From: Bacillota bacterium
GTDB lineage: Bacteria > Armatimonadota > HRBIN16
Assembly (NCBI GenBank): GCA_023511455.1
Contig: JAIMBJ010000002.1
Location: 124,001 to 188,000 of the forward strand
Direction of reading: 5' to 3'
DNA length: 64,000 nt
Part shown: piece after piece, positions 1 through 64,000 of the stretch
How the letters are laid out: each line of letters begins with the position of its first letter
How positions within the stretch are numbered: the stretch's first letter is position 1
Made by a program: the position numbers and the translations under genes
Notes under the pieces: generated by a model
The model's database searches: none
What the model saw: the letters and a program-made list of their open reading frames with translations, nothing else
What the model was told of the DNA's origin: nothing

Positions 1-1634
1 TGGCAACCTGCGCCCGCTGCGATACGGTCATCGAACCGTTGCTATCGGAGCAGTGGTTCGTGCGCATGAAAGCCATTGCCCAGCCCGCTATCGACGCGGT
101 GAAAGAAGGGCGCATCCGCTTCATCCCTGACCGCTATGCCCGTACCTATCTGGACTGGATGGAGAACATCAAGGACTGGTGCATCTCGCGCCAGCTGTGG
201 TGGGGACACCGCATCCCCGTGTGGACTACCGAAGACGGGGAGTACATCGTCGCGCGGTCGGAAGAAGAGGCACGGCAGAAGGCGGATGGCAAATCCATCC
301 GTCAGGACGAAGACGTGCTGGATACCTGGTTTTCCTCTGCGCTGTGGCCCCACGCCGTGCTGGGCTGGCCCGAGCAGACCGGCGACCTGAAAACTTACTA
401 TCCCACCTCCGTGCTGATTACCGCGCGTGACATCATCTACCTGTGGGTGGCGCGCATGATAATGACGGGGCTGTACTTCATGAACGACGTGCCCTTCCGC
501 GATGTGTACATCTATGCCACCGTGCTGGACGAGCAGGGGCGGCGCATGAGTAAGTCGCTGGGAACGGGTGTAGACCCGCTGGACCTGATTGAGATGTATG
601 GGGCAGATGCGCTGCGCTTCGCCCTGCTGGTGCGCACCGCGAAGGGACAGGATATCCGCTTCGCCAGCATCCAGCATGGCAGGCACAGTCAGGTAGAAGA
701 GGCACGTAACTTCTGCAACAAAATCTGGAACGCTTCCCGCTTTGTCTTGATGAATCTGGACGAGGGGTTCCGCCAGCGGTTCGACGGTTCGTTGCCTGCA
801 GACGAGCAGATGAACGATATCGACCGCTGGATACTGAGCCGTCTGAACCACACCATCCGCACGGTCAACAGCGCGCTGGAAAGCTACGACATGGACGACG
901 CCGCCAAAGCCATCTACTCGTTCCTGTGGGATGAGTATTGCGACTGGTATATCGAGATGTGCAAACCGCGCCTGAACGCAGGGGGCACTGAGCGGGAGGT
1001 CGCCCAGCGTGTGTTGAGCGTGGTGCTGGAGCATACCCTGCGCCTGCTGCATCCCTTTATGCCTTACATCACGGAAGAAATCTGGCAGAGCCTGCCGCAT
1101 GAAGGCGAAAGCATCATGGTCGCCCCCTTCCCGACAGAGCAGCTGCAGTGGAACGCGCCGGAGGCAGAAGCACGTATGCAACGATTGATAGAGGCGGTGC
1201 GTACCATCCGTGCCCTGCGTACGGAGATAGGCTTTGACATTTCGCTGAAGGCGAATGTGTTTGTCGTGCCGTCGTCGCCGCACGCAGCTGCACTCCTGCA
1301 GGAGTACGAACCAGTGATTCGCACCCTGCAACGGGTGGAGCCGATGACCGTCGTGGAGAGCCTGCCGGAGGGCGTCAAAGCGGTTGCTACGCACTGTGAA
1401 CTGGCGGACGTGTACCTGCAGCTGGAGGCGGTAGACTTGGAGAAGGAGCGGCAGCGCATTCAGAAGGAGCTGGCTTCGCTGGAAAAAGAGCTGCTGCGAG
1501 TCAAAGGCAGGCTGAACAACGAGCAGTTCCTGCAGCGCGCGCCGCGCGAGGTGGTGGAGAAGGAGCAGGCGATTCATTCCGAGCTGCTCGAGAAGCAGGC
1601 GAAGCTGCTGGAGCGTCTGAAGCGTCTCGAGTAG
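1..1634 (+). CDS. valS: Valine--tRNA ligase, C-terminal part (5' end outside window)
   Basis: Cytoplasmic class I aminoacyl-tRNA synthetase that charges tRNA-Val. The reading frame is already open at base 3, so the gene is cut by the window edge; about 543 residues are visible. The first codons carry a C-x-x-C pair and the I-E-P-x-L-S-E-Q-W-F-V block typical of ValS. The signature D-V-L-D-T-W-F-S-S lies near base 320 and the KMSKS loop is present as R-M-S-K-S near bases 543-557. An anticodon-binding helical domain follows, and the last ~70 residues are a charged Leu/Glu/Lys-rich coiled coil, the normal ValS C-terminal arm that distinguishes it from IleS and LeuS. Stop is TAG at 1632-1634. No sign of damage. 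Confidence 0.97.
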   Translation, partial: ATCARCDTVIEPLLSEQWFVRMKAIAQPAIDAVKEGRIRFIPDRYARTYLDWMENIKDWCISRQLWWGHRIPVWTTEDGEYIVARSEEEARQKADGKSIRQDEDVLDTWFSSALWPHAVLGWPEQTGDLKTYYPTSVLITARDIIYLWVARMIMTGLYFMNDVPFRDVYIYATVLDEQGRRMSKSLGTGVDPLDLIEMYGADALRFALLVRTAKGQDIRFASIQHGRHSQVEEARNFCNKIWNASRFVLMNLDEGFRQRFDGSLPADEQMNDIDRWILSRLNHTIRTVNSALESYDMDDAAKAIYSFLWDEYCDWYIEMCKPRLNAGGTEREVAQRVLSVVLEHTLRLLHPFMPYITEEIWQSLPHEGESIMVAPFPTEQLQWNAPEAEARMQRLIEAVRTIRALRTEIGFDISLKANVFVVPSSPHAAALLQEYEPVIRTLQRVEPMTVVESLPEGVKAVATHCELADVYLQLEAVDLEKERQRIQKELASLEKELLRVKGRLNNEQFLQRAPREVVEKEQAIHSELLEKQAKLLERLKRLE

Positions 1635-1726
1635 AGCTGGAGTGGCGTGGACGGCGGTAACCCCAGCTGGGGTGCTGTCGTCTATATTTGCGCAGAAAAC
1701 CAAAAGGCGGATAAAAGGAGTGTGGA

Positions 1727-2452
1727 ATGCTCGGCAGAGGGATACTGTTGCTTGGTTTACTGTGGTATGGCGCCGGTTTTGCGATGGCGCAATCGCAGGA
1801 TATTAACGATTACGTGCAGACCCGTCTGCACGACCTGCGTGCTACCGTCAAACAGCAGGCTGCCAACCAGCGCGAGCTGGAAAAGATAAATAAAGATTTC
1901 GCCAACTCATACCGCATCAAACAGATGACCGCCCGCTATAAAGAGCCGTCCAGGATGCGGCTGGAGAGCAAAGTGGGCGTGGTCAATGTGGTGTACATCA
2001 TCAACGGCAACTACAAGCACGTCTCGGCAGGTCCCATCAAACACACCGACGACATTAGCAACGCACCGGGCAAGCGACAATCGCTGATGGATTTCGGAAT
2101 CCTGACGCCCAGCTTCATGAAGCTGGTCAACGCGAAGTTCCTGCGCTACGATCAGGAGGGTGGCGTGCGCTACCCGGTGTTTGAGTTGACGTGGGCGAAC
2201 TCCGACGACACTTCCAAACACATCGTGTGGATGGATGGTAAAACCCGCACGGTGGTCAAGCGGCAGTGGTATAACCAGCAGGGCAAGCTGATGGCAACCT
2301 TTTACTACAAGAACCCGGTAGAAGCCGCACCGGGCATCTGGGTACCCACGCGGGTAGAGGTGTACAACGCCGAAGGCAAGCTGGGCGGCGTCACCACCTA
2401 CGTGAACCTGTACGTGAACGAAGGCTTGCCCGATAGCCTCTTCCAGTTCTAG
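1727..2452 (+). CDS. Exported LolA/outer-membrane lipoprotein-sorting-like protein
   Basis: 241 residues with a clear Sec signal peptide (residues 1-22, hydrophobic core then A-M-A-Q), so it acts outside the cytoplasm. The mature part is rich in beta-strand pattern with repeated basic/aromatic strands and statements such as V-W-M-D-G-K-T-R-T-V-V-K-R, the layout seen in LolA/RseB-like carrier folds (DUF1571/outer-membrane lipoprotein-sorting family). A good ribosome site (AAAGGAG) sits about 10 nt before the ATG. It starts 92 nt after valS and is probably separately expressed. The family call rests on fold-like pattern rather than a decisive motif; lipid or lipoprotein carriage is inference. 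Confidence 0.6.
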   Translation: MLGRGILLLGLLWYGAGFAMAQSQDINDYVQTRLHDLRATVKQQAANQRELEKINKDFANSYRIKQMTARYKEPSRMRLESKVGVVNVVYIINGNYKHVSAGPIKHTDDISNAPGKRQSLMDFGILTPSFMKLVNAKFLRYDQEGGVRYPVFELTWANSDDTSKHIVWMDGKTRTVVKRQWYNQQGKLMATFYYKNPVEAAPGIWVPTRVEVYNAEGKLGGVTTYVNLYVNEGLPDSLFQF

Positions 2453-2459
2453 CAGCTCG

Positions 2460-2487
2460 GCGGGAGTGTACCCCCCTACACTCCCGC
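2460..2487. terminator. Bidirectional hairpin between convergent genes
   Basis: An 11-bp perfect inverted repeat (GCGGGAGTGTA / TACACTCCCGC) around a six-C loop lies between the LolA-like gene and the convergent SDR gene. It overlaps the last codons of the SDR gene. No strong T-run follows, so termination is inferred from position and symmetry. Confidence 0.6.
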
Positions 2488-3300
2488 AAACGCGCTGAAC
2501 CCCCCGTCTATCGGAATAACCGCTCCTGTGACAAACGCGCTCGCCGGCGACGCCAGCCAGATAATGGTGCCTACCAGGTCGTCCGGTTCGCCAAAGCGTC
2601 CCATCGGAGTGTGCGCGATGATTGCCTGCCCGCGCGGCGTCAGGTTGCCCGCTTCGTCCAGCAGCAGGTAGCGGTTCTGCTTGGTCAGGAAAAAGCCAGG
2701 CGCGATGGCGTTGACCCGCACTTTGGGCGAGTACTCCTGCGCGATATGCACCGCCAACCACTGCGTGAAGTTGCTCACCGCCGCCTTCGCTGCGGAGTAG
2801 CCCAGCACGCGCGTCAGCGGCTTGAACGCCGACATGGACGAGAAGTTGATGATGACACCGCCCGCCTCGTTCTCCAGCATCTGCTTCGCAAATACCTGAC
2901 TGGGCAGTATCGCCCCGCCAAACAGGTTCAGGTTCACCACCTGCTGCAGGGCTTCTACGGGCAGGTCGAAGAAACGCCGGTCAGGCGAGGTGGAGGCTTC
3001 GGGCATATTGCCGCCCGCCGCGTTCAACAAAACATCTACCGTGCCCACCTCCTGTTTCACCTGCTCTGCCACCCGCTCGATATCCGCTTTATCCAGCACG
3101 TCCATGCAGTAGCCGTACGCCTCGAGACCCAGCTGGCGCAACTCTTGCAGACGCACCTCCAGCGGCGCGATGTCGGTCAGCACGATGCGCGCTCCCGCCC
3201 TGCCGAGGCCTTTCGCAATGGCGCCTGCCAGCACACCGGCACCACCTGTGAACAAAGCCACTTTACCCTTCACCGAGAACAGCTCCTCGATATAGCTCAT
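2476..3300 (-). CDS. SDR oxidoreductase, D-mannonate oxidoreductase / gluconate 5-dehydrogenase type
   Basis: 274-residue short-chain dehydrogenase. The Rossmann motif T-G-G-A-G-V-L-A-G-A-I-A-K-G occurs at residues ~19-32, the N-A-A-G motif near 93-96, the catalytic S...Y-S-A-A-K near 150-170, and the tail P-I-D-G-G-F-S-A-F-A-G-V is characteristic of the SDR subgroup annotated as D-mannonate oxidoreductase (fructuronate reductase) or gluconate 5-dehydrogenase. It follows the FGGY kinase by 51 nt on the same strand with its own ribosome site (GGAGGTGG), so the two form an operon. Together they fit oxidation/reduction and phosphorylation of hexonates or uronate-derived acids. Exact substrate is not readable from sequence. 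Confidence 0.85.
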   Translation of the reverse strand: MSYIEELFSVKGKVALFTGGAGVLAGAIAKGLGRAGARIVLTDIAPLEVRLQELRQLGLEAYGYCMDVLDKADIERVAEQVKQEVGTVDVLLNAAGGNMPEASTSPDRRFFDLPVEALQQVVNLNLFGGAILPSQVFAKQMLENEAGGVIINFSSMSAFKPLTRVLGYSAAKAAVSNFTQWLAVHIAQEYSPKVRVNAIAPGFFLTKQNRYLLLDEAGNLTPRGQAIIAHTPMGRFGEPDDLVGTIIWLASPASAFVTGAVIPIDGGFSAFAGV

Positions 3301-3351
3301 AATCCACCTCCTGCGGCTACAGGTTTATTGAACATCCTGGCTCCCTTTCCT

Positions 3352-4851
3352 TCATGGTGTGACAAGACGGGCGTGTCTCTGGAAAGCCTGCGCCAGGTCA
3401 TCCATCAGCTGCTGGAAGAACCGGTATTTCTCCGCGTACGCCTCCACCGCATCCTGCTGAGGCAGGTACTGCCTGCCGGTTCGCACCATTGCCTGCGTTG
3501 CCTGCTCTACATCCGCATACACGCCCAGAGCAGTATACCCCAGTATCGCCGAGCCGACCAGCCCGGGCTCCTCCACCTGGCTCACCTGCAACGGGATTCC
3601 CAGCACATTCGCCATCGTTTGCATCCACAACGGCGAACGCACCCCACCACCACCGATGCGAATCTCCCGCGGAACCACACCGTTCTCTCGCAATGCGTCG
3701 TATACGATGCGCAGGGCGAAACACACCCCTTCCATTGCCGCCCGAACCACATGTCCCCGTGTGTGGTAGCCGCGCAGTCCAAAAAACACTCCCGATGCGG
3801 CATTGCCGATTTGCGGGTTGCGTTCCCCACTGAGGAAGGGCAAGAAGAACAGCCCCGCCGTGTCGGAAACGCGCTCTCCTTCGCGGTTCATCGCCTCGTA
3901 GTCCATACCCAAAACGCTGTCACGCAGCCAGCGCAAGGTGATGCCCGCGTTATTGATAGCTCCACCCGGAAACCACCTGCCGCAGGCAAGGTAACAGGTC
4001 TGCAGCCTCATCGCGGGGTCGGCGTCCAGCACCGGCTGGGGCATTGCCACGCGCAACATCGCGGTAGTGCCCAGATTGATTGCCCCAGCCCCTCCCACCA
4101 GCGCACCGATGCCGATAGCCACCGCACCCCCGTCGTACACGCCCGGCACCAGCCGGCATCCTTCTGCCACACCCAGCCGGGCGCAAACCTCCTCAGGCAG
4201 GGTTACCAGCACCCTATCTGCTTCCACCGGCTCGGGCAGTCGCCCGGCGTCCAGTTCCAGCACGCCCAGCGCAACCTCATCCCATCGCAGACTGTGCAGG
4301 TTCATCAGCTGCGTTGCCGTGCCCAAACTGGCTTCCGTCACCCACTGCCCGGTCAGCCGGTAAATCAGATAGTCCTTCGCCCCCACCAGCCACCGCGCTC
4401 TGGCAAAAAGGTCGGGATGGGTGGTTTTCAGCCAGAAGATTTTGGAAAACGGATAATGGAACAGCGGCGGACAACCTGTGCGCTGGTATAACTGGTGTGC
4501 GTCTATCTGCTCCATCAGCCGGGGATAGGTCTGCCGGGGGCGCGTGTCCAGAAGGGTGATAATGCCGGTCAGCGTCCCACCCGTTTCATCCACTGCCAGC
4601 AGGCTGAGCTGGTATGCGGACAGCACCAGGGCGCGTATCTTCTGCCCGTAGCCTTCGGTGACCTGCCGCGCCACTGCACCAAAGGTTTCCCATAACAGGT
4701 GCGGGTCGTGTTCCGCTTTGCCGTTCTCATCGCGCGCCAGGGGCAGCTCCTGCTGAACCACCCGCAACACCCGCCCGTGCGCGTCGACGACCCCCGCTTT
4801 GATATTCGTGGTACCCACGTCTACGGAGAGTACCAGTGGTTCACCTTCCAT
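3352..4851 (-). CDS. FGGY-family carbohydrate kinase (gluconokinase/xylulokinase-like)
   Basis: 499 residues, the usual FGGY length. The N-terminal phosphate-1 motif D-V-G-T-T-N-I-K-A (residues ~10-18) and the C-terminal ATP-binding block G-G-G-G-V-R-S-P-L-W-M-Q-T-M-A-N-V-L-G are both intact, as is the P-F-L-S-G-E-R-N-P motif in the second domain. It phosphorylates a sugar or sugar acid in the cytoplasm. Immediate partner is the downstream SDR of the mannonate/gluconate type, favouring a gluconate-like substrate; xylulose or another ketose is the alternative. A TATAAT promoter lies just upstream, and the gene is divergent from mtaB. Confidence 0.85.
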   Translation of the reverse strand: MEGEPLVLSVDVGTTNIKAGVVDAHGRVLRVVQQELPLARDENGKAEHDPHLLWETFGAVARQVTEGYGQKIRALVLSAYQLSLLAVDETGGTLTGIITLLDTRPRQTYPRLMEQIDAHQLYQRTGCPPLFHYPFSKIFWLKTTHPDLFARARWLVGAKDYLIYRLTGQWVTEASLGTATQLMNLHSLRWDEVALGVLELDAGRLPEPVEADRVLVTLPEEVCARLGVAEGCRLVPGVYDGGAVAIGIGALVGGAGAINLGTTAMLRVAMPQPVLDADPAMRLQTCYLACGRWFPGGAINNAGITLRWLRDSVLGMDYEAMNREGERVSDTAGLFFLPFLSGERNPQIGNAASGVFFGLRGYHTRGHVVRAAMEGVCFALRIVYDALRENGVVPREIRIGGGGVRSPLWMQTMANVLGIPLQVSQVEEPGLVGSAILGYTALGVYADVEQATQAMVRTGRQYLPQQDAVEAYAEKYRFFQQLMDDLAQAFQRHARLVTP

Positions 4852-4889
4852 CCCGCGTTTCCTGTTCGAGCGATCGAAATGCTGACGCC

Positions 4890-4919
4890 ATTATACACGC
4901 TCTCCGCTCCACAGGGCAA
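4890..4919 (-). promoter_or_regulatory. Promoter of the FGGY kinase-SDR operon
   Basis: Read on the minus strand: TTGCCC, an 18-nt spacer, and a perfect TATAAT (plus-strand 4890-4895). The expected start point is roughly 30 nt upstream of the kinase ATG. The -35 is a partial match (TTG conserved). Confidence 0.6.
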
Positions 4920-5024
4920 GCTATCATCCGCTTGCAGCTGTCACGTATCGGAATCAGGTGGCACAGGATTTGCCCCAAAGGGTACGGAAATTATCTTCGC
5001 TAGCAGGCCTTTGACAGGAGGTTC

Positions 5025-6419
5025 ATGATGCCAGATTCTCGCAAGCCGGTTACGCAAATGGTCTACGCCTCTGCGGAGGAGATGCTCTTCGGTTCGGCGG
5101 CAAAGCCTCTCGCCTGTGGGAACGGAGTGCTCATTGGGGCAGGGCAGGTTATCCCCGAGGTCAACTTCACCCTGCCGCCGATGTCCATACGTGAAGAGAC
5201 GCTCCCCGATGTGCGCCAGCGGTTCCGCGAGATGGTGGAACGCATCCTCACCCGCGCCGTACAACAGGGGCTTTCTGCGATTGTGCTGGAACTGGAGCAC
5301 CTGTACGAGCTCACCCTGCACCCCGACTGGGGCGCGCTGGTCACTGCGGACATCAAGCAGGTCATGGAACAGTTCGGGCAGAGGTACGGATTGCGTTCCG
5401 CGCTGCGCGTCACCATCGCCGACATCCGCGAACAGGAACGTCCGCCCCGAATGCGTAGCGGGCATCTGTTCGCCACCATGCTGACAGCCTTCGAACGGTG
5501 CGCGGAGGCGGGCGCGGATATTCTCTCCATCGAAAGCACCGGTGGCAAAGAGGTCAACGACCACGCACTGGTGCAGGGGGATATGGAGGGCATCGCCTTC
5601 GCGCTGGGCGTGCTGGCGCCGCGCGACATGGAGACGTTGTGGGCAGCTATCGTGGACATCGCGCACCGCCACAAGGTGGTGCCCGGCGGCGACACCGCCT
5701 GTGGCTTCGGCAATACGGCGATGCAGCTGGCGCACCAGGGATTGCTGCCTAAAGTGCTGGCAGCGGTGGTGCGACTGATGACCGTGCCGCGCTCGCTGGT
5801 GGCGGTGGAAATGGGCGCAACGGGTCCATTGAAAGACTGTGGCTATGAGAACCCGGTGATTAAAGCCATTACCGGCGTGCCTGTCAGCATGGAGGGCAAA
5901 TCCAGCGCGTGTGCCCACTCTTCTCCGCTGGGCAATATCGCCGCGGCGGTGTGTGACCTGTGGAGCAACGAGTCGGTGCAGGATGTGCGCCTGCTGGGCG
6001 GCTATGCACCAGCGGTGTTCACCGAAATCCTCGCCTATGACTGCCGGTTGATGAACACTGCCCTCGAACAGGGGCAGGGTAAGGCTCTGCGTGACCTGCT
6101 GGTGCTATCCGACCATTACCGCGACCCGCAGGCGCTCATGCTGGATCTCAGGGTGGTATATGAGGCAGGCAAACGCATCGTGGAGGCTGGCGATGACCAC
6201 TACGCCCGCACGCTGGCGATGGCACGATTCGCCGCAGGGGAGATACGCCGTGCGGTGAGCGAAGGCACTATCGCTCTGGAGCCGCGCGAGGAGCGGTGGC
6301 TGGGCATGATCGAAGACGCCATTGCCGACCTGCCGGAAGACGCCGATGCGCTCCGCCAGCGGGCAGATTTGAACTACGGTTCTCTGTACATTCCTGCAGA
6401 ATACGGGCTAAACGCATGA
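5025..6419 (+). CDS. mtaB: Methanol--corrinoid protein methyltransferase, MtaB family
   Basis: 464 residues, full MtaB length. MtaB transfers the methyl group of methanol to a cob(I)alamin-bound corrinoid protein (MtaC). The whole sequence follows the family: Y-A-S-A-E-E-M-L-F-G near residue 14, V-I-P-E-V-N-F near 42. Glu170 and Cys226 have exactly the 56-residue spacing of the Methanosarcina zinc ligands Glu164 and Cys220, and Cys272 (K-D-C-G-Y-E) is the likely third ligand, close to the expected spacing of Cys269. The start has AGGAGG 9 nt upstream; the next codon is also ATG, so the exact start may be 5028. The stop overlaps the next gene's start (ATGA), so translation is coupled to the UroD-type methyltransferase. 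No mtaC is visible, so the corrinoid partner must be elsewhere. Confidence 0.88.
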   Translation: MMPDSRKPVTQMVYASAEEMLFGSAAKPLACGNGVLIGAGQVIPEVNFTLPPMSIREETLPDVRQRFREMVERILTRAVQQGLSAIVLELEHLYELTLHPDWGALVTADIKQVMEQFGQRYGLRSALRVTIADIREQERPPRMRSGHLFATMLTAFERCAEAGADILSIESTGGKEVNDHALVQGDMEGIAFALGVLAPRDMETLWAAIVDIAHRHKVVPGGDTACGFGNTAMQLAHQGLLPKVLAAVVRLMTVPRSLVAVEMGATGPLKDCGYENPVIKAITGVPVSMEGKSSACAHSSPLGNIAAAVCDLWSNESVQDVRLLGGYAPAVFTEILAYDCRLMNTALEQGQGKALRDLLVLSDHYRDPQALMLDLRVVYEAGKRIVEAGDDHYARTLAMARFAAGEIRRAVSEGTIALEPREERWLGMIEDAIADLPEDADALRQRADLNYGSLYIPAEYGLNA

Positions 6420-7483
6420 ACTCAAGAGAACGCATCCGAATCGCCCTGAAACGCGGTATCCCTGACCGCGTGCCCATGCTGGACATCACCTTCTGGCCCG
6501 AGACGCTGCTCCGCTGGCAAAAGGAAGGCTTGCCTGAAGGCGCAGATCCGGTGGACTATTTCGGGCTGGACCGCATCGAGCGTTTCGGCTTCGATGGCTC
6601 GTTGCAGCTGCCGGTAGAGATGATGGAAGAGACCGACCGCTGGCGCATCTACCGCAACGCCAACGGGCTGGTGGTCAAGGAATGGAAAGATTCGTACGCC
6701 CCACCCGCCCGACTGGAATGCACCGTCCGGAATTGGGACGAATGGCTTAAGGTGAAAGCCCGCCTGCAGGCTAGCCCCGACCGGATTCCGGACTGGATGC
6801 TGCAGAACTACCGCACCTGGCGTGAGCGGGATTGGTTCGTGGTGGCGGAGCCGGTGGAGCCAATGTGGTACATCCTGGACCACCTGATGGGCTTCCAGAA
6901 CGCCCTGCCCCTGATCGCCGAACAGCCCGACCTCATCGCCGACATCCTGAATACCTACACCGACTTCCTGCTGGGGATGTGCGAGTTGTGCGTGCAGAGA
7001 GGCATCACCTTCGACGGACTGTGGTTCTTCTCCGACCTGTGCTATAAGAACGGGATGCTCTTTTCGCCCCGTGCCTACCGCGAACTGTTGATGCCCTGTC
7101 ACCTTAAGGTAAAGGCATGGTGCGAGGCACAGGGAATACCGATGCTGCTGCACTGCGACGGTGATGTGCGACAGTTCATCCCCCTGCTGATTGAGGCGGG
7201 GTTCGACGCCATCCAGCCGCTGGAGGCGCGGGCAGGCAACGATGTGCGCGAGCTGAAGCGGCTCTACGGCACGCAAATCGTTTTCTTCGGCAACATCAGC
7301 GCGGACGTGATGGCTTACGGAACCGACGAAGAGCTGGAAGAGGAGATACGCAGCAAACTGGCAGTGGCGATGGAGGGAGGCGGTTACATGTACCACAGCG
7401 ACCACTCCATCCCGCCAACGGTCAGCCTCGCCCGCTATGCGCAGGTAGTGCAACTGGTGCGCAAATACGGACAATACGGGTAG
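6416..7483 (+). CDS. Uroporphyrinogen decarboxylase-family methyltransferase
   Basis: 355 residues of the UroD/MtaA/MtbA fold. Homology begins at M-N-S-R-E-R-I-R-I-A-L, so the ATG at 6416 that overlaps the mtaB stop is the start. H246-x-C248-D-G matches the first two zinc ligands of MtaA/MtbA-type methyl-corrinoid:thiol methyltransferases, but the third cysteine expected near residues 325-332 is absent; the stretch there reads H-S-D-H-S. True haem-biosynthetic UroD is unlikely because its N-terminal substrate-binding arginines are not seen and the partner is MtaB. Probable role: moving the methyl group from the corrinoid protein to an acceptor thiol or folate, or a related corrinoid-linked demethylation. 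Confidence 0.8.
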   Translation: MNSRERIRIALKRGIPDRVPMLDITFWPETLLRWQKEGLPEGADPVDYFGLDRIERFGFDGSLQLPVEMMEETDRWRIYRNANGLVVKEWKDSYAPPARLECTVRNWDEWLKVKARLQASPDRIPDWMLQNYRTWRERDWFVVAEPVEPMWYILDHLMGFQNALPLIAEQPDLIADILNTYTDFLLGMCELCVQRGITFDGLWFFSDLCYKNGMLFSPRAYRELLMPCHLKVKAWCEAQGIPMLLHCDGDVRQFIPLLIEAGFDAIQPLEARAGNDVRELKRLYGTQIVFFGNISADVMAYGTDEELEEEIRSKLAVAMEGGGYMYHSDHSIPPTVSLARYAQVVQLVRKYGQYG

Positions 7484-7514
7484 GGGGCAGACATCGGGGT
7501 CTGCTACCGTGAAA

Positions 7515-8861
7515 CTAAACCCGTACCGGACGAACCCAACCGCCCGCGCTGAGCGGTAGCTGCACTGTCACCGTTTGACCTCTCGATACCCGTGCAGTTA
7601 CCCATCGGGTATCAGTGCTCACGAAAGGCATCTGGCAGGGCAGAGACAGCATGGAAGCACCTGCTGGCTCGCGAGGCGCGTGTGTCGGGTGTGCCCGCAG
7701 CTGCCACTCGCCCGATCGCACCGGCAGGCGGAACCGTCCCTGTGCATCCGTAAGGGTACAGGCGAAGGGTGAAGCGGTGCCCATCTGCTGTCGCAGGGTT
7801 TTGCGCAGTCCGTTGCAGGTGGCAACGCGACAGGTGATTTCCTGCTTCCTCGCCAGCACAGGTGGCTTTTTGCCCTGCGCGACAACCAGTGCGAAAGGCT
7901 CCGGCTGACCGTCGGATCGCCTGACCTCGCCTGCAATAACGCCGTCCGGCGGGTGGATGGCAATTTCTCCCAGCTCCCATCGCTCACAGGCTGCCTGCAT
8001 GGGCGGGCGTGTGCCAGGCGGGGACAGACTCGCCCAGACCTCTGCCCCGTGCGGCAGGCGACATACCGTCGGCACAACGGGTCCGTTGGCGTAATGAGGC
8101 AGGTAAACGGAGAACCATCCCTGCGCGTCGGTGAAGGTCAGGTAGTCGGAAGGAACGCTTTTGAACCACTTGCCCGGTTCCGTATGCAACAGCACTGCCT
8201 CCCCGTGCAATGGTCGCCCCGTGCGAGAGTCTATCAGCCTGCCGCTTACCTCTCGTGTGCCCAAATGGTAGCGCACCCGCAGCTCTGGCGCGGCGTGGAG
8301 CGGCATCGGGTCGCGAAACCTCTGGCGCATCCCCTCAGGCAGTTCTCCGCCCCACGCCCAGAAAGCTGTCGCCCCTTCCGGTAACAGCACTCTCAGCTTG
8401 CCATGCGCATCGGTCTGAAAAACGGCGTCCGGCATCGGAGGCAGGTCTACCGGTGCGGGCACCCCGGGTATCCGCAACTGAACAGTTCTTCCCTTCAGCC
8501 CCTTTGCGGGATCGCCGAAGCAGTTTTGCACGGTGAAGGTGGTCCGTCCCCCCGAAGTGAGAAGCAGTTTGACGTCCTTCAGCGAATCGAGCGTGCCGAT
8601 GCTCCACGCCCAGCCCGCCTGGGGATGCCATGCCAGCACCAGAAAGCGCAGGGGTGTTCGGTTCTCGCTGGCAACGGAGAGCAGTTCAGAAGACAGGGGA
8701 AGCTGGGTGCGCAATTCGCCAGAAGACGAGGTTCTCCACTCCCCCGACAGGGGCTTCAGTTTACCCGCGGGTACCATGCGCCACAGCAGGATATACGCTC
8801 CCGCTACCGGTCGGCCTTCACGCGTGACGGTGCGAACGTGCAAAAGCGGCGGTGATGGCAT
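7515..8861 (-). CDS. Protein with carboxypeptidase-regulatory-like beta-sandwich repeats, function unknown
   Basis: 448 residues with no signal peptide or membrane segment. Several segments follow the carboxypeptidase-regulatory/CNA-B pattern: V-T-R-E-G-R-P-V-A-G-A-Y-I-L-L near residue 12, V-S-G-R-L-I-D-S-R-T-G-R-P-L near 212, I-A-G-E-V-R-R-S-D-G-Q-P near 300, each followed by a T-D-A-x-G-x-F/L strand. Such domains usually decorate surface or periplasmic proteins, so a cytoplasmic location would be odd; an unrecognised export route or a missed upstream start are possible. Ribosome site AAAGGAGG is ~10 nt before the ATG at 8861, which supports this start. It is convergent to the methyltransferase gene. 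Confidence 0.65.
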   Translation of the reverse strand: MPSPPLLHVRTVTREGRPVAGAYILLWRMVPAGKLKPLSGEWRTSSSGELRTQLPLSSELLSVASENRTPLRFLVLAWHPQAGWAWSIGTLDSLKDVKLLLTSGGRTTFTVQNCFGDPAKGLKGRTVQLRIPGVPAPVDLPPMPDAVFQTDAHGKLRVLLPEGATAFWAWGGELPEGMRQRFRDPMPLHAAPELRVRYHLGTREVSGRLIDSRTGRPLHGEAVLLHTEPGKWFKSVPSDYLTFTDAQGWFSVYLPHYANGPVVPTVCRLPHGAEVWASLSPPGTRPPMQAACERWELGEIAIHPPDGVIAGEVRRSDGQPEPFALVVAQGKKPPVLARKQEITCRVATCNGLRKTLRQQMGTASPFACTLTDAQGRFRLPVRSGEWQLRAHPTHAPREPAGASMLSLPCQMPFVSTDTRWVTARVSRGQTVTVQLPLSAGGWVRPVRV

Positions 8862-9081
8862 TGTCAGAAGCCTCCTTTGTTACCCCGCGTTTCGCCCTTT
8901 AGACGTCTGGGACGGTGGCAACGTTACCAGATGCCGGTTCAAAATGGCACGAGGTCCGCCCACGACTCCAATCGTGGGGGGTGTGAGATCAGGTGGGGCT
9001 GAGCTCCCCAGGAGGTTCGCCCCTCATTTTCACACCAAACCCCGCTGGGGAGAGAGGCTCCCGCCAAGCCGCTCCATTACG

Positions 9082-10257
9082 CTACCGGCCGAAACGTTCT
9101 CGTATCCGCCTCACCGCTTCTTCCACCCGCTCGCCATGATGGTCGCCGCTGACGGTGATGGAGAAGCGCACGTAGCCCTCGCCATGTTCACCATAGCCGA
9201 TACCCGGTATCGCCAGAATGCCCGCTTGTTCCAGCAACTGCTTGGCGAACTCGATGGAGGACATGCCGCCGGGCGTTGGAACCCATACGTAGAACGTGGC
9301 TTTGGGTTTCGGCACATCCCACCCGATGGACTGAAGTCCTTCCACCAGAATGTCCCGCCGCTTCTGGTAGAGGTTCAACGTGCGGGTGTTGTCGGCATAA
9401 AGCAGGGCGTATGCGGCAGTGCGTGATATCGCGGCGAACTGCTTGCTGTCCACGTAGGATTTCATCTTGTTCAGGTTGGCGATGGCGTCGCGGTTGCCCG
9501 CCGCAAAACCGATGCGCCACCCTGTCATGTTGAACATCTTGGACAGCGAGTTAAACTCTATCGCGACGTCCTTCGCGCCCTCTACCTGCAGCAGGCTCGG
9601 GTGACGATACCCCTCGTATACCACCTCGGAGTAGGCCGCATCGTTCACCAGCAGGATGTCGTACTCGCGGGCGAACTCCACCGCCTGCCGATAGAACTCC
9701 TGCGTGGCGACCGCGCCTGTGGGATTATTCGGATAGTTCAGGAACAGCAGCTTCGCCCGCCGCGCGACGTCGGACGGGATTGCCGACAAGTCGGGCAGGA
9801 ACCCGTTCTCACGCTGGAGTGGCATGGTGTACACCTCGCCGCCCGCCATGCGCGTGTTGATAGCATACACGGTGTAAGCGGGGTCGGGAACCAGCGCGAT
9901 GTCGCCCGGGTCGATGTATGCCCATGCTAGATGGGCTAACCCCTCCTTGGAACCGATGAGCAGCAGGATTTCGCCTTCGGTGTCCACCGACACGCCATAG
10001 CGACGCCGATACCACTCCGCCACCGCCTGCAAGAAGAACGGGTCGCCGTACGGTGTTTCGTCATAACGGTGGGTGGCGGGGTCTTGTGCCGCCTCATACA
10101 GGTGGTCGATAATATCGCGCGGCGTCGGCTGGTCGGGATCACCGATGCCGAAATCGATTAAATCGCGCCCTTCTGCCAGCGCCTTCGCCTTCAGCTTTGC
10201 GATTTCGCCAAACAGATAGGGTGGGGTTTTGTCCAGACGAGATGCACGTGCAGGCAA
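9082..10257 (-). CDS. dapL: LL-diaminopimelate aminotransferase
   Basis: 391 residues; PLP-dependent fold-type I aminotransferase. It converts tetrahydrodipicolinate to LL-diaminopimelate in one step, bypassing the succinylase/acetylase routes. Family marks: F-G-I-G-D-P-D-Q-P-T-P near residue 36, N-Y-P-N-N-P-T-G-A-V at 174-183, and S-L-S-K-M-F-N-M-T-G-W-R with the PLP lysine at 240. It follows dapF by 19 nt on the same strand, so the last two steps to meso-DAP are encoded together. This is a cytoplasmic enzyme feeding both lysine and peptidoglycan. Confidence 0.95.
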   Translation of the reverse strand: MPARASRLDKTPPYLFGEIAKLKAKALAEGRDLIDFGIGDPDQPTPRDIIDHLYEAAQDPATHRYDETPYGDPFFLQAVAEWYRRRYGVSVDTEGEILLLIGSKEGLAHLAWAYIDPGDIALVPDPAYTVYAINTRMAGGEVYTMPLQRENGFLPDLSAIPSDVARRAKLLFLNYPNNPTGAVATQEFYRQAVEFAREYDILLVNDAAYSEVVYEGYRHPSLLQVEGAKDVAIEFNSLSKMFNMTGWRIGFAAGNRDAIANLNKMKSYVDSKQFAAISRTAAYALLYADNTRTLNLYQKRRDILVEGLQSIGWDVPKPKATFYVWVPTPGGMSSIEFAKQLLEQAGILAIPGIGYGEHGEGYVRFSITVSGDHHGERVEEAVRRIRERFGR

Positions 10258-10276
10258 ACCTCTCTCCTCCTTCGAT

Positions 10277-11116
10277 TCAGACTTCTATCTCTCCCACGAA
10301 CACTTCGGTGGCCGGTCCTGTCATCAGCACACGCCCATCGCCCAGCCACTCGATCTGTAAATCTCCCCCGGGCAGGTGCACCAGCACCTCGCGCCCGGTG
10401 AGCTTATTCAGCGCGCCGGCTACCACCGACGCGCACGCCCCCGTGCCACAAGCCAGTGTGATGCCGGCGCCTCGCTCCCATGTCCGCACGACGATTTCAC
10501 GCGGGTTCACCACCTGAACGAACTGTACGTTCGTGCGTTTGGGAAACAGCTTGTGGTTCTCGATCTCGGGACCCACTTTCTCTACGGGGAAGGAAGCAAC
10601 GTTGCCCAGGAAGATGACCGCGTGCGGGTTGCCCATCGAGACAGCGGTGAACTCCAGTTTCCTGCCTGCTACACGCAGAGGATACCCGATCACGCTCTCC
10701 ATCCCCTCCACGCGCACCGGTATCTCCTCCGGCGCCAGGCGGGGTAAGCCCATGTCTACGGTGACGGAGACGACTTTGCCGCCCTGCGTGCTGAGTTTCA
10801 GGGACTTCACGCCAGCCAGCGTTTCCACGTTCATCTGCGTGCTGGTGACGTGCTTGCGGTCGTAGGCATATTTGGCGAAGCAACGGATACCGTTTCCGCA
10901 CATCTCCGCCTCACTGCCGTCGGGGTTAAACATGCGCATCCGCAGGTGCGCCACCCGCGAGGGCAATACCAGAATCAGCCCGTCCGCGCCTATCCCGAAC
11001 CTTCGGTCGCACAGGCGGCGCGCCAGTTCAGGCAAACTCTGCTCGGCAATTTCCGACTTCAGGCAGTCCAGCACCACGAAGTCGTTGCCGATGCCATGCA
11101 TCTTGGTAAACTGCAC
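10277..11116 (-). CDS. dapF: Diaminopimelate epimerase
   Basis: 279 residues. Interconverts LL- and meso-diaminopimelate without cofactor, using two cysteines; both are present: Cys73 in E-M-C-G-N-G-I-R-C-F and Cys223 in L-A-C-G-T-G-A-C-A. The start is GTG (M-Q-F-T-K-M-H-G-I-G-N-D-F is the standard N-terminus), preceded by GGGGAG at a good distance. It lies between hfq and dapL in a minus-strand operon. A strong hairpin in the 139-nt gap after hfq may lower readthrough into it. Confidence 0.96.
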   Translation of the reverse strand: MQFTKMHGIGNDFVVLDCLKSEIAEQSLPELARRLCDRRFGIGADGLILVLPSRVAHLRMRMFNPDGSEAEMCGNGIRCFAKYAYDRKHVTSTQMNVETLAGVKSLKLSTQGGKVVSVTVDMGLPRLAPEEIPVRVEGMESVIGYPLRVAGRKLEFTAVSMGNPHAVIFLGNVASFPVEKVGPEIENHKLFPKRTNVQFVQVVNPREIVVRTWERGAGITLACGTGACASVVAGALNKLTGREVLVHLPGGDLQIEWLGDGRVLMTGPATEVFVGEIEV

Positions 11117-11178
11117 TTTGCGCTCCCCAAAACCTCCTGTTCCGTAGACTTCCGTGTTCGGTCACGAGAATCCGCAAA

Positions 11179-11210
11179 GCAATCCCCCCTTGCTGTGCCA
11201 GGGGGATTGC
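11179..11210 (-). terminator. Hairpin between hfq and dapF (terminator or attenuator)
   Basis: A perfect 10-bp inverted repeat (GCAATCCCCC / GGGGGATTGC) with a 12-nt loop, followed on the minus strand by TTTGC. It sits inside the gap between hfq and dapF, so it would terminate or attenuate transcription entering the dap genes. Confidence 0.55.
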
Positions 11211-11255
11211 CCTGTATTTGACGCTCCTTTGCCGCTGAACTTCCCGGCGCACCGA

Positions 11256-11561
11256 TCAGGCGGTCTCGGAAGGCGTCTCCGTGCTCTCGGTGCCTTCGGC
11301 GGGCGCGCTGACCGCTCGTGCTGCAGCATCCGGTGGGCGATACGTAGAGACCGGTCTGGAAGGCACCACCGAGGTAATCGCGTGTTTGTAGACCAGCTGA
11401 GTGGGCTTGCCCGGGCTATCAAGCAACACCGTAAAGGCATCGAACCCGCGAACCAACCCGCGTAGTTGCACGCCTCCAATCAGATAGATGGTGACGGCAA
11501 TGTTCTCTTTGCGCACCTGGTTTAAAAAAACATCTTGCAAGTTAATTTGAGTCTTCGCCAT
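11256..11561 (-). CDS. hfq: RNA chaperone Hfq
   Basis: 101 residues. Ring-forming Sm-like protein that helps small RNAs pair with mRNAs. Sm1 spans residues ~8-45 ([13 protein letters not shown], then [11 protein letters not shown]) and Sm2 has Y58-K59-H60-A-I at the place of the canonical Y-K-H-A-I motif. A Pro/Ala/Glu-rich tail of ~30 residues follows, as in many Hfq proteins. An in-frame ATG at 11585 exists, but the ribosome site GGAGGGGAG lies between the two and favours 11561. It is 30 nt downstream of miaA, the classic miaA-hfq arrangement. Confidence 0.93.
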
Positions 11562-11591
11562 GTCTTGGGCTCCCCTCCATCCCAAAATCCA

Positions 11592-12536
11592 TCAAGTGTG
11601 TTCTTGCTCGCTTCGCAGTCTGTGCAGTATTTGCCTCGCTGTCTCTTCCGCACCTTGCGAAGCGTCTATCCATTCGATCTGCTTGTCGGCGCGGAACCAT
11701 GTTAATTGACGCTTGGCAAACCGTCTTGTTTCACGTTGTATCCGCGCGATGGCTTCTGAAAGCTCCCATCGCCCCTGCACCACCTGCACCAGCTCCCCAT
11801 AGCCCAGCGAGCGCATCGCAGGCAGATTGGGAGCGTAACCCGCTTCCAGCAGGCGGCGTACCTCATCCAGCCAACCCTGAGAAATCATCCGCTCCACTCG
11901 CTCGTTGATGCGCCGGTACAGCAGTTCACGAGGCATGGTCAGACCGAAGCGGCGCACCCTGCCTACCTCTGCAGGAGGCTGACAACGCTGCCACTCGGAA
12001 ATAGGACGCCCCGTGAGCTGATAGACCTCCAGCGCGCGAATGATGCGCACCGCATCGTTCGGGTGGATGCGCGACGCCGCAAGCGGGTCCACCTCCTTCA
12101 GCCGCGCGTGGAGGACCGCACTGCCCTCTCGTTTTGCTTCCTGCCACAACTGCTGGCGCAGCGTCTCGTTTGCAGCAGCAGGCGGGATGTGGAAGCCGTC
12201 CAACAGCGCCTTCACATACAGCCCCGTGCCTCCAACCACCAGTGGCAACGAGCCACGCTGCCGTATCTGCCGAATCGCCTCCAGTGCCATCTGCTGAAAC
12301 CTTGCTACACTGAAGGGTTCGTCAGGGTTGCAGACATCGATGAGGTGGAAGCGCACGCGCTGCTGCTGCTCTGGCGTGGGCTTGGCGGTACCGATATCCA
12401 TCCCGCGATAGACCGCCATGCAGTCCGCAGAGATAATCTCTCCGCCCAGCGCTTCCGCTAACAGGATGCCCACCTCCGTCTTGCCGGTCGCGGTGGGTCC
12501 CACTACTGCCAGAACATCAGGCAGGAAGTCTCTCAT
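11592..12536 (-). CDS. miaA: tRNA dimethylallyltransferase
   Basis: 314 residues. Adds a dimethylallyl group to A37 of tRNAs that read U-starting codons. The P-loop V-G-P-T-A-T-G-K-T is at residues ~12-20, followed by I-S-A-D-C-M-A-V-Y-R-G-M-D-I-G-T-A-K-P-T, both diagnostic; I-S-A-D-C-M replaces the more usual S-A-D-S-x. The frame stays open 273 nt upstream, but family homology starts at M-R-D-F-L-P-D-V-L and a promoter lies at 12614-12643, inside that extension, so 12536 is the start. First gene of the miaA-hfq-dapF-dapL operon. Confidence 0.95.
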   Translation of the reverse strand: MRDFLPDVLAVVGPTATGKTEVGILLAEALGGEIISADCMAVYRGMDIGTAKPTPEQQQRVRFHLIDVCNPDEPFSVARFQQMALEAIRQIRQRGSLPLVVGGTGLYVKALLDGFHIPPAAANETLRQQLWQEAKREGSAVLHARLKEVDPLAASRIHPNDAVRIIRALEVYQLTGRPISEWQRCQPPAEVGRVRRFGLTMPRELLYRRINERVERMISQGWLDEVRRLLEAGYAPNLPAMRSLGYGELVQVVQGRWELSEAIARIQRETRRFAKRQLTWFRADKQIEWIDASQGAEETARQILHRLRSEQEHT

Positions 12537-12865
12537 TGGCTCCGAGCTTCTCAGAGTGTGGCTGTGGCGTACGCCCTTGCAACTTGACAAGGTACAAAAC
12601 GCTTGCGCAACCCAGTATACCATAAGCACAGGCTGACCTGCAAGATGACCAAAAGGTTCCGCCTTCCCGCGTATCAGCCTGTGAAAGGTGTCTTCCAACA
12701 TCATAGCGAAGACATAAAAGCGTCGCTGTTCCTTCCAGCGGGCAGGCAGGTGGAGTGTGGTCGGCTCACCCGGAGGTTCGCCATCCGAACAGCGCGCATG
12801 ACGGGACACGACCGTGCCACAGACTTCGACCTGAATGCAGTGGTCATGGAGGAGGGTAGATATCC
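12537..12865. other. Intergenic region between divergent miaA and GH51 genes
   Basis: 329 bases without a convincing gene. It holds the miaA promoter (12614-12643, minus strand) and the ribosome site of the arabinofuranosidase gene (GGAGG at about 12849). Open frames run across it on both strands but have no family resemblance. I could not identify a plus-strand promoter. Confidence 0.6.
12614..12643 (-). promoter_or_regulatory. Promoter of miaA-hfq-dapF-dapL
   Basis: On the minus strand: TTGCAG, 18-nt spacer, TATACT (plus-strand 12614-12619). The predicted start point leaves a leader of about 70 nt before the miaA ATG. Confidence 0.6.
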
Positions 12866-15274
12866 ATGATGTGGTTCACGAGAATTTTCATCCTTGCCAA
12901 AACCCTGGTTGGCTTATCCTGTGCGCTCGCGCAGGCTCAGGTCGCCAGAATGGAGGTGGATGCCACCGCACCGGGCACACCCATCAGTCCCGTGTTGTGG
13001 GGCATCTTCTTTGAGGAGATTAACCACGCAGGCGATGGCGGAATCTATGCCGAACTGGTACGCAACCGCTCCTTCGAGGACGCGACGGTGCCGCGGGCGT
13101 GGAGACTGGCTGAGGACAGCCCTGGTAAGTCCCGCATCGCCATAGATACTTCACGCCCCCTTAACGACAGTAACACGCGCAGCCTGCGCTGGGAGATCGA
13201 CGAGGGCACGCCGAAGGTCAGCCTCATCAACGAGGGCTACTGGGGCATCTCCGTGCAAAGGGGTAAGCGGTACCGCCTGTCCTTTTACGCTCGCAGGGAC
13301 GAACGTTTCCGGGGTGGCTTGACCTTCCACCTGCAAGGAGCAAACGGACAGGTGTACGCTCAGCACACGGTGCGTGGACTCGCTACGGACTGGAAGCGAT
13401 TCACGGCAACACTGACCTCACGTGCGACAGACCCCAAAGCGCGGCTGGTCGTCACCGCCGAGTCACCGGGCGCTGTGTGGCTGGACATGGTTTCGCTGAT
13501 GCCGGAGGACACCTTTAAGGGACGCCCCAACGGACTGCGCAAAGACCTGGCGCAGATGCTGGCAGACCTCAAACCGTCGTTCCTGCGCTTTCCCGGCGGC
13601 TGTTTCGTGGAAGGCGACCGCATGAGGAACGCCCTGCGCTGGCGAGATACACTGGGCGACATCGCCGAACGCCCCTCGCGCTGGTGTGTATGGGGTTATA
13701 CCACCACACAGGGCTTGGGGTTACACGAATACCTGCAGATGAGCGAAGACCTCGGCGCCGAGCCGATTCTGGTGGTTAACTGCGGGATGGCGTGCCAGTA
13801 CCGCAACGGTGACGTCGCGCCAATGGAACAGCTGGATGAGTGGATAGAGGATGCTCTTGCCGCCATCGAATACGCCATCGGACCCCCCAGCAGCAAGTGG
13901 GGCGCGTTGCGGGCGAGGAACGGGCACCCCAAACCTTTCCCTCTGCGCTTTGTAGAGGTGGGCAACGAGAACTGGGGACCGGCATACGAGGAGCGATACG
14001 CCCGCTTCTACGACGCCATCAAGGCGCGCTTCCCGCAAATTCAAATCATCGCCACCGCGCCCGTGCGTAGCCGCCCGATGGATGTGCTGGACGAACACTT
14101 CTATTCCAGCGCGGACTGGTTCATTTCGCAGGCGAACCGCTACGACCGATACGACCGCAAGGGACCCAAGATTTTCGTGGGCGAGTATGCGGTCACCCGG
14201 GACTGCGGGACGGGCAACCTGCGCGCGGCGATTGGTGAAGCCGCGTTCATGACCGGCATCGAACGCAACGGGGATATCGTGGTGATGGCGGCTTACGCCC
14301 CGCTGTTTGTCAATGTCAACGCGCGCCAGTGGAACCCCGACCTGATTGGTTTCGACAGCTCGCGCGTCTACGGCACGCCTTCCTACTACGTGCAGAAGCT
14401 GTTCAGCCACTATCGGGGCACACATGTTTTGCCCCTGAAGATGGACGCGCCCGCAATGGCGGTTCCAGAATCGCGTGGGGCGATAGGAGTGGGAACCTGG
14501 CAAACGCAGGCGGAGTACCGAGACGTCACAGTGACGCACAACGGACAGACCCTGTTTGCCGCCGATTTCACGCAGGGAGCGACGGGCTGGCGCGTGGTGC
14601 GCGGCGACTGGCAGGTGGTGGACGGTGCCTATCGTCAGAACGGATTGGCTACCGATTGCCGCGTGGTGGCGGGTGACCCCTACTGGAGGGACTACACCCT
14701 GAGCCTGCGCGCGCGCAAGCTCGGCGGGGCGGAAGGCTTCCTCATCATGTTCCGCGTGCGCGATGATGATAACTGGTACTGGTGGAACATTGGCGGATGG
14801 GGTAACTCCAAACACGCCGTCGAACAATGCATTGCCGGAGGCAAAAGCATCGTGAGCAGCGAGGTGCCCGGCAGTATTGAAACCGGGAGATGGTACGATA
14901 TCCGCATCGAGGTGCAGGGTACACGCATTCGATGCTATCTGGACGGCAAGCTGATACACGACTTCGAGGAGAAACCGCTACCTGTCCTGTATACGGTGGC
15001 AAGCCGCAACCACCGAACCCGTGAGGTCATTCTCAAAGTGGTGAACGTTTCCGACCGGGCGGTGGAGTCCGAGATTCGCCTACAGGGCGTACCCTCCCTA
15101 CAGCCTGCGGGGAAAGTCATCCAGTTAACGAGCGACAGTCTGGACGACGAGAACTCGCTGGACAACCCCACGCGCGTTGCGCCGGTGGAAAGCACGCTGA
15201 GAGGGGTCGCTCCGCAGTTCCGGTATACCTTCCCCAAACACTCGCTAACGGTGATAGTGCTGAAGGAGAAGTAG
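12866..15274 (+). CDS. Secreted GH51 alpha-L-arabinofuranosidase with an inserted concanavalin-like domain
   Basis: 802 residues with a signal peptide (1-25). Removes arabinofuranosyl side chains from arabinan or arabinoxylan. The GH51 core is clear: W-G-I-F-F-E-E-I-N-H-A-G-D-G-G-I-Y-A-E near residue 45, F-P-G-G-C-F-V-E-G near 242, acid/base Glu368 in V-G-N-E-N-W-G, nucleophile Glu440 in F-V-G-E-Y-A-V. A CBM4/9-like beta-sandwich lies at ~75-215 between the first strand and the barrel. Residues ~545-690 form a LamG/DUF1080-like module (D-F-T...W-x-x-x-x-G-x-W, R-W-Y-D-I-R-I-E-V, Y-L-D-G-K-L-I) inside the C-terminal beta domain. Start could also be the next codon, ATG at 12869. Confidence 0.93.
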   Translation: MMWFTRIFILAKTLVGLSCALAQAQVARMEVDATAPGTPISPVLWGIFFEEINHAGDGGIYAELVRNRSFEDATVPRAWRLAEDSPGKSRIAIDTSRPLNDSNTRSLRWEIDEGTPKVSLINEGYWGISVQRGKRYRLSFYARRDERFRGGLTFHLQGANGQVYAQHTVRGLATDWKRFTATLTSRATDPKARLVVTAESPGAVWLDMVSLMPEDTFKGRPNGLRKDLAQMLADLKPSFLRFPGGCFVEGDRMRNALRWRDTLGDIAERPSRWCVWGYTTTQGLGLHEYLQMSEDLGAEPILVVNCGMACQYRNGDVAPMEQLDEWIEDALAAIEYAIGPPSSKWGALRARNGHPKPFPLRFVEVGNENWGPAYEERYARFYDAIKARFPQIQIIATAPVRSRPMDVLDEHFYSSADWFISQANRYDRYDRKGPKIFVGEYAVTRDCGTGNLRAAIGEAAFMTGIERNGDIVVMAAYAPLFVNVNARQWNPDLIGFDSSRVYGTPSYYVQKLFSHYRGTHVLPLKMDAPAMAVPESRGAIGVGTWQTQAEYRDVTVTHNGQTLFAADFTQGATGWRVVRGDWQVVDGAYRQNGLATDCRVVAGDPYWRDYTLSLRARKLGGAEGFLIMFRVRDDDNWYWWNIGGWGNSKHAVEQCIAGGKSIVSSEVPGSIETGRWYDIRIEVQGTRIRCYLDGKLIHDFEEKPLPVLYTVASRNHRTREVILKVVNVSDRAVESEIRLQGVPSLQPAGKVIQLTSDSLDDENSLDNPTRVAPVESTLRGVAPQFRYTFPKHSLTVIVLKEK

Positions 15275-15315
15275 CGGGAGACATCCTGTTCTTCCTGTCA
15301 TTCAGAGAGGTGCGC

Positions 15316-15344
15316 ACCCCCCTTCCCGACAGGGGAAGGGGGGT
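15316..15344. terminator. Bidirectional hairpin between GH51 and ThuA genes
   Basis: A perfect 12-bp stem (ACCCCCCTTCCC / GGGAAGGGGGGT) with loop GACAG lies between two convergent genes. Its right flank continues as GAGGG, giving a CCCTCACCCC-type repeat on the minus strand that resembles the hairpin at 54831-54857, so it may also be a copy of a dispersed palindromic element. Confidence 0.6.
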
Positions 15345-15357
15345 GAGGGAAACTGGT

Positions 15358-16107
15358 TTACACCTTCTTACCCGCCCAGAGCACGGCGTTATACAGAATG
15401 CGGCGCACGACAGGGTGGAAGTAGGTGGGCATGGTCTCATGCCCGGGGCGGAAATAGAACACGCGACCAATACCCTCGCCCTGCCCCACACCGCCGCCGG
15501 GTCCCGAGGTGAAGTTCGGGTCTATCCCTTTACCCACCGTCCAGCACAAGCCGGAGGGGAAGGTCTCACCGCCCAGCGGGAAGTAGGACTGCAATACCAC
15601 CACCAGCGGCGGCGGCACATCAAAAGGCGCACCATACATCTCCTCGCCGTTGAGCACGAAGTCCTCCACACCCTTCGCAATCGGGTGCCAGGGAGCGCAC
15701 ACGCGGATGTGTTCGTCTTCCGGCGGGTCGTTCTCGCGCCAGCCGCCCTTCAGGTGACCGGTACAGTTCAACACCGCGCGGAAAGGCTTGGAATAGTGCG
15801 CGGAGTGCAGGGCGACCAATCCCATGCCCTCTTGCTGAACGCGCTGCGCAACACGTGCTGCCAGCTCGTCTTTCACCTCGCCATGCCGGGCGTGTCCCCA
15901 CCACATCAGCACGTCGGTGTTCGCCAGCAGGTCGGCAGGGCAGCCCTGTTCCGGTTCGTCCAGATTGGCGGTGCGCACCTCCAGCACACCCTCTTTGTCC
16001 AGTTCTCGCAACCCTTCCGCCACCGCGCCGTTGATGCTGCTGGGATATACGGCTTTGGGCGCGTGCGGCGGATTCTCATCCCATACCAGAACACGCAGTT
16101 TGCTCAT
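15358..16107 (-). CDS. ThuA-like domain protein (trehalose-utilization / glutamine-amidotransferase-like fold)
   Basis: 249 residues from the ATG at 16107; an in-frame ATG at 16119 also exists, but GGAGGAG between the two is a well placed ribosome site for the second. The N-terminus R-V-L-V-W-D-E-N-P-P-H and the central W-W-G-H-A-R-H-G-E, L-V-A-L-H-S-A-H-Y-S-K-P-F and G-G-W-R-E-N-D-P-P motifs are typical of ThuA. The end reads G-R-V-F-Y-F-R-P-G-H-E-T. ThuA proteins act in disaccharide catabolism, probably as sugar-keto acid handling enzymes, together with Gfo/Idh dehydrogenases; one is directly upstream with a 26-nt gap. Confidence 0.88.
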   Translation of the reverse strand: MSKLRVLVWDENPPHAPKAVYPSSINGAVAEGLRELDKEGVLEVRTANLDEPEQGCPADLLANTDVLMWWGHARHGEVKDELAARVAQRVQQEGMGLVALHSAHYSKPFRAVLNCTGHLKGGWRENDPPEDEHIRVCAPWHPIAKGVEDFVLNGEEMYGAPFDVPPPLVVVLQSYFPLGGETFPSGLCWTVGKGIDPNFTSGPGGGVGQGEGIGRVFYFRPGHETMPTYFHPVVRRILYNAVLWAGKKV

Positions 16108-16133
16108 CTTCTCCTCCATCGCACTGTCGTTTC

Positions 16134-17165
16134 TCAGGCATCTTCGCCCATTATCTCTTTACGGGTGATCTCACGCCCTTCCTGCACCGAGCGATAACCT
16201 GCTTCAATCAGCGCGACCACCTGCAGGTTATGCCTGCCGCTGCACAGATACGGTTTGCCCTCGTCCAGAGAGCGGATGTAGTGCAGCATCGCGTTGCCAA
16301 AGGCGTCAGGGGACCACTTGCCCTGAAAGCGGGGACGCAGCTCCGCCGGTGGTTCGGCGGTAACAATGACGAACCCCTCGCTCGTGCCGGTAATCGCACC
16401 TTTATCGCCCTGAATCACTACTTCCTCTACCATGTGCGGGCGAGGCAGGTGTCCGCGATAGCTCCAGTTGTTGATGATACACGCCTGCATGCCGTTCTCG
16501 AAGCGGATGTTCATCACGTTCCACGTATCGCCAACGATGCCCGTTTGCGACGGGTCGCGCCCCATGATGGCGTATGCACTGCGCCAGCTGCCAAACCAGT
16601 GCACCACCAGCGCGAGGTGATGCACACCCATGTCGCTGAGAACCCATCGCTCTTGTTTACCGTAAAAAACGTGCCCGCTCAGGTCAAACCAGTTGCGGTT
16701 CTCAATCTGGCAATAGTAGGGCGTGCCGATGATGCCCTCGCGCAGATACCGTTCCATCACCCGAAAACCAGGCACGAACACCGAGTTCTGGTTCACCATC
16801 AGCGGGATACCCGCTTCCTCCGCAATGGCGACCAGCTGACGTGCGTTCTCGTAGTACTGCTCCAGCGGCTTCTGCACAAACAACGCTTTGCCATACTTCG
16901 CTGCCCAGCGGAAAATCGGCTCGCGCACGTGCAGAAAATGGGGCGCCGCTACATCCACAATCCTCACTTCGGGGTGGGCAATCAGCGACTCCACATCGGT
17001 AGTCGCGATGGGCAATTCCCACTTCGCCTGCATCAGTTTCACCCGCTCGGGGTCAATGTCGGCTCCGCCCACTACCTTCAGCCCCAGATTCCGATAGGCG
17101 GTCAGGTGCGTGTTGGCGATGCCGCCCAATCCCACAATGCCTATACCCCACTGTTCATACACCAT
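16134..17165 (-). CDS. Gfo/Idh/MocA-family oxidoreductase
   Basis: 343 residues. NAD(P)-binding N-terminal Rossmann fold with G-I-V-G-L-G-G-I-A-N-T-H near residue 9 and the dinucleotide acidic residue in G-A-D-I-D-P-E-R. The E-K-P motif usual near residue 95 is present as V-Q-K-P, so the glutamate is replaced by glutamine. A C-terminal alpha/beta substrate domain follows, with S-D-M-G-V-H-H-L-A in the position of the conserved catalytic histidine helix. Likely oxidises a sugar or inositol-type ring hydroxyl; substrate unknown. Forms an operon with the ThuA gene. Confidence 0.88.
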   Translation of the reverse strand: MVYEQWGIGIVGLGGIANTHLTAYRNLGLKVVGGADIDPERVKLMQAKWELPIATTDVESLIAHPEVRIVDVAAPHFLHVREPIFRWAAKYGKALFVQKPLEQYYENARQLVAIAEEAGIPLMVNQNSVFVPGFRVMERYLREGIIGTPYYCQIENRNWFDLSGHVFYGKQERWVLSDMGVHHLALVVHWFGSWRSAYAIMGRDPSQTGIVGDTWNVMNIRFENGMQACIINNWSYRGHLPRPHMVEEVVIQGDKGAITGTSEGFVIVTAEPPAELRPRFQGKWSPDAFGNAMLHYIRSLDEGKPYLCSGRHNLQVVALIEAGYRSVQEGREITRKEIMGEDA

Positions 17166-17300
17166 CTGCGTCTACCCCCTGACCAATATCCGTGATACTC
17201 TTGCTATCCAGAGCGTTCCGCGTTCTTGCTGGCGATTCCTGCCGTGCAGGAAAAGGCATCCTCTTGCTCGAAATCAGGTGGCAGGAGGTGTGACAGGGCG

Positions 17301-18836
17301 ATGAATCTCTTCGAAATGCTTTTACAAACCACGCAGCGCAATCCTGAACAGACCGCACTGATCTTCCGTGACAAGCCTATCTCTTACGGGCAGCTGCTCG
17401 GCGCGGTGAGCGGCGTCGCTAAAGGGTTCAAAGAGCTCGGTGTGGAGAAGGGCGACCGCGTGGCGATACTGTTGCCCAACGTGCCACAGTTTGTGATGGC
17501 GTACTACGCCTGTCAGGCGCTTGGGGCAATCGCCGTGCCTGCCAATCCCCTGCTCAAGCCCGATGAGCTGCGCTACATCTACAACGATGCGGGCGTCAAG
17601 CTGGCTGTGACCATCCCCCTCCTCGCCGATGTCCTGCGCGCAGTGAAGCCACAGGTAGCCTCTCTGCAGCACCTGCTGATGGCGGGTGGTGAGGCTCCCG
17701 ACTTTTTGCCCTTCGATGCGTTGTGGCAGCAGCAGGCTCCCGTGCCCACTCCGCCCGAGTTCAACCCGCGCGAGCATCCCGCCGTGTTCCTCTACACCTC
17801 TGGCACCACTGGCTTTCCCAAAGGGTGCATGCTCAGCCACCGCAACCTGATCGCCAACTGCGAATCGTGCGTGCCGGTGCTGGAAATGTCGCCTCAGGAC
17901 AACTTCTTGACAGTGCTTCCACTCTTCCACGCCTTCGCGGGCACGGTGTGTATGCACCTGTCCATCTATGTCGGGTGCAGCAGCACCCTGCTGGAACGGT
18001 TCAGCCCCGACGGCGCGCTGGAAGCCATCGAAAAGCACCGCTGCACCATCTTCCCCGCGGTGCCCACCATGTTCGCCGCCATCCTGCACTTCCCGCTACC
18101 GCGCGAGTACGATTTGTCTTCATTGCGCGTGTGCGTCTCCGGCGGCGCACCCATGCCCGTCGCGGTGATGGAAGCGTTCGAGAAGCGATTCAATGTGGTG
18201 ATTTTGGAAGGCGACGGACCCACCGAGTGCTCGCCGGTGACGGCGGTGAACCCGCTGAAGGGCGTACGCAAGCCGGGCAGTATCGGCTTGCCGATTCCGG
18301 GCGTCGAGATGAAAATCTTCGACGACAACGATATCGAGGTTCCGGTCGGCGAGCTGGGCGAGATTGTGGTGCGCGGCGAGAACGTGATGCTAGGCTACTA
18401 CAATCAGCCTGAAGCCACCGCCGAAGCCATGCGCAGCGGCTGGTACCATACGGGCGACATCGGCAAGGTAGACGAGGACGGCTACTTCTACATCGTGGAT
18501 CGCAAGAAGGACATGATTATCGTGGGCGGGCTGAACGTCTACCCGCGCGAGGTGGAAGAGGTGTTGCACACGCATCCGGCGGTGGCAGAAGCAGCGGTAG
18601 TGGGTGAATACGACGAACTGCGCGGCGAGGAACCGGTCGCCTATGTGGTGCTCAAACCCGGTGCAGAAGCCACCGAACGGGAGATTATCCGCTACTGCCG
18701 CGAGCGGCTGGCGAATTTCAAGGTGCCCCGGCGCGTGATATTCCGGGAATCGCTGCCCAAGTCCGCCACGGGCAAAATCCTGAAGCGTCTGCTGCGCAAA
18801 GAGCTGGAACAGGAGCAGGGCGCGAGCGCAGGATGA
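17301..18836 (+). CDS. Long-chain acyl-CoA ligase (AMP-forming)
   Basis: 511 residues. Activates a carboxylic acid through an acyl-adenylate and transfers it to CoA. AMP-binding motif Y-T-S-G-T-T-G-F-P-K-G at residues 165-175; the gate region has G-D-G-P-T-E-C-S-P-V-T near 305; W-Y-H-T-G-D-I-G near 380; and the C-terminal catalytic lysine lies in S-A-T-G-K-I-L-K-R. The frame is open further upstream, but CAGGAGGTG sits before the ATG at 17301 and homology starts at M-N-L-F-E-M-L. The stop overlaps the start of the DUF554 gene by 4 nt (ATGA). Fatty-acid chain length cannot be read from sequence. Confidence 0.92.
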   Translation: MNLFEMLLQTTQRNPEQTALIFRDKPISYGQLLGAVSGVAKGFKELGVEKGDRVAILLPNVPQFVMAYYACQALGAIAVPANPLLKPDELRYIYNDAGVKLAVTIPLLADVLRAVKPQVASLQHLLMAGGEAPDFLPFDALWQQQAPVPTPPEFNPREHPAVFLYTSGTTGFPKGCMLSHRNLIANCESCVPVLEMSPQDNFLTVLPLFHAFAGTVCMHLSIYVGCSSTLLERFSPDGALEAIEKHRCTIFPAVPTMFAAILHFPLPREYDLSSLRVCVSGGAPMPVAVMEAFEKRFNVVILEGDGPTECSPVTAVNPLKGVRKPGSIGLPIPGVEMKIFDDNDIEVPVGELGEIVVRGENVMLGYYNQPEATAEAMRSGWYHTGDIGKVDEDGYFYIVDRKKDMIIVGGLNVYPREVEEVLHTHPAVAEAAVVGEYDELRGEEPVAYVVLKPGAEATEREIIRYCRERLANFKVPRRVIFRESLPKSATGKILKRLLRKELEQEQGASAG

Positions 18837-19522
18837 TTGGTACCTTTATCAACACCGCCACGGTGGTTATCGGCACGGGCGTGGGCTTGACGGCGCGACG
18901 TTTCCTCAAGCCCCGCCTGCGCGAGACCACCATGCAAATCATCGGCTTGATGACGCTGATGATTGGCGTGCAGATGAGCCTCAGCGAGAAGAACCCCCTG
19001 CTGCCGCTGGCAAGCCTGCTCATCGGCGCGATGATTGGCGAGGCACTAGATATCGAAGGCAGGCTGGACGCCCTCGGCAACTCGTTGCAGAGACGTTTTA
19101 GCAACGAAGGCGGAAGCACCTTCAGTCAGGCGTTCGTCAGCACCAGTATCCTGTTCTGCGTTGGACCGATGACTATCATGGGATGCATTCAGGATGGTTT
19201 GCGCGGTGACTACAGCCTGTTGCTGGTGAAGAGCCTGCTGGATGGGGTCTCGGCTGCCTTCTTCACCGCCGCACTGGGCTGGGGGGTGTTGTTTTCGGCA
19301 GGCACGGTGCTGGTGGTACAGGGTGCGCTGACACTGGGGGCAGGCTGGGTGGGTAGCGTGCTGACCGAACCGATGAAAAACACCATGGTTTCCACGGGCG
19401 GCTTGATGATGCTGGGGCTGGGCATTCGGTTGCTGAATCTGCGCCAGATTCCGGTGGCAAACTTCCTGCCCGCACTGGTGGTTGCGCCGCTGCTGGTGTG
19501 GCTGGTCAGTTTGTGGCGTTAG
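18833..19522 (+). CDS. DUF554 integral membrane protein
   Basis: 229 residues, six or more hydrophobic segments. The start M-I-G-T-F-I-N-T-A-T-V-V-I-G-T-G-V-G and the internal T-S-I-L-F-C-V-G-P-M-T-I-M-G-C-I-Q-D-G motif are signatures of DUF554 (YdfK-type) proteins, whose function is unknown and probably transport related. It is translationally coupled to the acyl-CoA ligase gene. Its 3' end overlaps the convergent HEAT-TlpA gene by 17 bases. Confidence 0.92.
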   Translation: MIGTFINTATVVIGTGVGLTARRFLKPRLRETTMQIIGLMTLMIGVQMSLSEKNPLLPLASLLIGAMIGEALDIEGRLDALGNSLQRRFSNEGGSTFSQAFVSTSILFCVGPMTIMGCIQDGLRGDYSLLLVKSLLDGVSAAFFTAALGWGVLFSAGTVLVVQGALTLGAGWVGSVLTEPMKNTMVSTGGLMMLGLGIRLLNLRQIPVANFLPALVVAPLLVWLVSLWR

Positions 19523-20684
19523 TCAGCCTGCCGGAGGGTTCGCCTTGCAGCAGGCGAACAATTGCCCGCCGGAAAGTTTCGAAGTCGCGTTCACCGTCCC
19601 AGCGATAACGGATGCGCCCCTGCGCGTCAATCAAGTAGGTGACCGGCACGCCCTGTATCCAGTATCCGGAGACGATCGCTGGAGTAGCCAGCGCCTGGGG
19701 ATAAGTGAGGTTGAACTTCTTGACCCACTCGCGCACCGCACGTTCGCCCTGTGTTTCGTTGACCGCTATGCCTAACATCGCCAGCTGGCTTTCGGGGAAC
19801 GCCTCCCGCACGCGCACCAGCTCGGGCATCTCGGCTTCGCAGGGGGCACACCACGTGCCGTAAAAATGGAGCAACAGTAGCTTTCCCCGATAGTCCGTGA
19901 GACGTTTTCGGGAGTCGTCGATGGTGGTCACTCGGAGAGCTGGGGCGGGGTCCGTACGGGTCGGGTGGATAGGGGATACAGTTGCCCAACGTATTTCTTT
20001 TTCCCAGCGCGACTGCTGCTTTGCCCACCATTGTTTCCACTGGCGAATGACTTCCTGCCGCTTCGCAGGCGGGTCGGAGATTCTGGCGAAGTAAGGCATT
20101 CCCGTCAACTTGCGCAACACTCCCAGCGCGAAGAACCGCACGGTGGCGTCCCTGTCATCCAGCAAGGGTATCACCGCCGGGATGAAGCGCTTTTCGTTGG
20201 CGAAGCGCAGCTGGCTGATAGCGGCGCGGCGAATATCTACATCGTCATCCTTCAGTCCTGCCAGTAACAAGCGCATTCCCTTCTCCCTGTCCATCCGCCA
20301 CAGAGATTCCATCGCGCGTCGGCGTAACGACGAGTAGTTGTCTTCCATCGCGGTTTCCAGCAAGGGAAACGCTTCCCGCACCTTCCAGTCCTCTATCGCT
20401 TCCACTGCGGCGAGGCGTATGAGGGGGTTGGGGCTGCGCAACAGCTCGCGAGCCAGCCTGGCGCGTTCTGCACTGGACAAAGGTGCCATCCTGTCCGCTA
20501 CCTTCACGGCGGTCTCCTCCGCAGTGGGCAACGGCAGATTCTCGCTTTGGCGACTGGCAATGAAAGGGTACGCCATCACAAAAATCACCGCCAGCGCCGC
20601 CATGATAACCAGTGCTCCCCAAAAGGGATGCACTTTCTGAGACTGTTTCTCGCCGTCGGCGCCCGATGATGAGGGATGAGCCAT
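19506..20684 (-). CDS. Membrane-anchored HEAT-repeat / TlpA-type thioredoxin fusion
   Basis: 392 residues in three parts. A cytoplasmic N-terminus and one transmembrane helix (about 22-43) anchor it. Residues ~70-215 form HEAT-like helical repeats (R-x-x-A-x-x-x-L or I-R-R-A-A-I-x-x-L units about every 30 residues). Residues ~250-385 are a TlpA/ResA-like thioredoxin fold with the redox motif W-C279-A-P-C282 and the cis-proline loop G-V-P-V-T-Y-L-I-D. It should act as a thiol reductase on the outer face of the membrane, with the repeats as a docking scaffold. It has its own promoter and is divergent from murJ. Confidence 0.87.
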   Translation of the reverse strand: MAHPSSSGADGEKQSQKVHPFWGALVIMAALAVIFVMAYPFIASRQSENLPLPTAEETAVKVADRMAPLSSAERARLARELLRSPNPLIRLAAVEAIEDWKVREAFPLLETAMEDNYSSLRRRAMESLWRMDREKGMRLLLAGLKDDDVDIRRAAISQLRFANEKRFIPAVIPLLDDRDATVRFFALGVLRKLTGMPYFARISDPPAKRQEVIRQWKQWWAKQQSRWEKEIRWATVSPIHPTRTDPAPALRVTTIDDSRKRLTDYRGKLLLLHFYGTWCAPCEAEMPELVRVREAFPESQLAMLGIAVNETQGERAVREWVKKFNLTYPQALATPAIVSGYWIQGVPVTYLIDAQGRIRYRWDGERDFETFRRAIVRLLQGEPSGRLTNATN

Positions 20685-20733
20685 ATTGAACCTCAGGTCT
20701 TACGTCACTGTCCGGGTTATCTGATTGGTATCG

Positions 20734-20763
20734 ATACTACCACATTTTGGCGCGGGATGTAAA
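20734..20763 (-). promoter_or_regulatory. Promoter of the HEAT-TlpA gene
   Basis: On the minus strand: TTTACA, 18-nt spacer, TAGTAT (plus-strand 20734-20739), about 50 nt before the ATG at 20684. A GAGG ribosome site follows in the leader. Confidence 0.55.
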
Positions 20764-20801
20764 CAATTCAGCCGCCCCCTCTTCAGCGACTCCGTATCCA
20801 T

Positions 20802-20830
20802 TTGACACGGGCAGGAAGGCACAGTACAAT
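20802..20830 (+). promoter_or_regulatory. murJ promoter (near-consensus, leaderless position)
   Basis: A perfect TTGACA at 20802-20807, a 17-nt spacer, and TACAAT at 20825-20830. The murJ ATG at 20841 is only 10 nt beyond the -10 hexamer, so the transcript would start within a few nucleotides of the start codon. Confidence 0.8.
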
Positions 20831-20840
20831 AAGGCTCAGC

Positions 20841-22412
20841 ATGGCTCAAGAGACCCACAAGGTGGCGCGGGCGGCGGCGGTGATGATGGTGGCGATTTTC
20901 GTCAGCCGCGTGTTGGGGCAGCTGCGCGACACCGCCATCGCCGCGTGGTTCGGGCAGAACGCCTATACCGACGTGTATCGGGCGGCGTTCTCCATTCCCG
21001 ATTTGTTGTTCTTCCTCATCGCGGGCGGCGCGCTTTCCTCCTCCTTCGTACCGGTATTCACCGAATACCTCACGCGCGGTCAGGAAGAGGAGGCGTGGAA
21101 GGTCTTTTCGGTGGTAGCCACCTTCATGACGCTGGTCGTCACGGGCTTGGTGCTCATCGGCGAGGTTTTCGCACGTCAGCTGGTCCCGCTAATTGCGCCC
21201 GGTTTTGAGCCGTGGCAGCTGGACATGACCGCCTCACTGACGCGCATCGTCCTGCCCGCGCAAATCTGTTTCTTCTTGGGTGGTCTGATAATGGCAACGC
21301 TGTATGTGCGTGGGCATTTTCTGGTTCCTGCGCTGGGTCCCATCATTTACAATCTGGGCATTATCATCGGAGGCTGGTTGCTGGGAGGGCATCTGGGGGT
21401 TGCCGGGCTATCGTGGGGCGCGCTGGCAGGCGCGGTTGTGGGTAACCTGTTGCTGCAGATGGCTTTCCTGCGTCGGGTGGGGGTACGCTATGCGTTCAGC
21501 CTTGACCTCAAACACCCCGGCGTGGTGAAGGTCGGCAAGCTGGTGCTGCCGGTGATATTGGGGCTATCTTTGCCGCAGGTGTTTGTGTTGATTAACCGCG
21601 CCTTCGCCTCGCTGTTGCCGCCGGGGGCGGTATCTGCGCTGGATAACGCCAATAAACAGATGCAGGCGCCACTGGGCATTTTCGCGCAGGCTATCAGCAT
21701 CGCGGTGTTTCCGACGCTCAGCGCACAGGCCGCGCGGGGCGACATGGAAGCGTTCCGCCGCACCCTACTGCAGGGCTTGCGGGCGTTATGGTTCCTCACC
21801 GTGCCGGTTTCCGTGCTGATGATGGTACTCTCCACCGACATCGTTTCCATCCTTCTTCAATACAAGAAGTTCACCCCGTACGACACGCGCATCACCGCTG
21901 AGGCGCTGGTGTTCTACTGCATCGGTCTGTTCGCCTTCTCCAGTCAGGCGATACTCAACCGCGCGTTCTACGCGGTGCAGGATACGGTGACGCCGGTGGT
22001 CATCGGCACGCTGACCACGCTGGTGTTCGTGCCGTTGAACTGGTGGCTGATGGGTCCTCTGGCGCACAAAGGGCTGGCACTAGCGGGGTCTATCGCCGCG
22101 ATACTGCATGTGGTCTGGATGCTGTACGCGCTGCGCAAGAAGGTGCAGGTACCCGTGCACCAGCTGTGGGTGCCGTTCGCGAAAGTGGTGCTTGCCACCC
22201 TCGCCGCCGGAGCCCTTGGTTACTTTATCAGGCACGGACTGTCTGCCACACTGACCCTGCTACAGTGGCACCCGAAGCTGGTGTCTTTGGTCACTATTGC
22301 AGTGGTCAGCCTGGCGAGCGGTGGGTTATACCTTGCCCTCGCCAGGCTGGTAGGTGCGGAGGAGTTGGAGTATGCGCAGAAAGCCTTACGTAGCCGCTCG
22401 CAGGGAGGCTAG
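20841..22412 (+). CDS. murJ: Lipid II flippase MurJ
   Basis: 523 residues, about 14 transmembrane segments, MATE-like MVF family. Flips undecaprenyl-linked lipid II to the periplasm for peptidoglycan synthesis. The first segments contain F-V-S-R-V-L-G-Q-L-R-D-T-A-I-A-A-W-F-G and D-V-Y-R-A-A-F-S-I-P-D, then G-G-A-L-S-S-S-F-V-P-V-F, all MurJ hallmarks, with the conserved R and D residues of the central cavity. A TTG at 20802 could extend the frame, but that codon is the -35 box of the promoter. No ribosome site of quality precedes the ATG, in keeping with leaderless initiation. The 3' end overlaps the convergent dockerin gene by 4 bases. Confidence 0.94.
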   Translation: MAQETHKVARAAAVMMVAIFVSRVLGQLRDTAIAAWFGQNAYTDVYRAAFSIPDLLFFLIAGGALSSSFVPVFTEYLTRGQEEEAWKVFSVVATFMTLVVTGLVLIGEVFARQLVPLIAPGFEPWQLDMTASLTRIVLPAQICFFLGGLIMATLYVRGHFLVPALGPIIYNLGIIIGGWLLGGHLGVAGLSWGALAGAVVGNLLLQMAFLRRVGVRYAFSLDLKHPGVVKVGKLVLPVILGLSLPQVFVLINRAFASLLPPGAVSALDNANKQMQAPLGIFAQAISIAVFPTLSAQAARGDMEAFRRTLLQGLRALWFLTVPVSVLMMVLSTDIVSILLQYKKFTPYDTRITAEALVFYCIGLFAFSSQAILNRAFYAVQDTVTPVVIGTLTTLVFVPLNWWLMGPLAHKGLALAGSIAAILHVVWMLYALRKKVQVPVHQLWVPFAKVVLATLAAGALGYFIRHGLSATLTLLQWHPKLVSLVTIAVVSLASGGLYLALARLVGAEELEYAQKALRSRSQGG

Positions 22413-23551
22413 TCATCTCCTATCGCACCGAAGTTGCGCACCAGTATGCCAAAGTCGAACAGGTTCACCTCCTCGTCGCCATCGAGGTCGGCGTTGGCGT
22501 CCCAGTTCGAGTCGCCCGACACACTGCCAAACGCCGCCACCATCTGCCCGAAGTCGAGCAGGGTGACCTCATTATCTCCATCGACGTCCCCGTTGGTCAA
22601 CGACGCGGCGAGGCGCACTCTGCCCGACAGGTTTACACCGCTCAGGGTTCGGCGTAGCCAGTGTGATGCCTTCAGGGAGACATCGTATGTGCCTCGCAGA
22701 GAGGTTTCCAAACGAAAACTTCCGTTTTCGTCGAGGGTGAGCATGTGGCGTTCCGCAGGGCTGGTGGAGCTTGGCTCACGCAGCTGCACCTCCACCTGAA
22801 CTCCAGCGGGCGATGCCAGATAATCCTCGAGCGAAACCTGCCCGAACAGCTCGGTTCGCGAGGCCGCAACATGCAAGCGTGCGACCTGCACGGGCAGGTT
22901 TTCGCCAAAGCGATGGTAGCGGGTACTACCGTCGGTAACCAGCAATGAGTTGGGTTTGGTGCGGGTGCTGTCAGGCTGGCTATACACCGTTATCGGTATA
23001 TCCGTGCCCACCGGCGCGTTCTCCGCCAACTTGAGGTAGACGTGTCCCACGAAGAAAGGCTCGTTCACTGTGCTGCCGCCCGGCGCAAGCACTACCCAGA
23101 TTGCACCAGAGGGAGTCTCGACGCTGCTGGCAGAGTCTGTGGGACGCAACAGATTGGCGCGGAGAGGAGGTGTCTGTGTCGAGACAGCGGCTCGCGTCTG
23201 TGCGGTTAGCCCCAGCTGTTGAATCTGCGGATGCCAGAAAGCGTTCTCAGCAACCTCTGAGAGGTTGGGCGTCACTGCCTGGAGGTACGGGTGGTCTATG
23301 CGCAGGTATGCGCTGCACAGATACCAGCGCGTGACGTCACCCTGTGGGACGAAGCGGAAGCCCACACTCAGCCGCACCAACGCACCCGGCTCAACCTCCA
23401 GCGAAGATACCGGTGCGGTTGGCAGGTTCGGAGTCGGTGTCGCGTCCGCCACTGCCGCCGGCGACACATCGAGAAACAGTGTTGGCTGTGCCCACGCGGG
23501 CAGCCACAGGCACAAAGACAAGGATAGAACTATCCAAACTCGGTTTCGCAT
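22409..23551 (-). CDS. Secreted cohesin-like protein with C-terminal double dockerin-type calcium repeat
   Basis: 380 residues with a signal peptide (1-22). Residues ~45-190 have the beta pattern of a cohesin/carbohydrate-binding-like domain (L-V-R-L-S-V-G-F...G-T-D-I-P-I-T-V), low confidence. Residues ~235-310 are a carboxypeptidase-regulatory-like beta domain ending in Y-D-V-S-L-K-A-S-H-W-L-R. The last 65 residues contain two EF-hand-like loops, D-V-D-G-D-N-E-V-T-L-L-D-F-G and D-L-D-G-D-E-E-V-N-L-F-D-F-G, the type I dockerin layout. The same tail ends the protein at 53660-54817. It follows the pseudopilin gene by 12 nt, so the two are co-transcribed. Confidence 0.75.
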   Translation of the reverse strand: MRNRVWIVLSLSLCLWLPAWAQPTLFLDVSPAAVADATPTPNLPTAPVSSLEVEPGALVRLSVGFRFVPQGDVTRWYLCSAYLRIDHPYLQAVTPNLSEVAENAFWHPQIQQLGLTAQTRAAVSTQTPPLRANLLRPTDSASSVETPSGAIWVVLAPGGSTVNEPFFVGHVYLKLAENAPVGTDIPITVYSQPDSTRTKPNSLLVTDGSTRYHRFGENLPVQVARLHVAASRTELFGQVSLEDYLASPAGVQVEVQLREPSSTSPAERHMLTLDENGSFRLETSLRGTYDVSLKASHWLRRTLSGVNLSGRVRLAASLTNGDVDGDNEVTLLDFGQMVAAFGSVSGDSNWDANADLDGDEEVNLFDFGILVRNFGAIGDD

Positions 23552-23563
23552 CGGAGTACCTCC

Positions 23564-24259
23564 CTACTCGCGTCCCGGATGGTGCAGGTCGATGCGTCCA
23601 TCCGGCGTCCAGGTCTGCTCGAAGCGCATCCATTTGGCATGACCGTCCACGAAGGTGTAGTTTGCTCCGCCCAGGTGCCAGGTCATTGCCAGCTCGTCTT
23701 CGGGCAAGAAGAAAGTACCGCAATCGTTGGGCCAGCGCCATGCGCCAGCATGATAGTGGTCAATGGTGGCGTTCGGCTTGGCTTCGGCGATGTAGATGGT
23801 TCGCGCAGGAGCAACCACTGAAGCCAGACTATTGTAGCCAGCACAGTTCGTGGTCAGCTCGTCCACGCCCAATCGTGGCAGCATCCAGAAGTTGGTCACA
23901 TAGCTGGTCTGACGCACCGTTCGGAAGCCGGGCAGAGGCCTTGTCCAGTTGGTGCTGGGGTCCGACGGACAGCGGTAAAGCAGCTTCGTTTTGGTGTACG
24001 GCTCCAGTGACCGCACCCACACCCACGGGGCGTTGGTACCCGTATGCGAATCCAGAGGGAATCGCTCGTCGTAGTCCTGTATATACATGTTGACCGCCAG
24101 CCCCATCTGCCGCATGTTGCTCAGACAGGCAGATTGTCGTGCCTTTTCGCGCGCCTGTGCGAAAACTGGGAACAGAATGGCTGCCAGTATCGCGATAATC
24201 GCAATGACCACCAGCAACTCTATCAGGGTAAAGGCTTGCTTGTGTTGCTGCATCTGCAT
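23564..24259 (-). CDS. Prepilin-type pseudopilin with H-x9-DG motif (DUF1559 group)
   Basis: 231 residues. The N-terminus is a type IV prepilin leader: basic residues then [18 protein letters not shown] with Glu5 of the mature protein. Cleavage is expected between Ala and Phe (here A-F rather than G-F). The C-terminal region has H-x9-D-G ([13 protein letters not shown]), the mark of the large pseudopilin family of Planctomycetes, Verrucomicrobia and Armatimonadota. AAGGAGGT precedes the start. Probable role: minor pilin or secretion pseudopilin. No secretion ATPase or prepilin peptidase lies nearby. Confidence 0.9.
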
Positions 24260-24281
24260 CCTTATCCACCTCCTTGGAGAA

Positions 24282-24308
24282 GGGCGGGGGGAAGTAGCCC
24301 CCCTGCCC
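24282..24308 (-). terminator. Hairpin after the DsrE-like gene
   Basis: GGGC-GGGGGG pairs with CCCCCC-(T)-GCCC around loop AAGTAG, between the end of the DsrE-like gene and the ribosome site of the pseudopilin gene. No T-run is seen on the minus strand, so it may attenuate rather than terminate. Confidence 0.5.
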
Positions 24309-24311
24309 AGG

Positions 24312-24716
24312 TTACAGCGAGATGACCATATCGGGCGGATTACTCGCCAGTGCCTGATACAGGTCGGGGAAACAGCCTACCTGCACTCCTTCGACCGTAT
24401 CGACGACGTGGCACTCGGCAGGCTCACGCAACCCCTGTCCTGTGACAGGGTCGCACCATCGAGGTTTGCCTTTCGCCAGGTTGCGCTCCAGAGCGCACAT
24501 GTCGCACATCATCAGCAAGATGTTTCGCTCCTTCGCGACCTTTGCCAGACGCTCCCCGATGGGGTCGCCCTTGCGCAGCACGAACGTGTTGTCATCGAAG
24601 AAGAACATGCCGACGACATCCACGCCGTGTGTGCCCGCCTCCAGCTGGGGCAGAATCATCTGCGCCAGCTTGTAGGACGCCGAGCGCGGCATGATGAACA
24701 CGTAAGCGACTTTCAA
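24312..24716 (-). CDS. DsrE-like small protein (SaoD-like)
   Basis: 134 residues, alpha/beta pattern of the DsrE/DsrF sulfur-relay fold: K-V-A-Y-V-F-I-M at the N-terminus, [12 protein letters not shown] near 35, G-D-P-I-G-E-R-L near 50, and a cysteine-bearing [10 protein letters not shown] near 69. Further cysteines occur near residues 87, 101 and 114. It begins with TTG directly after the stop of the upstream PEP-CTERM gene and has AGGAGGAGG at the right distance, so it is translated from the same transcript. Possible thiol or persulfide carrier; partner unknown. Confidence 0.7.
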
Positions 24717-25340
24717 CTATCGCCTCCTCCTGCTCAGCAGCAGCAGTCCCGTACCGGTTGCCAGCACCGCTAAAGAGGCTGGCTCGGGTACCGGGTTGAA
24801 CTTGATAGTGTACACCAGCGAGTTGCCCAGCGCAGTGCCGTCGTGGGCGATGCCGTTGACCAGCTGGAACTGCCACAGCTTCGGGGCAAAATCGGACGTA
24901 GCGAAAACCACATGCTTGTGGACGGACTCCGGGTCATCGGGGTCATACATCAGCGTCAGCTCGCCCACAGTGCCGATACCGAAGATGGGGGCGTCATCAC
25001 CCTCCACCACCCCGAACAGCTCAGAACTGACGAACAGCTGGCGGATAGTGACCTGCTTGAGCATCGGTTCATCGCCGTTTAGCGGGCTGATGGTGTGGTC
25101 GTGGTCTCCATGGGCGAAGTCGAACCCAATATCCACCACGTAGAAGCCAAGCCCTGTTGGCTCCATGTTCACCGTCAGCCAGTACGGCTCTTGCGTGAGC
25201 GGTTCGGGGGACAGAATCGTCAGGACTCCGCCCTCATATCCCAGCAAGAGGTCGCCTTCATGCTCGTCTTCACCTGCGAATGCCCACACGCTCAGCGCGA
25301 GCACAGCGATGAACAGACCGAACAGTCGATACAGTTTCAT
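24717..25340 (-). CDS. PEP-CTERM exported protein, His/Asp-rich
   Basis: 207 residues. Signal peptide 1-22, then E-D-E-H-E-G-D-L-L-L-G-Y-E. The middle has F-A-H-G-D-H-D-H-T, a candidate metal-binding cluster. The C-terminus is a full PEP-CTERM sorting signal: V-P-E-P-A-S-L-A, a hydrophobic helix, then R-R-R-R. It would be sorted to the cell surface by exosortase. The opening E/H-D-x-L-x-G-Y-E motif is shared with the upstream gene product (25372-26307), so the two are paralogues. AAGGAGG precedes the ATG. Precise role unknown; see the neighbouring all3515-like protein for a zinc link. Confidence 0.8.
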   Translation of the reverse strand: MKLYRLFGLFIAVLALSVWAFAGEDEHEGDLLLGYEGGVLTILSPEPLTQEPYWLTVNMEPTGLGFYVVDIGFDFAHGDHDHTISPLNGDEPMLKQVTIRQLFVSSELFGVVEGDDAPIFGIGTVGELTLMYDPDDPESVHKHVVFATSDFAPKLWQFQLVNGIAHDGTALGNSLVYTIKFNPVPEPASLAVLATGTGLLLLSRRRR

Positions 25341-25371
25341 CCGATTTTCCTCCTTTCGTATAGATGTTGGT

Positions 25372-26307
25372 TTAGCGCATGCCCTCCCCGCTCTGTCCGT
25401 AGTAAACCAGAACGGGGTAGAGGTCGTCGAGGTTGACCGTACCGTCCCCTGTCAGGTCTCCATGAGAAGCGACGCCGCCAAAGTGGTTCACCACATCCCG
25501 CAGGTCGTTGCTATCGATGAGGTCATCACCGTTGGTGTCGCCTAGCTTGGCGAAAGTCCAGTCCTGCCGCTGAGAGCCAGACAGGTTACGACTCACCCGC
25601 ACGGAGAGGTGCTTATCCAGTTTGGCAACCACCTGCACGTTGCCCGACGTGTTGAAACCTGCAAGATACGGGTATATTGCCCACGGGTTCACGGGCTGTT
25701 CCGTGCTGGCGACGACATTGCCGTCGCGGCGCACCTGCAGCCGCAAGAAAAGGTCATACAGGCTACCCACATACCAAGGCGAAGGCGTCACATTGCCGTG
25801 GAGGCGGCTCGGGCTGCCGGCTACCATGTAGATGCGGTAGACAAACGGCATATCGAGCAGCGGTCTCGCCTGGTAGTCCACACCGCGAGTGGCTTTCAGG
25901 TCAAAAACATACACGCCAGGTGACGACGCAGCGAAAACAAAGTGATGGTGTGGCGTCCCCCCGAAGGGCAGGTCGAAATAGTTTGGCGTATTGCCCGCGC
26001 TGAAGACGGTTCCGATGCCCGACTTGTTACCCACGATGCCGGGAGATATCCACACCTTCTGCACGCGGCAACGTTGCAACATGAAACCCAGCCATCCATC
26101 GGGCACGAAGAAGTCCATCCCCACGTCCAGCAGAAAAGTGCCCTGCTGGGGCGTTACCATTTGGCGAACGGGGTGTACCTCTGGTTGGATGATAGTGAGA
26201 TAGCTGTTCTCATACCCGAAAAGCATGTCCAGCTCGTGCTGAGCGCAAACAGCTTGCGCCCCTAACCATACGGTCAGACAGGTTGCTAACAGCCATCGGG
26301 CTTTCAT
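25372..26307 (-). CDS. Exported protein with C-terminal dockerin-type repeats
   Basis: 311 residues from the ATG at 26307, chosen because CTCC on the plus strand (GGAG on the coding strand) lies just before it and the signal peptide M-K-A-R-W-L-L-A-T-C begins there; the frame is open further upstream without homology. The mature N-terminus Q-H-E-L-D-M-L-F-G-Y-E-N mirrors the downstream PEP-CTERM protein. The end carries D-T-N-G-D-D-L-I-D-S-N-D-L and D-L-T-G-D-G-T-V-N-L-D-D-L, two calcium-loop dockerin repeats, instead of a PEP-CTERM helix. H-H-H-F-V-F near residue 137 could bind metal. Operon with the next gene, gap 31 nt. Confidence 0.75.
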   Translation of the reverse strand: MKARWLLATCLTVWLGAQAVCAQHELDMLFGYENSYLTIIQPEVHPVRQMVTPQQGTFLLDVGMDFFVPDGWLGFMLQRCRVQKVWISPGIVGNKSGIGTVFSAGNTPNYFDLPFGGTPHHHFVFAASSPGVYVFDLKATRGVDYQARPLLDMPFVYRIYMVAGSPSRLHGNVTPSPWYVGSLYDLFLRLQVRRDGNVVASTEQPVNPWAIYPYLAGFNTSGNVQVVAKLDKHLSVRVSRNLSGSQRQDWTFAKLGDTNGDDLIDSNDLRDVVNHFGGVASHGDLTGDGTVNLDDLYPVLVYYGQSGEGMR

Positions 26308-26327
26308 TGGACACCTCCAGAGAAGCC

Positions 26328-26351
26328 GCCCAGCCCAGTGATGGGCTGGGC
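26328..26351 (-). terminator. Hairpin after the all3515-like gene
   Basis: A perfect 10-bp stem (GCCCAGCCCA / TGGGCTGGGC) with loop GTGA between two minus-strand genes, directly after the stop of the upstream one. There is no downstream T-run on the minus strand, so partial termination is the safest reading. Confidence 0.55.
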
Positions 26352-26365
26352 TTTGCTGACGCTTT

Positions 26366-27193
26366 TTACTTCCTGCGGCGCAGCCACAGACCAAGTAATC
26401 CCGCGCCCAACACCGCCACCGTCGACGGCTCAGGCACCGGATACAGGTCGAAGTGGAAGACGCCCGAATCGCGCAGAGGTCGATACCCCGCCGTGTTGTT
26501 GAGGTCTATCAGCTGGAAGGTGGCGGAGTAGACCTGCACGGGCGACCCCATCGCGACGGAGAACACCGGCAGGAAGGCAAAGTTATCGCCTGCCCCAATC
26601 TCGTACACGCTGCCCACGCTGGTCAAGATGGGCGTGCCGTCGGGCAAGGTGATGCGCAAGCCGGGTGTAATATCTACCAGACGCAGACCGATGCGCGCGT
26701 CTCCCAGCATTCCCGTCCAGCGTCCGCCAGAGGAGTTATACAACCGCTGGATAGCCGGGTCAGTGGAACCTGCCAGCACCCCTGTCGGCTGCATCAGCAG
26801 CTGGCTGTACTCATCGGTATCCAGCCCGGTGCGATAGTAGCCGGCGAATGCGCCGCTACCCGGGCGCATGTAGATGTACTCCTGCCCGGTGGGTCTTTGG
26901 TATAGCTCGGGCAGACGGTTGTTCGTGTTCGTGTTGTTGACGGCAGGCGAACTGGCTGGCCCGCTGTACGACCACGCGCCGATGGGGTGATAGTGTTCCG
27001 TTCCCGGCGTGTAGTGGGCAAACAACAGGGTTAGCCGTCCAAAGTTCGGGTTCGACAGGCCGCGGTAGGTACCGCTGCCGATGGTGCTTAAGCCGTCGAC
27101 TCCTATGAAGTAGACGTCATGATGTTGGGCGCGTGCAGCGCTGACGCACAGCACCGCCAGCAGGGCGATTGCCCACAGCTTCAGTGTTTTCAT
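26366..27193 (-). CDS. PEP-CTERM protein of the all3515 (Zur-repressed) type
   Basis: 275 residues. Signal peptide 1-22, mature start Q-H-H-D-V. The block G-V-D-G-L...G-T-Y-R-G-L-S-N-P-N-F-G-R-L-T-L-L-F-A-H-Y, then H-Y-H-P-I-G-A-W-S-Y-S-G-P-A, and T-N-T-N-N-R-L-P-E matches the cyanobacterial all3515 family, described as a Zur-repressed PEP-CTERM protein. The tail V-P-E-P-S-T-V-A...R-R-R-K is the PEP-CTERM signal. This suggests a surface protein made under zinc shortage. I did not find a convincing Zur operator upstream. Ribosome site AAGGAGGAAAGG precedes the ATG. Confidence 0.8.
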   Translation of the reverse strand: MKTLKLWAIALLAVLCVSAARAQHHDVYFIGVDGLSTIGSGTYRGLSNPNFGRLTLLFAHYTPGTEHYHPIGAWSYSGPASSPAVNNTNTNNRLPELYQRPTGQEYIYMRPGSGAFAGYYRTGLDTDEYSQLLMQPTGVLAGSTDPAIQRLYNSSGGRWTGMLGDARIGLRLVDITPGLRITLPDGTPILTSVGSVYEIGAGDNFAFLPVFSVAMGSPVQVYSATFQLIDLNNTAGYRPLRDSGVFHFDLYPVPEPSTVAVLGAGLLGLWLRRRK

Positions 27194-27303
27194 CCTTTCC
27201 TCCTTACAGAAATGTGATGTTGTGATTGACTGGTACGGCCGAGTGAGGCGAACGCCCCACGCAGCGACTAAAGGGCTGATGAAATGAGCAGAGCTTAGAA
27301 AGG

Positions 27304-27636
27304 CTATGCCGTCGGGGGAGCGCGAACGGAGGGATTACTAACGACCTTGAGAGGGGTCAGGAGGGTATCGCATAAACAAAGAGTCTCCGTATCTTCGGGG
27401 AGAACGACACCGGCGACTTGAACGTCAGGCGAAGACGGGGAGTAGTGCAGCGAGCAGATGTGACATTCATGTTCATCGTGTTGATTGTTTTGCCAGCACG
27501 CTTGCGTGGAGTCAGAAGCGTGGCACGGGTGTGTGTGGTGGTGGTAGGCAGGTACGAACACCTGCATCGCCAACCATAGCACGGTTAGCAAGAGGAACGC
27601 GGTCTTACCTCGGTTGCCTTTGGTGCCACGTTTCAT
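27304..27636 (-). CDS. Small His/Cys-rich membrane-anchored protein
   Basis: 110 residues with one N-terminal hydrophobic segment (about 12-28), likely an uncleaved anchor or signal peptide. The exported part has H-H-H-T-H-P-C-H near residue 32, then C...H-D-E-H-E-C-H-I-C, a dense set of possible metal ligands, as in DUF2946-like periplasmic proteins found beside metal genes. Upstream of the all3515-like gene by 110 nt on the same strand. Function unknown; metal binding is inference from composition. Confidence 0.6.
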   Translation of the reverse strand: MKRGTKGNRGKTAFLLLTVLWLAMQVFVPAYHHHTHPCHASDSTQACWQNNQHDEHECHICSLHYSPSSPDVQVAGVVLPEDTETLCLCDTLLTPLKVVSNPSVRAPPTA

Positions 27637-27662
27637 CCGATTTCACCTTCCGCATTCAAAAC

Positions 27663-27690
27663 ATTAGCATATCTCCACTCTGCCTGTCAA
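27663..27690 (-). promoter_or_regulatory. Promoter of the His/Cys-rich protein gene
   Basis: On the minus strand: perfect TTGACA (plus-strand 27685-27690), 16-nt spacer, GCTAAT (27663-27668), about 27 nt before the ATG. The -10 matches four of six consensus bases. Confidence 0.5.
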
Positions 27691-27802
27691 GGGTTTGCCG
27701 CGCTCTTACGCGAAAAAAATTCTTAAATCTGGCTCCCGAACGGCTTCAGCGTCTTGCCTGATGCGCAGCCAGATACCATTGGCGTAGCGCCGCACTGGCG
27801 GG

Positions 27803-28684
27803 TTACACCCGTCCCTTCCTCTGCAGGTCGCGAATGACCCGCCACCCGATGAGCTTGACGTCCTGCTCCTTCAGGATGCGGCGGATTTCGGCGTCAGTAG
27901 TGAACAGGCGAAACTCCTCCGCGCGGTCTTTCCATGAGCCGGCGATGTGCTGCATCTCCTCGGTAGGCAGAGCTGGGTGGATGTACAGCTCGGTCACGCC
28001 CGGCTTGAGTTCCCGCAACATGCGCTTCCAGTACTGCGTGATACTTTCGCCCGGCTTGCGCCCGCCGTGAATCAGGTAGTCCGGGAACAGGATGCCCTGC
28101 TCCAGCACTTTCTGACGCATATCGGGGTAGCCGAACTGCGCCAGCAGATCCTGCGACCCCATGCGCACGGGCAGGTTGAACTCCTTCGCCAGCGGCACAT
28201 ACACTTCGTAGAAGTACTTGTCGCTGTACTGCAGCGTGCCCATGTGCGAATCGAGATGGGTGATGTCGATGCCGCTGTCCATAGCCATCTTCATCTGGGC
28301 GCGAGCTTCGATCATCGCCTGCTCGGGGGTCGCGTGCTGGTACACCTGCGGCACGTCGCTCCACAGATAGCCCTGTGGGTCTATCAAACCCCTGAGCTTG
28401 CATCGGTCGCCCACCGGTCCCCAGCGATAGTACTTCCATTCGCTGGTATGCGTGAGGTGGATGCCGAAATCCGCCTTCGGGTGGGTGCGAGCATACTCGG
28501 CAATCTGCAGGAACCAGGGGCACGGAACCATGATGGAACCGGTCGTAATCAGCCCCTTCTCCATGCCCTGAATGGTTGCCTGGTTCGCGGCATAGCTCAT
28601 GCCCACATCGTCCGCGTTGACGATGAGTAACTTGTCGGTGGGCTTATAGCCCAGTTTCACCGCAAGGGAAACCTCTTGCGCCAT
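27803..28684 (-). CDS. ChbG/YdjC-family carbohydrate deacetylase
   Basis: 293 residues. Family motifs: I-V-N-A-D-D-V-G-M-S near residue 21 (metal-binding Asp pair), G-I-H-L-T-H-T-S-E-W near 73, and T-H-L-D-S-H-M-G near 140 (metal-binding histidines). YdjC-like enzymes remove acetyl groups from oligosaccharides such as chitobiose. No signal peptide, so cytoplasmic. CAGGAGGT precedes the start. It stands alone; the next upstream gene on the strand ends in a terminator. Confidence 0.88.
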   Translation of the reverse strand: MAQEVSLAVKLGYKPTDKLLIVNADDVGMSYAANQATIQGMEKGLITTGSIMVPCPWFLQIAEYARTHPKADFGIHLTHTSEWKYYRWGPVGDRCKLRGLIDPQGYLWSDVPQVYQHATPEQAMIEARAQMKMAMDSGIDITHLDSHMGTLQYSDKYFYEVYVPLAKEFNLPVRMGSQDLLAQFGYPDMRQKVLEQGILFPDYLIHGGRKPGESITQYWKRMLRELKPGVTELYIHPALPTEEMQHIAGSWKDRAEEFRLFTTDAEIRRILKEQDVKLIGWRVIRDLQRKGRV

Positions 28685-28786
28685 CTTTGACCTCCTGTGC
28701 GCCTTCGGCAGCGACCGGCTGAAAATCTATCTGTGATGACGGGATGACCTTCATTCCTGCGCCTCCTTGATTTATCTATTCCATGC

Positions 28787-28819
28787 AAAAAGCGGCTCTT
28801 CCTGCATGGGAAGAGCCGC
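28787..28819 (-). terminator. Intrinsic terminator after the PII-like gene
   Basis: A perfect 11-bp GC-rich stem (GCGGCTCTTCC / GGAAGAGCCGC), six-nt loop, followed on the minus strand by TTTTT. Classic rho-independent terminator for the gene at 28840-29136. Confidence 0.85.
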
Positions 28820-28839
28820 CAGGTGGTCTCAGCAACATG

Positions 28840-29136
28840 TTACAGCAGGATTTCCGCTGGCATCGCGAACACCCGCAGCGCGGGTTTGCGTCGCTCTTCG
28901 AAACTGTCCACCAGCTCCTTCAGTTTCTCGGTGACCTGCTGTGCGAGTTCGTCAGACATCACGCTGAGGAAGACGGTGTTTTGACCGGGCATGATGGGCG
29001 AGCCGAGCCGCCGCCCTGTTTCTCCCACACCGGACACCCCGGAGTAGCGGGTATAGCCCGGCACATGCACCTCGTCGAGCACCTTGACCACACGATAGTC
29101 AATGCCCGTCTCACACACAATCATGAGCATTTTCAT
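28840..29136 (-). CDS. PII-like protein (PG0541 family)
   Basis: 98 residues. The sequence M-K-M-L-M-I-V-C-E-T, V-L-D-E-V-H-V-P-G-Y-T-R-Y-S-G-V-S-G-V-G and the later N-T-V-F-L-S-V-M follow the PII fold of the PG0541-type transporter-associated proteins, which resemble GlnB without the uridylylation tyrosine loop. GAGGAGGGGG before the ATG at 29136 supports this start over the upstream in-frame ATG at 29163. Family members usually sit beside an RND or other transporter; none is visible here. Likely a small-molecule sensing regulator, ligand unknown. Confidence 0.75.
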   Translation of the reverse strand: MKMLMIVCETGIDYRVVKVLDEVHVPGYTRYSGVSGVGETGRRLGSPIMPGQNTVFLSVMSDELAQQVTEKLKELVDSFEERRKPALRVFAMPAEILL

Positions 29137-29246
29137 GGCGTCCCCCTCCTCTCGTTCGCTCATGGCTTACGGGCAGAGAAAAGAGTATCGGTAACAGGTG
29201 CTATCCATGTGGAATCGTATCACGCGACCGACATCTTGTCAACACC

Positions 29247-31889
29247 TCATCCATGAGGCACCAGCAGCGGCATGTTCCTCATCCGTCCTTCCCCTCTCGT
29301 TTGCAGCACCAGCAGCTGAACCGACGGCAGTTCGCCCCACTCGGGCACCTTCACGCGGCGGCGCCTGCGGAAACTGGGCGGACGGCGCAACGGGTCTTCC
29401 ACGTCCATCGCCACCAGCAGATGCCGTTCGCCGTCGTGCAGGGTCACCTCTACCGCCACATGGTTGTCCGCATACGGGTCGCCGCTGGAGGCGAGCAGGG
29501 GCAAGCGACGCACAGCAGCCACCGGACAGGTCTCGCCCTCGAAAGGTACCAGCACCGCCACGAAGGTGGATGCCAGAGTCGCTCCACCCCTGCGCCGCAC
29601 GAGAAGGCGCGGTATCCACGCCTGTTCTGTACCTGTGTAGCCCGTCACCGAGACCCATCCCTCACAGGTGTATGCCTCCGCCTCCGGCGTCAGTTCGATG
29701 CATCGCAAGGTGACCTTCTCCCCGCTGGAGCGGTAGCCGCGGCGGTCTTCCACTTGCCAGTCCACTGTCAACGGAGCATTCGGGTCGCGCCGCTGGATTC
29801 GTTGAAACTGTCGCATCACGGCATCGGCGTATTCCTTGGGTTTGGGTGCGTTGCGGCGCGCCTCCTGAAGGCGTATCTGACCGAAGGTACTGTGCACAAA
29901 CTTGTCGTGCGTGCTGCCGCCGACCACGCGGAAGATGTCCAGTACATAGAAGTCTTTCTCGGAGACGTCCACCATGACCAGCGTCCGTTCATACTGCCGA
30001 ATACCGTAGACTTCGGGCGCGCATACCCTCACCGTCCGCACACGCTCGGCAGGCACCCACAGGGTACTTTTCCCCGCCTCCACCCGCTGTTTTTGACCGT
30101 CGACGACCACCGTGTTGTGCGCGGCGGTGGAGTAGTACCACAGCACCTTGTCGGAATACCAGCCGCCGTATTGCACGGGCGGGTAGCCAAAGTCCACCAT
30201 CAGGTCGAGCCCGAACGCGAACATCCCCACGTTCAGCGCGTCATGGTGTCCGTGGCTGTTGCCCGAGTCGTAGTCTATCCACACGGCGCGCTCATGCTCC
30301 CCCCGCCCCGAACGCAGAATCGCCAGGTGCCACTGGCTTTTGTTGACGCTACTCTGTGAGAACGTCGTGCCGTGTTGAGCGATGACCCGCTTCACTCGCT
30401 GCTGGAACCGCGCCGGGTTATCCGCCAGCAGGTCATGGGGCAAGCCATCTACCGACTTGCCGTTAGCCTGATACAGCAAGCGCACAAAGTCGACGTCTCC
30501 CGTCAGCTCATACAGCCTCCAGAAGAAGGTGAATAGCGACGGGTTGAACAGGGGATGGGGTTCGAAGATGCCTGTGCCCAGTGCAGGCAGGCGCAGGAAA
30601 TCGACGCCACAATACTGGGTTATCTGCTGCCCGATGATGCCTGTATCGCCGATGAGCGGATAATAGCGCCCGAAAATCCACGTGTCCAGATGGAATCGGA
30701 ACGTGTCGCGCAGGCGGAACCGCTCTACCGCCCGCGGTAGCAGGTTGGGGGAGACGCGGTCAAACAGCCCGACGATGTGCGCAATGGCACGCACACCCGA
30801 AGCCGAATAGTTCGCCAGACCTTTCTCGCCGGTCACACCGTCGACGGCGGTCGCCTTCTGCAGGGTCTCATCTAGCATCTGCTGGACGGTCGCCGCGTTT
30901 TGCTCGTAGCTCTGCACCGCCATCAATACCATCTTCGCGAAGGGCGTGCGGGGGAAATTGCTGGCAATCTTGTGTTCGTTGCGCAGAGGGTCTAACAGCA
31001 ACCCCTGCTCGATGTTCTGATGGACGTCGGCAAAGGTGGCTTTGGGATTTGGCAGATTGAACCGCTTTGCCTTCTCAGAGAGGAACTGTAACAGCTCCGC
31101 ATCCACGCGCAGGGCATCGAACACGGCATCATAGGCTATCGCCAGCAGGCGCGTCTCTTCGCAGGCATCGTGCCACGTGGAAACGTAGCCGTCGGTCTGC
31201 ACGGTCTCGTACACCACGGACTGCGTTTTATGGTCGAACTGAGGATACAGGTCGGCGATGCGGTCGAGCAGGATGCCTGCCTTCCGCGCGTACACTCCCT
31301 CTCCAGTCACGAGATAAGCGGACGCCAGGTTCAATACACCTGCCACCACCAGCTGCTTCCACTGCTCGTAAATCAGATACGCGCCGATGAACCGCCAGCG
31401 GTTCTCGCCCTCCGCATAGCCCGTGCCGTCATCCACGCCAAAGCGGTGCAGGGGGTCGTTGGGGTCGGGATGCTGGGTGTTGAACAGCAGAGCGCGGTCG
31501 GCACGCTTCGGGTCGAAAACGCCATGCTCGTCCAGCCCCGAGCGGTAGTACGCCTCAAAGTCGTTGGTGGGAAACAGCATCTTGCAATGTGGACACTGCA
31601 CCTTCCACGGGTGCTTCCACGGTTGTATCAGCCAGTCGTACATCGGGACAGGCTGTTTACACGTGGGGCAGTATCCGTTGGACCAGACCATCCACGAACG
31701 CGGCAGAGTGGGACCAAACATCAACGCCCACAGGTCGTCGTCACTCATCCGCCGCCAGGGTTCGGCAGCCTCTACGAGGCGTCTGGCGGTCTCTTCTGCC
31801 CAGTCGAAACGGCTCACGTTCTGGCGTATCCTGCGTCGCAGAGGCTCTGCGAAGAAAGCGCTTGTGCGCTTCACGATGCGAGTATCCAT
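29247..31889 (-). CDS. Heparinase II/III-like polysaccharide lyase
   Basis: 880 residues from the ATG at 31889. Cleaves uronic-acid-containing polysaccharides by beta-elimination. The N-terminal part (to ~430) is an alpha/alpha toroid and the rest contains the heparinase II/III beta-sandwich with D-Y-D-S-G-N-S-H-G-H-H-D-A-L-N near residue 575 and A-H-N-T-V-V-V-D-G near 625, both family motifs. Residues ~70-100 carry C-P-T-C...C-P-H-C, a zinc-ribbon-like insertion. No signal peptide is seen. GAGGAG precedes the chosen ATG at ~11 nt; an earlier ATG is in frame. Divergent from the PfkB gene. Confidence 0.85.
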   Translation of the reverse strand: MDTRIVKRTSAFFAEPLRRRIRQNVSRFDWAEETARRLVEAAEPWRRMSDDDLWALMFGPTLPRSWMVWSNGYCPTCKQPVPMYDWLIQPWKHPWKVQCPHCKMLFPTNDFEAYYRSGLDEHGVFDPKRADRALLFNTQHPDPNDPLHRFGVDDGTGYAEGENRWRFIGAYLIYEQWKQLVVAGVLNLASAYLVTGEGVYARKAGILLDRIADLYPQFDHKTQSVVYETVQTDGYVSTWHDACEETRLLAIAYDAVFDALRVDAELLQFLSEKAKRFNLPNPKATFADVHQNIEQGLLLDPLRNEHKIASNFPRTPFAKMVLMAVQSYEQNAATVQQMLDETLQKATAVDGVTGEKGLANYSASGVRAIAHIVGLFDRVSPNLLPRAVERFRLRDTFRFHLDTWIFGRYYPLIGDTGIIGQQITQYCGVDFLRLPALGTGIFEPHPLFNPSLFTFFWRLYELTGDVDFVRLLYQANGKSVDGLPHDLLADNPARFQQRVKRVIAQHGTTFSQSSVNKSQWHLAILRSGRGEHERAVWIDYDSGNSHGHHDALNVGMFAFGLDLMVDFGYPPVQYGGWYSDKVLWYYSTAAHNTVVVDGQKQRVEAGKSTLWVPAERVRTVRVCAPEVYGIRQYERTLVMVDVSEKDFYVLDIFRVVGGSTHDKFVHSTFGQIRLQEARRNAPKPKEYADAVMRQFQRIQRRDPNAPLTVDWQVEDRRGYRSSGEKVTLRCIELTPEAEAYTCEGWVSVTGYTGTEQAWIPRLLVRRRGGATLASTFVAVLVPFEGETCPVAAVRRLPLLASSGDPYADNHVAVEVTLHDGERHLLVAMDVEDPLRRPPSFRRRRRVKVPEWGELPSVQLLVLQTRGEGRMRNMPLLVPHG

Positions 31890-32017
31890 ACAAGTTCTTC
31901 GCTCCTCGACATGGTTTCCATCCCGTTCGCCAGACATGCCGTTCATCCTGCCACGCTACTGCCTGTGGCAGGAGTACGCCCTGCATTCGGCGCAAAACAC
32001 GATGGGAGGCTAATCCG

Positions 32018-32953
32018 ATGTGTGTAGAGGAGAAACCTTTCGACGTGCTGGGTCTGGGCGTGCTGGCAGTGGATGAGCTGCTGTACGTCGAGCACTATCC
32101 GCCGCCCGATACCAAGACACCGGTCTTGCATCGCGAGAAGCAGGCAGGAGGGCTGACAGGCACCGCTCTTGTTGCTGCCGCGCGATTGGGCGCACGGTGC
32201 GCGTATGCGGGAATGCTGGGGCACGACGAGTTATCGCAGTTTGTGGTAGATACTTTTCGCCGCGAGGGGATTGACCTGACGCATGTGGTGTGGAGCGACG
32301 ATGCGCAACCGGTGCACTCGGTTATTATTGTGGACACCACAGCGCACACCCGAAACATCTTCTTCCTGCGAGGCGCAAAAACCGGCGCAGCTCCGGACGC
32401 ACCTCCCGCCGAAGTGATTCGCAGCACACGGGTGTTATTTGCCGACCACCACGGGTTAGCAGGGATGGTGCGGGCAGCACGCATCGCAGCGGAAGCGGGT
32501 ATACCCATCGTCGCCGATGTGGAGCGTGCGGGAGGAGAGGGCTTCAGGGAGCTGGTGGAGCTCACCACGCACCTGATTGTCTCTCGCGATTTCGCAGAGC
32601 AGTTCGCCCCCGGTGCAACGGTCGCAGAAGCGGTGAAGCGTATCCGTCGCAACGCGGCGCAGACGGTGGTGGTAACCTGCGGCTCAGAGGGATGCTGGTA
32701 CCTGGGGGAGGGGATGGAGGAGCCCGTGCATCAGCCAGCCTATCGCGTGCCGGTGGTGGATACCACCGGCTGTGGCGACGTGTTCCACGGTGCTTATGCC
32801 GCCGCGCTGGCAAGGGGGCTGTCTCTGCCGGAACGCATCCGGGTCGCGTCGGCAACCGCTGCACTCAAGGCGATGCACTACGGCGGGCAGGCAGGCATTC
32901 CCGGCTGGGAGACGGTCACGGAGTTTATCCGTAGCAGGAAAGATGTGCGGTGA
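32018..32953 (+). CDS. PfkB-family carbohydrate kinase
   Basis: 311 residues, ribokinase fold. N-terminal signature G-L-G-V-L-A-V-D-E near residue 11, G-G-L-T-G-T-A-L-V-A-A-A-R-L-G near 43, and C-terminal catalytic block D-T-T-G-C-G-D-V-F-H-G-A-Y near 248, with the base Asp intact (C replaces A in the usual G-A-G-D). The frame is open upstream but GGGAGG sits 8 nt before this ATG. Phosphorylates a sugar (KDG, ribose, fructose are possible). Divergent from the lyase gene, which points to a uronate-derived product such as 2-keto-3-deoxygluconate. Confidence 0.88.
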   Translation: MCVEEKPFDVLGLGVLAVDELLYVEHYPPPDTKTPVLHREKQAGGLTGTALVAAARLGARCAYAGMLGHDELSQFVVDTFRREGIDLTHVVWSDDAQPVHSVIIVDTTAHTRNIFFLRGAKTGAAPDAPPAEVIRSTRVLFADHHGLAGMVRAARIAAEAGIPIVADVERAGGEGFRELVELTTHLIVSRDFAEQFAPGATVAEAVKRIRRNAAQTVVVTCGSEGCWYLGEGMEEPVHQPAYRVPVVDTTGCGDVFHGAYAAALARGLSLPERIRVASATAALKAMHYGGQAGIPGWETVTEFIRSRKDVR

Positions 32954-33049
32954 GGTAAAATGGAGTTGATAGGGAAGTAACCTATCGCTATCCATTGGCG
33001 TCTTAACAAGTGGAAACCTCTATCGCGCGCGACAGAGGAGGTGAGGCAA

Positions 33050-33850
33050 ATGCGGATGAAGTGGCTGTGGGTTCTGGCGTTGCTGGCGCTCGTCCTGGGC
33101 ACAGTAGGCCCGGTGTACAGTCAGCAAGGGGGCGGTGAGTCGCCTCGCATCACGCTGAATCTGGAGTCCGCCAGCATTGCCGACGCTCTGAAGTTGCTGT
33201 TCCGCTCCGTCGGCTACAACTACACGCTGGACGAGTCGGTGGTGGGTGGTTACGTCACCGTCTCGCTAAAGGACGTCACCTTCGAGACGGCACTGCGCAC
33301 GATTTTGCGCTCGGCCAACCCGCCATTGACGTACCGCGTGGACGGCGGCGTGTACATCATCACGCCCAAGGTGGAAACGTATGAAACCACCACAGCCGAG
33401 CCGACGATAGAAGAGCAGCCGCAGCCCCAGGTTCGTACCGAGAAGATTGTGCTGCAGCACCTGGACTCGCTGGCTATCGCCCAGCTGCTTGGCGGAACCG
33501 CCATCGCACTGAACCAGACCGGCTGGACCTATAGTGGCGGCGGTTACGGCGGCTGGGGCGGTTACGGCGGCTACGGCGGCTTCGGCGGCTACGGCGGCTT
33601 CGGCGGCTGGGGCGGCAGCGGCTGGGCTGGCGGCGGCTGGGGCGGCTATGGCGGCGGCTTCGGCGGCTGGGGCGGTGGCCTCGGCGGCTGGGGCGGCGGT
33701 TTCGGCGGCTGGGGCGGTGGCGGCTTCAACCGCGGTGGTTGGGGCGGCGGCTTCAACCGCGGTGGTTGGGGCGGCGGCTTCAACCGTGGCGGCTGGGGCG
33801 GTGGTGGCTTCAACCGCGGCGGTTGGGGAGGCGGCTGGGGAGGCTTCTAG
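33050..33850 (+). CDS. Exported STN-domain protein with long Gly/Trp/Phe-rich tail
   Basis: 266 residues. Signal peptide 1-22. Residues ~30-105 form an STN domain (secretin/TonB short N-terminal): I-T-L-N-L-E-S-A-S-I-A-D-A-L-K-L-L-F and V-S-L-K-D-V-T-F-E-T-A-L. Residues ~120-150 begin a second secretin-like repeat (E-K-I-V-L-Q-H-L-D-S-L-A-I-A-Q-L-L-G-G). From ~162 to the end the chain is Gly with Trp, Tyr, Phe in G-G-W-G-G / G-G-Y-G-G units, then four or five G-F-N-R-G-G-W-G-G repeats. No secretin pore domain. GTG at 33041 is in frame, but GAGGAGGTGAGG favours ATG 33050. An extracellular matrix or pilus-associated role is inference. Confidence 0.78.
   Translation: MRMKWLWVLALLALVLGTVGPVYSQQGGGESPRITLNLESASIADALKLLFRSVGYNYTLDESVVGGYVTVSLKDVTFETALRTILRSANPPLTYRVDGGVYIITPKVETYETTTAEPTIEEQPQPQVRTEKIVLQHLDSLAIAQLLGGTAIALNQTGWTYSGGGYGGWGGYGGYGGFGGYGGFGGWGGSGWAGGGWGGYGGGFGGWGGGLGGWGGGFGGWGGGGFNRGGWGGGFNRGGWGGGFNRGGWGGGGFNRGGWGGGWGGF
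33534..33849 (+). repeat. Coding GGC-rich tandem repeat (Gly tail)
   Basis: About 105 codons of short imperfect repeats of the type GGCGGCTGGGGCGGT, encoding Gly-Gly-Trp/Tyr/Phe units, ending with repeats that encode Phe-Asn-Arg-Gly-Gly-Trp-Gly-Gly. The array keeps the frame throughout. Confidence 0.85.
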
Positions 33851-33910
33851 CCTGCCCGGACGCAATGCAGCACCGCAGTGACCCTTCAACCTGCTGGAAC
33901 CCGAAACAGT

Positions 33911-33942
33911 GGGCACTGAGCGACTCTGCTCAGTGCCCTTTA
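33911..33942 (+). terminator. Intrinsic terminator after the STN gene
   Basis: A perfect 11-bp stem (GGGCACTGAGC / GCTCAGTGCCC) with six-nt loop, followed by TTTA, 60 nt after the STN gene stop and before the convergent gene. Confidence 0.7.
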
Positions 33943-33967
33943 CCTGGGAAGTTGCCTGCCTCCGATA

Positions 33968-36361
33968 TCATTCCCTGCTGACCGAAGGCTGGCTGAAGAT
34001 GCTCCTGACAGGCGCAGGCATCGGGTTATCTGCCCCCTTCACCGATCGCCAGATGATCTCGCTGAATAGCAGGTCATCCACGCGGTCCTCCTGGCTTAAA
34101 TCCATTGCCAGCGACTCGCGCCAGCCCCACGCACTGGCAGGGTTCTTTTCGTTCAGGTCTATGCGTGCGGGACGGCATTTGTACGGGGTGAAGTCGGGCC
34201 TGTCGGTGAAGCATCGATACATCGGGGTGGCGGCGGCATCGTACTGGCTCAACGGCTCCAGTCCCAGAATCAGCTCCATCGTGCGCAACATGGAGCAGGT
34301 GGTGTAGAGGGTGCTGTCCACGCTGCGCCGCTTCACGTACGGCGAGATAACCAGAGCAGGACTGCGGTGCGCGTCCACATGGTCGGGACCGTTTTGCGCG
34401 TCGTCCTCCAGCACGAAGATTGCCATCTCCTTCCAGTAGCGGCTGCGCGTCAGCGCCTCCACCAGCGTGCCCAGCGCAAGGTCGTTCTCGGCGACCATCG
34501 CGCGGGGGGTCGGCTTGCCCGGGCGGGTGCCCCAGGTGTGGTCGTTGGGCAGACGCATGATGATGAAGCGCGGCAGGTCGCCGTTCTTCTCATACTCGCG
34601 GAACTCGGTCAGGAACTGTTCCACGCGCTGCATGTCGGGAATGTCCAGATTATACGGGCTGAAGATGGGGCTGAAATGCCCTTCCAAGGAGGGCACGGTC
34701 GCTTTCAGCGAGCCATCAGGGCTCTGCGTGACGAACTCCGCATAGGAGCGATAACTGACGCCCGCCCGCTTGCACGCATCCCAGATGAAGCCTGCATCGG
34801 GATAGGCGATGGGGTTGGTGCCCTCGTAATCGTAGCCGTGCCCGTGCCCGCCGTAGCCGTAGGGCCATATTTTCTCCACATAGTCGGTGGCGTAGGCGGC
34901 GGTAGACCAGTTGTGCCCATCCGCTGAAACCTCAGCATCTACATAGAAGTTATCCAGCAGCACAAATTCCCTTGCGAGCGCGTGGTGATTCGGGGTTACC
35001 TCCTCCCCGAAGATACACAGGTTGGGGTCGCCGTTCCCCTCCTTCATGTCTCCAAACACCTGGTCGTAGGTGCGGTTTTCCTTGATGATATAGATGACGT
35101 ACTTGATGGGGCTGGGGTCTCCTCTCTTTGCAGGGATGACCTTCGGCAGCTTGGAGGGCGCGCGGGTGAGCAGACTGTCCTTGTAAGGCATCAGCTCGCG
35201 CACGCGCTGCGTGTACCGGCGCAGGGTCGCGTTGTCGGGTACAGGAACGGACTGCACCGTGCTCCGCAGGATGCTGCCGATGTACTCGCGCTGCGGATTG
35301 GCTTTGGGAGTGAACCCTTTGGAGTTCAGCACGTAGAGCATACTGTTGTCCGGGGCGACACGCACGGCTGCCGGATACCATCCCGCCGGAATAAAGCCCA
35401 GCACTCGGCTTTCTTCGCCGGACACGTCTACCACCGCCACGCTGTAGTTGTCCGCGTTCGCCACGTAAAGACGCTTTCCGTCCGGGGAAAGCGCCACACT
35501 GTTGGGTGTGGAGCCTGCGGGTGCGCGGGGCGATAACGCCACGTTCACCTGCTCCACCGCCTTTCGCTGCACCATGTCCACCACCGTCACGGTGTTGTTA
35601 TTGGCGCACGCCACATACAACCGCTGACCGTCCGGACTGAAGGTCATCTCGTTGGGATGGGTTCCTGTGGTGACTTGTGCGATGGTTTGCCATGTGCTCG
35701 TATCGAACAGTTGCACTGAAGCCATTCCCCATCGGCTCACCGCCAGCAATCTGCCATCGGGCGAAACGGCAACCCCATACGGCGAGCCTTCCACACTCAA
35801 TTTGCGCAGTAGCTTGCGCTCTTGCAGGTCGATCACCGCCACGCCGTTGCCTTTCATGAGCGCAGCATACAATAGCCTGCCGTCGGGGCTGGTGGCTACC
35901 TGCGCCACAAACTGCGTGGCTGTCTCGCCATCCGCTTTCACGGGGATGTTTCCGTCCTCGCTGAGCCGGGCGATACCCACCCGGAACACCCGCACCACGT
36001 CGTCCGAGCCGCCCGAGACGTAGAGCCGACGTCCGTCGCTGCTAAAACAGATGCCCACCCAGCCCTTCGCGATGGGCAGCTGGTGCAGGATGCGCTGTCC
36101 TGGTGCGTCTAGAAGCATCACCGAGTGTTTGGGCACGCCGCAGTGCAACACCGCCAGACGCGCCCCGTTTGGCGACAGCGCCATGCCCAGTGCGCCCACG
36201 TCTATCTCCAGCTGTTCCCCTGCGGGCTGAATACGCCAGCCATTGGGCAGCAGCACTTCGCCTGAGGACTTAACCGCAGGCAGGTCCACACCGGGGTTTG
36301 CCCATACGGCAACCGCCAGCAGCGCGAGCGGTAGCAACGTCCATCTTCTGACCCTTTGCAT
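33968..36361 (-). CDS. Exported YncE-like beta-propeller / phosphoesterase fusion
   Basis: 797 residues with a signal peptide (1-21). Residues ~50-370 contain repeated S-P-D-G-R-R/K-L-Y-V units of a seven-bladed YVTN/YncE propeller. Residues ~415-770 are an alkaline-phosphatase-superfamily phosphoesterase: I-K-Y-V-I-Y-I-I-K-E-N-R-T-Y-D-Q-V-F-G-D near 418, D-N-F-Y-V-D-A-E-V-S-A-D-G-H-N-W-S near 480, D-D-A-Q-N-G-P-D-H-V-D-A-H-R near 680 (metal ligands). The domain order is that of bifunctional YncE/alkaline phosphatase proteins. The substrate is unknown. CAGGAGG lies before the ATG. Confidence 0.9.
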   Translation of the reverse strand: MQRVRRWTLLPLALLAVAVWANPGVDLPAVKSSGEVLLPNGWRIQPAGEQLEIDVGALGMALSPNGARLAVLHCGVPKHSVMLLDAPGQRILHQLPIAKGWVGICFSSDGRRLYVSGGSDDVVRVFRVGIARLSEDGNIPVKADGETATQFVAQVATSPDGRLLYAALMKGNGVAVIDLQERKLLRKLSVEGSPYGVAVSPDGRLLAVSRWGMASVQLFDTSTWQTIAQVTTGTHPNEMTFSPDGQRLYVACANNNTVTVVDMVQRKAVEQVNVALSPRAPAGSTPNSVALSPDGKRLYVANADNYSVAVVDVSGEESRVLGFIPAGWYPAAVRVAPDNSMLYVLNSKGFTPKANPQREYIGSILRSTVQSVPVPDNATLRRYTQRVRELMPYKDSLLTRAPSKLPKVIPAKRGDPSPIKYVIYIIKENRTYDQVFGDMKEGNGDPNLCIFGEEVTPNHHALAREFVLLDNFYVDAEVSADGHNWSTAAYATDYVEKIWPYGYGGHGHGYDYEGTNPIAYPDAGFIWDACKRAGVSYRSYAEFVTQSPDGSLKATVPSLEGHFSPIFSPYNLDIPDMQRVEQFLTEFREYEKNGDLPRFIIMRLPNDHTWGTRPGKPTPRAMVAENDLALGTLVEALTRSRYWKEMAIFVLEDDAQNGPDHVDAHRSPALVISPYVKRRSVDSTLYTTCSMLRTMELILGLEPLSQYDAAATPMYRCFTDRPDFTPYKCRPARIDLNEKNPASAWGWRESLAMDLSQEDRVDDLLFSEIIWRSVKGADNPMPAPVRSIFSQPSVSRE

Positions 36362-36444
36362 CTCATGCCTCCTGTCTCTTCATCTGGTCGTAGCAAGGGT
36401 GAAAATCTTCTCCGGTTTACTCATGGATACATTCGCCAGAGAAG

Positions 36445-36472
36445 AAAAAAGCCTTTCCTTCGCGGGAAAGGC
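36445..36472 (-). terminator. Intrinsic terminator after the second pseudopilin gene
   Basis: An 8-bp stem (GCCTTTCC / GGAAAGGC) with six-nt loop, followed on the minus strand by TTTTTT. It ends transcription from 36506-37378. Confidence 0.8.
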
Positions 36473-36505
36473 TAAACAGGTAACTCATGGAGGGCTTAAC
36501 GATGG

Positions 36506-37378
36506 CTAATCTTCCTCTATGGTGAACCGGAACATCAAGTTGTTATACTCCCGTCCGTTCCATACCACCGTGCGGCTGGCGCCGAGGTAATCCAGACGCA
36601 CTGCCTTGGCATGACCGTCACACCAAACCACGTTCGTTAACTTCATGTGCCTTCCCAGAATGGCTCCGTTGTTGCGGCGGTTAATCAACGCGGGGAACGG
36701 GAAGGTCTCATGCGGTGTGGTGGGCTGTGGGTCGTCCAGGCTGGCGCGATAGAAGTCGGCACTCTGTCCATAACCCTGCACTTCCGCGTAAAGCACCGTA
36801 TCGGCGGGCACGACGATGGCTGCCATCGGTTGGTTGTTGGGCGGAGTGAACGGGTCGTTGCTCGCGTAATACATATTGTTGATGGCGTAGCTTCCGAACC
36901 GTCGCCCGATGTTCGTGGTACCAAAGGGGTCTCCGCAGTCCGCTTCACGGAACACCTGCGACCCGTCGGGCGAGTAGGGCTGGAAGACGTATCGGCGGTT
37001 CTCCATCAGGGTGTGGGGCTGACCAGTCCAAAGGGTGCCGCTGATGGGCGCGAACGGGTCACTCGGACAGTTGAAAATCTGCAGGTTCTTCACATAGGGC
37101 TGAAGCACATCCATCCACCGAGGGCTCGAGCAGTTCACGAAGTGCGGACCTTCCAACACGCGGGGCGGGTCCGCGTAGGCGTTTCGCGGAAGCACCTCGT
37201 CGTAGTCCTGCGCATACATCATCGACGCAGTGCCCAACTGCTTCAAGTTGCTCAAACAGCTGGCTTGTCGCGCCTTGTCGCGCGCCTGCGAGAAGACCGG
37301 GAAGAGAATGGCTGCGAGTATCGCGATAATCGCGATGACCACCAGCAGCTCGATGAGCGTGAAAGCGTGCCGTCTCAT
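36506..37378 (-). CDS. Prepilin-type pseudopilin with H-x9-DG motif
   Basis: 290 residues from ATG 37378, preceded by AAGGAGGT. Leader [22 protein letters not shown], nearly identical to the pseudopilin at 23564-24259, with the mature Phe-Thr-Leu-Ile-Glu. The C-terminal [12 protein letters not shown] gives H-x9-DG. Between them lies a variable domain with several Cys and Y-A-Q-D-Y-D-E. Single-gene unit ended by a terminator. Likely a surface fibre or secretion pseudopilin. Confidence 0.9.
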
Positions 37379-37718
37379 AACGACCTCCTTGCCGAAGTTT
37401 TCACGCTCATTGTACATGGCGGATGTTATCGGAAAGTTATAGACATGTTAAGAATCTGTTGAAATCTGCTATCGGGATGCTGAGCTGCTCTCAAAATGGG
37501 AGCGACGATAACTTCGCTGTCATGCTGCGCGTCTGCAGGGGACGTTTGAGATTCTTCGCGTTGCTCAGAATGACACTGATGACGACACCAATTTGTCATG
37601 CTGAGCGGAAGCGAAGCATCTCGTTGCTGCTCTCCAACGCTCCCTCAGATTCTTCGCGTTGCTCCGAATGACACTGATGACGACACCAATTTGTCATGCT
37701 GAGCGGAAGCGAAGCATC
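37379..37718. other. Intergenic region with palindromic repeats, no gene
   Basis: 340 bases between two minus-strand genes. It holds the ribosome site and leader of the pseudopilin gene at its left end and two copies of a 74-bp palindromic repeat on the right. No credible coding frame. Confidence 0.7.
37549..37622. repeat. 74-bp palindromic repeat, copy 1
   Basis: Begins AGATTCTTCGCGTTGCTC and ends AAGCGAAGCATCTC. Its two arms are imperfect reverse complements of about 26 nt each with a loop near 37575-37593, so the transcript folds into a long hairpin. The copy at 37647-37720 differs at one base in my reading. Confidence 0.85.
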
Positions 37719-37720
37719 TC
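37647..37720. repeat. 74-bp palindromic repeat, copy 2, overlapping a stop codon
   Basis: Same element as 37549-37622, 98 bp further on. Its last two bases form part of the TGA stop codon of the minus-strand gene at 37719-42050. Confidence 0.85.
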
Positions 37721-40700
37721 AGTGCCCCAAAAGAGATCCCTCGCTCCGATCGGAAGCACAGTGATGGCGACCCTGGAACGGGCGCGACTCGGCAGACACC
37801 AGCGCATAGTTCGCCTCCTGGTGACCGTCCCACCTCTGCTTGACCTGCCACATGAAGTGCGCCAGCTTCATGTCGCGGCTGGCGTCCACGAAGCCGTCGT
37901 AGTCCAGGTTCAGCATGGGGATGTTCCCGTAGCGACGGCGCAGCTCGCGCGTGAACGCTGCCACCACGTTGCCCGGCATACAGTTGAACGGGCGCACCGC
38001 CACGATGCCCGCCAGTCCCCGTCGCGCATAGTCCACCGCCTTGCCCAGCGAGCAGATGGCTTCCCCACCGAAGTCGGGATGCACAAACTCCGAGCCCAGC
38101 CGAATCACCTCGTCCGCGCTGATGTCGGGGTAATCTCCCAGTACTTCCTGCACCACCTCCGCCAGCGTGTGCTCCTCGCGCTTTGCCAGACGGTGGTTGA
38201 CCCACGCCGCCAGGAAGTTCACCAGATGCTCGCGGCGAAGGGTATCCAGCCAGCGGTTGCGCTCATTGTGCATGCCGATGCAGTTGGCATAGGCGAAGAA
38301 CTCGGTGGCAGGAGCCAGCCACGCCTCGCCGCCCAGCGCCTCGATGCGGCGTATCACGTTCTGGTTCGCGCCCTCATGGATGCGCACATAGAACTCGCCC
38401 ACCACGCCGATAAGCGGTCGCCGCTCCTCGCGCTTGGGCAGTTGCTGAAACTCCTCTCGCGCCTGCGACAACAGCTCCTGCAGCGGCTGCAGATGCCTCG
38501 TGGTGAACAACGAGCGGATGGCGTGCCAGCCTTCCTGCACGCGCCGCTGGTGTTCGGGCAGCATCTCGCAGATGGCGTCCAGATGCTTCAGGTAGATCGC
38601 GTCTGCATCCGCAGGGTTCAGGCAATAGGGTCGCGTGCGGTGGAGCATCCGCTGCAGCAGGTCATGCGCCACCAGAGCGTCCCACACCACCATCGCGAAC
38701 AGCGTGCCCAGGCCGTCCTCTTCGTCTCCCGTGCCCAGCGTCACCATGTCCACCGTGTGCAATCCCATCTTCTCCAGGATGCGCTTTTGCAGGATATGGT
38801 ACATCCCGAAGCGGCAGGGTCCGTCGCTGCTGCCCATGAAGAACGCCTCGCGCTCGGGGTCGAAGTCGGGCTGATGCACGCGATACAGGATGTCCTCGGT
38901 GGTGATGAAGGCGGGCAGGCAGACGTCCTCCGTAATCGCCACTCGCGCCAGGCGCAGCGCGGGGTCGGGTGAGCGGGGGATAATCTCTGCGTCCACGCCA
39001 CACGCGCGCAGCGCAGCAGCGATGACCTTCGCCCCCTCTGAAGCGTACGGCACCCATACCTTGCGCCCTCGCGCCCTCTGTGGGCTGATGGACGCGGTGC
39101 GAATCACGGGCGTCTCCACCACCTGTTTGCGCGAGCGCACCGTGTCCGCGAAAGCCTCCAGGCGCGTGATGATTCCCGCGTCGGCGGTGTGTTCGTCGAT
39201 CTGCAGGATGCAACATGGCTCGTTCAATTCGTCCTTGAAAAAGGGGTTGGCGAACGAGTCGGGCCCACAGCCGAAGTAGGTTAGCACCACCGCCCGCAGG
39301 TTGGGGTTCTCGCGCACAAGGCGTGCTACCGCCAGCTTGCGCTGTATCTGGCGCGGGTTCACATCGCGCCACGAGTCGCAGATGTGCACTTCATTGATGG
39401 GCAGGAAGTCCTGCGGGATGGGCAGGATGCCCATATCGCGTATCTTCTTGCCGATGTTGGTGTTCACGCTCTCGTCGTACAGCACGTACTGCCTGCCCAC
39501 CACCACGAACGCCGTTTCTTGAGGGGAAAGCGAGTCCAGAATCTCCAGCCCACGTTGCTTCTGCCACTCGCGGAACCGCTGCAGGACATCCAGCCCGACC
39601 TCCAGCGCACGCCGCGCCTCTTTCGCGCTTTTGCCCAGCTCCTTTGCCACCTGCGTGAACACCCGCTGCAAGTGCCGCTTGCCCCGCTGGAAGTGCAGGC
39701 GCGGCGCGAGATACTTCACGCCCTTCTCGCCGACCCTGCAGTAGGTCGCCAGCAGTTCAGGCAGAACCTGCAAGTAGGGGCAGGTGAGCGATTTGCGGAT
39801 GTGCGGGTCGGGCTGTTCGGCAGAGATGACGCCGGGCACGAACAGGATGTCCACGCCTTTCGCCAGCAGGTTCAGTACGTGCCCGTGCGCCGCCTTCATG
39901 GGAAAGCAAAGCTCACTGTGCGCCGTCGCCAGCCCCTGATGCACGATGTAGCGGTTGGGTTTGTCGGATGGCACCACCTCGAAGCCCAGCTCGGTAAAGA
40001 AGGCTTTGTACAGCGGGAAGTACTCGTGGAACATGCCCACCCGCGGGATGCCGATACGGGGTGCGCCTTCGGGAGCCTTCTTATCGTAGACGCCAAACAG
40101 CATCTGCTCGCGCTCGGCGAACAGGTCGGGCAGCTGGCGCGTGGAGCGAGTACGGTTCTCTGCGCCGAACCGCTCGCAACGGTCGTTGTAAAAGAACTTG
40201 CGTCCGCCGGGTATCTGGAAGGTGATGACATCGCACTGGTTCGCGCAGGCGTGACACTCAAAGGAGCCAATCTGATAACGCCCCTCCGCCACCTGCTCGA
40301 ATCCCCGGAAGTGCGACTCGGCAGGAGCCTCCAGCAGTGCCAGCCGCGCCACGCCAATCGCTCCCGTCAGGTGCGGGTAAGGCGGCACCAGTATCTTCTT
40401 GCCCAGCACGGTTTCGAACGCCGCCACCATGCCTTTGTTGAACGCCACCGCGCCTTGAAACGCCACTCTCTCGCCGATGGGTCTGCCCCCCACGTTCTTG
40501 CTGAGGTAGTTATGCACCGCTGCCAGACATACCGCCGCACACAGGTCTTCCACCGGCACGCCTACCTGCTGGAAGTAGACCATCGCGCTCTCGGTGAACA
40601 CGGTGCAGGTCCAGTCCATATGCGGAGGGTTCGTCGCCTTCAGCGCGCGTTCACCGAACTCCTGAATGGGGATGCCCAGCTTCGCCGCCTGCTTCTCCAG

Positions 40701-42050
40701 AAACGCCCCGCATCCCGCTGCGCACGCCTTGTTCATCTCGTAGTCCACAATCACATCGCCGTCCAGGCGGATATACTTCGAATCCTGCCCGCCGATTTCA
40801 AGGATGGTATCGATGTCGGGCAGGAAGGCGCGGGTTCCGCTCGCCTGGGCGGTGATTTCGTTTCGTATCAGGTCTGCCCCGATGAAGTCGCCCGTGAGAT
40901 ACCGCCCTGAACCCGTAGTCGCTGCCACCACCTTGCTAATGCGATAGCCTTTTTCCTGAATCTGCCGGTGAATCTTCGAGATGGTGTCCCGCACGGCGGA
41001 CAGCGGGTCGCCATCGGTACGACGGTAGTAGCTGGCAAGCACCACGATTTGTCCATCCCGCTCGGTGACCAGTGCGGCTTTGGTGGAGACCGAGCCGATG
41101 TCTACCCCCAGCGCGGCAACCGGTATCTCGCCGTGCAGACCATCTCGCGCCGCCGGCTGAAGGACTTCCGAGCGTTCGAAACGCAACGCGCCTGCACTGG
41201 CGTACGTCACCGGGCGCACTACTTGCTCCTCCAGCAGGCGGACGGCTTCGCGCAGGTTCACCCTCTGCGTAGCGCACAGCGCAGCACCCAACGCGCCCAG
41301 CTCACGCGCGTATTCGGGAACCAGCAGCCGCTCTACGCCCAGCTCCTGCTGCAGGAAGCGCACCATGGCGGGGTTCTGGGATACCCCTCCGACGAACGCC
41401 ACTTCTGGCTGAATGTCTTTACTGCGGGCGATGCGGTTGCAGAAGTTGCGACATATCGCCTGATGGATGCCTGCGGCGATGCGCTCGCGTGGGGTGCCCT
41501 TCTGATACAGGTGAACGATGTCCGACTCGGTGAACACACTGCACCGCCCCGACAGGGAGGCGGGTTTCTCGGTGTGCAACGCCACCTGCGCAAACTCTTC
41601 GATGCCGGCGAAGTTCAGCCGCGCTGCCATATGCTCCAAAAACGCGCCTGCGCCCGCCGCACACCGGTCGCCCATATCGCAATCGGAAAGAATCAGCCTC
41701 CCCGACCTCTCATCCACCTCGAACAACAGCAGCTTCTGACACTCTCTGCCCATTTCGATCAACGTGCGCACCTGTGGCAGGAAGCGATTCACCGCTGTCG
41801 TGAGGGCTACCGGTTCGTCGACAGCCTCCGCACCAATGGCTTGCGCCACAGATACGCCGCCCGAACCCGTTAGCGCAAGAAGCACCTCTTCACCCGGAAG
41901 GGCTTGCAACAGCTCTTCGAACAGCTCTTTAGCGCGTGATAGAGGACGTGCCTGTACGCGGCGAATGGGCAACCGCTGCAGGGAACCATCCGGAAGGAAA
42001 ACCACAGCCTTGACCGTATCAGAGCCGATGTCCAACCCCAGGCGAACCAT
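37719..42050 (-). CDS. Giant 2-hydroxyacyl-CoA dehydratase activase-type protein (BadF/HgdC + DUF2229 + dehydratase-like)
   Basis: 1443 residues from ATG 42050 (GGGAG about 10 nt upstream; an ATG at 42080 is in frame without a ribosome site). Two consecutive BadF/BcrA/HgdC ATPase domains: L-D-I-G-S-D-T-V-K-A near residue 5 and V-D-I-G-S-V-S-T-K-A near 315. Each has a C-A-A-G-x-G-A-F-L cysteine motif (near 150 and 440) that would ligate the bridging [4Fe-4S] cluster. A DUF2229 activase-associated domain follows (~640-860), then an HgdB-like dehydratase region (~900-1380) with several Cys. The protein would use ATP to deliver low-potential electrons. The last ~20 residues look unrelated to the family and border a repeat. 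Confidence 0.88.
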   Translation of the reverse strand: MVRLGLDIGSDTVKAVVFLPDGSLQRLPIRRVQARPLSRAKELFEELLQALPGEEVLLALTGSGGVSVAQAIGAEAVDEPVALTTAVNRFLPQVRTLIEMGRECQKLLLFEVDERSGRLILSDCDMGDRCAAGAGAFLEHMAARLNFAGIEEFAQVALHTEKPASLSGRCSVFTESDIVHLYQKGTPRERIAAGIHQAICRNFCNRIARSKDIQPEVAFVGGVSQNPAMVRFLQQELGVERLLVPEYARELGALGAALCATQRVNLREAVRLLEEQVVRPVTYASAGALRFERSEVLQPAARDGLHGEIPVAALGVDIGSVSTKAALVTERDGQIVVLASYYRRTDGDPLSAVRDTISKIHRQIQEKGYRISKVVAATTGSGRYLTGDFIGADLIRNEITAQASGTRAFLPDIDTILEIGGQDSKYIRLDGDVIVDYEMNKACAAGCGAFLEKQAAKLGIPIQEFGERALKATNPPHMDWTCTVFTESAMVYFQQVGVPVEDLCAAVCLAAVHNYLSKNVGGRPIGERVAFQGAVAFNKGMVAAFETVLGKKILVPPYPHLTGAIGVARLALLEAPAESHFRGFEQVAEGRYQIGSFECHACANQCDVITFQIPGGRKFFYNDRCERFGAENRTRSTRQLPDLFAEREQMLFGVYDKKAPEGAPRIGIPRVGMFHEYFPLYKAFFTELGFEVVPSDKPNRYIVHQGLATAHSELCFPMKAAHGHVLNLLAKGVDILFVPGVISAEQPDPHIRKSLTCPYLQVLPELLATYCRVGEKGVKYLAPRLHFQRGKRHLQRVFTQVAKELGKSAKEARRALEVGLDVLQRFREWQKQRGLEILDSLSPQETAFVVVGRQYVLYDESVNTNIGKKIRDMGILPIPQDFLPINEVHICDSWRDVNPRQIQRKLAVARLVRENPNLRAVVLTYFGCGPDSFANPFFKDELNEPCCILQIDEHTADAGIITRLEAFADTVRSRKQVVETPVIRTASISPQRARGRKVWVPYASEGAKVIAAALRACGVDAEIIPRSPDPALRLARVAITEDVCLPAFITTEDILYRVHQPDFDPEREAFFMGSSDGPCRFGMYHILQKRILEKMGLHTVDMVTLGTGDEEDGLGTLFAMVVWDALVAHDLLQRMLHRTRPYCLNPADADAIYLKHLDAICEMLPEHQRRVQEGWHAIRSLFTTRHLQPLQELLSQAREEFQQLPKREERRPLIGVVGEFYVRIHEGANQNVIRRIEALGGEAWLAPATEFFAYANCIGMHNERNRWLDTLRREHLVNFLAAWVNHRLAKREEHTLAEVVQEVLGDYPDISADEVIRLGSEFVHPDFGGEAICSLGKAVDYARRGLAGIVAVRPFNCMPGNVVAAFTRELRRRYGNIPMLNLDYDGFVDASRDMKLAHFMWQVKQRWDGHQEANYALVSAESRPFQGRHHCASDRSEGSLLGH

Positions 42051-42105
42051 CTGTTCACATCTCCCTTCGAGGTCACTCATCGGTGTGACTTTATTAACTA
42101 TACTA

Positions 42106-42134
42106 AGTATATCACAAACCGGACAGACCTACAA
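42106..42134 (-). promoter_or_regulatory. Promoter of the activase gene
   Basis: On the minus strand: TTGTAG (plus-strand 42129-42134), 17-nt spacer, TATACT (42106-42111). The region is AT-rich, with TAGTATA following. Confidence 0.55.
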
Positions 42135-42184
42135 GGTGGAAAACTGTCTGTGGGGAATGGTCGCACTTTGTGTCGCTTCTCAGG

Positions 42185-42190
42185 TAAGAT
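42185..42190 (+). promoter_or_regulatory. -10-like hexamer 10 nt before the MBL-hydrolase start
   Basis: TAAGAT lies exactly 10 nt before the ATG at 42201. I see no good -35 hexamer at the expected distance, so this is weaker than the murJ case. Confidence 0.35.
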
Positions 42191-42200
42191 ATTGCTTGCT

Positions 42201-42974
42201 ATGGAGAGAGGAAGGGTACTGGTGCTGGGTAGCGGCACGTCGCATGGCGTGCCGATGATTGGGTGCGACTGTGCGGTATGTCAATCTTCCAACCCGCGCA
42301 ACCAGAGGGCGCGTCCGTGCATCCTGCTGGAGCTGCCGGAGGGCAACGTGCTGGTCGACACCCCTCCGGAGCTGCGCCTGCAATGCATTCGATTCGGGGT
42401 AGAGCGGATTGACGCTGTACTCTACACGCACGCCCATGCCGACCATCTGTTCGGGCTGGACGACATCCGCCGCTTCAATGAGCTGCAGGGACGCGCCATG
42501 CCCGTCTATGCCGAGCGGGAGGTGCTGGATACCATCCGTCGCGTGTTTGCCTACATCTTTCTGCCCACACCGGCGGCAGGAGGCAAACCGCAGCTGGAGC
42601 TGATGCCCATACACAGCGCATGGACTTTATGTGGTGCGCGCATCGAGCCGCTGCGTGTGTATCACGGACAGCAGCCCATTCTGGCGTTTCGCGTCGGCGG
42701 GTTCGCTTACGTTACAGACGTCTCCACCATCCCGCCCGAAACCGAAGCGCGCCTGCAGGGGCTGGAGTGGCTATTTCTGGACGCCGTGCGTTACGAGCCG
42801 CATCCTACCCACTTCTGTCTGGAAGAAGCGATAGCCGTGGTGCGGCGTTTGCGTCCGCAACGAGCGGCGTTTGTGCATCTTTCTCACGATTACGACCACG
42901 ATGCGGTGAACGCCTCACTGCCACATGGGATGGAGCTCGCCTACGACGGCATGGTGGTCACGTTCTCATTGTAA
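42201..42974 (+). CDS. MBL-fold metallo-hydrolase (PhnP-like)
   Basis: 257 residues. N-terminal G-S-G-T-S-H-G-V-P-M-I-G-C-D-C-A-V-C, a PhnP-like segment with Cys residues that can bind a structural zinc, then the metal motif T-H-A-H-A-D-H near residue 75 and later H-P-T-H-F-C and H-L-S-H-D-Y-D-H. The family contains phosphodiesterases acting on cyclic phosphates; E. coli PhnP is one. The frame is open 51 nt further upstream, but homology begins at M-E-R-G-R-V-L-V. There is no clear ribosome site. Confidence 0.85.
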   Translation: MERGRVLVLGSGTSHGVPMIGCDCAVCQSSNPRNQRARPCILLELPEGNVLVDTPPELRLQCIRFGVERIDAVLYTHAHADHLFGLDDIRRFNELQGRAMPVYAEREVLDTIRRVFAYIFLPTPAAGGKPQLELMPIHSAWTLCGARIEPLRVYHGQQPILAFRVGGFAYVTDVSTIPPETEARLQGLEWLFLDAVRYEPHPTHFCLEEAIAVVRRLRPQRAAFVHLSHDYDHDAVNASLPHGMELAYDGMVVTFSL

Positions 42975-43039
42975 GGCAGGCATTGCGGGCTGGCGCGGCG
43001 AAAAGGATTGCGGGAACATCTGTAGAGGGGGAAAGCAAA

Positions 43040-43294
43040 GTGGAGTTCTTCAGCACGGTGCATTTTATCAGCGGGCATCATTTAGATGTGATTATCGAGG
43101 CGGACAGTCTCGAAGCCGCCGTACGGTGGTGGCAGGAGCAGCTTTCACAGAACAGACCCGTACTGGCTTGGCGAGGCTTCTCACCCAAGCGACCGGTGGT
43201 CATCAACACCGAGAACGTCGCCTATGTGGACAGCATCGAGCGTGCCCGCCCCGAAGCCGAACTGCGCCATCCGACGCCCTTCGGCACGCTGTAG
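43040..43294 (+). CDS. Small protein of unknown function (84 aa)
   Basis: Begins with GTG, with GAGGGGGAAAG at a suitable distance, 65 nt after the MBL-hydrolase stop. The product starts M-E-F-F-S-T-V-H-F-I-S-G-H-H-L-D-V-I-I-E and ends in A-E-L-R-H-P-T-P-F-G-T-L. It has alternating beta/alpha character and no signal or membrane segment. The gene ends one base before the convergent UPF0173 gene. I do not recognise a family. Confidence 0.6.
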   Translation: MEFFSTVHFISGHHLDVIIEADSLEAAVRWWQEQLSQNRPVLAWRGFSPKRPVVINTENVAYVDSIERARPEAELRHPTPFGTL

Positions 43295-43295
43295 T

Positions 43296-44012
43296 TTATT
43301 CAACTGCGACGCCGGGCTGGAGTTCGATAATCTCCAGTCCCTCGATGTCGCGCGTTAGCGCACGCAACTCGTCCGGTGTGCCCGACAACGGCGGGAAGGT
43401 GCGGTAGTGCATGGGTATCACCTTTTTCACGCCCAGCAAGCGCACTGCTACCGCTGCCTCGCGCGGGTCCATGGTGAACAGCCCACCAATGGGCAGGAAA
43501 GCCAGCTCTGGCTGGTAAATCTGCCCGATGAGCTGCATGTCGCTGAACACCGCCGTGTCGCCCGCGTGATAAAAAGTGAAGCCGTCTTCGCACTTCACCA
43601 CAAAGCCCGCCGGGTCGCCCAAATACACAATCTGCCCACTTTCGCCCACATGAGCACTGGAGTGCACGGCATGTACCATCGTCACCTGAATGCTGCCCAC
43701 CTTGACCGTGCCGCCCTTGTTCATACCAATCGTGTTCTGCACGCCCTGTGCGCTCAGGTAGGTGGCGAGCTCGTAAATGGCGACCACCTGCGGCTGGAAC
43801 TGTTTGGCTAGAGCAACGGCATCGCCGATATGGTCGCCATGTCCGTGTGTCAGGAGCAGCGCGTCCAGTTTGGGCAGCTGCCTCGCCGATTCGGGGCAAA
43901 GCGGGTTACCCAGCCAGGGGTCTATAGCAACGTGCGTGCCGCCGGGCGTTCGGATGAAGAAGCCCGAGTGTCCCAGCCATGTAACCTGCAATCCGGGATG
44001 AATCGTTGCCAT
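43296..44012 (-). CDS. UPF0173 metal-dependent hydrolase (MBL fold)
   Basis: 238 residues. T-W-L-G-H-S-G-F-F-I near residue 10, the zinc motif T-H-G-H-G-D-H-I-G-D near 57, and downstream H-A-V-H-S-S, Y-H-A-G-D-T-A-V-F-S-D and P-M-H-Y-R-T-F-P match the UPF0173 family. Its exact substrate is unknown. AAGGAGGT precedes ATG 44012; an earlier in-frame ATG at 44033 is not supported by homology. Adjacent to the repeat cluster beside dnaA. Confidence 0.9.
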   Translation of the reverse strand: MATIHPGLQVTWLGHSGFFIRTPGGTHVAIDPWLGNPLCPESARQLPKLDALLLTHGHGDHIGDAVALAKQFQPQVVAIYELATYLSAQGVQNTIGMNKGGTVKVGSIQVTMVHAVHSSAHVGESGQIVYLGDPAGFVVKCEDGFTFYHAGDTAVFSDMQLIGQIYQPELAFLPIGGLFTMDPREAAVAVRLLGVKKVIPMHYRTFPPLSGTPDELRALTRDIEGLEIIELQPGVAVE

Positions 44013-44483
44013 CGGGTTCACCTCCTTGCTCAACTGAGATAGTTATCCTTTCGGGCGCAAGCCTCCTGCTGCCGGACAATGCAGGCAACTGAATCCTGTC
44101 TTCCACAATGTGAATGCATACTCTCCCCTTATATTAATAATGTACTTGTTGAAATTGTTGAAAACTTGGTATGCATTTCCCGCATTGCCAACACATTTTG
44201 TTGATTTTAACCTCCAATAAGTCGCTTGACAGGTATTGAATGTCACTCTATCATCGTTTTTAATCTATATGGTTTCAACTTAGATAGCAAATGTTTCAAC
44301 AATGAAATGTTGAAAACTCTGTTGAAAACCTGTACACATTGTTGATACCATTGCAAGATAGCCTCCAAGTGAGCAAGTTTTGCACAAAGTTTTGAACAAT
44401 GAAAACGGGTTTTCAACAATTTCAGAGGAGTTTTCAACAAAGTTTTGAACATTTCCAGCAAATGTTTCAACAATGACCAGTCT
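44013..44483. other. Putative chromosomal replication origin (oriC) beside dnaA
   Basis: 471 bases without a gene, visibly A+T-rich compared with its neighbours. It contains nine copies of GTTGAAA/TTTCAAC between 44148 and 44471: 44148, 44157, 44273, 44294, 44309, 44321, 44411, 44432 and 44465. Several extend to TGTTGAAAAC. Two related GTTTTGAACA sites lie at 44389-44398 and 44442-44451. A standard-like DnaA box TTTTGCACA is at 44378-44386. The cluster sits immediately 3' of dnaA, a common place for oriC. Its consensus TTTTCAACA differs from the E. coli DnaA box TTATCCACA at two positions. Confidence 0.65.
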
Positions 44484-45893
44484 TTAAGCACCGAGTACCG
44501 TGTTCAAATCGTAGATGATGCTGGTCAGCTCTTTGTCCTTGTTCAGGCTGGTCTTCACGCGGTTATAGGCGTGGAGCACCGTAGAGTGATTTTTACCAAA
44601 CATCTGTCCAATCTGCTGAAGCGGCAGCTGCGCCCTCTCCCGAAGCAGGTACATCGCTATCTGCCGCGCCATCAGCACCTCGCGGCTGCGCTGGTCGCCC
44701 AGGATGTCCTGCGTGGTCAGTCCGAACCGCTGGCACACCGCCTGCAGCACTGCCTGCTCGGTGGGCACGGTATGCACCTGCTTCTCGTCCACATAGTGGC
44801 GTGCCAGCACTTCGCTGGCGAGCTGCAGTGTGATGGGCTTGCCATGCACGGAGGCTCGGGCAGCGATGGAAATCAAAACCCCCTCCAGGGTGCGCACGTT
44901 GCCCTCCACCGCGTAGGCGATGTGGTAAATAACCTGGTCGGGAACCTGAATCCGCTCTATTTGTGCACGTTTTTGCAAAATAGCTACACGGGTTTCAAAT
45001 TCGGGCGGCGCGATGTCCGCGATCAGCCCCGCCTCGAAGCGGGAGCGCAGCCGGTCGTCCATCGCGTGCAACTCGCGCGGGGGGCGGTCGCTGGCGAACA
45101 CCACCTGCCTGCCCATCTGGTAGAGGGTGTTGAAGGTGTGGAAGAACTCCTCTTTAGTGTGTTCCTTGCCCGCGATGAACTGGATATCGTCCACCAGCCA
45201 CACGTCCACGTTGCGGTACTTCTGGCGGAAGGCATCGATACGCTGTTCGCGCAGGGCAGTGATGTATTGTTGGGCAAAGGTCTCGCCGGAAAGGTAAGCC
45301 ACGCGCAGGCGCGGATGCGTCTGCAGCACGTAGTGCCCGATGGCGTGCATCAGATGCGTCTTGCCCAGACCGGCTCCGCCGTAGATGAACAGGGGGTTGT
45401 AGCTCTGCCCCGGCGCGCGCGCCACCGACATCGCCCCCGCCTGGGCGAGCCGGTTCGAGTTGCCCACCACGAAGTTTTCAAAGGTGTATTTGGGGTTCAA
45501 GACCGGTTTCTCAATGGGAACAGGTTCCGGCTCCAGTGAGAGGGTAACCGGCTGCGTGCCAGGTGCCGCCTCCTCTACGGGCGCTTCGCCGAGCACCGGA
45601 CGTTTGTCAGGGGGCAGGTGGACGATGAAGACCTCTATCGCCTTACCCAGATGCTGGGAGAGCACCTCGCGCACCAGGTTGCCGTAGCGTTTGGTCACCC
45701 ACTCGCAGGCGAAGGGGCTGGGCGCGCCGAGCGTCACCCGTTCCCCGTCGAAGGAGACGGGCTTCATGCTTTTGAACCACGATTCGAAAGAGGGCTTGTT
45801 CACGCGGTTTGCCAGGGTGTGCATGGCACGGTCCCACGCACGGCGTAGCGCCAGCGTGTTTTCGTCCTCGCCCAGGTGCAGCTGGTCGTCCAC
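44484..45893 (-). CDS. dnaA: Chromosomal replication initiator DnaA
   Basis: 469 residues, full length. Domain I occupies ~15-90, a short Pro/Glu-rich linker ~105-135, the AAA+ domain ~140-360 with Walker A G-G-A-G-L-G-K-T-H and Walker B V-W-L-V-D-D-I-Q-F, sensor and R-S-R-F arginine region after it. Domain IV ends with F-G-K-N-H-S-T-V-L-H-A-Y-N-R-V; the usual G-R-D-H-T/S-T-V signature has D replaced by N. Start is GTG with AGGAGG upstream. A strong promoter lies 36-64 nt upstream. dnaN is not adjacent. Confidence 0.95.
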   Translation of the reverse strand: MDDQLHLGEDENTLALRRAWDRAMHTLANRVNKPSFESWFKSMKPVSFDGERVTLGAPSPFACEWVTKRYGNLVREVLSQHLGKAIEVFIVHLPPDKRPVLGEAPVEEAAPGTQPVTLSLEPEPVPIEKPVLNPKYTFENFVVGNSNRLAQAGAMSVARAPGQSYNPLFIYGGAGLGKTHLMHAIGHYVLQTHPRLRVAYLSGETFAQQYITALREQRIDAFRQKYRNVDVWLVDDIQFIAGKEHTKEEFFHTFNTLYQMGRQVVFASDRPPRELHAMDDRLRSRFEAGLIADIAPPEFETRVAILQKRAQIERIQVPDQVIYHIAYAVEGNVRTLEGVLISIAARASVHGKPITLQLASEVLARHYVDEKQVHTVPTEQAVLQAVCQRFGLTTQDILGDQRSREVLMARQIAMYLLRERAQLPLQQIGQMFGKNHSTVLHAYNRVKTSLNKDKELTSIIYDLNTVLGA

Positions 45894-45928
45894 CTCGTCG
45901 TCGCCCTCCTTTCCTCGTCCAAAGCCGA

Positions 45929-45957
45929 ATTATAGCAGAATCGCCGTGCGGTGACAA
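45929..45957 (-). promoter_or_regulatory. dnaA promoter
   Basis: On the minus strand: TTGTCA (plus-strand 45952-45957), 17-nt spacer, perfect TATAAT (45929-45934). Good match to a housekeeping sigma promoter. Confidence 0.75.
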
Positions 45958-45969
45958 CGCGAAATTTGT

Positions 45970-48048
45970 TTATGCCTGCAGGATGTACACGCCGACACTG
46001 CCGATGCCGGGCATGGCGTGCAGGGGGTATATTGCCCCTGTTCCTCCGCCGATGAGGTCGGCCGCCATCTGTCGGTGCTCTCCCGCATCCACCAGCACCG
46101 CGCCGCTGCTGCCGTCGGTCAGTATAGCCAGCAGGATGTCGTGCGTGGCGGGGCAGACCAGCGCCACCCAATCCACCAGACCCCGCGCCTGCACGCGGAT
46201 AGACCTCCACAAACCTGGCTCCGGCACGAAGATGCGGCTGCCGGTGCGACAGACAAGCAGGTCGGGGTCGCACTCCACCTCCGGCGCAAACGCAGGGATG
46301 GACAACAGCCAGTGCAGGTAGGTGCGGATGAACATCGCCAGCGCGTGCGTGTGGTCGGGATAGGCGAGCTTCGTCTCCGGAAAGCCTTCCAGCGGGTGCA
46401 GGTAGCCTGCCGCCGCGTGCAGGGCACGGGTGGCACTGGCGAACCAGCGAACATCCCGCTCCAGCGAGAAAGCCCATAGCGCGCCGCGTGCCGCTTCGAT
46501 GCTGGCGTCCACGGATGCACCCGTGCTACCCTCTCCCGCCAGCACCTCGCCCGCTTCTCCGACGCCCTCCATCTGCGCCGTCAACTGCCACAGGCTCAGC
46601 CAGCGCATCAGTCTCAGCGCACCCTCCCTGCTGGACTCGTGCGGGTACGCCCGATACAGGCGCGCCAGCCCTTCTATCGCGCTGACCGCGGCGAAAACGT
46701 CGTCGCGCAGGTTCGGAAATCGCTCGGCGGGCAACACCGGCCCGGGAGACAGCGACTGGCAGACAGCGCGCAGCAGAAACTCGGCCAGGCGGTTGGCGGC
46801 GTGCATGTATGCTTCGGTTTCGGTAAGGCTGTAGGCGGCGCACATCACAGAGATAATCGCGCCCATGATGCCCCTGCCACTGCCTCCCTGCACGGTGCCG
46901 TCGGTCTGCACCAGCGCACCGTCGTAAGTGCCGGTTGCTCCCCGCTTCAGGAGCAGCCAGGAGACCCCGTTCAACGCCACGCGCGCGCACAGCTCGGAAC
47001 CCGTATCGCGGTGCAGCTGCAACATCTGCTGAATGGCACGGGCGTTACGGTACAGACTGAACCGCCGCTGACCGCTGATGTCGGAGCCTCGCTTGCGTTC
47101 GTCGATGGTGTCCCAGCACGCCCCGCTGTTGCTGCTCTGGGCGTTCAGCACCTGAAAATCCATCGCGCTGTTCATGGCGAGGCGAGCCGTCCACACCGCC
47201 GTCTCGTCGCCGGAGAAGCGGTTCCAGTCCATCAGCGCCTTCGCCGCGGCAAGGGTGAACACGCTGAACCTGCGGTCGTTGGGCGAGACGCGCAGAACCA
47301 CCTGGTCCTCCGCGAAGTGCCACCGTTGCTCGGGGTTCAGCAGGATGGCAACCGCGCTTTGCGCCGCCGCCCGCAGCTGCATCAGTGGCAGGGTACCAGC
47401 CTCCGCTGGAAGCAGGGCAGCCCTGTATTCCACGTGTTGACCGGGGTCCGTTTCCTTTTCCGTGTGCCCCTGATGGTGGATGTGCAGGCGCAGAGTCTGC
47501 CGGTGCAAAGGAGCGACAGGAAGCGTCCATACCAGCCGGTTATCCCCTTCCAGATGTAGCGAGGGAGGGCTTGCCGGTTCCAGAGTAATCACCGAGAGCG
47601 CGCCTCGCGCGCAGACCAGCAGTGCCGAGGGATAGGGGCACCGAAAGGTCTTTGTGTTCAGCGTTTGCGGAATAAAGTCGCACAAAAAACGCACCTCCGC
47701 CTCAATGGAGCCATAGCTCAAAAAGTGCATCTGCAGGTGCAGGTTGCCTCCTTCCTCCTCGCGGACAAGGATTTCCCAGCGCACCGGCACGCCATCTATC
47801 AGACGTTCGTCCCACAGCACGACCTCGCCCTCTGCACAACTGCAGTTTCGCACGAAAAGGGCGTGTCGCTCACGGGCGGTTTGAAGTTCCACGGGGGGCA
47901 AAGCGGCGTGAACGCCCAGCAACGGCTCTTCCGTTTTGCCCGCAATCAGGGCTAAGGTAAAGGTGCCGTCTTCGCGGTGGTAGAGCCGGTAGCGTCCTAT
48001 CGTAATCGGCTGTGCGCTGTCTCTTTTTTCGGCGGTCTGCGCGTTCAT
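45970..48048 (-). CDS. Large protein of unknown function, possible alpha/alpha-toroid
   Basis: 692 residues without signal peptide. The first ~230 residues look beta-rich; from ~240 to ~590 there are regular amphipathic helices (A-L-M-D-W-N-R-F-S-G-D, R-N-A-R-A-I-Q-Q-M-L-Q-L-H, A-A-Y-S-L-T-E-T-E-A-Y-M-H-A-A-N-R-L) of the kind seen in six-hairpin glycosidase or terpenoid-cyclase-like toroids; the C-terminal ~90 residues are beta again. This order, beta-sandwich then toroid, is also used by several polysaccharide-processing enzymes. I see no decisive catalytic motif. No clear ribosome site. Divergent from the YwiC-like gene, head to tail with dnaA. Confidence 0.55.
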   Translation of the reverse strand: MNAQTAEKRDSAQPITIGRYRLYHREDGTFTLALIAGKTEEPLLGVHAALPPVELQTARERHALFVRNCSCAEGEVVLWDERLIDGVPVRWEILVREEEGGNLHLQMHFLSYGSIEAEVRFLCDFIPQTLNTKTFRCPYPSALLVCARGALSVITLEPASPPSLHLEGDNRLVWTLPVAPLHRQTLRLHIHHQGHTEKETDPGQHVEYRAALLPAEAGTLPLMQLRAAAQSAVAILLNPEQRWHFAEDQVVLRVSPNDRRFSVFTLAAAKALMDWNRFSGDETAVWTARLAMNSAMDFQVLNAQSSNSGACWDTIDERKRGSDISGQRRFSLYRNARAIQQMLQLHRDTGSELCARVALNGVSWLLLKRGATGTYDGALVQTDGTVQGGSGRGIMGAIISVMCAAYSLTETEAYMHAANRLAEFLLRAVCQSLSPGPVLPAERFPNLRDDVFAAVSAIEGLARLYRAYPHESSREGALRLMRWLSLWQLTAQMEGVGEAGEVLAGEGSTGASVDASIEAARGALWAFSLERDVRWFASATRALHAAAGYLHPLEGFPETKLAYPDHTHALAMFIRTYLHWLLSIPAFAPEVECDPDLLVCRTGSRIFVPEPGLWRSIRVQARGLVDWVALVCPATHDILLAILTDGSSGAVLVDAGEHRQMAADLIGGGTGAIYPLHAMPGIGSVGVYILQA

Positions 48049-48112
48049 CCCAATAACTCTATCGGAGAGGCTTCTGCTCTACCTGACCCGCAACGATACG
48101 AGAAATCAGGCG

Positions 48113-48142
48113 TTGCATTTATTCAGGATATTCGGGTATGAT
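48113..48142 (+). promoter_or_regulatory. Promoter of the YwiC-like gene (leaderless position)
   Basis: TTGCAT (48113-48118), 18-nt spacer, TATGAT (48137-48142). The ATG at 48153 is again 10 nt after the -10 box, giving a leader of at most a few nucleotides. Confidence 0.55.
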
Positions 48143-48152
48143 TATCCATGAG

Positions 48153-48893
48153 ATGAGTACGCGACGAGTGGCTCTGCCTCACGAACACGGCGCATGGATG
48201 ATGTGGCTCGCGCCGTTGATGGCGGGACTGGCAGGCACGCCATGGCACCCGTCCAAACCGCTGCTGGCAGGCGTGGTGCTGTTTGCCTATCTTGCCTCCT
48301 ACTGCGTGCTGCAGGCTATACGCCACCCGCGCGAGGGGGCATACTGGCTGCGGTGGGCTTTCGGCTACGGGCTGGCAGCGACGGCGGTTGGCGCGCCCGT
48401 TTTGTGGATGCGTCCCCTGTTGCTGGCGGTGGGCGGGGTGGCGTTGCTGGGTTTTGGCGTGAATGCGTGGTTTGCGCACCACCGCAACGAGCGGAGTCTG
48501 GTTAACGACCTGGTGGCGATGGCTGGGCTGAATCTGGCGGCGGTGGCCGGGTATGTGGCGGGCACAGGACGATGGGATGCGGCGGCATGGGAACTCTGGG
48601 GGCTGAACCTGCTGTACTTCTTCGGAACCGCACTGCACGTCAAGTCGGTGATTCGCGAGCGCAACAATCGGCGGATGAAATGGGTGGCGGTGACCTACGC
48701 GGTGGGCATACCGGTTGCCCTGGCAGCTATCGGGCAAACCCTGCTGGCAGGGGCGTATGTGCCCGCCGCCTTACGCTCTCTGGCTATCCCGCAGAATCAC
48801 CGTCTCAAGGCGATAGCGCTGGGGATGGTGGAAATCGTCTGCTCCCTGTGGTTTATGGTCTGGCTGATCGCGTGGATGCGGCTCACTGGTTGA
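48153..48893 (+). CDS. YwiC-like integral membrane protein
   Basis: 246 residues, about seven hydrophobic segments. The N-terminus V-A-L-P-H-E-H-G-A-W-M-M-W-L-A-P-L is the family hallmark (P-x-E-H-G-A-W), and H-H-R-N-E-R-S and H-V-K-S-V-I-R-E-R-N-N appear later. YwiC-like proteins have no assigned function; they resemble UbiA-type membrane proteins in layout. An ATG at 48138 is in frame but falls in the -10 box, so M6 at 48153 is the better start. Confidence 0.85.
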   Translation: MSTRRVALPHEHGAWMMWLAPLMAGLAGTPWHPSKPLLAGVVLFAYLASYCVLQAIRHPREGAYWLRWAFGYGLAATAVGAPVLWMRPLLLAVGGVALLGFGVNAWFAHHRNERSLVNDLVAMAGLNLAAVAGYVAGTGRWDAAAWELWGLNLLYFFGTALHVKSVIRERNNRRMKWVAVTYAVGIPVALAAIGQTLLAGAYVPAALRSLAIPQNHRLKAIALGMVEIVCSLWFMVWLIAWMRLTG

Positions 48894-48919
48894 CAAAGAG
48901 CCTCCTTATCCCCCATAAT
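48890..48919 (+). promoter_or_regulatory. trxA promoter
   Basis: Perfect TTGACA (48890-48895) overlapping the stop of the YwiC-like gene, 18-nt spacer, CATAAT (48914-48919). Unlike murJ, a leader with a GGAGG site follows. Confidence 0.75.
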
Positions 48920-48950
48920 GAGGAAGTGAGCTTTCACGCAGGAGGATGGA

Positions 48951-49271
48951 ATGAGCGCAACGCATGTCACGACAGACCAGTTCGATGTGGAGGTACTGCA
49001 ATCGAACGTGCCCGTTCTCGTGGATTTCTGGGCGGTGTGGTGCGGTCCGTGTCGGGCGATTGCACCGCATGTAGACGCCATCGCGCAGGAGTACGCTGGC
49101 AGGGCAAAAGTGGTGAAGGTGAACGTGGACGAGGAGCCGGAGATTGCCCTCCGCTACGGCATCCAGAGCATCCCTACCCTGCTGTTCTTTAAGGAAGGTA
49201 AGGTGCAGGATATGATTGTGGGCGTGGTGCCCAGGCAGACCATCGTGCAGAAGCTGGAGGCGCTGCTGTAA
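48951..49271 (+). CDS. trxA: Thioredoxin
   Basis: 106 residues, standard thioredoxin size. Active site W30-C31-G-P-C34, the F-W-A-V-W strand before it, and the cis-proline loop S-I-P-T-L-L-F-F-K later. Cytoplasmic dithiol reductant. CAGGAGG precedes the ATG. DUF1015 follows after 4 nt, so the pair is probably co-transcribed. Confidence 0.96.
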
Positions 49272-49275
49272 CCGA

Positions 49276-50532
49276 ATGGCGCGCATCGCCCCGTTCTGCG
49301 GCGTGCGCTATGGGTGTTCCGAACTGAAGCCGTGCGTCGCGCCGCCATATGACGTGATTGCCCCGCCGGAGCGGGAGCAGCTCCGGCAGTTCCCTTATAA
49401 TATCACTCATCTGACCCTCCCCGACAGCTACGAGCAGGCAGCGCGGCTATGGCACGAGTGGCAAAACAAGGGCATCCTGCAGGCGGACCCCCTTCCGGCG
49501 ATGTACCTGCTGGAACAGGTGTTCACCCATCCGGCTACCGGAGAGACCTGTCGACGCCTCGCGCTGGTGTGCCTGATGGCGCTGGAGGAATACGAGGCGG
49601 GCGTGGTGTTGCCCCACGAAAACACGCAGGCGCGAGCCAAGCAAGACCGCCTGCACCTTTTGCGTGCCACCCGGGCGAATCTGGAACCCATCTACGGTCT
49701 CGTGGAGGGCAACCTGTTCCCCGTGCTGGAGTCACTGGCTGGTTGCACCTCGACGGTAGCGGAGGTGGAGTACACGGACGGACTGCACCGCTTGCGCCGG
49801 ATCGACGACGCCGTGGCGTTGCGAGAGGTGGCAGAGCGTGTCCTCCCAGCCCGGGTGTGGATTGCCGACGGGCATCACCGTTACGAGACGTGCCTGCAGT
49901 ACCGTCGCGAGCGGCGCGCCGCCGAGGGCAACCCCCCGGAGCCTCAGCCTTACGACTGGCTGATGATTGCGCTGACGCCTCTGGAGGACCCCGGCGTGGT
50001 GATTTTGCCCACGCATCGGGTGATCCCGCAGGCTTCGGAACAGGTGCTGAGCCGCCTGCCGGAGTATCTGGCGCAGTGGTTTGACCTGCAACCCTGTCCT
50101 GCGCAGGAGGTGGTGCGTCTACTACAGTCTGGCAGACCGCGCCGCGGTTTCGCGATGGTGGTGGCGGAGGGACGGGCGTTTGTGGCATGGTTAAAAGAGG
50201 GCGTTGCCGGGGAGACTCTCGTTCCCGGTGAGCACAGCGCCACCTACCGGCAGCTGGACGTGACCCTGCTGCAGTCTCTGGTGCTGGAACCGTTTTTTGG
50301 CATCACCCCACGCCACCTGGAGCGTGCCGAAGGCATCCGCTACACCCGCGACGAGGCAGAAGCCATCCAGTGGGTGCTGCAGGGCGAGGCGGCGGTGGCT
50401 TTCCTGCTGAACCCGCCCCACGTTCAGGAGGTGCGCGAGGTGGCGCTGGCAGGCGAGAAGATGCCCCCCAAGTCCACCTACTTTTACCCCAAGTTGCTCA
50501 GCGGGCTGGTGATGCGGGCACTGTCGTTCTGA
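49276..50532 (+). CDS. DUF1015-family protein
   Basis: 418 residues. Family motifs: C-V-A-P-P-Y-D-V-I near residue 19, V-L-P-H-E-N-T near 112 followed by A-K-Q-D-R-L-H-L-L-R, W-I-A-D-G-H-H-R-Y-E-T-C near 195, and the terminal M-P-P-K-S-T-Y-F-Y-P-K-L-x-S-G-L. DUF1015 members are widespread and often linked to serine or phosphonate-type metabolism, but the reaction is not settled. The frame is open earlier, inside trxA; the ATG at 49276 starts the homology (M-A-R-I-A-P-F). Confidence 0.92.
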   Translation: MARIAPFCGVRYGCSELKPCVAPPYDVIAPPEREQLRQFPYNITHLTLPDSYEQAARLWHEWQNKGILQADPLPAMYLLEQVFTHPATGETCRRLALVCLMALEEYEAGVVLPHENTQARAKQDRLHLLRATRANLEPIYGLVEGNLFPVLESLAGCTSTVAEVEYTDGLHRLRRIDDAVALREVAERVLPARVWIADGHHRYETCLQYRRERRAAEGNPPEPQPYDWLMIALTPLEDPGVVILPTHRVIPQASEQVLSRLPEYLAQWFDLQPCPAQEVVRLLQSGRPRRGFAMVVAEGRAFVAWLKEGVAGETLVPGEHSATYRQLDVTLLQSLVLEPFFGITPRHLERAEGIRYTRDEAEAIQWVLQGEAAVAFLLNPPHVQEVREVALAGEKMPPKSTYFYPKLLSGLVMRALSF

Positions 50533-50842
50533 GCGCTGGCAAAGAATCTGCAAACACCTTCTGTAGCCAGCGGGGATGCTTCGTTATCCGTTCAGGGTGA
50601 CGGGAAGAATATCTCGGCAGCCGCTGAGGCAAGCGCCGGGGCGGTTTATCAGACACTCTATCCGGCGCGTCCGGAAAAATATTCGAAAATTTTTCGCCGA
50701 ATCCCCCAAAAACCGCGTGTACGGCACGTATTTTGCGTCTATAATTATTGAAGGCGCGGTGCGATTGACATCAGGAGCTTTGTGCAGCGGTGTTCAGCTT
50801 CGGCAGCGCGTGATACCCCATGACAAAAGGAGGCGCAATGTG
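50533..50842. other. Intergenic region with candidate promoter
   Basis: 310 bases without a credible gene. A TATAAT is found at 50740-50745 without a clear -35, and an A/T-rich patch lies around 50676-50700. AAAAGGAGG before 50843 is the ribosome site of the next gene. Confidence 0.5.
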
Positions 50843-51505
50843 ATGTTTGCAAGACGCTTTGTCCTGCTGGGGGCGCTATGCCTCCTGACCGCGACATTCG
50901 TGTTCAGCGCACGGCCATCCCATGCAGCGGTAATCCAACCGGTGGAGTTCAACTTCATCCGCGTGATTAGCGGCACTCCACCCAGCGACCCCGCGCCGTA
51001 GGCGAATCTCAAAATCGAGCACGACAGTACAGACGTGGTGAAGCTCACTCTCAAACTGTTGTGGAATTCGCCCGATGGCAAAACCCCGTTCGCAGACTAT
51101 CTGCTGCTGAACGTGGAGCCGTTCGTATCGGTAAGTCTGGTACCGTCGTCTGTGTCGGGTGGCGGCAGTATCACCGGTGTCACCAGTGGCTCGAACAATG
51201 TTACCGACGCAGGTAGCCGCTACGACGTCAAAATTGAGTTTGATACCGCTCCGCCGCCGGACCGACTCATCGGCGGGGAGTCTCTTGAGTGGAAGCTCAC
51301 GGGAACTGGGCTGACGCCAGGGCACTTCAAAGCCCTCTCCCACCCTTTGGGTGACCCGACGAAACGAGACTATGCCCTGTTGCACGTGCAGGGAACTCCG
51401 GGAGGGCAGTCCGCCAAGCTGGGCGTCATCCCCGAGCCGGCGACGTTGATTCTGTTCGGCATGGGGCTGGCTGCGCCGCTGGCGGCACGCTGGCGCAAAC
51501 GCTAG
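50843..51505 (+). pseudogene. PEP-CTERM protein gene interrupted by an in-frame TAG
   Basis: One frame from 50843 to 51505 is broken by a single TAG at 50999-51001. Before it: a signal peptide (M-F-A-R-R-F-V-L-L-G-A-L) and ~25 mature residues. After it: A-N-L-K-I-E-H, a beta-rich domain, and a complete PEP-CTERM signal (V-I-P-E-P-A-T-L-I-L-F, hydrophobic helix, R-W-R-K-R). Ribosome site and terminator flank it. A C-to-T change from CAG is the simplest cause. Sequencing error or readthrough are alternatives; TAG also ends this gene, so TAG is not generally sense here. Confidence 0.75.
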
Positions 51506-51861
51506 CGGGAACGTGACCCCGACAACGCAGTTGCCGCCGGAGAAGCCTCCGGCGGCTTTGGTTTTGGGGTAATTGAAACCTTTTGGCAAGTCCCGTCGTC
51601 TATATCAGGTGCTTCTTCAGGGCGAGGCATTTCAGAGATTCTTCGCTTCGCTCAGAATGACAATTTACAGGATGACAATTTATAGGCTCAGCGAGAGCCT
51701 GTAGGCTCACCATCACACCGATTCGGAGGGAGAAGCCTATCCAACAGTCGTGACGGACCTCGAATGACGCCCAACCGCGGCGCAAATGGCACACCGCAGG
51801 GGGGTCTTTTTGTGCCTCTGCGCGGTGGCACCTTGACAATCATCAAAGGAGGTCCGAAACG
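51506..51861. other. Intergenic region with terminator and repeat fragment
   Basis: 356 bases without a gene. It holds the terminator at 51533-51566, a fragment (about 51634-51667) similar to one arm of the 74-bp repeat at 37549-37720, and a further imperfect inverted repeat around 51786-51835. AAAGGAGGT at its end is the ribosome site of the next, broken gene. Confidence 0.55.
51533..51566 (+). terminator. Intrinsic terminator after the PEP-CTERM gene
   Basis: A 10-bp stem (GCCGCCGGAG / CTCCGGCGGC) with four-nt loop, followed by TTTGGTTTT. Confidence 0.8.
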
Positions 51862-52598
51862 ATGCCCTTCGAATTCGCAGCCAATATGTCCCTGCCCGGT
51901 CACTTCCGCCCCGAAACCGCCCGGTGCGTGGCCGATTACGGTCACGAGCTAGCGCAGTGGCTGGGCTTTGAGGTGGCTTCGACGTGGACGCCCACGCCGT
52001 CCGTGACGCGATGGAGCTGGTCTATGCGGTCGCTGAACTGGAAGAGTCGGAGCCCGGGCGTGCCAGTGCATCGAGGCTAGACGTCGTGGACGAGCGAATA
52101 CGCCAGATTGCGGAGATTGCGGACAGATGCATCCTGCGGGCAACAGGGGCGCGGTAGGAGAGTCCGCTACTTCCCGAAGGTTACGAGGTATATCCCAACC
52201 GCCTCATCGGCTTTTATGCGACGTGCGGCAGGGGATGCGGTCCGGTCTACTTCGCCTTTGCCCGCTACCCTCGAGAGGCTGCGCTCATCGAGCCGTCGTA
52301 TGCCCACACGTGGTCCGCTTTTGCAGACCCGAACGAGCACGGAGCGTATAGCGTGTCCGAGGCGCACTTCGTGCAGTGTCACCTGCGCCATGTGTGGCTG
52401 TTCCGGCTGGTGAAAAAACGCTTTCCGTTTCTGCGGCTGTGCGTGCAGGATGACGGTGAGTTCTGGCAGAACGAGGACGTAGACCTGTTGCTGAGCAAAG
52501 TGCAGGTGTATGCCGCCTTTCTGAACCTCGTGGCAGACAATTTGCGGGAAAACGGTTGCGAGGTCGTCGTTCCCGGCGAGGAAGCAACGCCGCAATAG
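51862..52598 (+). pseudogene. Broken gene of unknown function (frameshift plus in-frame TAG)
   Basis: A strong ribosome site (AAAGGAGGT) precedes ATG 51862. The frame reads well to about 51972 (M-P-F-E-F-A-A-N-M-S-L-P-G-H-F); from about 51981 coding character continues in the frame one base earlier (F-D-V-D-A-H-A-V-R-D-A-M-E-L-V-Y-A-V), as after a 1-base deletion. That frame meets TAG at 52155-52157, then runs on with E-S-P-L-L-P-E-G-Y and V-W-L-F-R-L-V-K-K-R-F to a stop at 52598. No start codon follows the TAG until a GTG near 52353, so a separate second gene is less likely. I recognise no family. Confidence 0.6.
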
Positions 52599-52661
52599 TA
52601 ACGGAGGGGAGGCGATCCGGAGGGTCGCGATGAAGCGCGACCCTCCGCAGCATCCTGTCTC

Positions 52662-53450
52662 TTACAGCTGCCCGCCAGTGACGCTGTATGCCTCGCCGGT
52701 GATGTAACTCGCCTCATCCGAGGCGAGGAACACCAGCAGGTTCGTCACGTCATCGTAAGTGCAGCCGCGTCCCAGAGGAACCTGGTCCTCGTACTTGCGC
52801 CGCACCTGCTCCACCGTCAACCCCCACTTGCGGGCGTACTGCTCATACAGGCTATCGCGCCACAGGGGAGAATCCAGGAGGTTGCCCGGGCAGATGGCGT
52901 TGACCCGCACGCCGTAAGGCGCAAGGTCCAGCGCAATGCTCTGCGTCAAGCCGATGCCCCCGAACTTGCTGGCCGCATACGCGCTATTGCGGAACGAACC
53001 CTTCTTGCCCGACTTGGAGTTGATCTGGATGATGACGCCGCTCTTCTGCTGCACCATCACCTTCGCCGCCTCGCGTGCGCACAGGAAGTAACCGTACAGG
53101 TTCACGTCCACCACCTTTTTCCACTGCTCGGCAGGAAACTCGGTGATGTCGTGCGCAATCAGGATGCCCGCGTTGGCGACCATGATGTCCAGCTTGCCGA
53201 ACGCCTGCACATGGCGCTGCACCATCTCGGTCACATCGGCTTCGCTGGTCACGTCGCATTTCACCACCAGCGTTTTGCACCAGGGGAACTCGGACTCGAT
53301 ATGCTGTGCGACGCCCTGCGCTTTCTCCACCTGCAGGTCCGCCAGAGTCACGCCGGTGCATCCCTCGCGGGCGAGGCGAACGGCGATAGCCTCGCCCAGT
53401 CCCTGTGCGGCTCCGGTCACGACAGCGGTTTTACCTTCCAGACGCTTCAT
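52662..53450 (-). CDS. SDR oxidoreductase, sorbitol-6-phosphate 2-dehydrogenase-like
   Basis: 262 residues from ATG 53450, preceded by GGAGGGAG. Rossmann motif T-G-A-A-Q-G-L-G-E-A-I-A near residue 13, N-A-G-I near 94, catalytic S...Y-A-A-S-K-F-G-G near 150-165. I-I-Q-I-N-S-K-S-G-K-K-G-S, G-G-I-G-L-T-Q-S-I-A-L-D-L-A, P-L-G-R-G-C-T-Y-D-D-V and the final V-T-G-G-Q are shared with SrlD-type sorbitol-6-phosphate dehydrogenases. It likely oxidises a polyol or polyol phosphate. Divergent from the dockerin gene. Confidence 0.85.
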   Translation of the reverse strand: MKRLEGKTAVVTGAAQGLGEAIAVRLAREGCTGVTLADLQVEKAQGVAQHIESEFPWCKTLVVKCDVTSEADVTEMVQRHVQAFGKLDIMVANAGILIAHDITEFPAEQWKKVVDVNLYGYFLCAREAAKVMVQQKSGVIIQINSKSGKKGSFRNSAYAASKFGGIGLTQSIALDLAPYGVRVNAICPGNLLDSPLWRDSLYEQYARKWGLTVEQVRRKYEDQVPLGRGCTYDDVTNLLVFLASDEASYITGEAYSVTGGQL

Positions 53451-53582
53451 CGGTGTCTCTCCCTCCCTGCACGGGACAGGTTCACCGCGCGAAAGGCGCA
53501 ATCCTGCCGGAAATGTAGCCGCACTCTGAGGGGTTTGCGCAGGTCGACAACCGTACTGTAAACGTGCAGGTCTCATTCGGTA

Positions 53583-53611
53583 TTGCTTTTCTTGTGCGCC
53601 GGTGCTACAAT
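53583..53611 (+). promoter_or_regulatory. Promoter of the dockerin protein gene
   Basis: TTGCTT (53583-53588), 17-nt spacer, TACAAT (53606-53611), ending 48 nt before the ATG. Confidence 0.6.
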
Positions 53612-53659
53612 ATGAACGGTTATCTATTTCACAAAGCCTGCGAGAGGAGGAAGGAAGGT

Positions 53660-54817
53660 ATGAGACTCGTCAAAGGGCTGGGAGTACCTCTGCTACTTGG
53701 GCTACTTTCAGCATCAGTCGCTGCGCAGACGTTCCCCATCACCGATTTCGAGGCGTTCCCCGCACCGTCCTCAAACGGTTCGGTGATGTTCCGCCAGCCC
53801 AGCTTCTCGGGTTCCACTGGCAGCTTTATTGACGGTTCAGTCAACACCACGCAAGTGGTGACCGACCGGGCGTACAGCGGCACCAAATCGCTGCGGGTGA
53901 ACTGGCAGTTCGTCGCAGACCGACCAGCCGCGTGGTTGCGATTGACCACCTTCAACACCGCCAACCTGCCGAACCCTGCGCTCGATTTCGCGCACGCGCT
54001 CCGCTTCAAGATTTACGTGGCGAGCGGAACCCCGGACGTGTACGTCACGCTGGGTGTGCGCGAGACCAATACCACCGTGCCTATCGGTGGAAACGGTGGC
54101 ATCAGTGGCGGCATCGAGTGGATTGGCGCCACGAGCTTAGACCCAGGCAATGTGCGCCCCATTGGCAAGCTGATTACCGCCAAAGACCGGTGGGTGGAGG
54201 TGGTATTTAACATTCCCGTGGAACCGGTGCTGCCCTTTGCGGGTGGCACAGCGAACGGTGTGCTGGACGTGCCTCGCGGTACTCTGGAGAACATCTCCTT
54301 CTCGCCGGTGGAGGCAGGTGCCCAAGGCCCTTATCTGATTTACCTCGATGATTTCGAGCAGGTGGCGGTGTGGCCGATTTCCGGTAACATCGAACTGCGC
54401 GACTTCGGCGGGGACGTGACCCAGGTGCCTGTCACGGTGGAGCTGCGCCAGAACGGCAACGTGGTGCGCACGGCAACGGTGAACCTCGACGCGAGCGGCA
54501 ACTACTCCATCCCCGCCGTGCTACCGGGCACGTACGACCTCGCCTTCAAAGCCAGTCACTGGCTGAGGGTAGTGGTGCCGGGCGTTACCGTCGAGGATGC
54601 CGAGGTGACCGGAGTGGACGTCTCGCTGACCAACGGCGACGTCGACGGGGACAACGAGGTCACGCTGTTCGACTTCGGGGAGCTGGTGGCAGCGTTTGGC
54701 TCCATGCCAGGCGACGGCAACTGGAACCCCAATGCGGACCTCGACGGCGATGAGGAAGTCAGCCTCTTCGACTTTGGTGTGCTGGTCAAGAACTTCGGTC
54801 TGGTGGGTGAAGAGTAG
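53660..54817 (+). CDS. Secreted protein with C-terminal double dockerin-type calcium repeat
   Basis: 385 residues from ATG 53660; GAGGAGGAAGGAAGG precedes it. Signal peptide 1-22 (V-P-L-L-L-G-L-L-S-A-S-V-A-A-Q). Residues ~25-230 form a beta-sandwich like family-CBM/galactose-binding domains (W-L-R-L-T-T-F-N-T-A-N, L-D-D-F-E-Q-V-A). Residues ~245-320 are a carboxypeptidase-regulatory-like domain ending Y-D-L-A-F-K-A-S-H-W-L-R. The last 65 residues have two loops, D-V-D-G-D-N-E-V-T-L-F-D-F-G and D-L-D-G-D-E-E-V-S-L-F-D-F-G, about three quarters identical to the tail of the protein at 22409-23551. Confidence 0.8.
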   Translation: MRLVKGLGVPLLLGLLSASVAAQTFPITDFEAFPAPSSNGSVMFRQPSFSGSTGSFIDGSVNTTQVVTDRAYSGTKSLRVNWQFVADRPAAWLRLTTFNTANLPNPALDFAHALRFKIYVASGTPDVYVTLGVRETNTTVPIGGNGGISGGIEWIGATSLDPGNVRPIGKLITAKDRWVEVVFNIPVEPVLPFAGGTANGVLDVPRGTLENISFSPVEAGAQGPYLIYLDDFEQVAVWPISGNIELRDFGGDVTQVPVTVELRQNGNVVRTATVNLDASGNYSIPAVLPGTYDLAFKASHWLRVVVPGVTVEDAEVTGVDVSLTNGDVDGDNEVTLFDFGELVAAFGSMPGDGNWNPNADLDGDEEVSLFDFGVLVKNFGLVGEE

Positions 54818-54830
54818 CCCTCACCCCGTG

Positions 54831-54857
54831 CCCCTCTCCCACGCTGTGGGCGAGGGG
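54831..54857 (+). terminator. Hairpin after the dockerin gene
   Basis: CCCCTCTCCCAC pairs with GTGGGCGAGGGG with one mismatch and a three-nt loop; the outer TCACCCC / GGGGTGA adds symmetry. Terminator or a copy of a CCCTCACCCC-type dispersed palindrome. Confidence 0.5.
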
Positions 54858-54937
54858 TGATGGACTTCGAATACCCTTGCGGTACGGTGCCGCTTTGCCG
54901 ATAATTCGAAAGATAGCCTAAACGGAGAAACAGCGCC

Positions 54938-55417
54938 ATGAAGGAAGACGTGGAACGATGCCTCACGTCGGGTATGGACGACTACTTGAGTAAACCAGTC
55001 AAGTTGGAGGTTTTGCAAGGGATGCTTGAGAAATGGAAGGTTTCCGATTTGTCTGGAGAGGCGGCGGAGTTGCCGCCGATAGACCACGCCTTTCTCAACG
55101 AGATGACCGGCGGGGACGAGGAGTTTACGACAGAGCTCCTGCAGGAGTTCCTGCGCACTATTCCTCCTCTGCTCAGCCAGGTGGAACAGGCTTTGAACGC
55201 AGGTGATAGCGAAGCTCTGGCACGCGCCGCACATACCATTAAGGGCAGCGCAAGGTCGGTGGGTGCACGCGCCTTCGCCGAGATTGCCTTCGCCGTAGAG
55301 CAGGCGGGTAAGGAACAGCGCACGGGTGATGCCTCTGGCGCAGTGCGGTCTCTCTTTGCAGAGTGGCAGCGAGTCAAGGGCTATATCGAACAGCAGTTCC
55401 TCCAGCAAGCTGCTTAA
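54938..55417 (+). CDS. HPt phosphotransfer protein with a remnant of a receiver domain
   Basis: 159 residues. The C-terminal ~110 residues are an HPt helix bundle; the phosphorylatable His is in A-A-H-T-I-K-G-S-A-R-S-V-G-A. The first ~35 residues (M-K-E-D-V-E-R-C-L-T-S-G-M-D-D-Y-L-S-K-P-V) are the end of a response-regulator receiver domain: the G-M-D-D-Y-L-x-K-P block with the conserved Lys, but the phospho-acceptor Asp and the first two thirds are missing. Probably the 3' end of a hybrid histidine kinase that has lost its front. It may still work as a stand-alone HPt. CGGAG precedes the ATG. Confidence 0.75.
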   Translation: MKEDVERCLTSGMDDYLSKPVKLEVLQGMLEKWKVSDLSGEAAELPPIDHAFLNEMTGGDEEFTTELLQEFLRTIPPLLSQVEQALNAGDSEALARAAHTIKGSARSVGARAFAEIAFAVEQAGKEQRTGDASGAVRSLFAEWQRVKGYIEQQFLQQAA

Positions 55418-55432
55418 AGAATAATTCCCTTG

Positions 55433-55489
55433 CCGCAGAGGACAAAGGGAACGTGCTGCCTCTCTCTGTCCCCTTCGCGTCCTCTGCGG
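55433..55489. repeat. Inverted repeat between the HPt gene and lipA
   Basis: CCGCAGAGGAC at 55433-55443 is the exact reverse complement of GTCCTCTGCGG at 55479-55489. The inner bases also pair partly. It could act as a terminator or be a dispersed palindromic element. Confidence 0.55.
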
Positions 55490-55509
55490 TGAGAGTCCCC
55501 TGCTCCTCC

Positions 55510-55539
55510 TTTACACACCCTGCCCCAGAATGATATAAT
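55510..55539 (+). promoter_or_regulatory. lipA promoter
   Basis: TTTACA (55510-55515), 18-nt spacer, perfect TATAAT (55534-55539). The ATG lies 36 nt after the -10 box, with AAAGGA ahead of it. Confidence 0.7.
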
Positions 55540-55575
55540 TCTACTGGCACACTTCCCGGAGCAAAGGAACACAAC

Positions 55576-56484
55576 ATGAATCGAAAACTACCCGAGTGGT
55601 TAACCATACGCGCCCCTCGCCCCGGGCAAATACAGGAAGTGAACAGTCTCGTCAAAGGGCTGCAGCTGCACACGGTGTGCGAAAGCGCGCGCTGTCCCAA
55701 CCTCACCGAATGCTGGAGCAAGCGCACCGCTACCTTCATGATACTGGGCGATGTATGCACGCGCGCTTGCGGTTTCTGCGCTATAAAAACGGGGCGCGGC
55801 GAGATGGTTGACCCGCTGGAGCCCCGGCGCGTCGCGCTCGCGGCAAAACATCTGGGATTGAAGCACGTGGTCATCACCTCCGTGGCGCGCGACGACCTGC
55901 AGGACGGCGGTGCGGAACAGTTCGCCGCCACCATCCGCGCGGTGCGCCAGGAGATACCAGGTGCCATCGTCGAGGTGCTGACGCCAGACTTCAAGGGCAT
56001 CCGCTGGTGCATCAAAACGGTTGCCGACGCCGAACCGGACATCTACAACCACAACGTGGAGACGGTAGAGCGTCTGCAGCACGTGGTGCGTCCGCAGGCG
56101 AAGTACTGGCGCTCCATAGACCTGCTGTACTACGTCAAGCGCACGAAGCCCGGAATCTACACCAAGTCGGGGCTGATGGTAGGTCTTGGTGAGACGAGAG
56201 AGGAAGTGATACAGACCATGCGCGACCTGCGCGACGCCGGGGTGGATTGCCTGACCATCGGTCAATATCTGCGCCCCACGATGAAGCACCTGCCGGTGGT
56301 GGAGTACGTGCATCCCAGCGTATTCGCCGAGTACCGGCGCATCGGCGAGGAGATGGGCTTTCTGTTCGTTGCCTCCGCGCCTTTCGTGCGCAGTTCATAC
56401 AATGCCGAGGCGTTCTCCCGCAAGGTGATGGCAGAGCGTCTGGCGCAGATAGATGCTGCGCAGGGGAGTGTGGAAGTGCGTTGA
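55576..56484 (+). CDS. lipA: Lipoyl synthase
   Basis: 302 residues. Radical-SAM enzyme that inserts two sulfurs into protein-bound octanoate. Auxiliary cluster cysteines at residues 35, 40, 46 (C-E-S-A-R-C-P-N-L-T-E-C) and radical-SAM cysteines 61, 65, 68 (C-T-R-A-C-G-F-C). The C-terminal R-S-S-Y motif with the serine ligand of the auxiliary cluster is also present. TGA of lipA overlaps the TTG start of tamB, so the genes are likely coupled. Located in the cytoplasm. Confidence 0.97.
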   Translation: MNRKLPEWLTIRAPRPGQIQEVNSLVKGLQLHTVCESARCPNLTECWSKRTATFMILGDVCTRACGFCAIKTGRGEMVDPLEPRRVALAAKHLGLKHVVITSVARDDLQDGGAEQFAATIRAVRQEIPGAIVEVLTPDFKGIRWCIKTVADAEPDIYNHNVETVERLQHVVRPQAKYWRSIDLLYYVKRTKPGIYTKSGLMVGLGETREEVIQTMRDLRDAGVDCLTIGQYLRPTMKHLPVVEYVHPSVFAEYRRIGEEMGFLFVASAPFVRSSYNAEAFSRKVMAERLAQIDAAQGSVEVR

Positions 56485-59400
56485 CCTGCCCTCGTTCCTG
56501 CCGCTATATCGCCTGGCTGGTGGTGGTCGCGCCGCTGGTATGGATATGTTCTGTTTGTGCCTTTTACCTCTGGCAGGCGGCGCCGGGCTTCCAGCAACAG
56601 GCGATAGAGGCGGGCATCAACTGGGCGCAGGAGCAGTGGCGGATACCCATTCTGGTCGGGGAAATCGTAACCGACCTTCCTCGGGTCAGGGTCATCGCGC
56701 GGAATGTCTTTCTGGGTGACCCTTTTTCTCCGCAGAAACCTCTGGTCGCGGCGCGCGAGGTATCCGTTAGCCAGCTGTTCTCGCGTCAGCCCCAGATTGA
56801 GGTCACCCATCCCATCGCACGTGTGGTGCGCCTGCCCGATGGGCGCTGGAACTTCTCTCCTCTCATACCCAGGCGCCGCCGTCCTCCTGCGGATGTTTTC
56901 TGGAGGGTGCGCATCACCGATGCCACGCTCTATTTTGAGGACCGCAAAGCGCGCCCCCTGGTGCAGGCTGCCTTGCGGCAGGTGAACGGGCAGATACGCT
57001 CCGATGTCGGTGTCACCGCTTTTCACTTCACACACGGCGAGGCAATCCCCAGCTTTCAGGCGCGAGTGGATGGCTGGGTGGTAGACAGGCAGTTGCGCCT
57101 GCGCGTGGACGCCTCCGATGTGCCCGTGTCGTCGCTGATGCGTTATGTGCGCCTGCCCGCAGTCGAACCGGGTGACGCCCGCGTGACAGGTAGGGTGTGG
57201 GTGTATACCGATGCGCAGAAGCGCATCCACTACAGCGCCACCACTACGGTGAAGGCAACACAGGCACGGTGGCGGCTGCCGCAGGGCACTCTTTCCCTTG
57301 CCAATATCCACGGCTCGGGCGATGTCCGCACGGGTGTAGCCACATGGCGTGCCAGCGCGAGCGCAGGCACGGGTCAGGTGCTTGCCTCCGGAACGATACA
57401 GTGGCAGCCTGAGCCCACCATGCACCTGTCCATCGATGCCCGCCAGATACCGCCGCGCGAGCTGCAACCCTGGTTGCGCCGTTATGCGCCGCAGGTGGTA
57501 CTGAAGGCGCCGGTAAACGCCAGCCTGACCGTACAGGGAACGCCGTCACAACCGCACATCCAGGGCAGTGTGCGCACCGAAAGAGCCAGCGTTCAGAAGA
57601 TAAATGTGCAAAAATGGAGCGCAAAAGTTATGCTGAATCCAAAATACGTGCTGCTGCCGGAGGTCGCTTTGCGCGCTGCGGGAGGCGACGTTCGGGGACA
57701 GGCGTTTTTGTGGAAACAGAACGGGTGGAACTTTGCCGCGCGATGGCGGGCGGATGGCATCAACCTCTCCCGTCTGCATCCGTTTCTGCCGGAGGACGTG
57801 CGAGGTGTGGTACGTGGCGAGGGGCTGGCTCACGGCAGCGTGCAGAAGCCGCGCATCGTGGCGAACCTGTGGGGCGAACGACTGGCAGGCAAACTCTGGC
57901 GGTGTGAGCAGGTGCAGGCAAGACTGCGCTGGATGCCCGGAACGTTACACATCGACGGCGCGGTGCTGGAAGACTGGACGGGGTCGGCGTATGTGTCGGG
58001 ACAGGTAGACCTCGTTGGAAAAAGGCTGGCTCTGCGTGTGCGTGCCGATGAACTGCTGCTGGCGCCGTGGGTAGAACGTCTCGCCCCCAGGCTGGAACAC
58101 GAAGGCGATGTTCCCTCCGCATGGGTTTATGCACGGGGCGAACTGGGGGGCACGTTCCGCGAGCCGACTTTTCGGGGTGTCGTCGAAGCCACGGAGCTGC
58201 AGTGGCGTCGCTGGGACGTGGACTATCTTGTCGCGCGAGTGGAGGCGTCTCCACAGCGAGTGCGCGTGGAGGGTGGCATCCTGCGCCGCCCACCGATGGA
58301 AGTGAGCTGGCAGGCAGAACTGCAACAGCCGCTGGATACCGAAAAAGCGCGGATAATCGTAGACGGTGTGGCGAACAACGTGGATGCCGAGCAGGTGCTG
58401 CAGGCTTTGCGTGAACCAGCGGAGAGCGAAAGCCTTCCGCCCGTTCAGGCTATCGGCAGGGTGTTCTTTCACGTCGCAGGCAGCCTGCGCTCCCCCTACG
58501 CCGACATCACATGGAGTGCGCCTGCCGTGCAGGTTCAGCACTGGAGCCTGACCGACTTCAAAGGCTCCCTTCGCTACGAAGACGGTGTGCTGAAGGTGGA
58601 TACTGTCTCAGCCCGGCTGGGTGACGGCGTTTTGAAAGGCGAGGGAGAGCGGGATAGCGAAGGCAGGCTATCGTTCCGCGTGGAGGGAGACCGTCTGCCT
58701 CTGGCTCAGGTGCGTCCGCTGTTGCCCGAAGATGCGCCTCAAGATATTGGCGGACAGGTATCGATGCGAGGTGTCCTCTCCGGCACAGAGCGCGAGCCTC
58801 AGTTTCGTGCCGAACTGTTGACCACAGACGCCACATGGGATGCGCTGAGGTTGAACAGCGGCAACGCTGAGGTGGAGTGGAGCAAGGAGGGGCTGAGCGT
58901 CCGCAATGTGAACCTCGTCAGCCCGGAGGCGGAGGTCACGCTCCGTTATCTTCGCTTTGCCCAATCCCCGCGCGCGGTAGACGCCGAGGGAACACTGTCT
59001 ATCTCCTCGCTGGAGCAGCTGAGCCAGCGGGCGTTGGATAGCGTGTGGCTGCACCAGAAAGCATCTCGTGTGGGCGAGGTGCTGCGGGAGCTGGGGCGCA
59101 TCACCGGCACAGCCAAGGTGCCCTTCCGTTTGTGGGGAGAGGGCGAAAGCCTGAACGCGGAAGCCTCGGTACGGATGGCGGATATCGAGATAGATGGGCG
59201 TGCGCTGGGCACGCTGCAGGCAAACCTGCGCCGTGAAGCCGACGGCTCGTGGTACCTGCAAAACGGTGTGCTGGCAAACGGCGAGCACCGCGTGACCGCA
59301 TCGGGCATCTACCGTTCCGACGGCAGCCTGAATCTCAGCGCAGAGGCTTACAATGTAGACCTTGCCTGGTTCCAGCGTTGGATACCGCAGGCGACCGAGA

Positions 59401-61016
59401 TACGGGGTAAGCTGGAGATGGCAGCTCTCGAGGCAGCTGGCAGGAGCGACTCCCCCAACCTGGTGCTGACGCTCGCCCTCAGGGAGCCCCAGTTTGGGGC
59501 GGTGCGCGCCCAGCGTGTGTTAACAGGTAAAGTTCAGCTTTCTGAAGGAAAGATAGACATATCGGAAGTCGTGCTGGCACAGCCCGATGGACAGCTGCGC
59601 ATCTGGGGTAGCCTGCCCTTCCACTGGAAACCCATGGAAATACCCGACAATGAACCGGTAGACCTCCACGTGGAGGCAGCTCCTCAGCCGTTGAGCGCGT
59701 TGCTGGCTTACTTCCCCTCGGTGAAGGTGACCCAAGCAACAGGGCAGTGGTCGCTCAGGGCGAATCTGGCTGGCACGAGAGCCGCGCCAAGGCTCTCCGG
59801 TGAGATGCAGTTGAGTGCGGATTCGTTGCGCGCGGGAACACTGGCAACAGGATTGCGAGACGTACGTGCGCTGGTTCAACTGGAGAACGAGACGGTTCGG
59901 GTAGCGGATTTGACGGCTGTGGGCGATAGCCCACGCGGCGGGCGTATCGTCGGTTCCGGTGCGATAAGATTCGGCGCGCAGGGGGGCGAGTCCATTGACG
60001 CCCGCGTGCGTTTCGAGAGGTTCTGGCTGGAGGAACGCAACCTGTCCGGGCAGTACGGGGAGCAGATACGCACTTTTCTGGACGGCGACCTGAGAGTAAC
60101 AGGCAGTGCGGAAAGCCCGCAAGTAGAAGGCATGATGACTGCCAGTGGGGGAGTGTTCACCCTGCCAGCCAGCTTTCCCGAGCAGAAAGCGGAAACACGT
60201 CCTTTGCCCGTGAATCCCCGCTTCAACAACGTGGTGCTGCGCGTCGGCGAGGCGATGTGGTTAAACAGTCCCCGACTGTCCGCGCAGGCGTCCGGCGACA
60301 TTGTACTGGGTGGCACGCTACAGCAGCCGGTGGTTCATGGGCAACTGGGTCTGGAGCGCGGATATGCCTACTTCCCCACTGCCCGCTTCCGCCTGGAGCG
60401 CGGCGGCAGTATTGTGCTGGATTATCCCGTTCCGGGCGATAACCCGTTTCGGGTAGGCGTGGACGTGCAGGCAAAGACCAGCCTCAGTATGGCTTCGCCG
60501 GCGGGAGGGATGCGTCGCTACGAGATAACGGTGCTCGTGAGCGGGGCAATTACCTCGCCGGAAGGACCGCGAACCGAGTTTCGTTCCGACCCGCCGGAGC
60601 TGTCTACCCAGCAGATTGCGCGTGCGCTGGGCGTGGGTACCCTCGAAGAGCTGCTGACCGGGCGCAATGTGGAGCAGGTGTTGCAGCGCGAGGTCGTGAA
60701 CCTCTTCACCTCCGCTTACGTCCCGCAGATATTCTCGCCGCTGGAGCGCGGCATCGAGGAGGCCCTTCAACTTCGCGAGTTCCGTATCGAGTACGACAGG
60801 TATCAGCCGGTGACCGTGACTTTAGTGAAACGCTTGTGGGATGGTTTCAGTCTGAGTTACTGGCGAACGGTTTCCACGCAGCAAGACCGTTATCTCGTGA
60901 AGATATTATACGAATTGCCGGAATGGACACGGTTATCGCGCCGTCTTCTGCTGAGCTTTTCGGTAGATGAGAAGCAGCAGAGGCTGTGGGGGGTAGAAGG
61001 AAGTTTCCGCTTCTAA
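56481..61016 (+). CDS. tamB: TamB-family translocation and assembly module protein
   Basis: 1511 residues from TTG 56481, with GGGGAG upstream and overlap with lipA; the frame is open earlier but only inside lipA. One N-terminal transmembrane segment (about 8-32), then a very long periplasmic beta-helix built from repeated short strands, as in AsmA/TamB bridge proteins. The C-terminal ~350 residues show the TamB (DUF490) domain: V-E-G-M-M-T-A-S-G-G-V-F-T-L-P, G-Y-A-Y-F-P-T-A-R-F-R, P-P-E-L-S-T-Q-Q-I-A-R-A-L-G, ending in a beta-barrel-like strand. It probably carries lipid between the membranes and aids outer-membrane assembly. Located just ahead of bamA. Confidence 0.88.
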   Translation: MTCPRSCRYIAWLVVVAPLVWICSVCAFYLWQAAPGFQQQAIEAGINWAQEQWRIPILVGEIVTDLPRVRVIARNVFLGDPFSPQKPLVAAREVSVSQLFSRQPQIEVTHPIARVVRLPDGRWNFSPLIPRRRRPPADVFWRVRITDATLYFEDRKARPLVQAALRQVNGQIRSDVGVTAFHFTHGEAIPSFQARVDGWVVDRQLRLRVDASDVPVSSLMRYVRLPAVEPGDARVTGRVWVYTDAQKRIHYSATTTVKATQARWRLPQGTLSLANIHGSGDVRTGVATWRASASAGTGQVLASGTIQWQPEPTMHLSIDARQIPPRELQPWLRRYAPQVVLKAPVNASLTVQGTPSQPHIQGSVRTERASVQKINVQKWSAKVMLNPKYVLLPEVALRAAGGDVRGQAFLWKQNGWNFAARWRADGINLSRLHPFLPEDVRGVVRGEGLAHGSVQKPRIVANLWGERLAGKLWRCEQVQARLRWMPGTLHIDGAVLEDWTGSAYVSGQVDLVGKRLALRVRADELLLAPWVERLAPRLEHEGDVPSAWVYARGELGGTFREPTFRGVVEATELQWRRWDVDYLVARVEASPQRVRVEGGILRRPPMEVSWQAELQQPLDTEKARIIVDGVANNVDAEQVLQALREPAESESLPPVQAIGRVFFHVAGSLRSPYADITWSAPAVQVQHWSLTDFKGSLRYEDGVLKVDTVSARLGDGVLKGEGERDSEGRLSFRVEGDRLPLAQVRPLLPEDAPQDIGGQVSMRGVLSGTEREPQFRAELLTTDATWDALRLNSGNAEVEWSKEGLSVRNVNLVSPEAEVTLRYLRFAQSPRAVDAEGTLSISSLEQLSQRALDSVWLHQKASRVGEVLRELGRITGTAKVPFRLWGEGESLNAEASVRMADIEIDGRALGTLQANLRREADGSWYLQNGVLANGEHRVTASGIYRSDGSLNLSAEAYNVDLAWFQRWIPQATEIRGKLEMAALEAAGRSDSPNLVLTLALREPQFGAVRAQRVLTGKVQLSEGKIDISEVVLAQPDGQLRIWGSLPFHWKPMEIPDNEPVDLHVEAAPQPLSALLAYFPSVKVTQATGQWSLRANLAGTRAAPRLSGEMQLSADSLRAGTLATGLRDVRALVQLENETVRVADLTAVGDSPRGGRIVGSGAIRFGAQGGESIDARVRFERFWLEERNLSGQYGEQIRTFLDGDLRVTGSAESPQVEGMMTASGGVFTLPASFPEQKAETRPLPVNPRFNNVVLRVGEAMWLNSPRLSAQASGDIVLGGTLQQPVVHGQLGLERGYAYFPTARFRLERGGSIVLDYPVPGDNPFRVGVDVQAKTSLSMASPAGGMRRYEITVLVSGAITSPEGPRTEFRSDPPELSTQQIARALGVGTLEELLTGRNVEQVLQREVVNLFTSAYVPQIFSPLERGIEEALQLREFRIEYDRYQPVTVTLVKRLWDGFSLSYWRTVSTQQDRYLVKILYELPEWTRLSRRLLLSFSVDEKQQRLWGVEGSFRF

Positions 61017-61075
61017 AGTGAAAGACTACAGCAACGAGGGCGGCGCAATGTGAGAGGCATTTCCGCGAGAGAGCC

Positions 61076-61642
61076 ATGACATTGGATGATCACAAAGATG
61101 AGCGCCGTCGCCGCTTCACAGAGGTTGTGGATGCGTATTATGCTCGTATCTATAATCTGTTCTGTCATATGGTGACAGATACGCATCTTGCGGCGGATTT
61201 AACGCAGGATACGTTCGTGAAAGCGTACGAGGCGTTCGGGCGATTTCGCGGTGAGGCGAGTGTTTACACGTGGCTGTACCGGATCGCCATTAATGAGTAC
61301 CGCTCGTACCTGCGAAGGCTCCGACGCGAGCAGGAGTTTGTAAGCCGCTCGCTGGATGAACCGGTGGAGGCGGATGGTGAAAGCCTGTTCACGCAGTTGC
61401 CAGACCCGTCGCCATCGGCTTTACAGATGCTGGAAAAAGAGGAACTCATCCAGCGGGTTCAGCAGGCGGTGCATTCGCTGCCGCCACGTTACCGTGCGTT
61501 CGCTGTGTTGCGCGACCTGGAGGGGATGAGTTACGAGCAGATTGCGGAGGTGACCGGCTTACCGCTGGACACCGTGAAAACACGCATCTCGCGTGCAAGA
61601 GCGCTTTTGCGCAGGAAACTGGAGCCTTACTACAGAGGATAG
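61076..61642 (+). CDS. RNA polymerase sigma factor, ECF type
   Basis: 188 residues. Sigma region 2 lies at ~14-82, with D-L-T-Q-D-T-F-V-K-A-Y-E-A and F-R-G-E-A-S-V-Y-T-W-L-Y-R-I-A-I-N; region 4 at ~130-183, with L-P-P-R-Y-R-A-F-A-V-L-R-D-L-E-G-M-S-Y-E-Q-I-A-E and T-V-K-T-R-I-S-R-A-R. No region 3. Located between tamB and bamA. No anti-sigma gene follows, so control may come from elsewhere. By position a SigE-like envelope role is likely, not shown. Confidence 0.92.
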   Translation: MTLDDHKDERRRRFTEVVDAYYARIYNLFCHMVTDTHLAADLTQDTFVKAYEAFGRFRGEASVYTWLYRIAINEYRSYLRRLRREQEFVSRSLDEPVEADGESLFTQLPDPSPSALQMLEKEELIQRVQQAVHSLPPRYRAFAVLRDLEGMSYEQIAEVTGLPLDTVKTRISRARALLRRKLEPYYRG

Positions 61643-61675
61643 GGCTTTGCCGAAGGAGGAAGCATCGGTTCGACC

Positions 61676-63457
61676 ATGAAAGCACTGCGACTCACTTTCT
61701 GTATCATGATATGGGCGATTGCCAGTGCTGTCCATGCTCAGCGCATCGCCGAAATAGTCGTTCGTGGTAATGTCAACGTGCCGCAGGAAGCCATACTGGC
61801 GAAAATCTCCGCCAAGCCGGGCATGGATTTCGACCAGTCGTTGCTCAGTAAGGACCGTGCGGCGCTGCGTGATATGGGCTTTTTCAGCGATGTGATTCCC
61901 CGCACGGAAACCACCCCGCAGGGCATTCGCATCATTTATGAAGTTCAGGAATATCCGCGCATCAGCCAGATACGCATTACCGGCAATACCGTCTTCCCCA
62001 CCGACCAGATACTCCAGCTGATGCGCACTCAGCCGGGCAGACTGCTCAACCACAACGACCTCGCCGCCGATATCGAGGCGATTACCCGGCTCTACATGCA
62101 GAAGGGGTATCTGGTGAACGTGGACCCCGACACTGTCGGTCCCGACCGAGATGACCCCACCATTCTGAATCTGCCTCTGAAAGAGGTCACCGTCGAGGCG
62201 GTGAAGGTCACCGGGCTGCGCAAGACGCGCGAGCGGGTGGTGCTTCGCGAAATGCGCTATACCCGTCCGGGTGCGCTGTATAACCTCGAGCAAATCCAGA
62301 AGGACCTGCAGAGGGTATACAACACCGAGCTGTTCGAGGACATCAGCTACAAAGCGGAAATCGGCTCCGACCTGAGTAAGGTCATCGTCACGATCAACGT
62401 CGTGGAACGGCGCACCGGTTTGTTTTCCATCGGTGCCGCCTATAACAACCGCCAGCAGCTGGTGGGCTTCCTCGAGATGTACGAAACGAACTTCCGCGGC
62501 GTCGGGCAAACGGTGAGCGTACGTCTCGAGCGCGGAGGACCCGCCAACGCCAACAACTACGAGATAAACTTCGCCGAGCCCTGGCTGGACAGCCGCAATA
62601 CCTCGTTGTCCATCAGCGTCTTCGATAAAACCCTCTACCGGTTCAGTCGGGGGCTGTTTACTTCTGACCCCGGCACCATCGGGGATGAAGACCGCTACGA
62701 CGAGCGGCGCAAAGGCGGTATCCTGACCTTGAGCCGCCCGCTGTCGGAGACCACGCGCGCTTTCATCGGCTTGCGCACCGAGTCGGTGCGCACCAACAAC
62801 CCCGCCGTGTTGCCCAGCGAGGTGTTCATCAAGCAAGATGGCACCGTCAGCGCACTGTCGTTGCGCCTGACGCACAACACGCGCGATGTGGACTTCGACC
62901 CCGCTTCAGGCGGCTTCGACTCGTTTGCCATTGAGACCGCCCTGGCAGACCTGAAGGACATCGGTACCGCTATCTCGGGCGGGTTTGTGGGCAAGGCGAA
63001 CTTCAACAAGGTTTCGATAGACCTGAGGCGCTACTTCTCGCCGCAAGGACGCCGGCGCGCCCTTGCCGATAAGCGACACGTTTTCGCGGTGCGACTGTAC
63101 GCCGGCAGGGCGTTCGGCAAACTGCCCTTCTTCGAGCAGTTCTTCCTGGGAGGCGCCGAGACTCTGCGCGGTTATCCGGAAGACCGCTTCTGGGGTGACA
63201 ATGTGGCGCTGTTGAGCGTAGAGTATCGTGCCCCGCTGGCGCAGAACCTGGTAGGTGTGGTTTTCGTGGATGCGGGCCATGCCTGGGGCGGACGCTACGG
63301 CACGATTAACGACTTTACTCAGCATTCCAGCTTCAAGCCGCAGGTGGGTGCTGGTATCGGTATCCGCGTGCGCACGCCTATCGGTCCGTTGCGCCTGGAC
63401 TACGGCTTCGGCAGCGAAGGCGCACGCACCCACTTTAGCATCGGCAATATATTCTGA
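61676..63457 (+). CDS. bamA: Outer-membrane assembly factor BamA (Omp85)
   Basis: 593 residues. Signal peptide 1-22. Three POTRA-like units at ~23-95, ~96-170 and ~172-250 (I-A-E-I-V-V-R-G-N-V-N-V, I-S-Q-I-R-I-T-G-N-T-V-F, V-E-A-V-K-V-T-G-L). The Omp85 barrel follows, with F-F-L-G-G-A-E-T-L-R-G-Y in the conserved loop and a final C-terminal strand ending in F. Shorter than Proteobacterial BamA, which has five POTRA units. Ribosome site AAGGAGG. Inserts barrel proteins into the outer membrane; shows the organism is diderm. Confidence 0.93.
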   Translation: MKALRLTFCIMIWAIASAVHAQRIAEIVVRGNVNVPQEAILAKISAKPGMDFDQSLLSKDRAALRDMGFFSDVIPRTETTPQGIRIIYEVQEYPRISQIRITGNTVFPTDQILQLMRTQPGRLLNHNDLAADIEAITRLYMQKGYLVNVDPDTVGPDRDDPTILNLPLKEVTVEAVKVTGLRKTRERVVLREMRYTRPGALYNLEQIQKDLQRVYNTELFEDISYKAEIGSDLSKVIVTINVVERRTGLFSIGAAYNNRQQLVGFLEMYETNFRGVGQTVSVRLERGGPANANNYEINFAEPWLDSRNTSLSISVFDKTLYRFSRGLFTSDPGTIGDEDRYDERRKGGILTLSRPLSETTRAFIGLRTESVRTNNPAVLPSEVFIKQDGTVSALSLRLTHNTRDVDFDPASGGFDSFAIETALADLKDIGTAISGGFVGKANFNKVSIDLRRYFSPQGRRRALADKRHVFAVRLYAGRAFGKLPFFEQFFLGGAETLRGYPEDRFWGDNVALLSVEYRAPLAQNLVGVVFVDAGHAWGGRYGTINDFTQHSSFKPQVGAGIGIRVRTPIGPLRLDYGFGSEGARTHFSIGNIF

Positions 63458-63493
63458 GGCATCATCCGAGGAGAACAAGAGGAGGAACATCTG

Positions 63494-64000
63494 ATGAAAC
63501 GAACCTTCAGCCTGCTGATAGCCATCGCAGGTATCGCCATCCTGAGTACAGGCGCGTGGGCGCAGGGTACCGGGGCGTTTGGGATGGTAGACCTGAAGCG
63601 CGTGGTTGACGAATACGACCAGCGTAAAGCGCTCGAAGCGCAGCTGCAGCAGATGCGAGACCAGATGCGCGCCAAACTGCAATGGCGTGCCAACAATCTC
63701 TTGCTGGAAGAAGCCGAACTCAGCGAATACGAGAATCTGGCAAGCATCACCAACCCGACAGAGCAGCAGAAACAGCGTATGCAGCAGATAGAGCAGAAAT
63801 CGCGGCAGCTGAATGAGGAGCTCTCGCAGTTGCGCCAGAAGAACCCGCCTACCGAACAGGATACGCAGCGCATCAATCAGCTCACCGCTATCGAAAACCG
63901 CAACCGAGAGGCGTTGATGCAGCTGCAGGACCAGTTTGAGCAGCAGCTCAACGCGCGGCGCGATGAGATGATTAACCAGATGCTGCAGGATATCCGCAAA
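63494..64000 (+). CDS. Skp/OmpH-like periplasmic chaperone (3' end outside window)
   Basis: 169 residues visible; the frame runs off the window. Signal peptide 1-24 (A-W-A-Q). After a short strand (F-G-M-V-D-L-K-R-V-V-D-E-Y), the typical N-terminal Skp strand, the chain is a long coiled coil with Glu, Gln and Arg heptads (Q-Q-M-R-D-Q-M, Q-K-Q-R-M-Q-Q-I-E-Q-K). Skp holds outer-membrane proteins on their way to BamA, which is encoded 36 nt upstream. GAGGAGG precedes the ATG. Confidence 0.85.
   Translation, partial: MKRTFSLLIAIAGIAILSTGAWAQGTGAFGMVDLKRVVDEYDQRKALEAQLQQMRDQMRAKLQWRANNLLLEEAELSEYENLASITNPTEQQKQRMQQIEQKSRQLNEELSQLRQKNPPTEQDTQRINQLTAIENRNREALMQLQDQFEQQLNARRDEMINQMLQDIRK

Follow-up and report, generated by a model that had tools for sequence, protein, structure and literature searches.

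An array of about 13 nine-base repeats, situated just 3' of dnaA, almost certainly serves as the origin of chromosome replication (oriC) in this Armatimonadota bacterium, as judged from its sequence and its conservation in related genomes. Very probably this oriC is built from a lineage-specific DnaA box, WTTTSAACA, in which C at position 6 has given way to A, most likely by co-evolution with the DnaA recognition helix (D433N and T435S). The window, i.e. the whole 64-kb stretch of DNA that was analyzed, belongs to a 275-kb contig; the genome (genus HRBIN16 type, Armatimonadota) measures 3.85 Mb in all.

A conserved repeat array beside dnaA

The original prediction described nine copies of GTTGAAA/TTTCAAC within ~325 A+T-rich bases beside dnaA. 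All nine were re-found (44148, 44157, 44273, 44294, 44309, 44321, 44411, 44432, and 44465), far above the chance expectation (mean 0.26, maximum 3, in 2000 dinucleotide shuffles of 44034-44483). Five of them are complete copies of TTTTCAACA (TGTTGAAAAC); outside the cluster, the window holds five further GTTGAAA copies and no exact TTTTCAACA. The G+C content of the repeat stretch is 37%, against 61% for the window. The lone box TTTTGCACA that had also been described was found at 44378-44386. The full set was undercounted, however: because position 5 is free to be C or G, TTTTGAACA (44390 and 44443) and GTATCAACA (44340) join the same box set (Table 1). Co-oriented boxes are spaced by 12 or 20-21 bp. 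TTATCCACA is absent from the window.

Table 1. Features of the dnaA-proximal region (window coordinates).
Feature	Position	Strand	Basis or remark
Box-like GCATTCACA, C at position 6, past the AT-rich element, location conserved; most relatives carry TCATTCACA or a close variant	44109..44117	-	alignment
AT-rich element AGTACATTATTAATATAAGGGGAG, conserved; candidate unwinding element	44122..44146	-	alignment; function predicted
DnaA-box array (putative oriC), ~13 boxes WTTTSAACA, both orientations	44147..44473	.	repeat count, conservation
Abutting tandem co-oriented pair TTTTCAACA-ATTTCAACA, facing the AT-rich element 44122-44146; near-invariant, seven species	44147..44164	-	
AT-rich spacer between array halves, sequence poorly conserved; possible alternative unwinding region	44165..44271	.	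function predicted
Boxes GTTTCAACT (44272) and GTTTCAACA (44293)	44272..44301	+	
Boxes TTTTCAACA (44308), TTTTCAACA (44320), and GTATCAACA (44340)	44308..44348	-	
Box TTTTGCACA	44378..44386	+	
Co-oriented boxes 44390 (TTTTGAACA), 44410, 44431, 44443 (TTTTGAACA), and 44464 (GTTTCAACA)	44390..44472	+	
dnaA, 469 aa, single copy in genome	44484..45893	-	recognition helix GKNHSTVLHA

The repeat stretch is flanked by the dnaA stop codon on one side and by an unrelated hydrolase gene (43296-44033) on the other. Lying on the stop-codon side, the cluster is not the dnaA promoter. A single ORF spans it (44243-44491, minus strand, 82 aa), a mechanical ORF call, and a structured RNA at the locus was rejected, as no Rfam match came near the gathering score. 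Array position, orientation, and spacing are kept in eight species of the genus, while the DNA between the boxes drifts in the alignment. The array was present in all seven relatives with an assembled dnaA 3' flank, bearing out the repeat conservation that the original prediction had named as a test. Identity reached 98.4% in box columns versus 83.1% in non-box columns, and the fraction of invariant columns was 92% versus 46%. Position 5 was the exception within the box, with 81.8% identity and variation resembling that of the spacers.

A consensus was derived from 96 boxes of the eight species, position 5 being left free and no more than a single mismatch being allowed elsewhere, a set that is not affected by the double-counted genomes mentioned below. 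Position 1 was T or A (67 and 23 boxes), positions 2-4 TTT, position 5 C or G (65 and 29), position 6 A or C (92 and 4), and positions 7-9 ACA. The classical DnaA box is TTWTNCACA, with position 5 free (PMC5043019, PMC7561715). Compared with it, TTW-T and ACA are essentially unchanged, position 5 is C or G, and position 1 is T or A, whereas C at position 6 is not retained. As T at position 3 already fits the classical consensus, the box departs from TTWTNCACA essentially at position 6 alone, and since the position known to be free varies here too, the pattern of constraint matches a DnaA box whose C6 is replaced by A. That the repeat is related to the classical box yet differs from it was thus anticipated correctly; what had been missed is that the difference essentially concerns position 6 only and that DnaA carries changes in its recognition helix as well. 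At site 44378, the window and one relative (G003) carry TTTTGCACA, two relatives TTTTCCACA, and four TTTTCAACA; base 6 has thus switched between species at one and the same homologous site.

Repeats of this kind need not belong to an origin. Inverted or direct repeats conserved near genes can act as operators, here of another DNA-binding protein controlling the neighbor gene. We consider this very improbable: the array comprises 13 sites in both orientations past the dnaA stop codon, and its per-position variability, including the free position 5, fits a DnaA box. The hydrolase gene is missing at the relatives' loci, where the far-side gene varies by species, which argues against an operator for that gene.

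Evidence for origin function and opening

The tandem-box pattern TTTTSAACA-N(0-40)-TTTTSAACA was searched in five genomes of the genus; in four of them it matched this locus alone, in the fifth also one additional site, and a reversed-pattern control gave zero matches. On its own 275-kb contig, the cumulative GC-skew minimum (171853, contig coordinates) lies 3.4 kb from the cluster (168147-168473). Four-fold-site skew, corrected for gene strand, averages -0.11 across the 128 kb to the left of the cluster; to its right, the two nearest 20-kb blocks give +0.06 and +0.07, and the values beyond are about zero. Sampled stretches of two relatives (G003 and G005) gave noisy skew with no clear inflection at the cluster. 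GC skew, proposed beforehand as a check, therefore bore out the locus on its own contig, with a minimum 3.4 kb off, and not in the sampled stretches of the relatives; as the switch is seen in one and not in the others, we regard skew as supportive but not decisive. Together with the repeat conservation in relatives, the own-contig minimum supports the proposal of an oriC with a lineage-specific DnaA-box variant. A perfect parS occurs once in each of five genomes; in G003 it shares the contig of the cluster at a distance of 83.5 kb, and in the remainder it lies on other contigs.

The array could also be a site for DnaA titration or regulation (datA or DARS like), with oriC located elsewhere. 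Compatible with this are the skew of the two relatives, which does not indicate the locus, and the position of dnaN on a contig other than that of the cluster. In Fimbriimonas, dnaN is likewise unlinked, and the origin was not locatable with TTATCCACA, which yielded only scattered sites (PMC4072686). Yet four of the five genomes lack a second tandem-box cluster, and the abutting box pair has a conserved AT-rich element attached to it, so a titrating or regulatory array with oriC elsewhere appears highly unlikely.

For the locus as an origin, we infer the following course of events. DnaA would bind the ~13 WTTTSAACA boxes just 3' of its own gene, and their co-orientation at 12 or 20-21 bp would allow head-to-tail assembly of DnaA-ATP. 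The abutting pair (44147-44164) may then steer DnaA onto the adjoining AT-rich element, leading to opening and helicase loading, and thereby to initiation at this putative site. That element, near-invariant in the genus, is the candidate unwinding site. The arrangement resembles the basal unwinding system of B. subtilis, which consists of DnaA-box 6/7 and DnaA-trios (PMC6669920, PMC8287927), in that a co-oriented tandem pair adjoins a conserved AT-rich element, here and in relatives. It differs in that no DnaA-trio array stands out above chance. The criterion asks for three or more DnaA-trios no farther than 16 bp from a box; three T-centered triplets were found in the window and are not kept in most relatives, and the signal did not exceed that of shuffles (0.20 against 0.39). 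A DnaA-trio module was therefore set aside.

Recognition helix and base 6 across lineages

The DnaA of the window scores 412 bits against B. subtilis DnaA (8BTG). The genus helix reads GKNHSTVLHA, as opposed to GRDHTTVLHA in most DnaA proteins, corresponding to R432K, D433N, and T435S (E. coli numbering), and the helix-turn-helix turn is one residue shorter than in B. subtilis DnaA. Base-contacting residues of DnaA comprise 399, 423, 432-435, and 438-439 (PMC5043019). D433 is highly conserved, and its contact has been assigned to position 7, not 6 (PMC8235120), which counts against a link with base 6. Comparison of boxes and helices suggests that base 6 and the DnaA helix changed together, with D433N and T435S in this genus. 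Across 291 genomes of the phylum, DnaA matches with N433 and S or T at 435 were confined to genus HRBIN16 type; outside the genus, three hits to this D433N pattern were dismissed as chance matches that are not DnaA. As the pattern demanded S or T at 435, it missed an N433-A435 lineage (family f5), which was found later. A scan of species genomes revealed N433 DnaA in many phyla.

Within Armatimonadota, boxes accompanying D433 are mostly of the classical kind (55 C6 and 11 A6), and their A:C ratio of 11:55 differs from the 9:5 at the phylum's two N433 loci outside the genus (Fisher p = 0.0007, with non-independent sites). A second N433 lineage of the phylum (G013, helix GGRNHATVVHA) has A6 boxes, its listed sites being TTATCAACA (twice), CTATCAACA, TTGTGAACA, and TTTTGAACA, and a third (G229, KNHA) has a mixture of A6 and C6, as do N433 Dadabacteria (KNHS). 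In one Clostridia order, N433 was accompanied by 11 A and no C (three genomes), versus 94:92 with D433 (30 genomes; Fisher p = 0.0009). Patescibacteria with N433 and S or A at 435 showed 8 A : 1 C (L256) and 7:4 (L257). The combination of N433 with either S or A at residue 435 is usually accompanied by A6. The p-values overstate the evidence, since neither the sites of one genome nor closely related genomes count as independent; the 433/435 grouping was picked after the data had been seen, and the total of 108:9 counts L111/L010 and L121/L006 twice, each pair apparently being one genome.

An explanation of A6 by D433N alone was rejected, because several N433 lineages retain C6. Among them are Corynebacterium (L065), with 9 C : 1 A, Bradymonadales (L096), whose densest stretch has 17 C : 2 A, and Oscillospiraceae (L114), with 6:1. 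The shortened helix-turn-helix turn was rejected as a cause as well, because L031 and L114 share it and have C6 boxes. For AT-rich genomes, four-base and 8-kb box counts were disregarded, because they carry no information unless corrected for background. Four loci with N433, T435, and R432 (L078, L081, L097, and L106) have A6 boxes only, in small numbers, so residue 435 is not the sole determinant. We tentatively propose, at somewhat short of even confidence, that residues 433 and 435 together largely set base 6: D433N together with S or A as residue 435 would shift the preferred base from C to A. Such a shift would have occurred separately in two or more Armatimonadota lineages and in the Clostridia order, with the entire origin rewritten to match.

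At a genuine origin, C6 could instead have become A6 by drift or by an A+T bias that DnaA tolerates, independently of D433N and T435S. The mixture of A6 and C6 in many D433 bacteria (such as the 94:92 of the Clostridia order) and in Mollicutes (PMC3322544) speaks for such tolerance, as do the N433 lineages that retain C6. Set against this are the difference in base 6 between D433 and N433 Armatimonadota and the near-fixation of A6 in the genus while position 5 stays C or G, a pattern that A+T bias does not explain. We regard drift as a real possibility, clearly below an even chance.

The survey also yielded observations of separate interest. In the Bradymonadales genome DLM2.Bin98 (L096), with N433 and C6 retained, TTATGCACAG occurs at least 12 times in a dense cluster situated ~1.3 kb 3' of dnaA. 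In Patescibacteria UBA2773 (L087/L256), 12 copies of a parS-like core (GTTTCACGTGA/TCACGTGAAAC) crowd together near dnaA and may form a very dense centromere array. Two Armatimonadota (L016 in G028 and L021 in G014) carry Ala or Thr at the D433 position (GGKAHSTVLY and GGKTHSTVIY) and have no box cluster beside dnaA. In a single-contig genome, the dnaA match lies in three frames (G029:C1:1351907-1353432), reflecting a frameshift, an insertion, or a sequencing error.

Relation to known boxes and significance

The locus shares with the E. coli and B. subtilis oriC (R-type TTWTNCACA) a box cluster in AT-rich intergenic DNA beside dnaA, a free position 5, and a fixed ACA at positions 7-9. In contrast to those origins, it has A6 in 92 of 96 boxes, lacks TTATCCACA in the window, and is unlinked to dnaN. 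The Mollicutes box, TT(A/T)TC(C/A)ACA, likewise allows A at position 6, and TTTTCAACA has been reported near dnaA in phytoplasmas (review PMC3322544); A6 is therefore a base already known to be tolerated. In Mollicutes, however, A and C are mixed and the cluster evidence is weak, whereas here A is near-fixed and accompanied by matching DnaA changes. Epsilonproteobacteria offer the parallel of a group-specific box (core TTCAC) alongside changes in the recognition helix (helix 5, altered at 435, 438, and 439; PMC5043019). There, T5 is fixed and C6 kept, while here position 6 has changed and the altered residues include 433. What is new is the near-fixation of A6 through a whole origin, genus-wide, together with substitutions in the corresponding helix of DnaA.

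Armatimonadota origins are hard to locate with the standard box, and the A6 box provides a motif with which those of this lineage can be searched for. Origin finders built on C6 would overlook such origins. If the putative link between residues 433/435 and base 6 is causal, nature would have run a specificity swap several times on the most conserved bacterial initiator, and the recognition code between initiator and site would be testable with few mutants.
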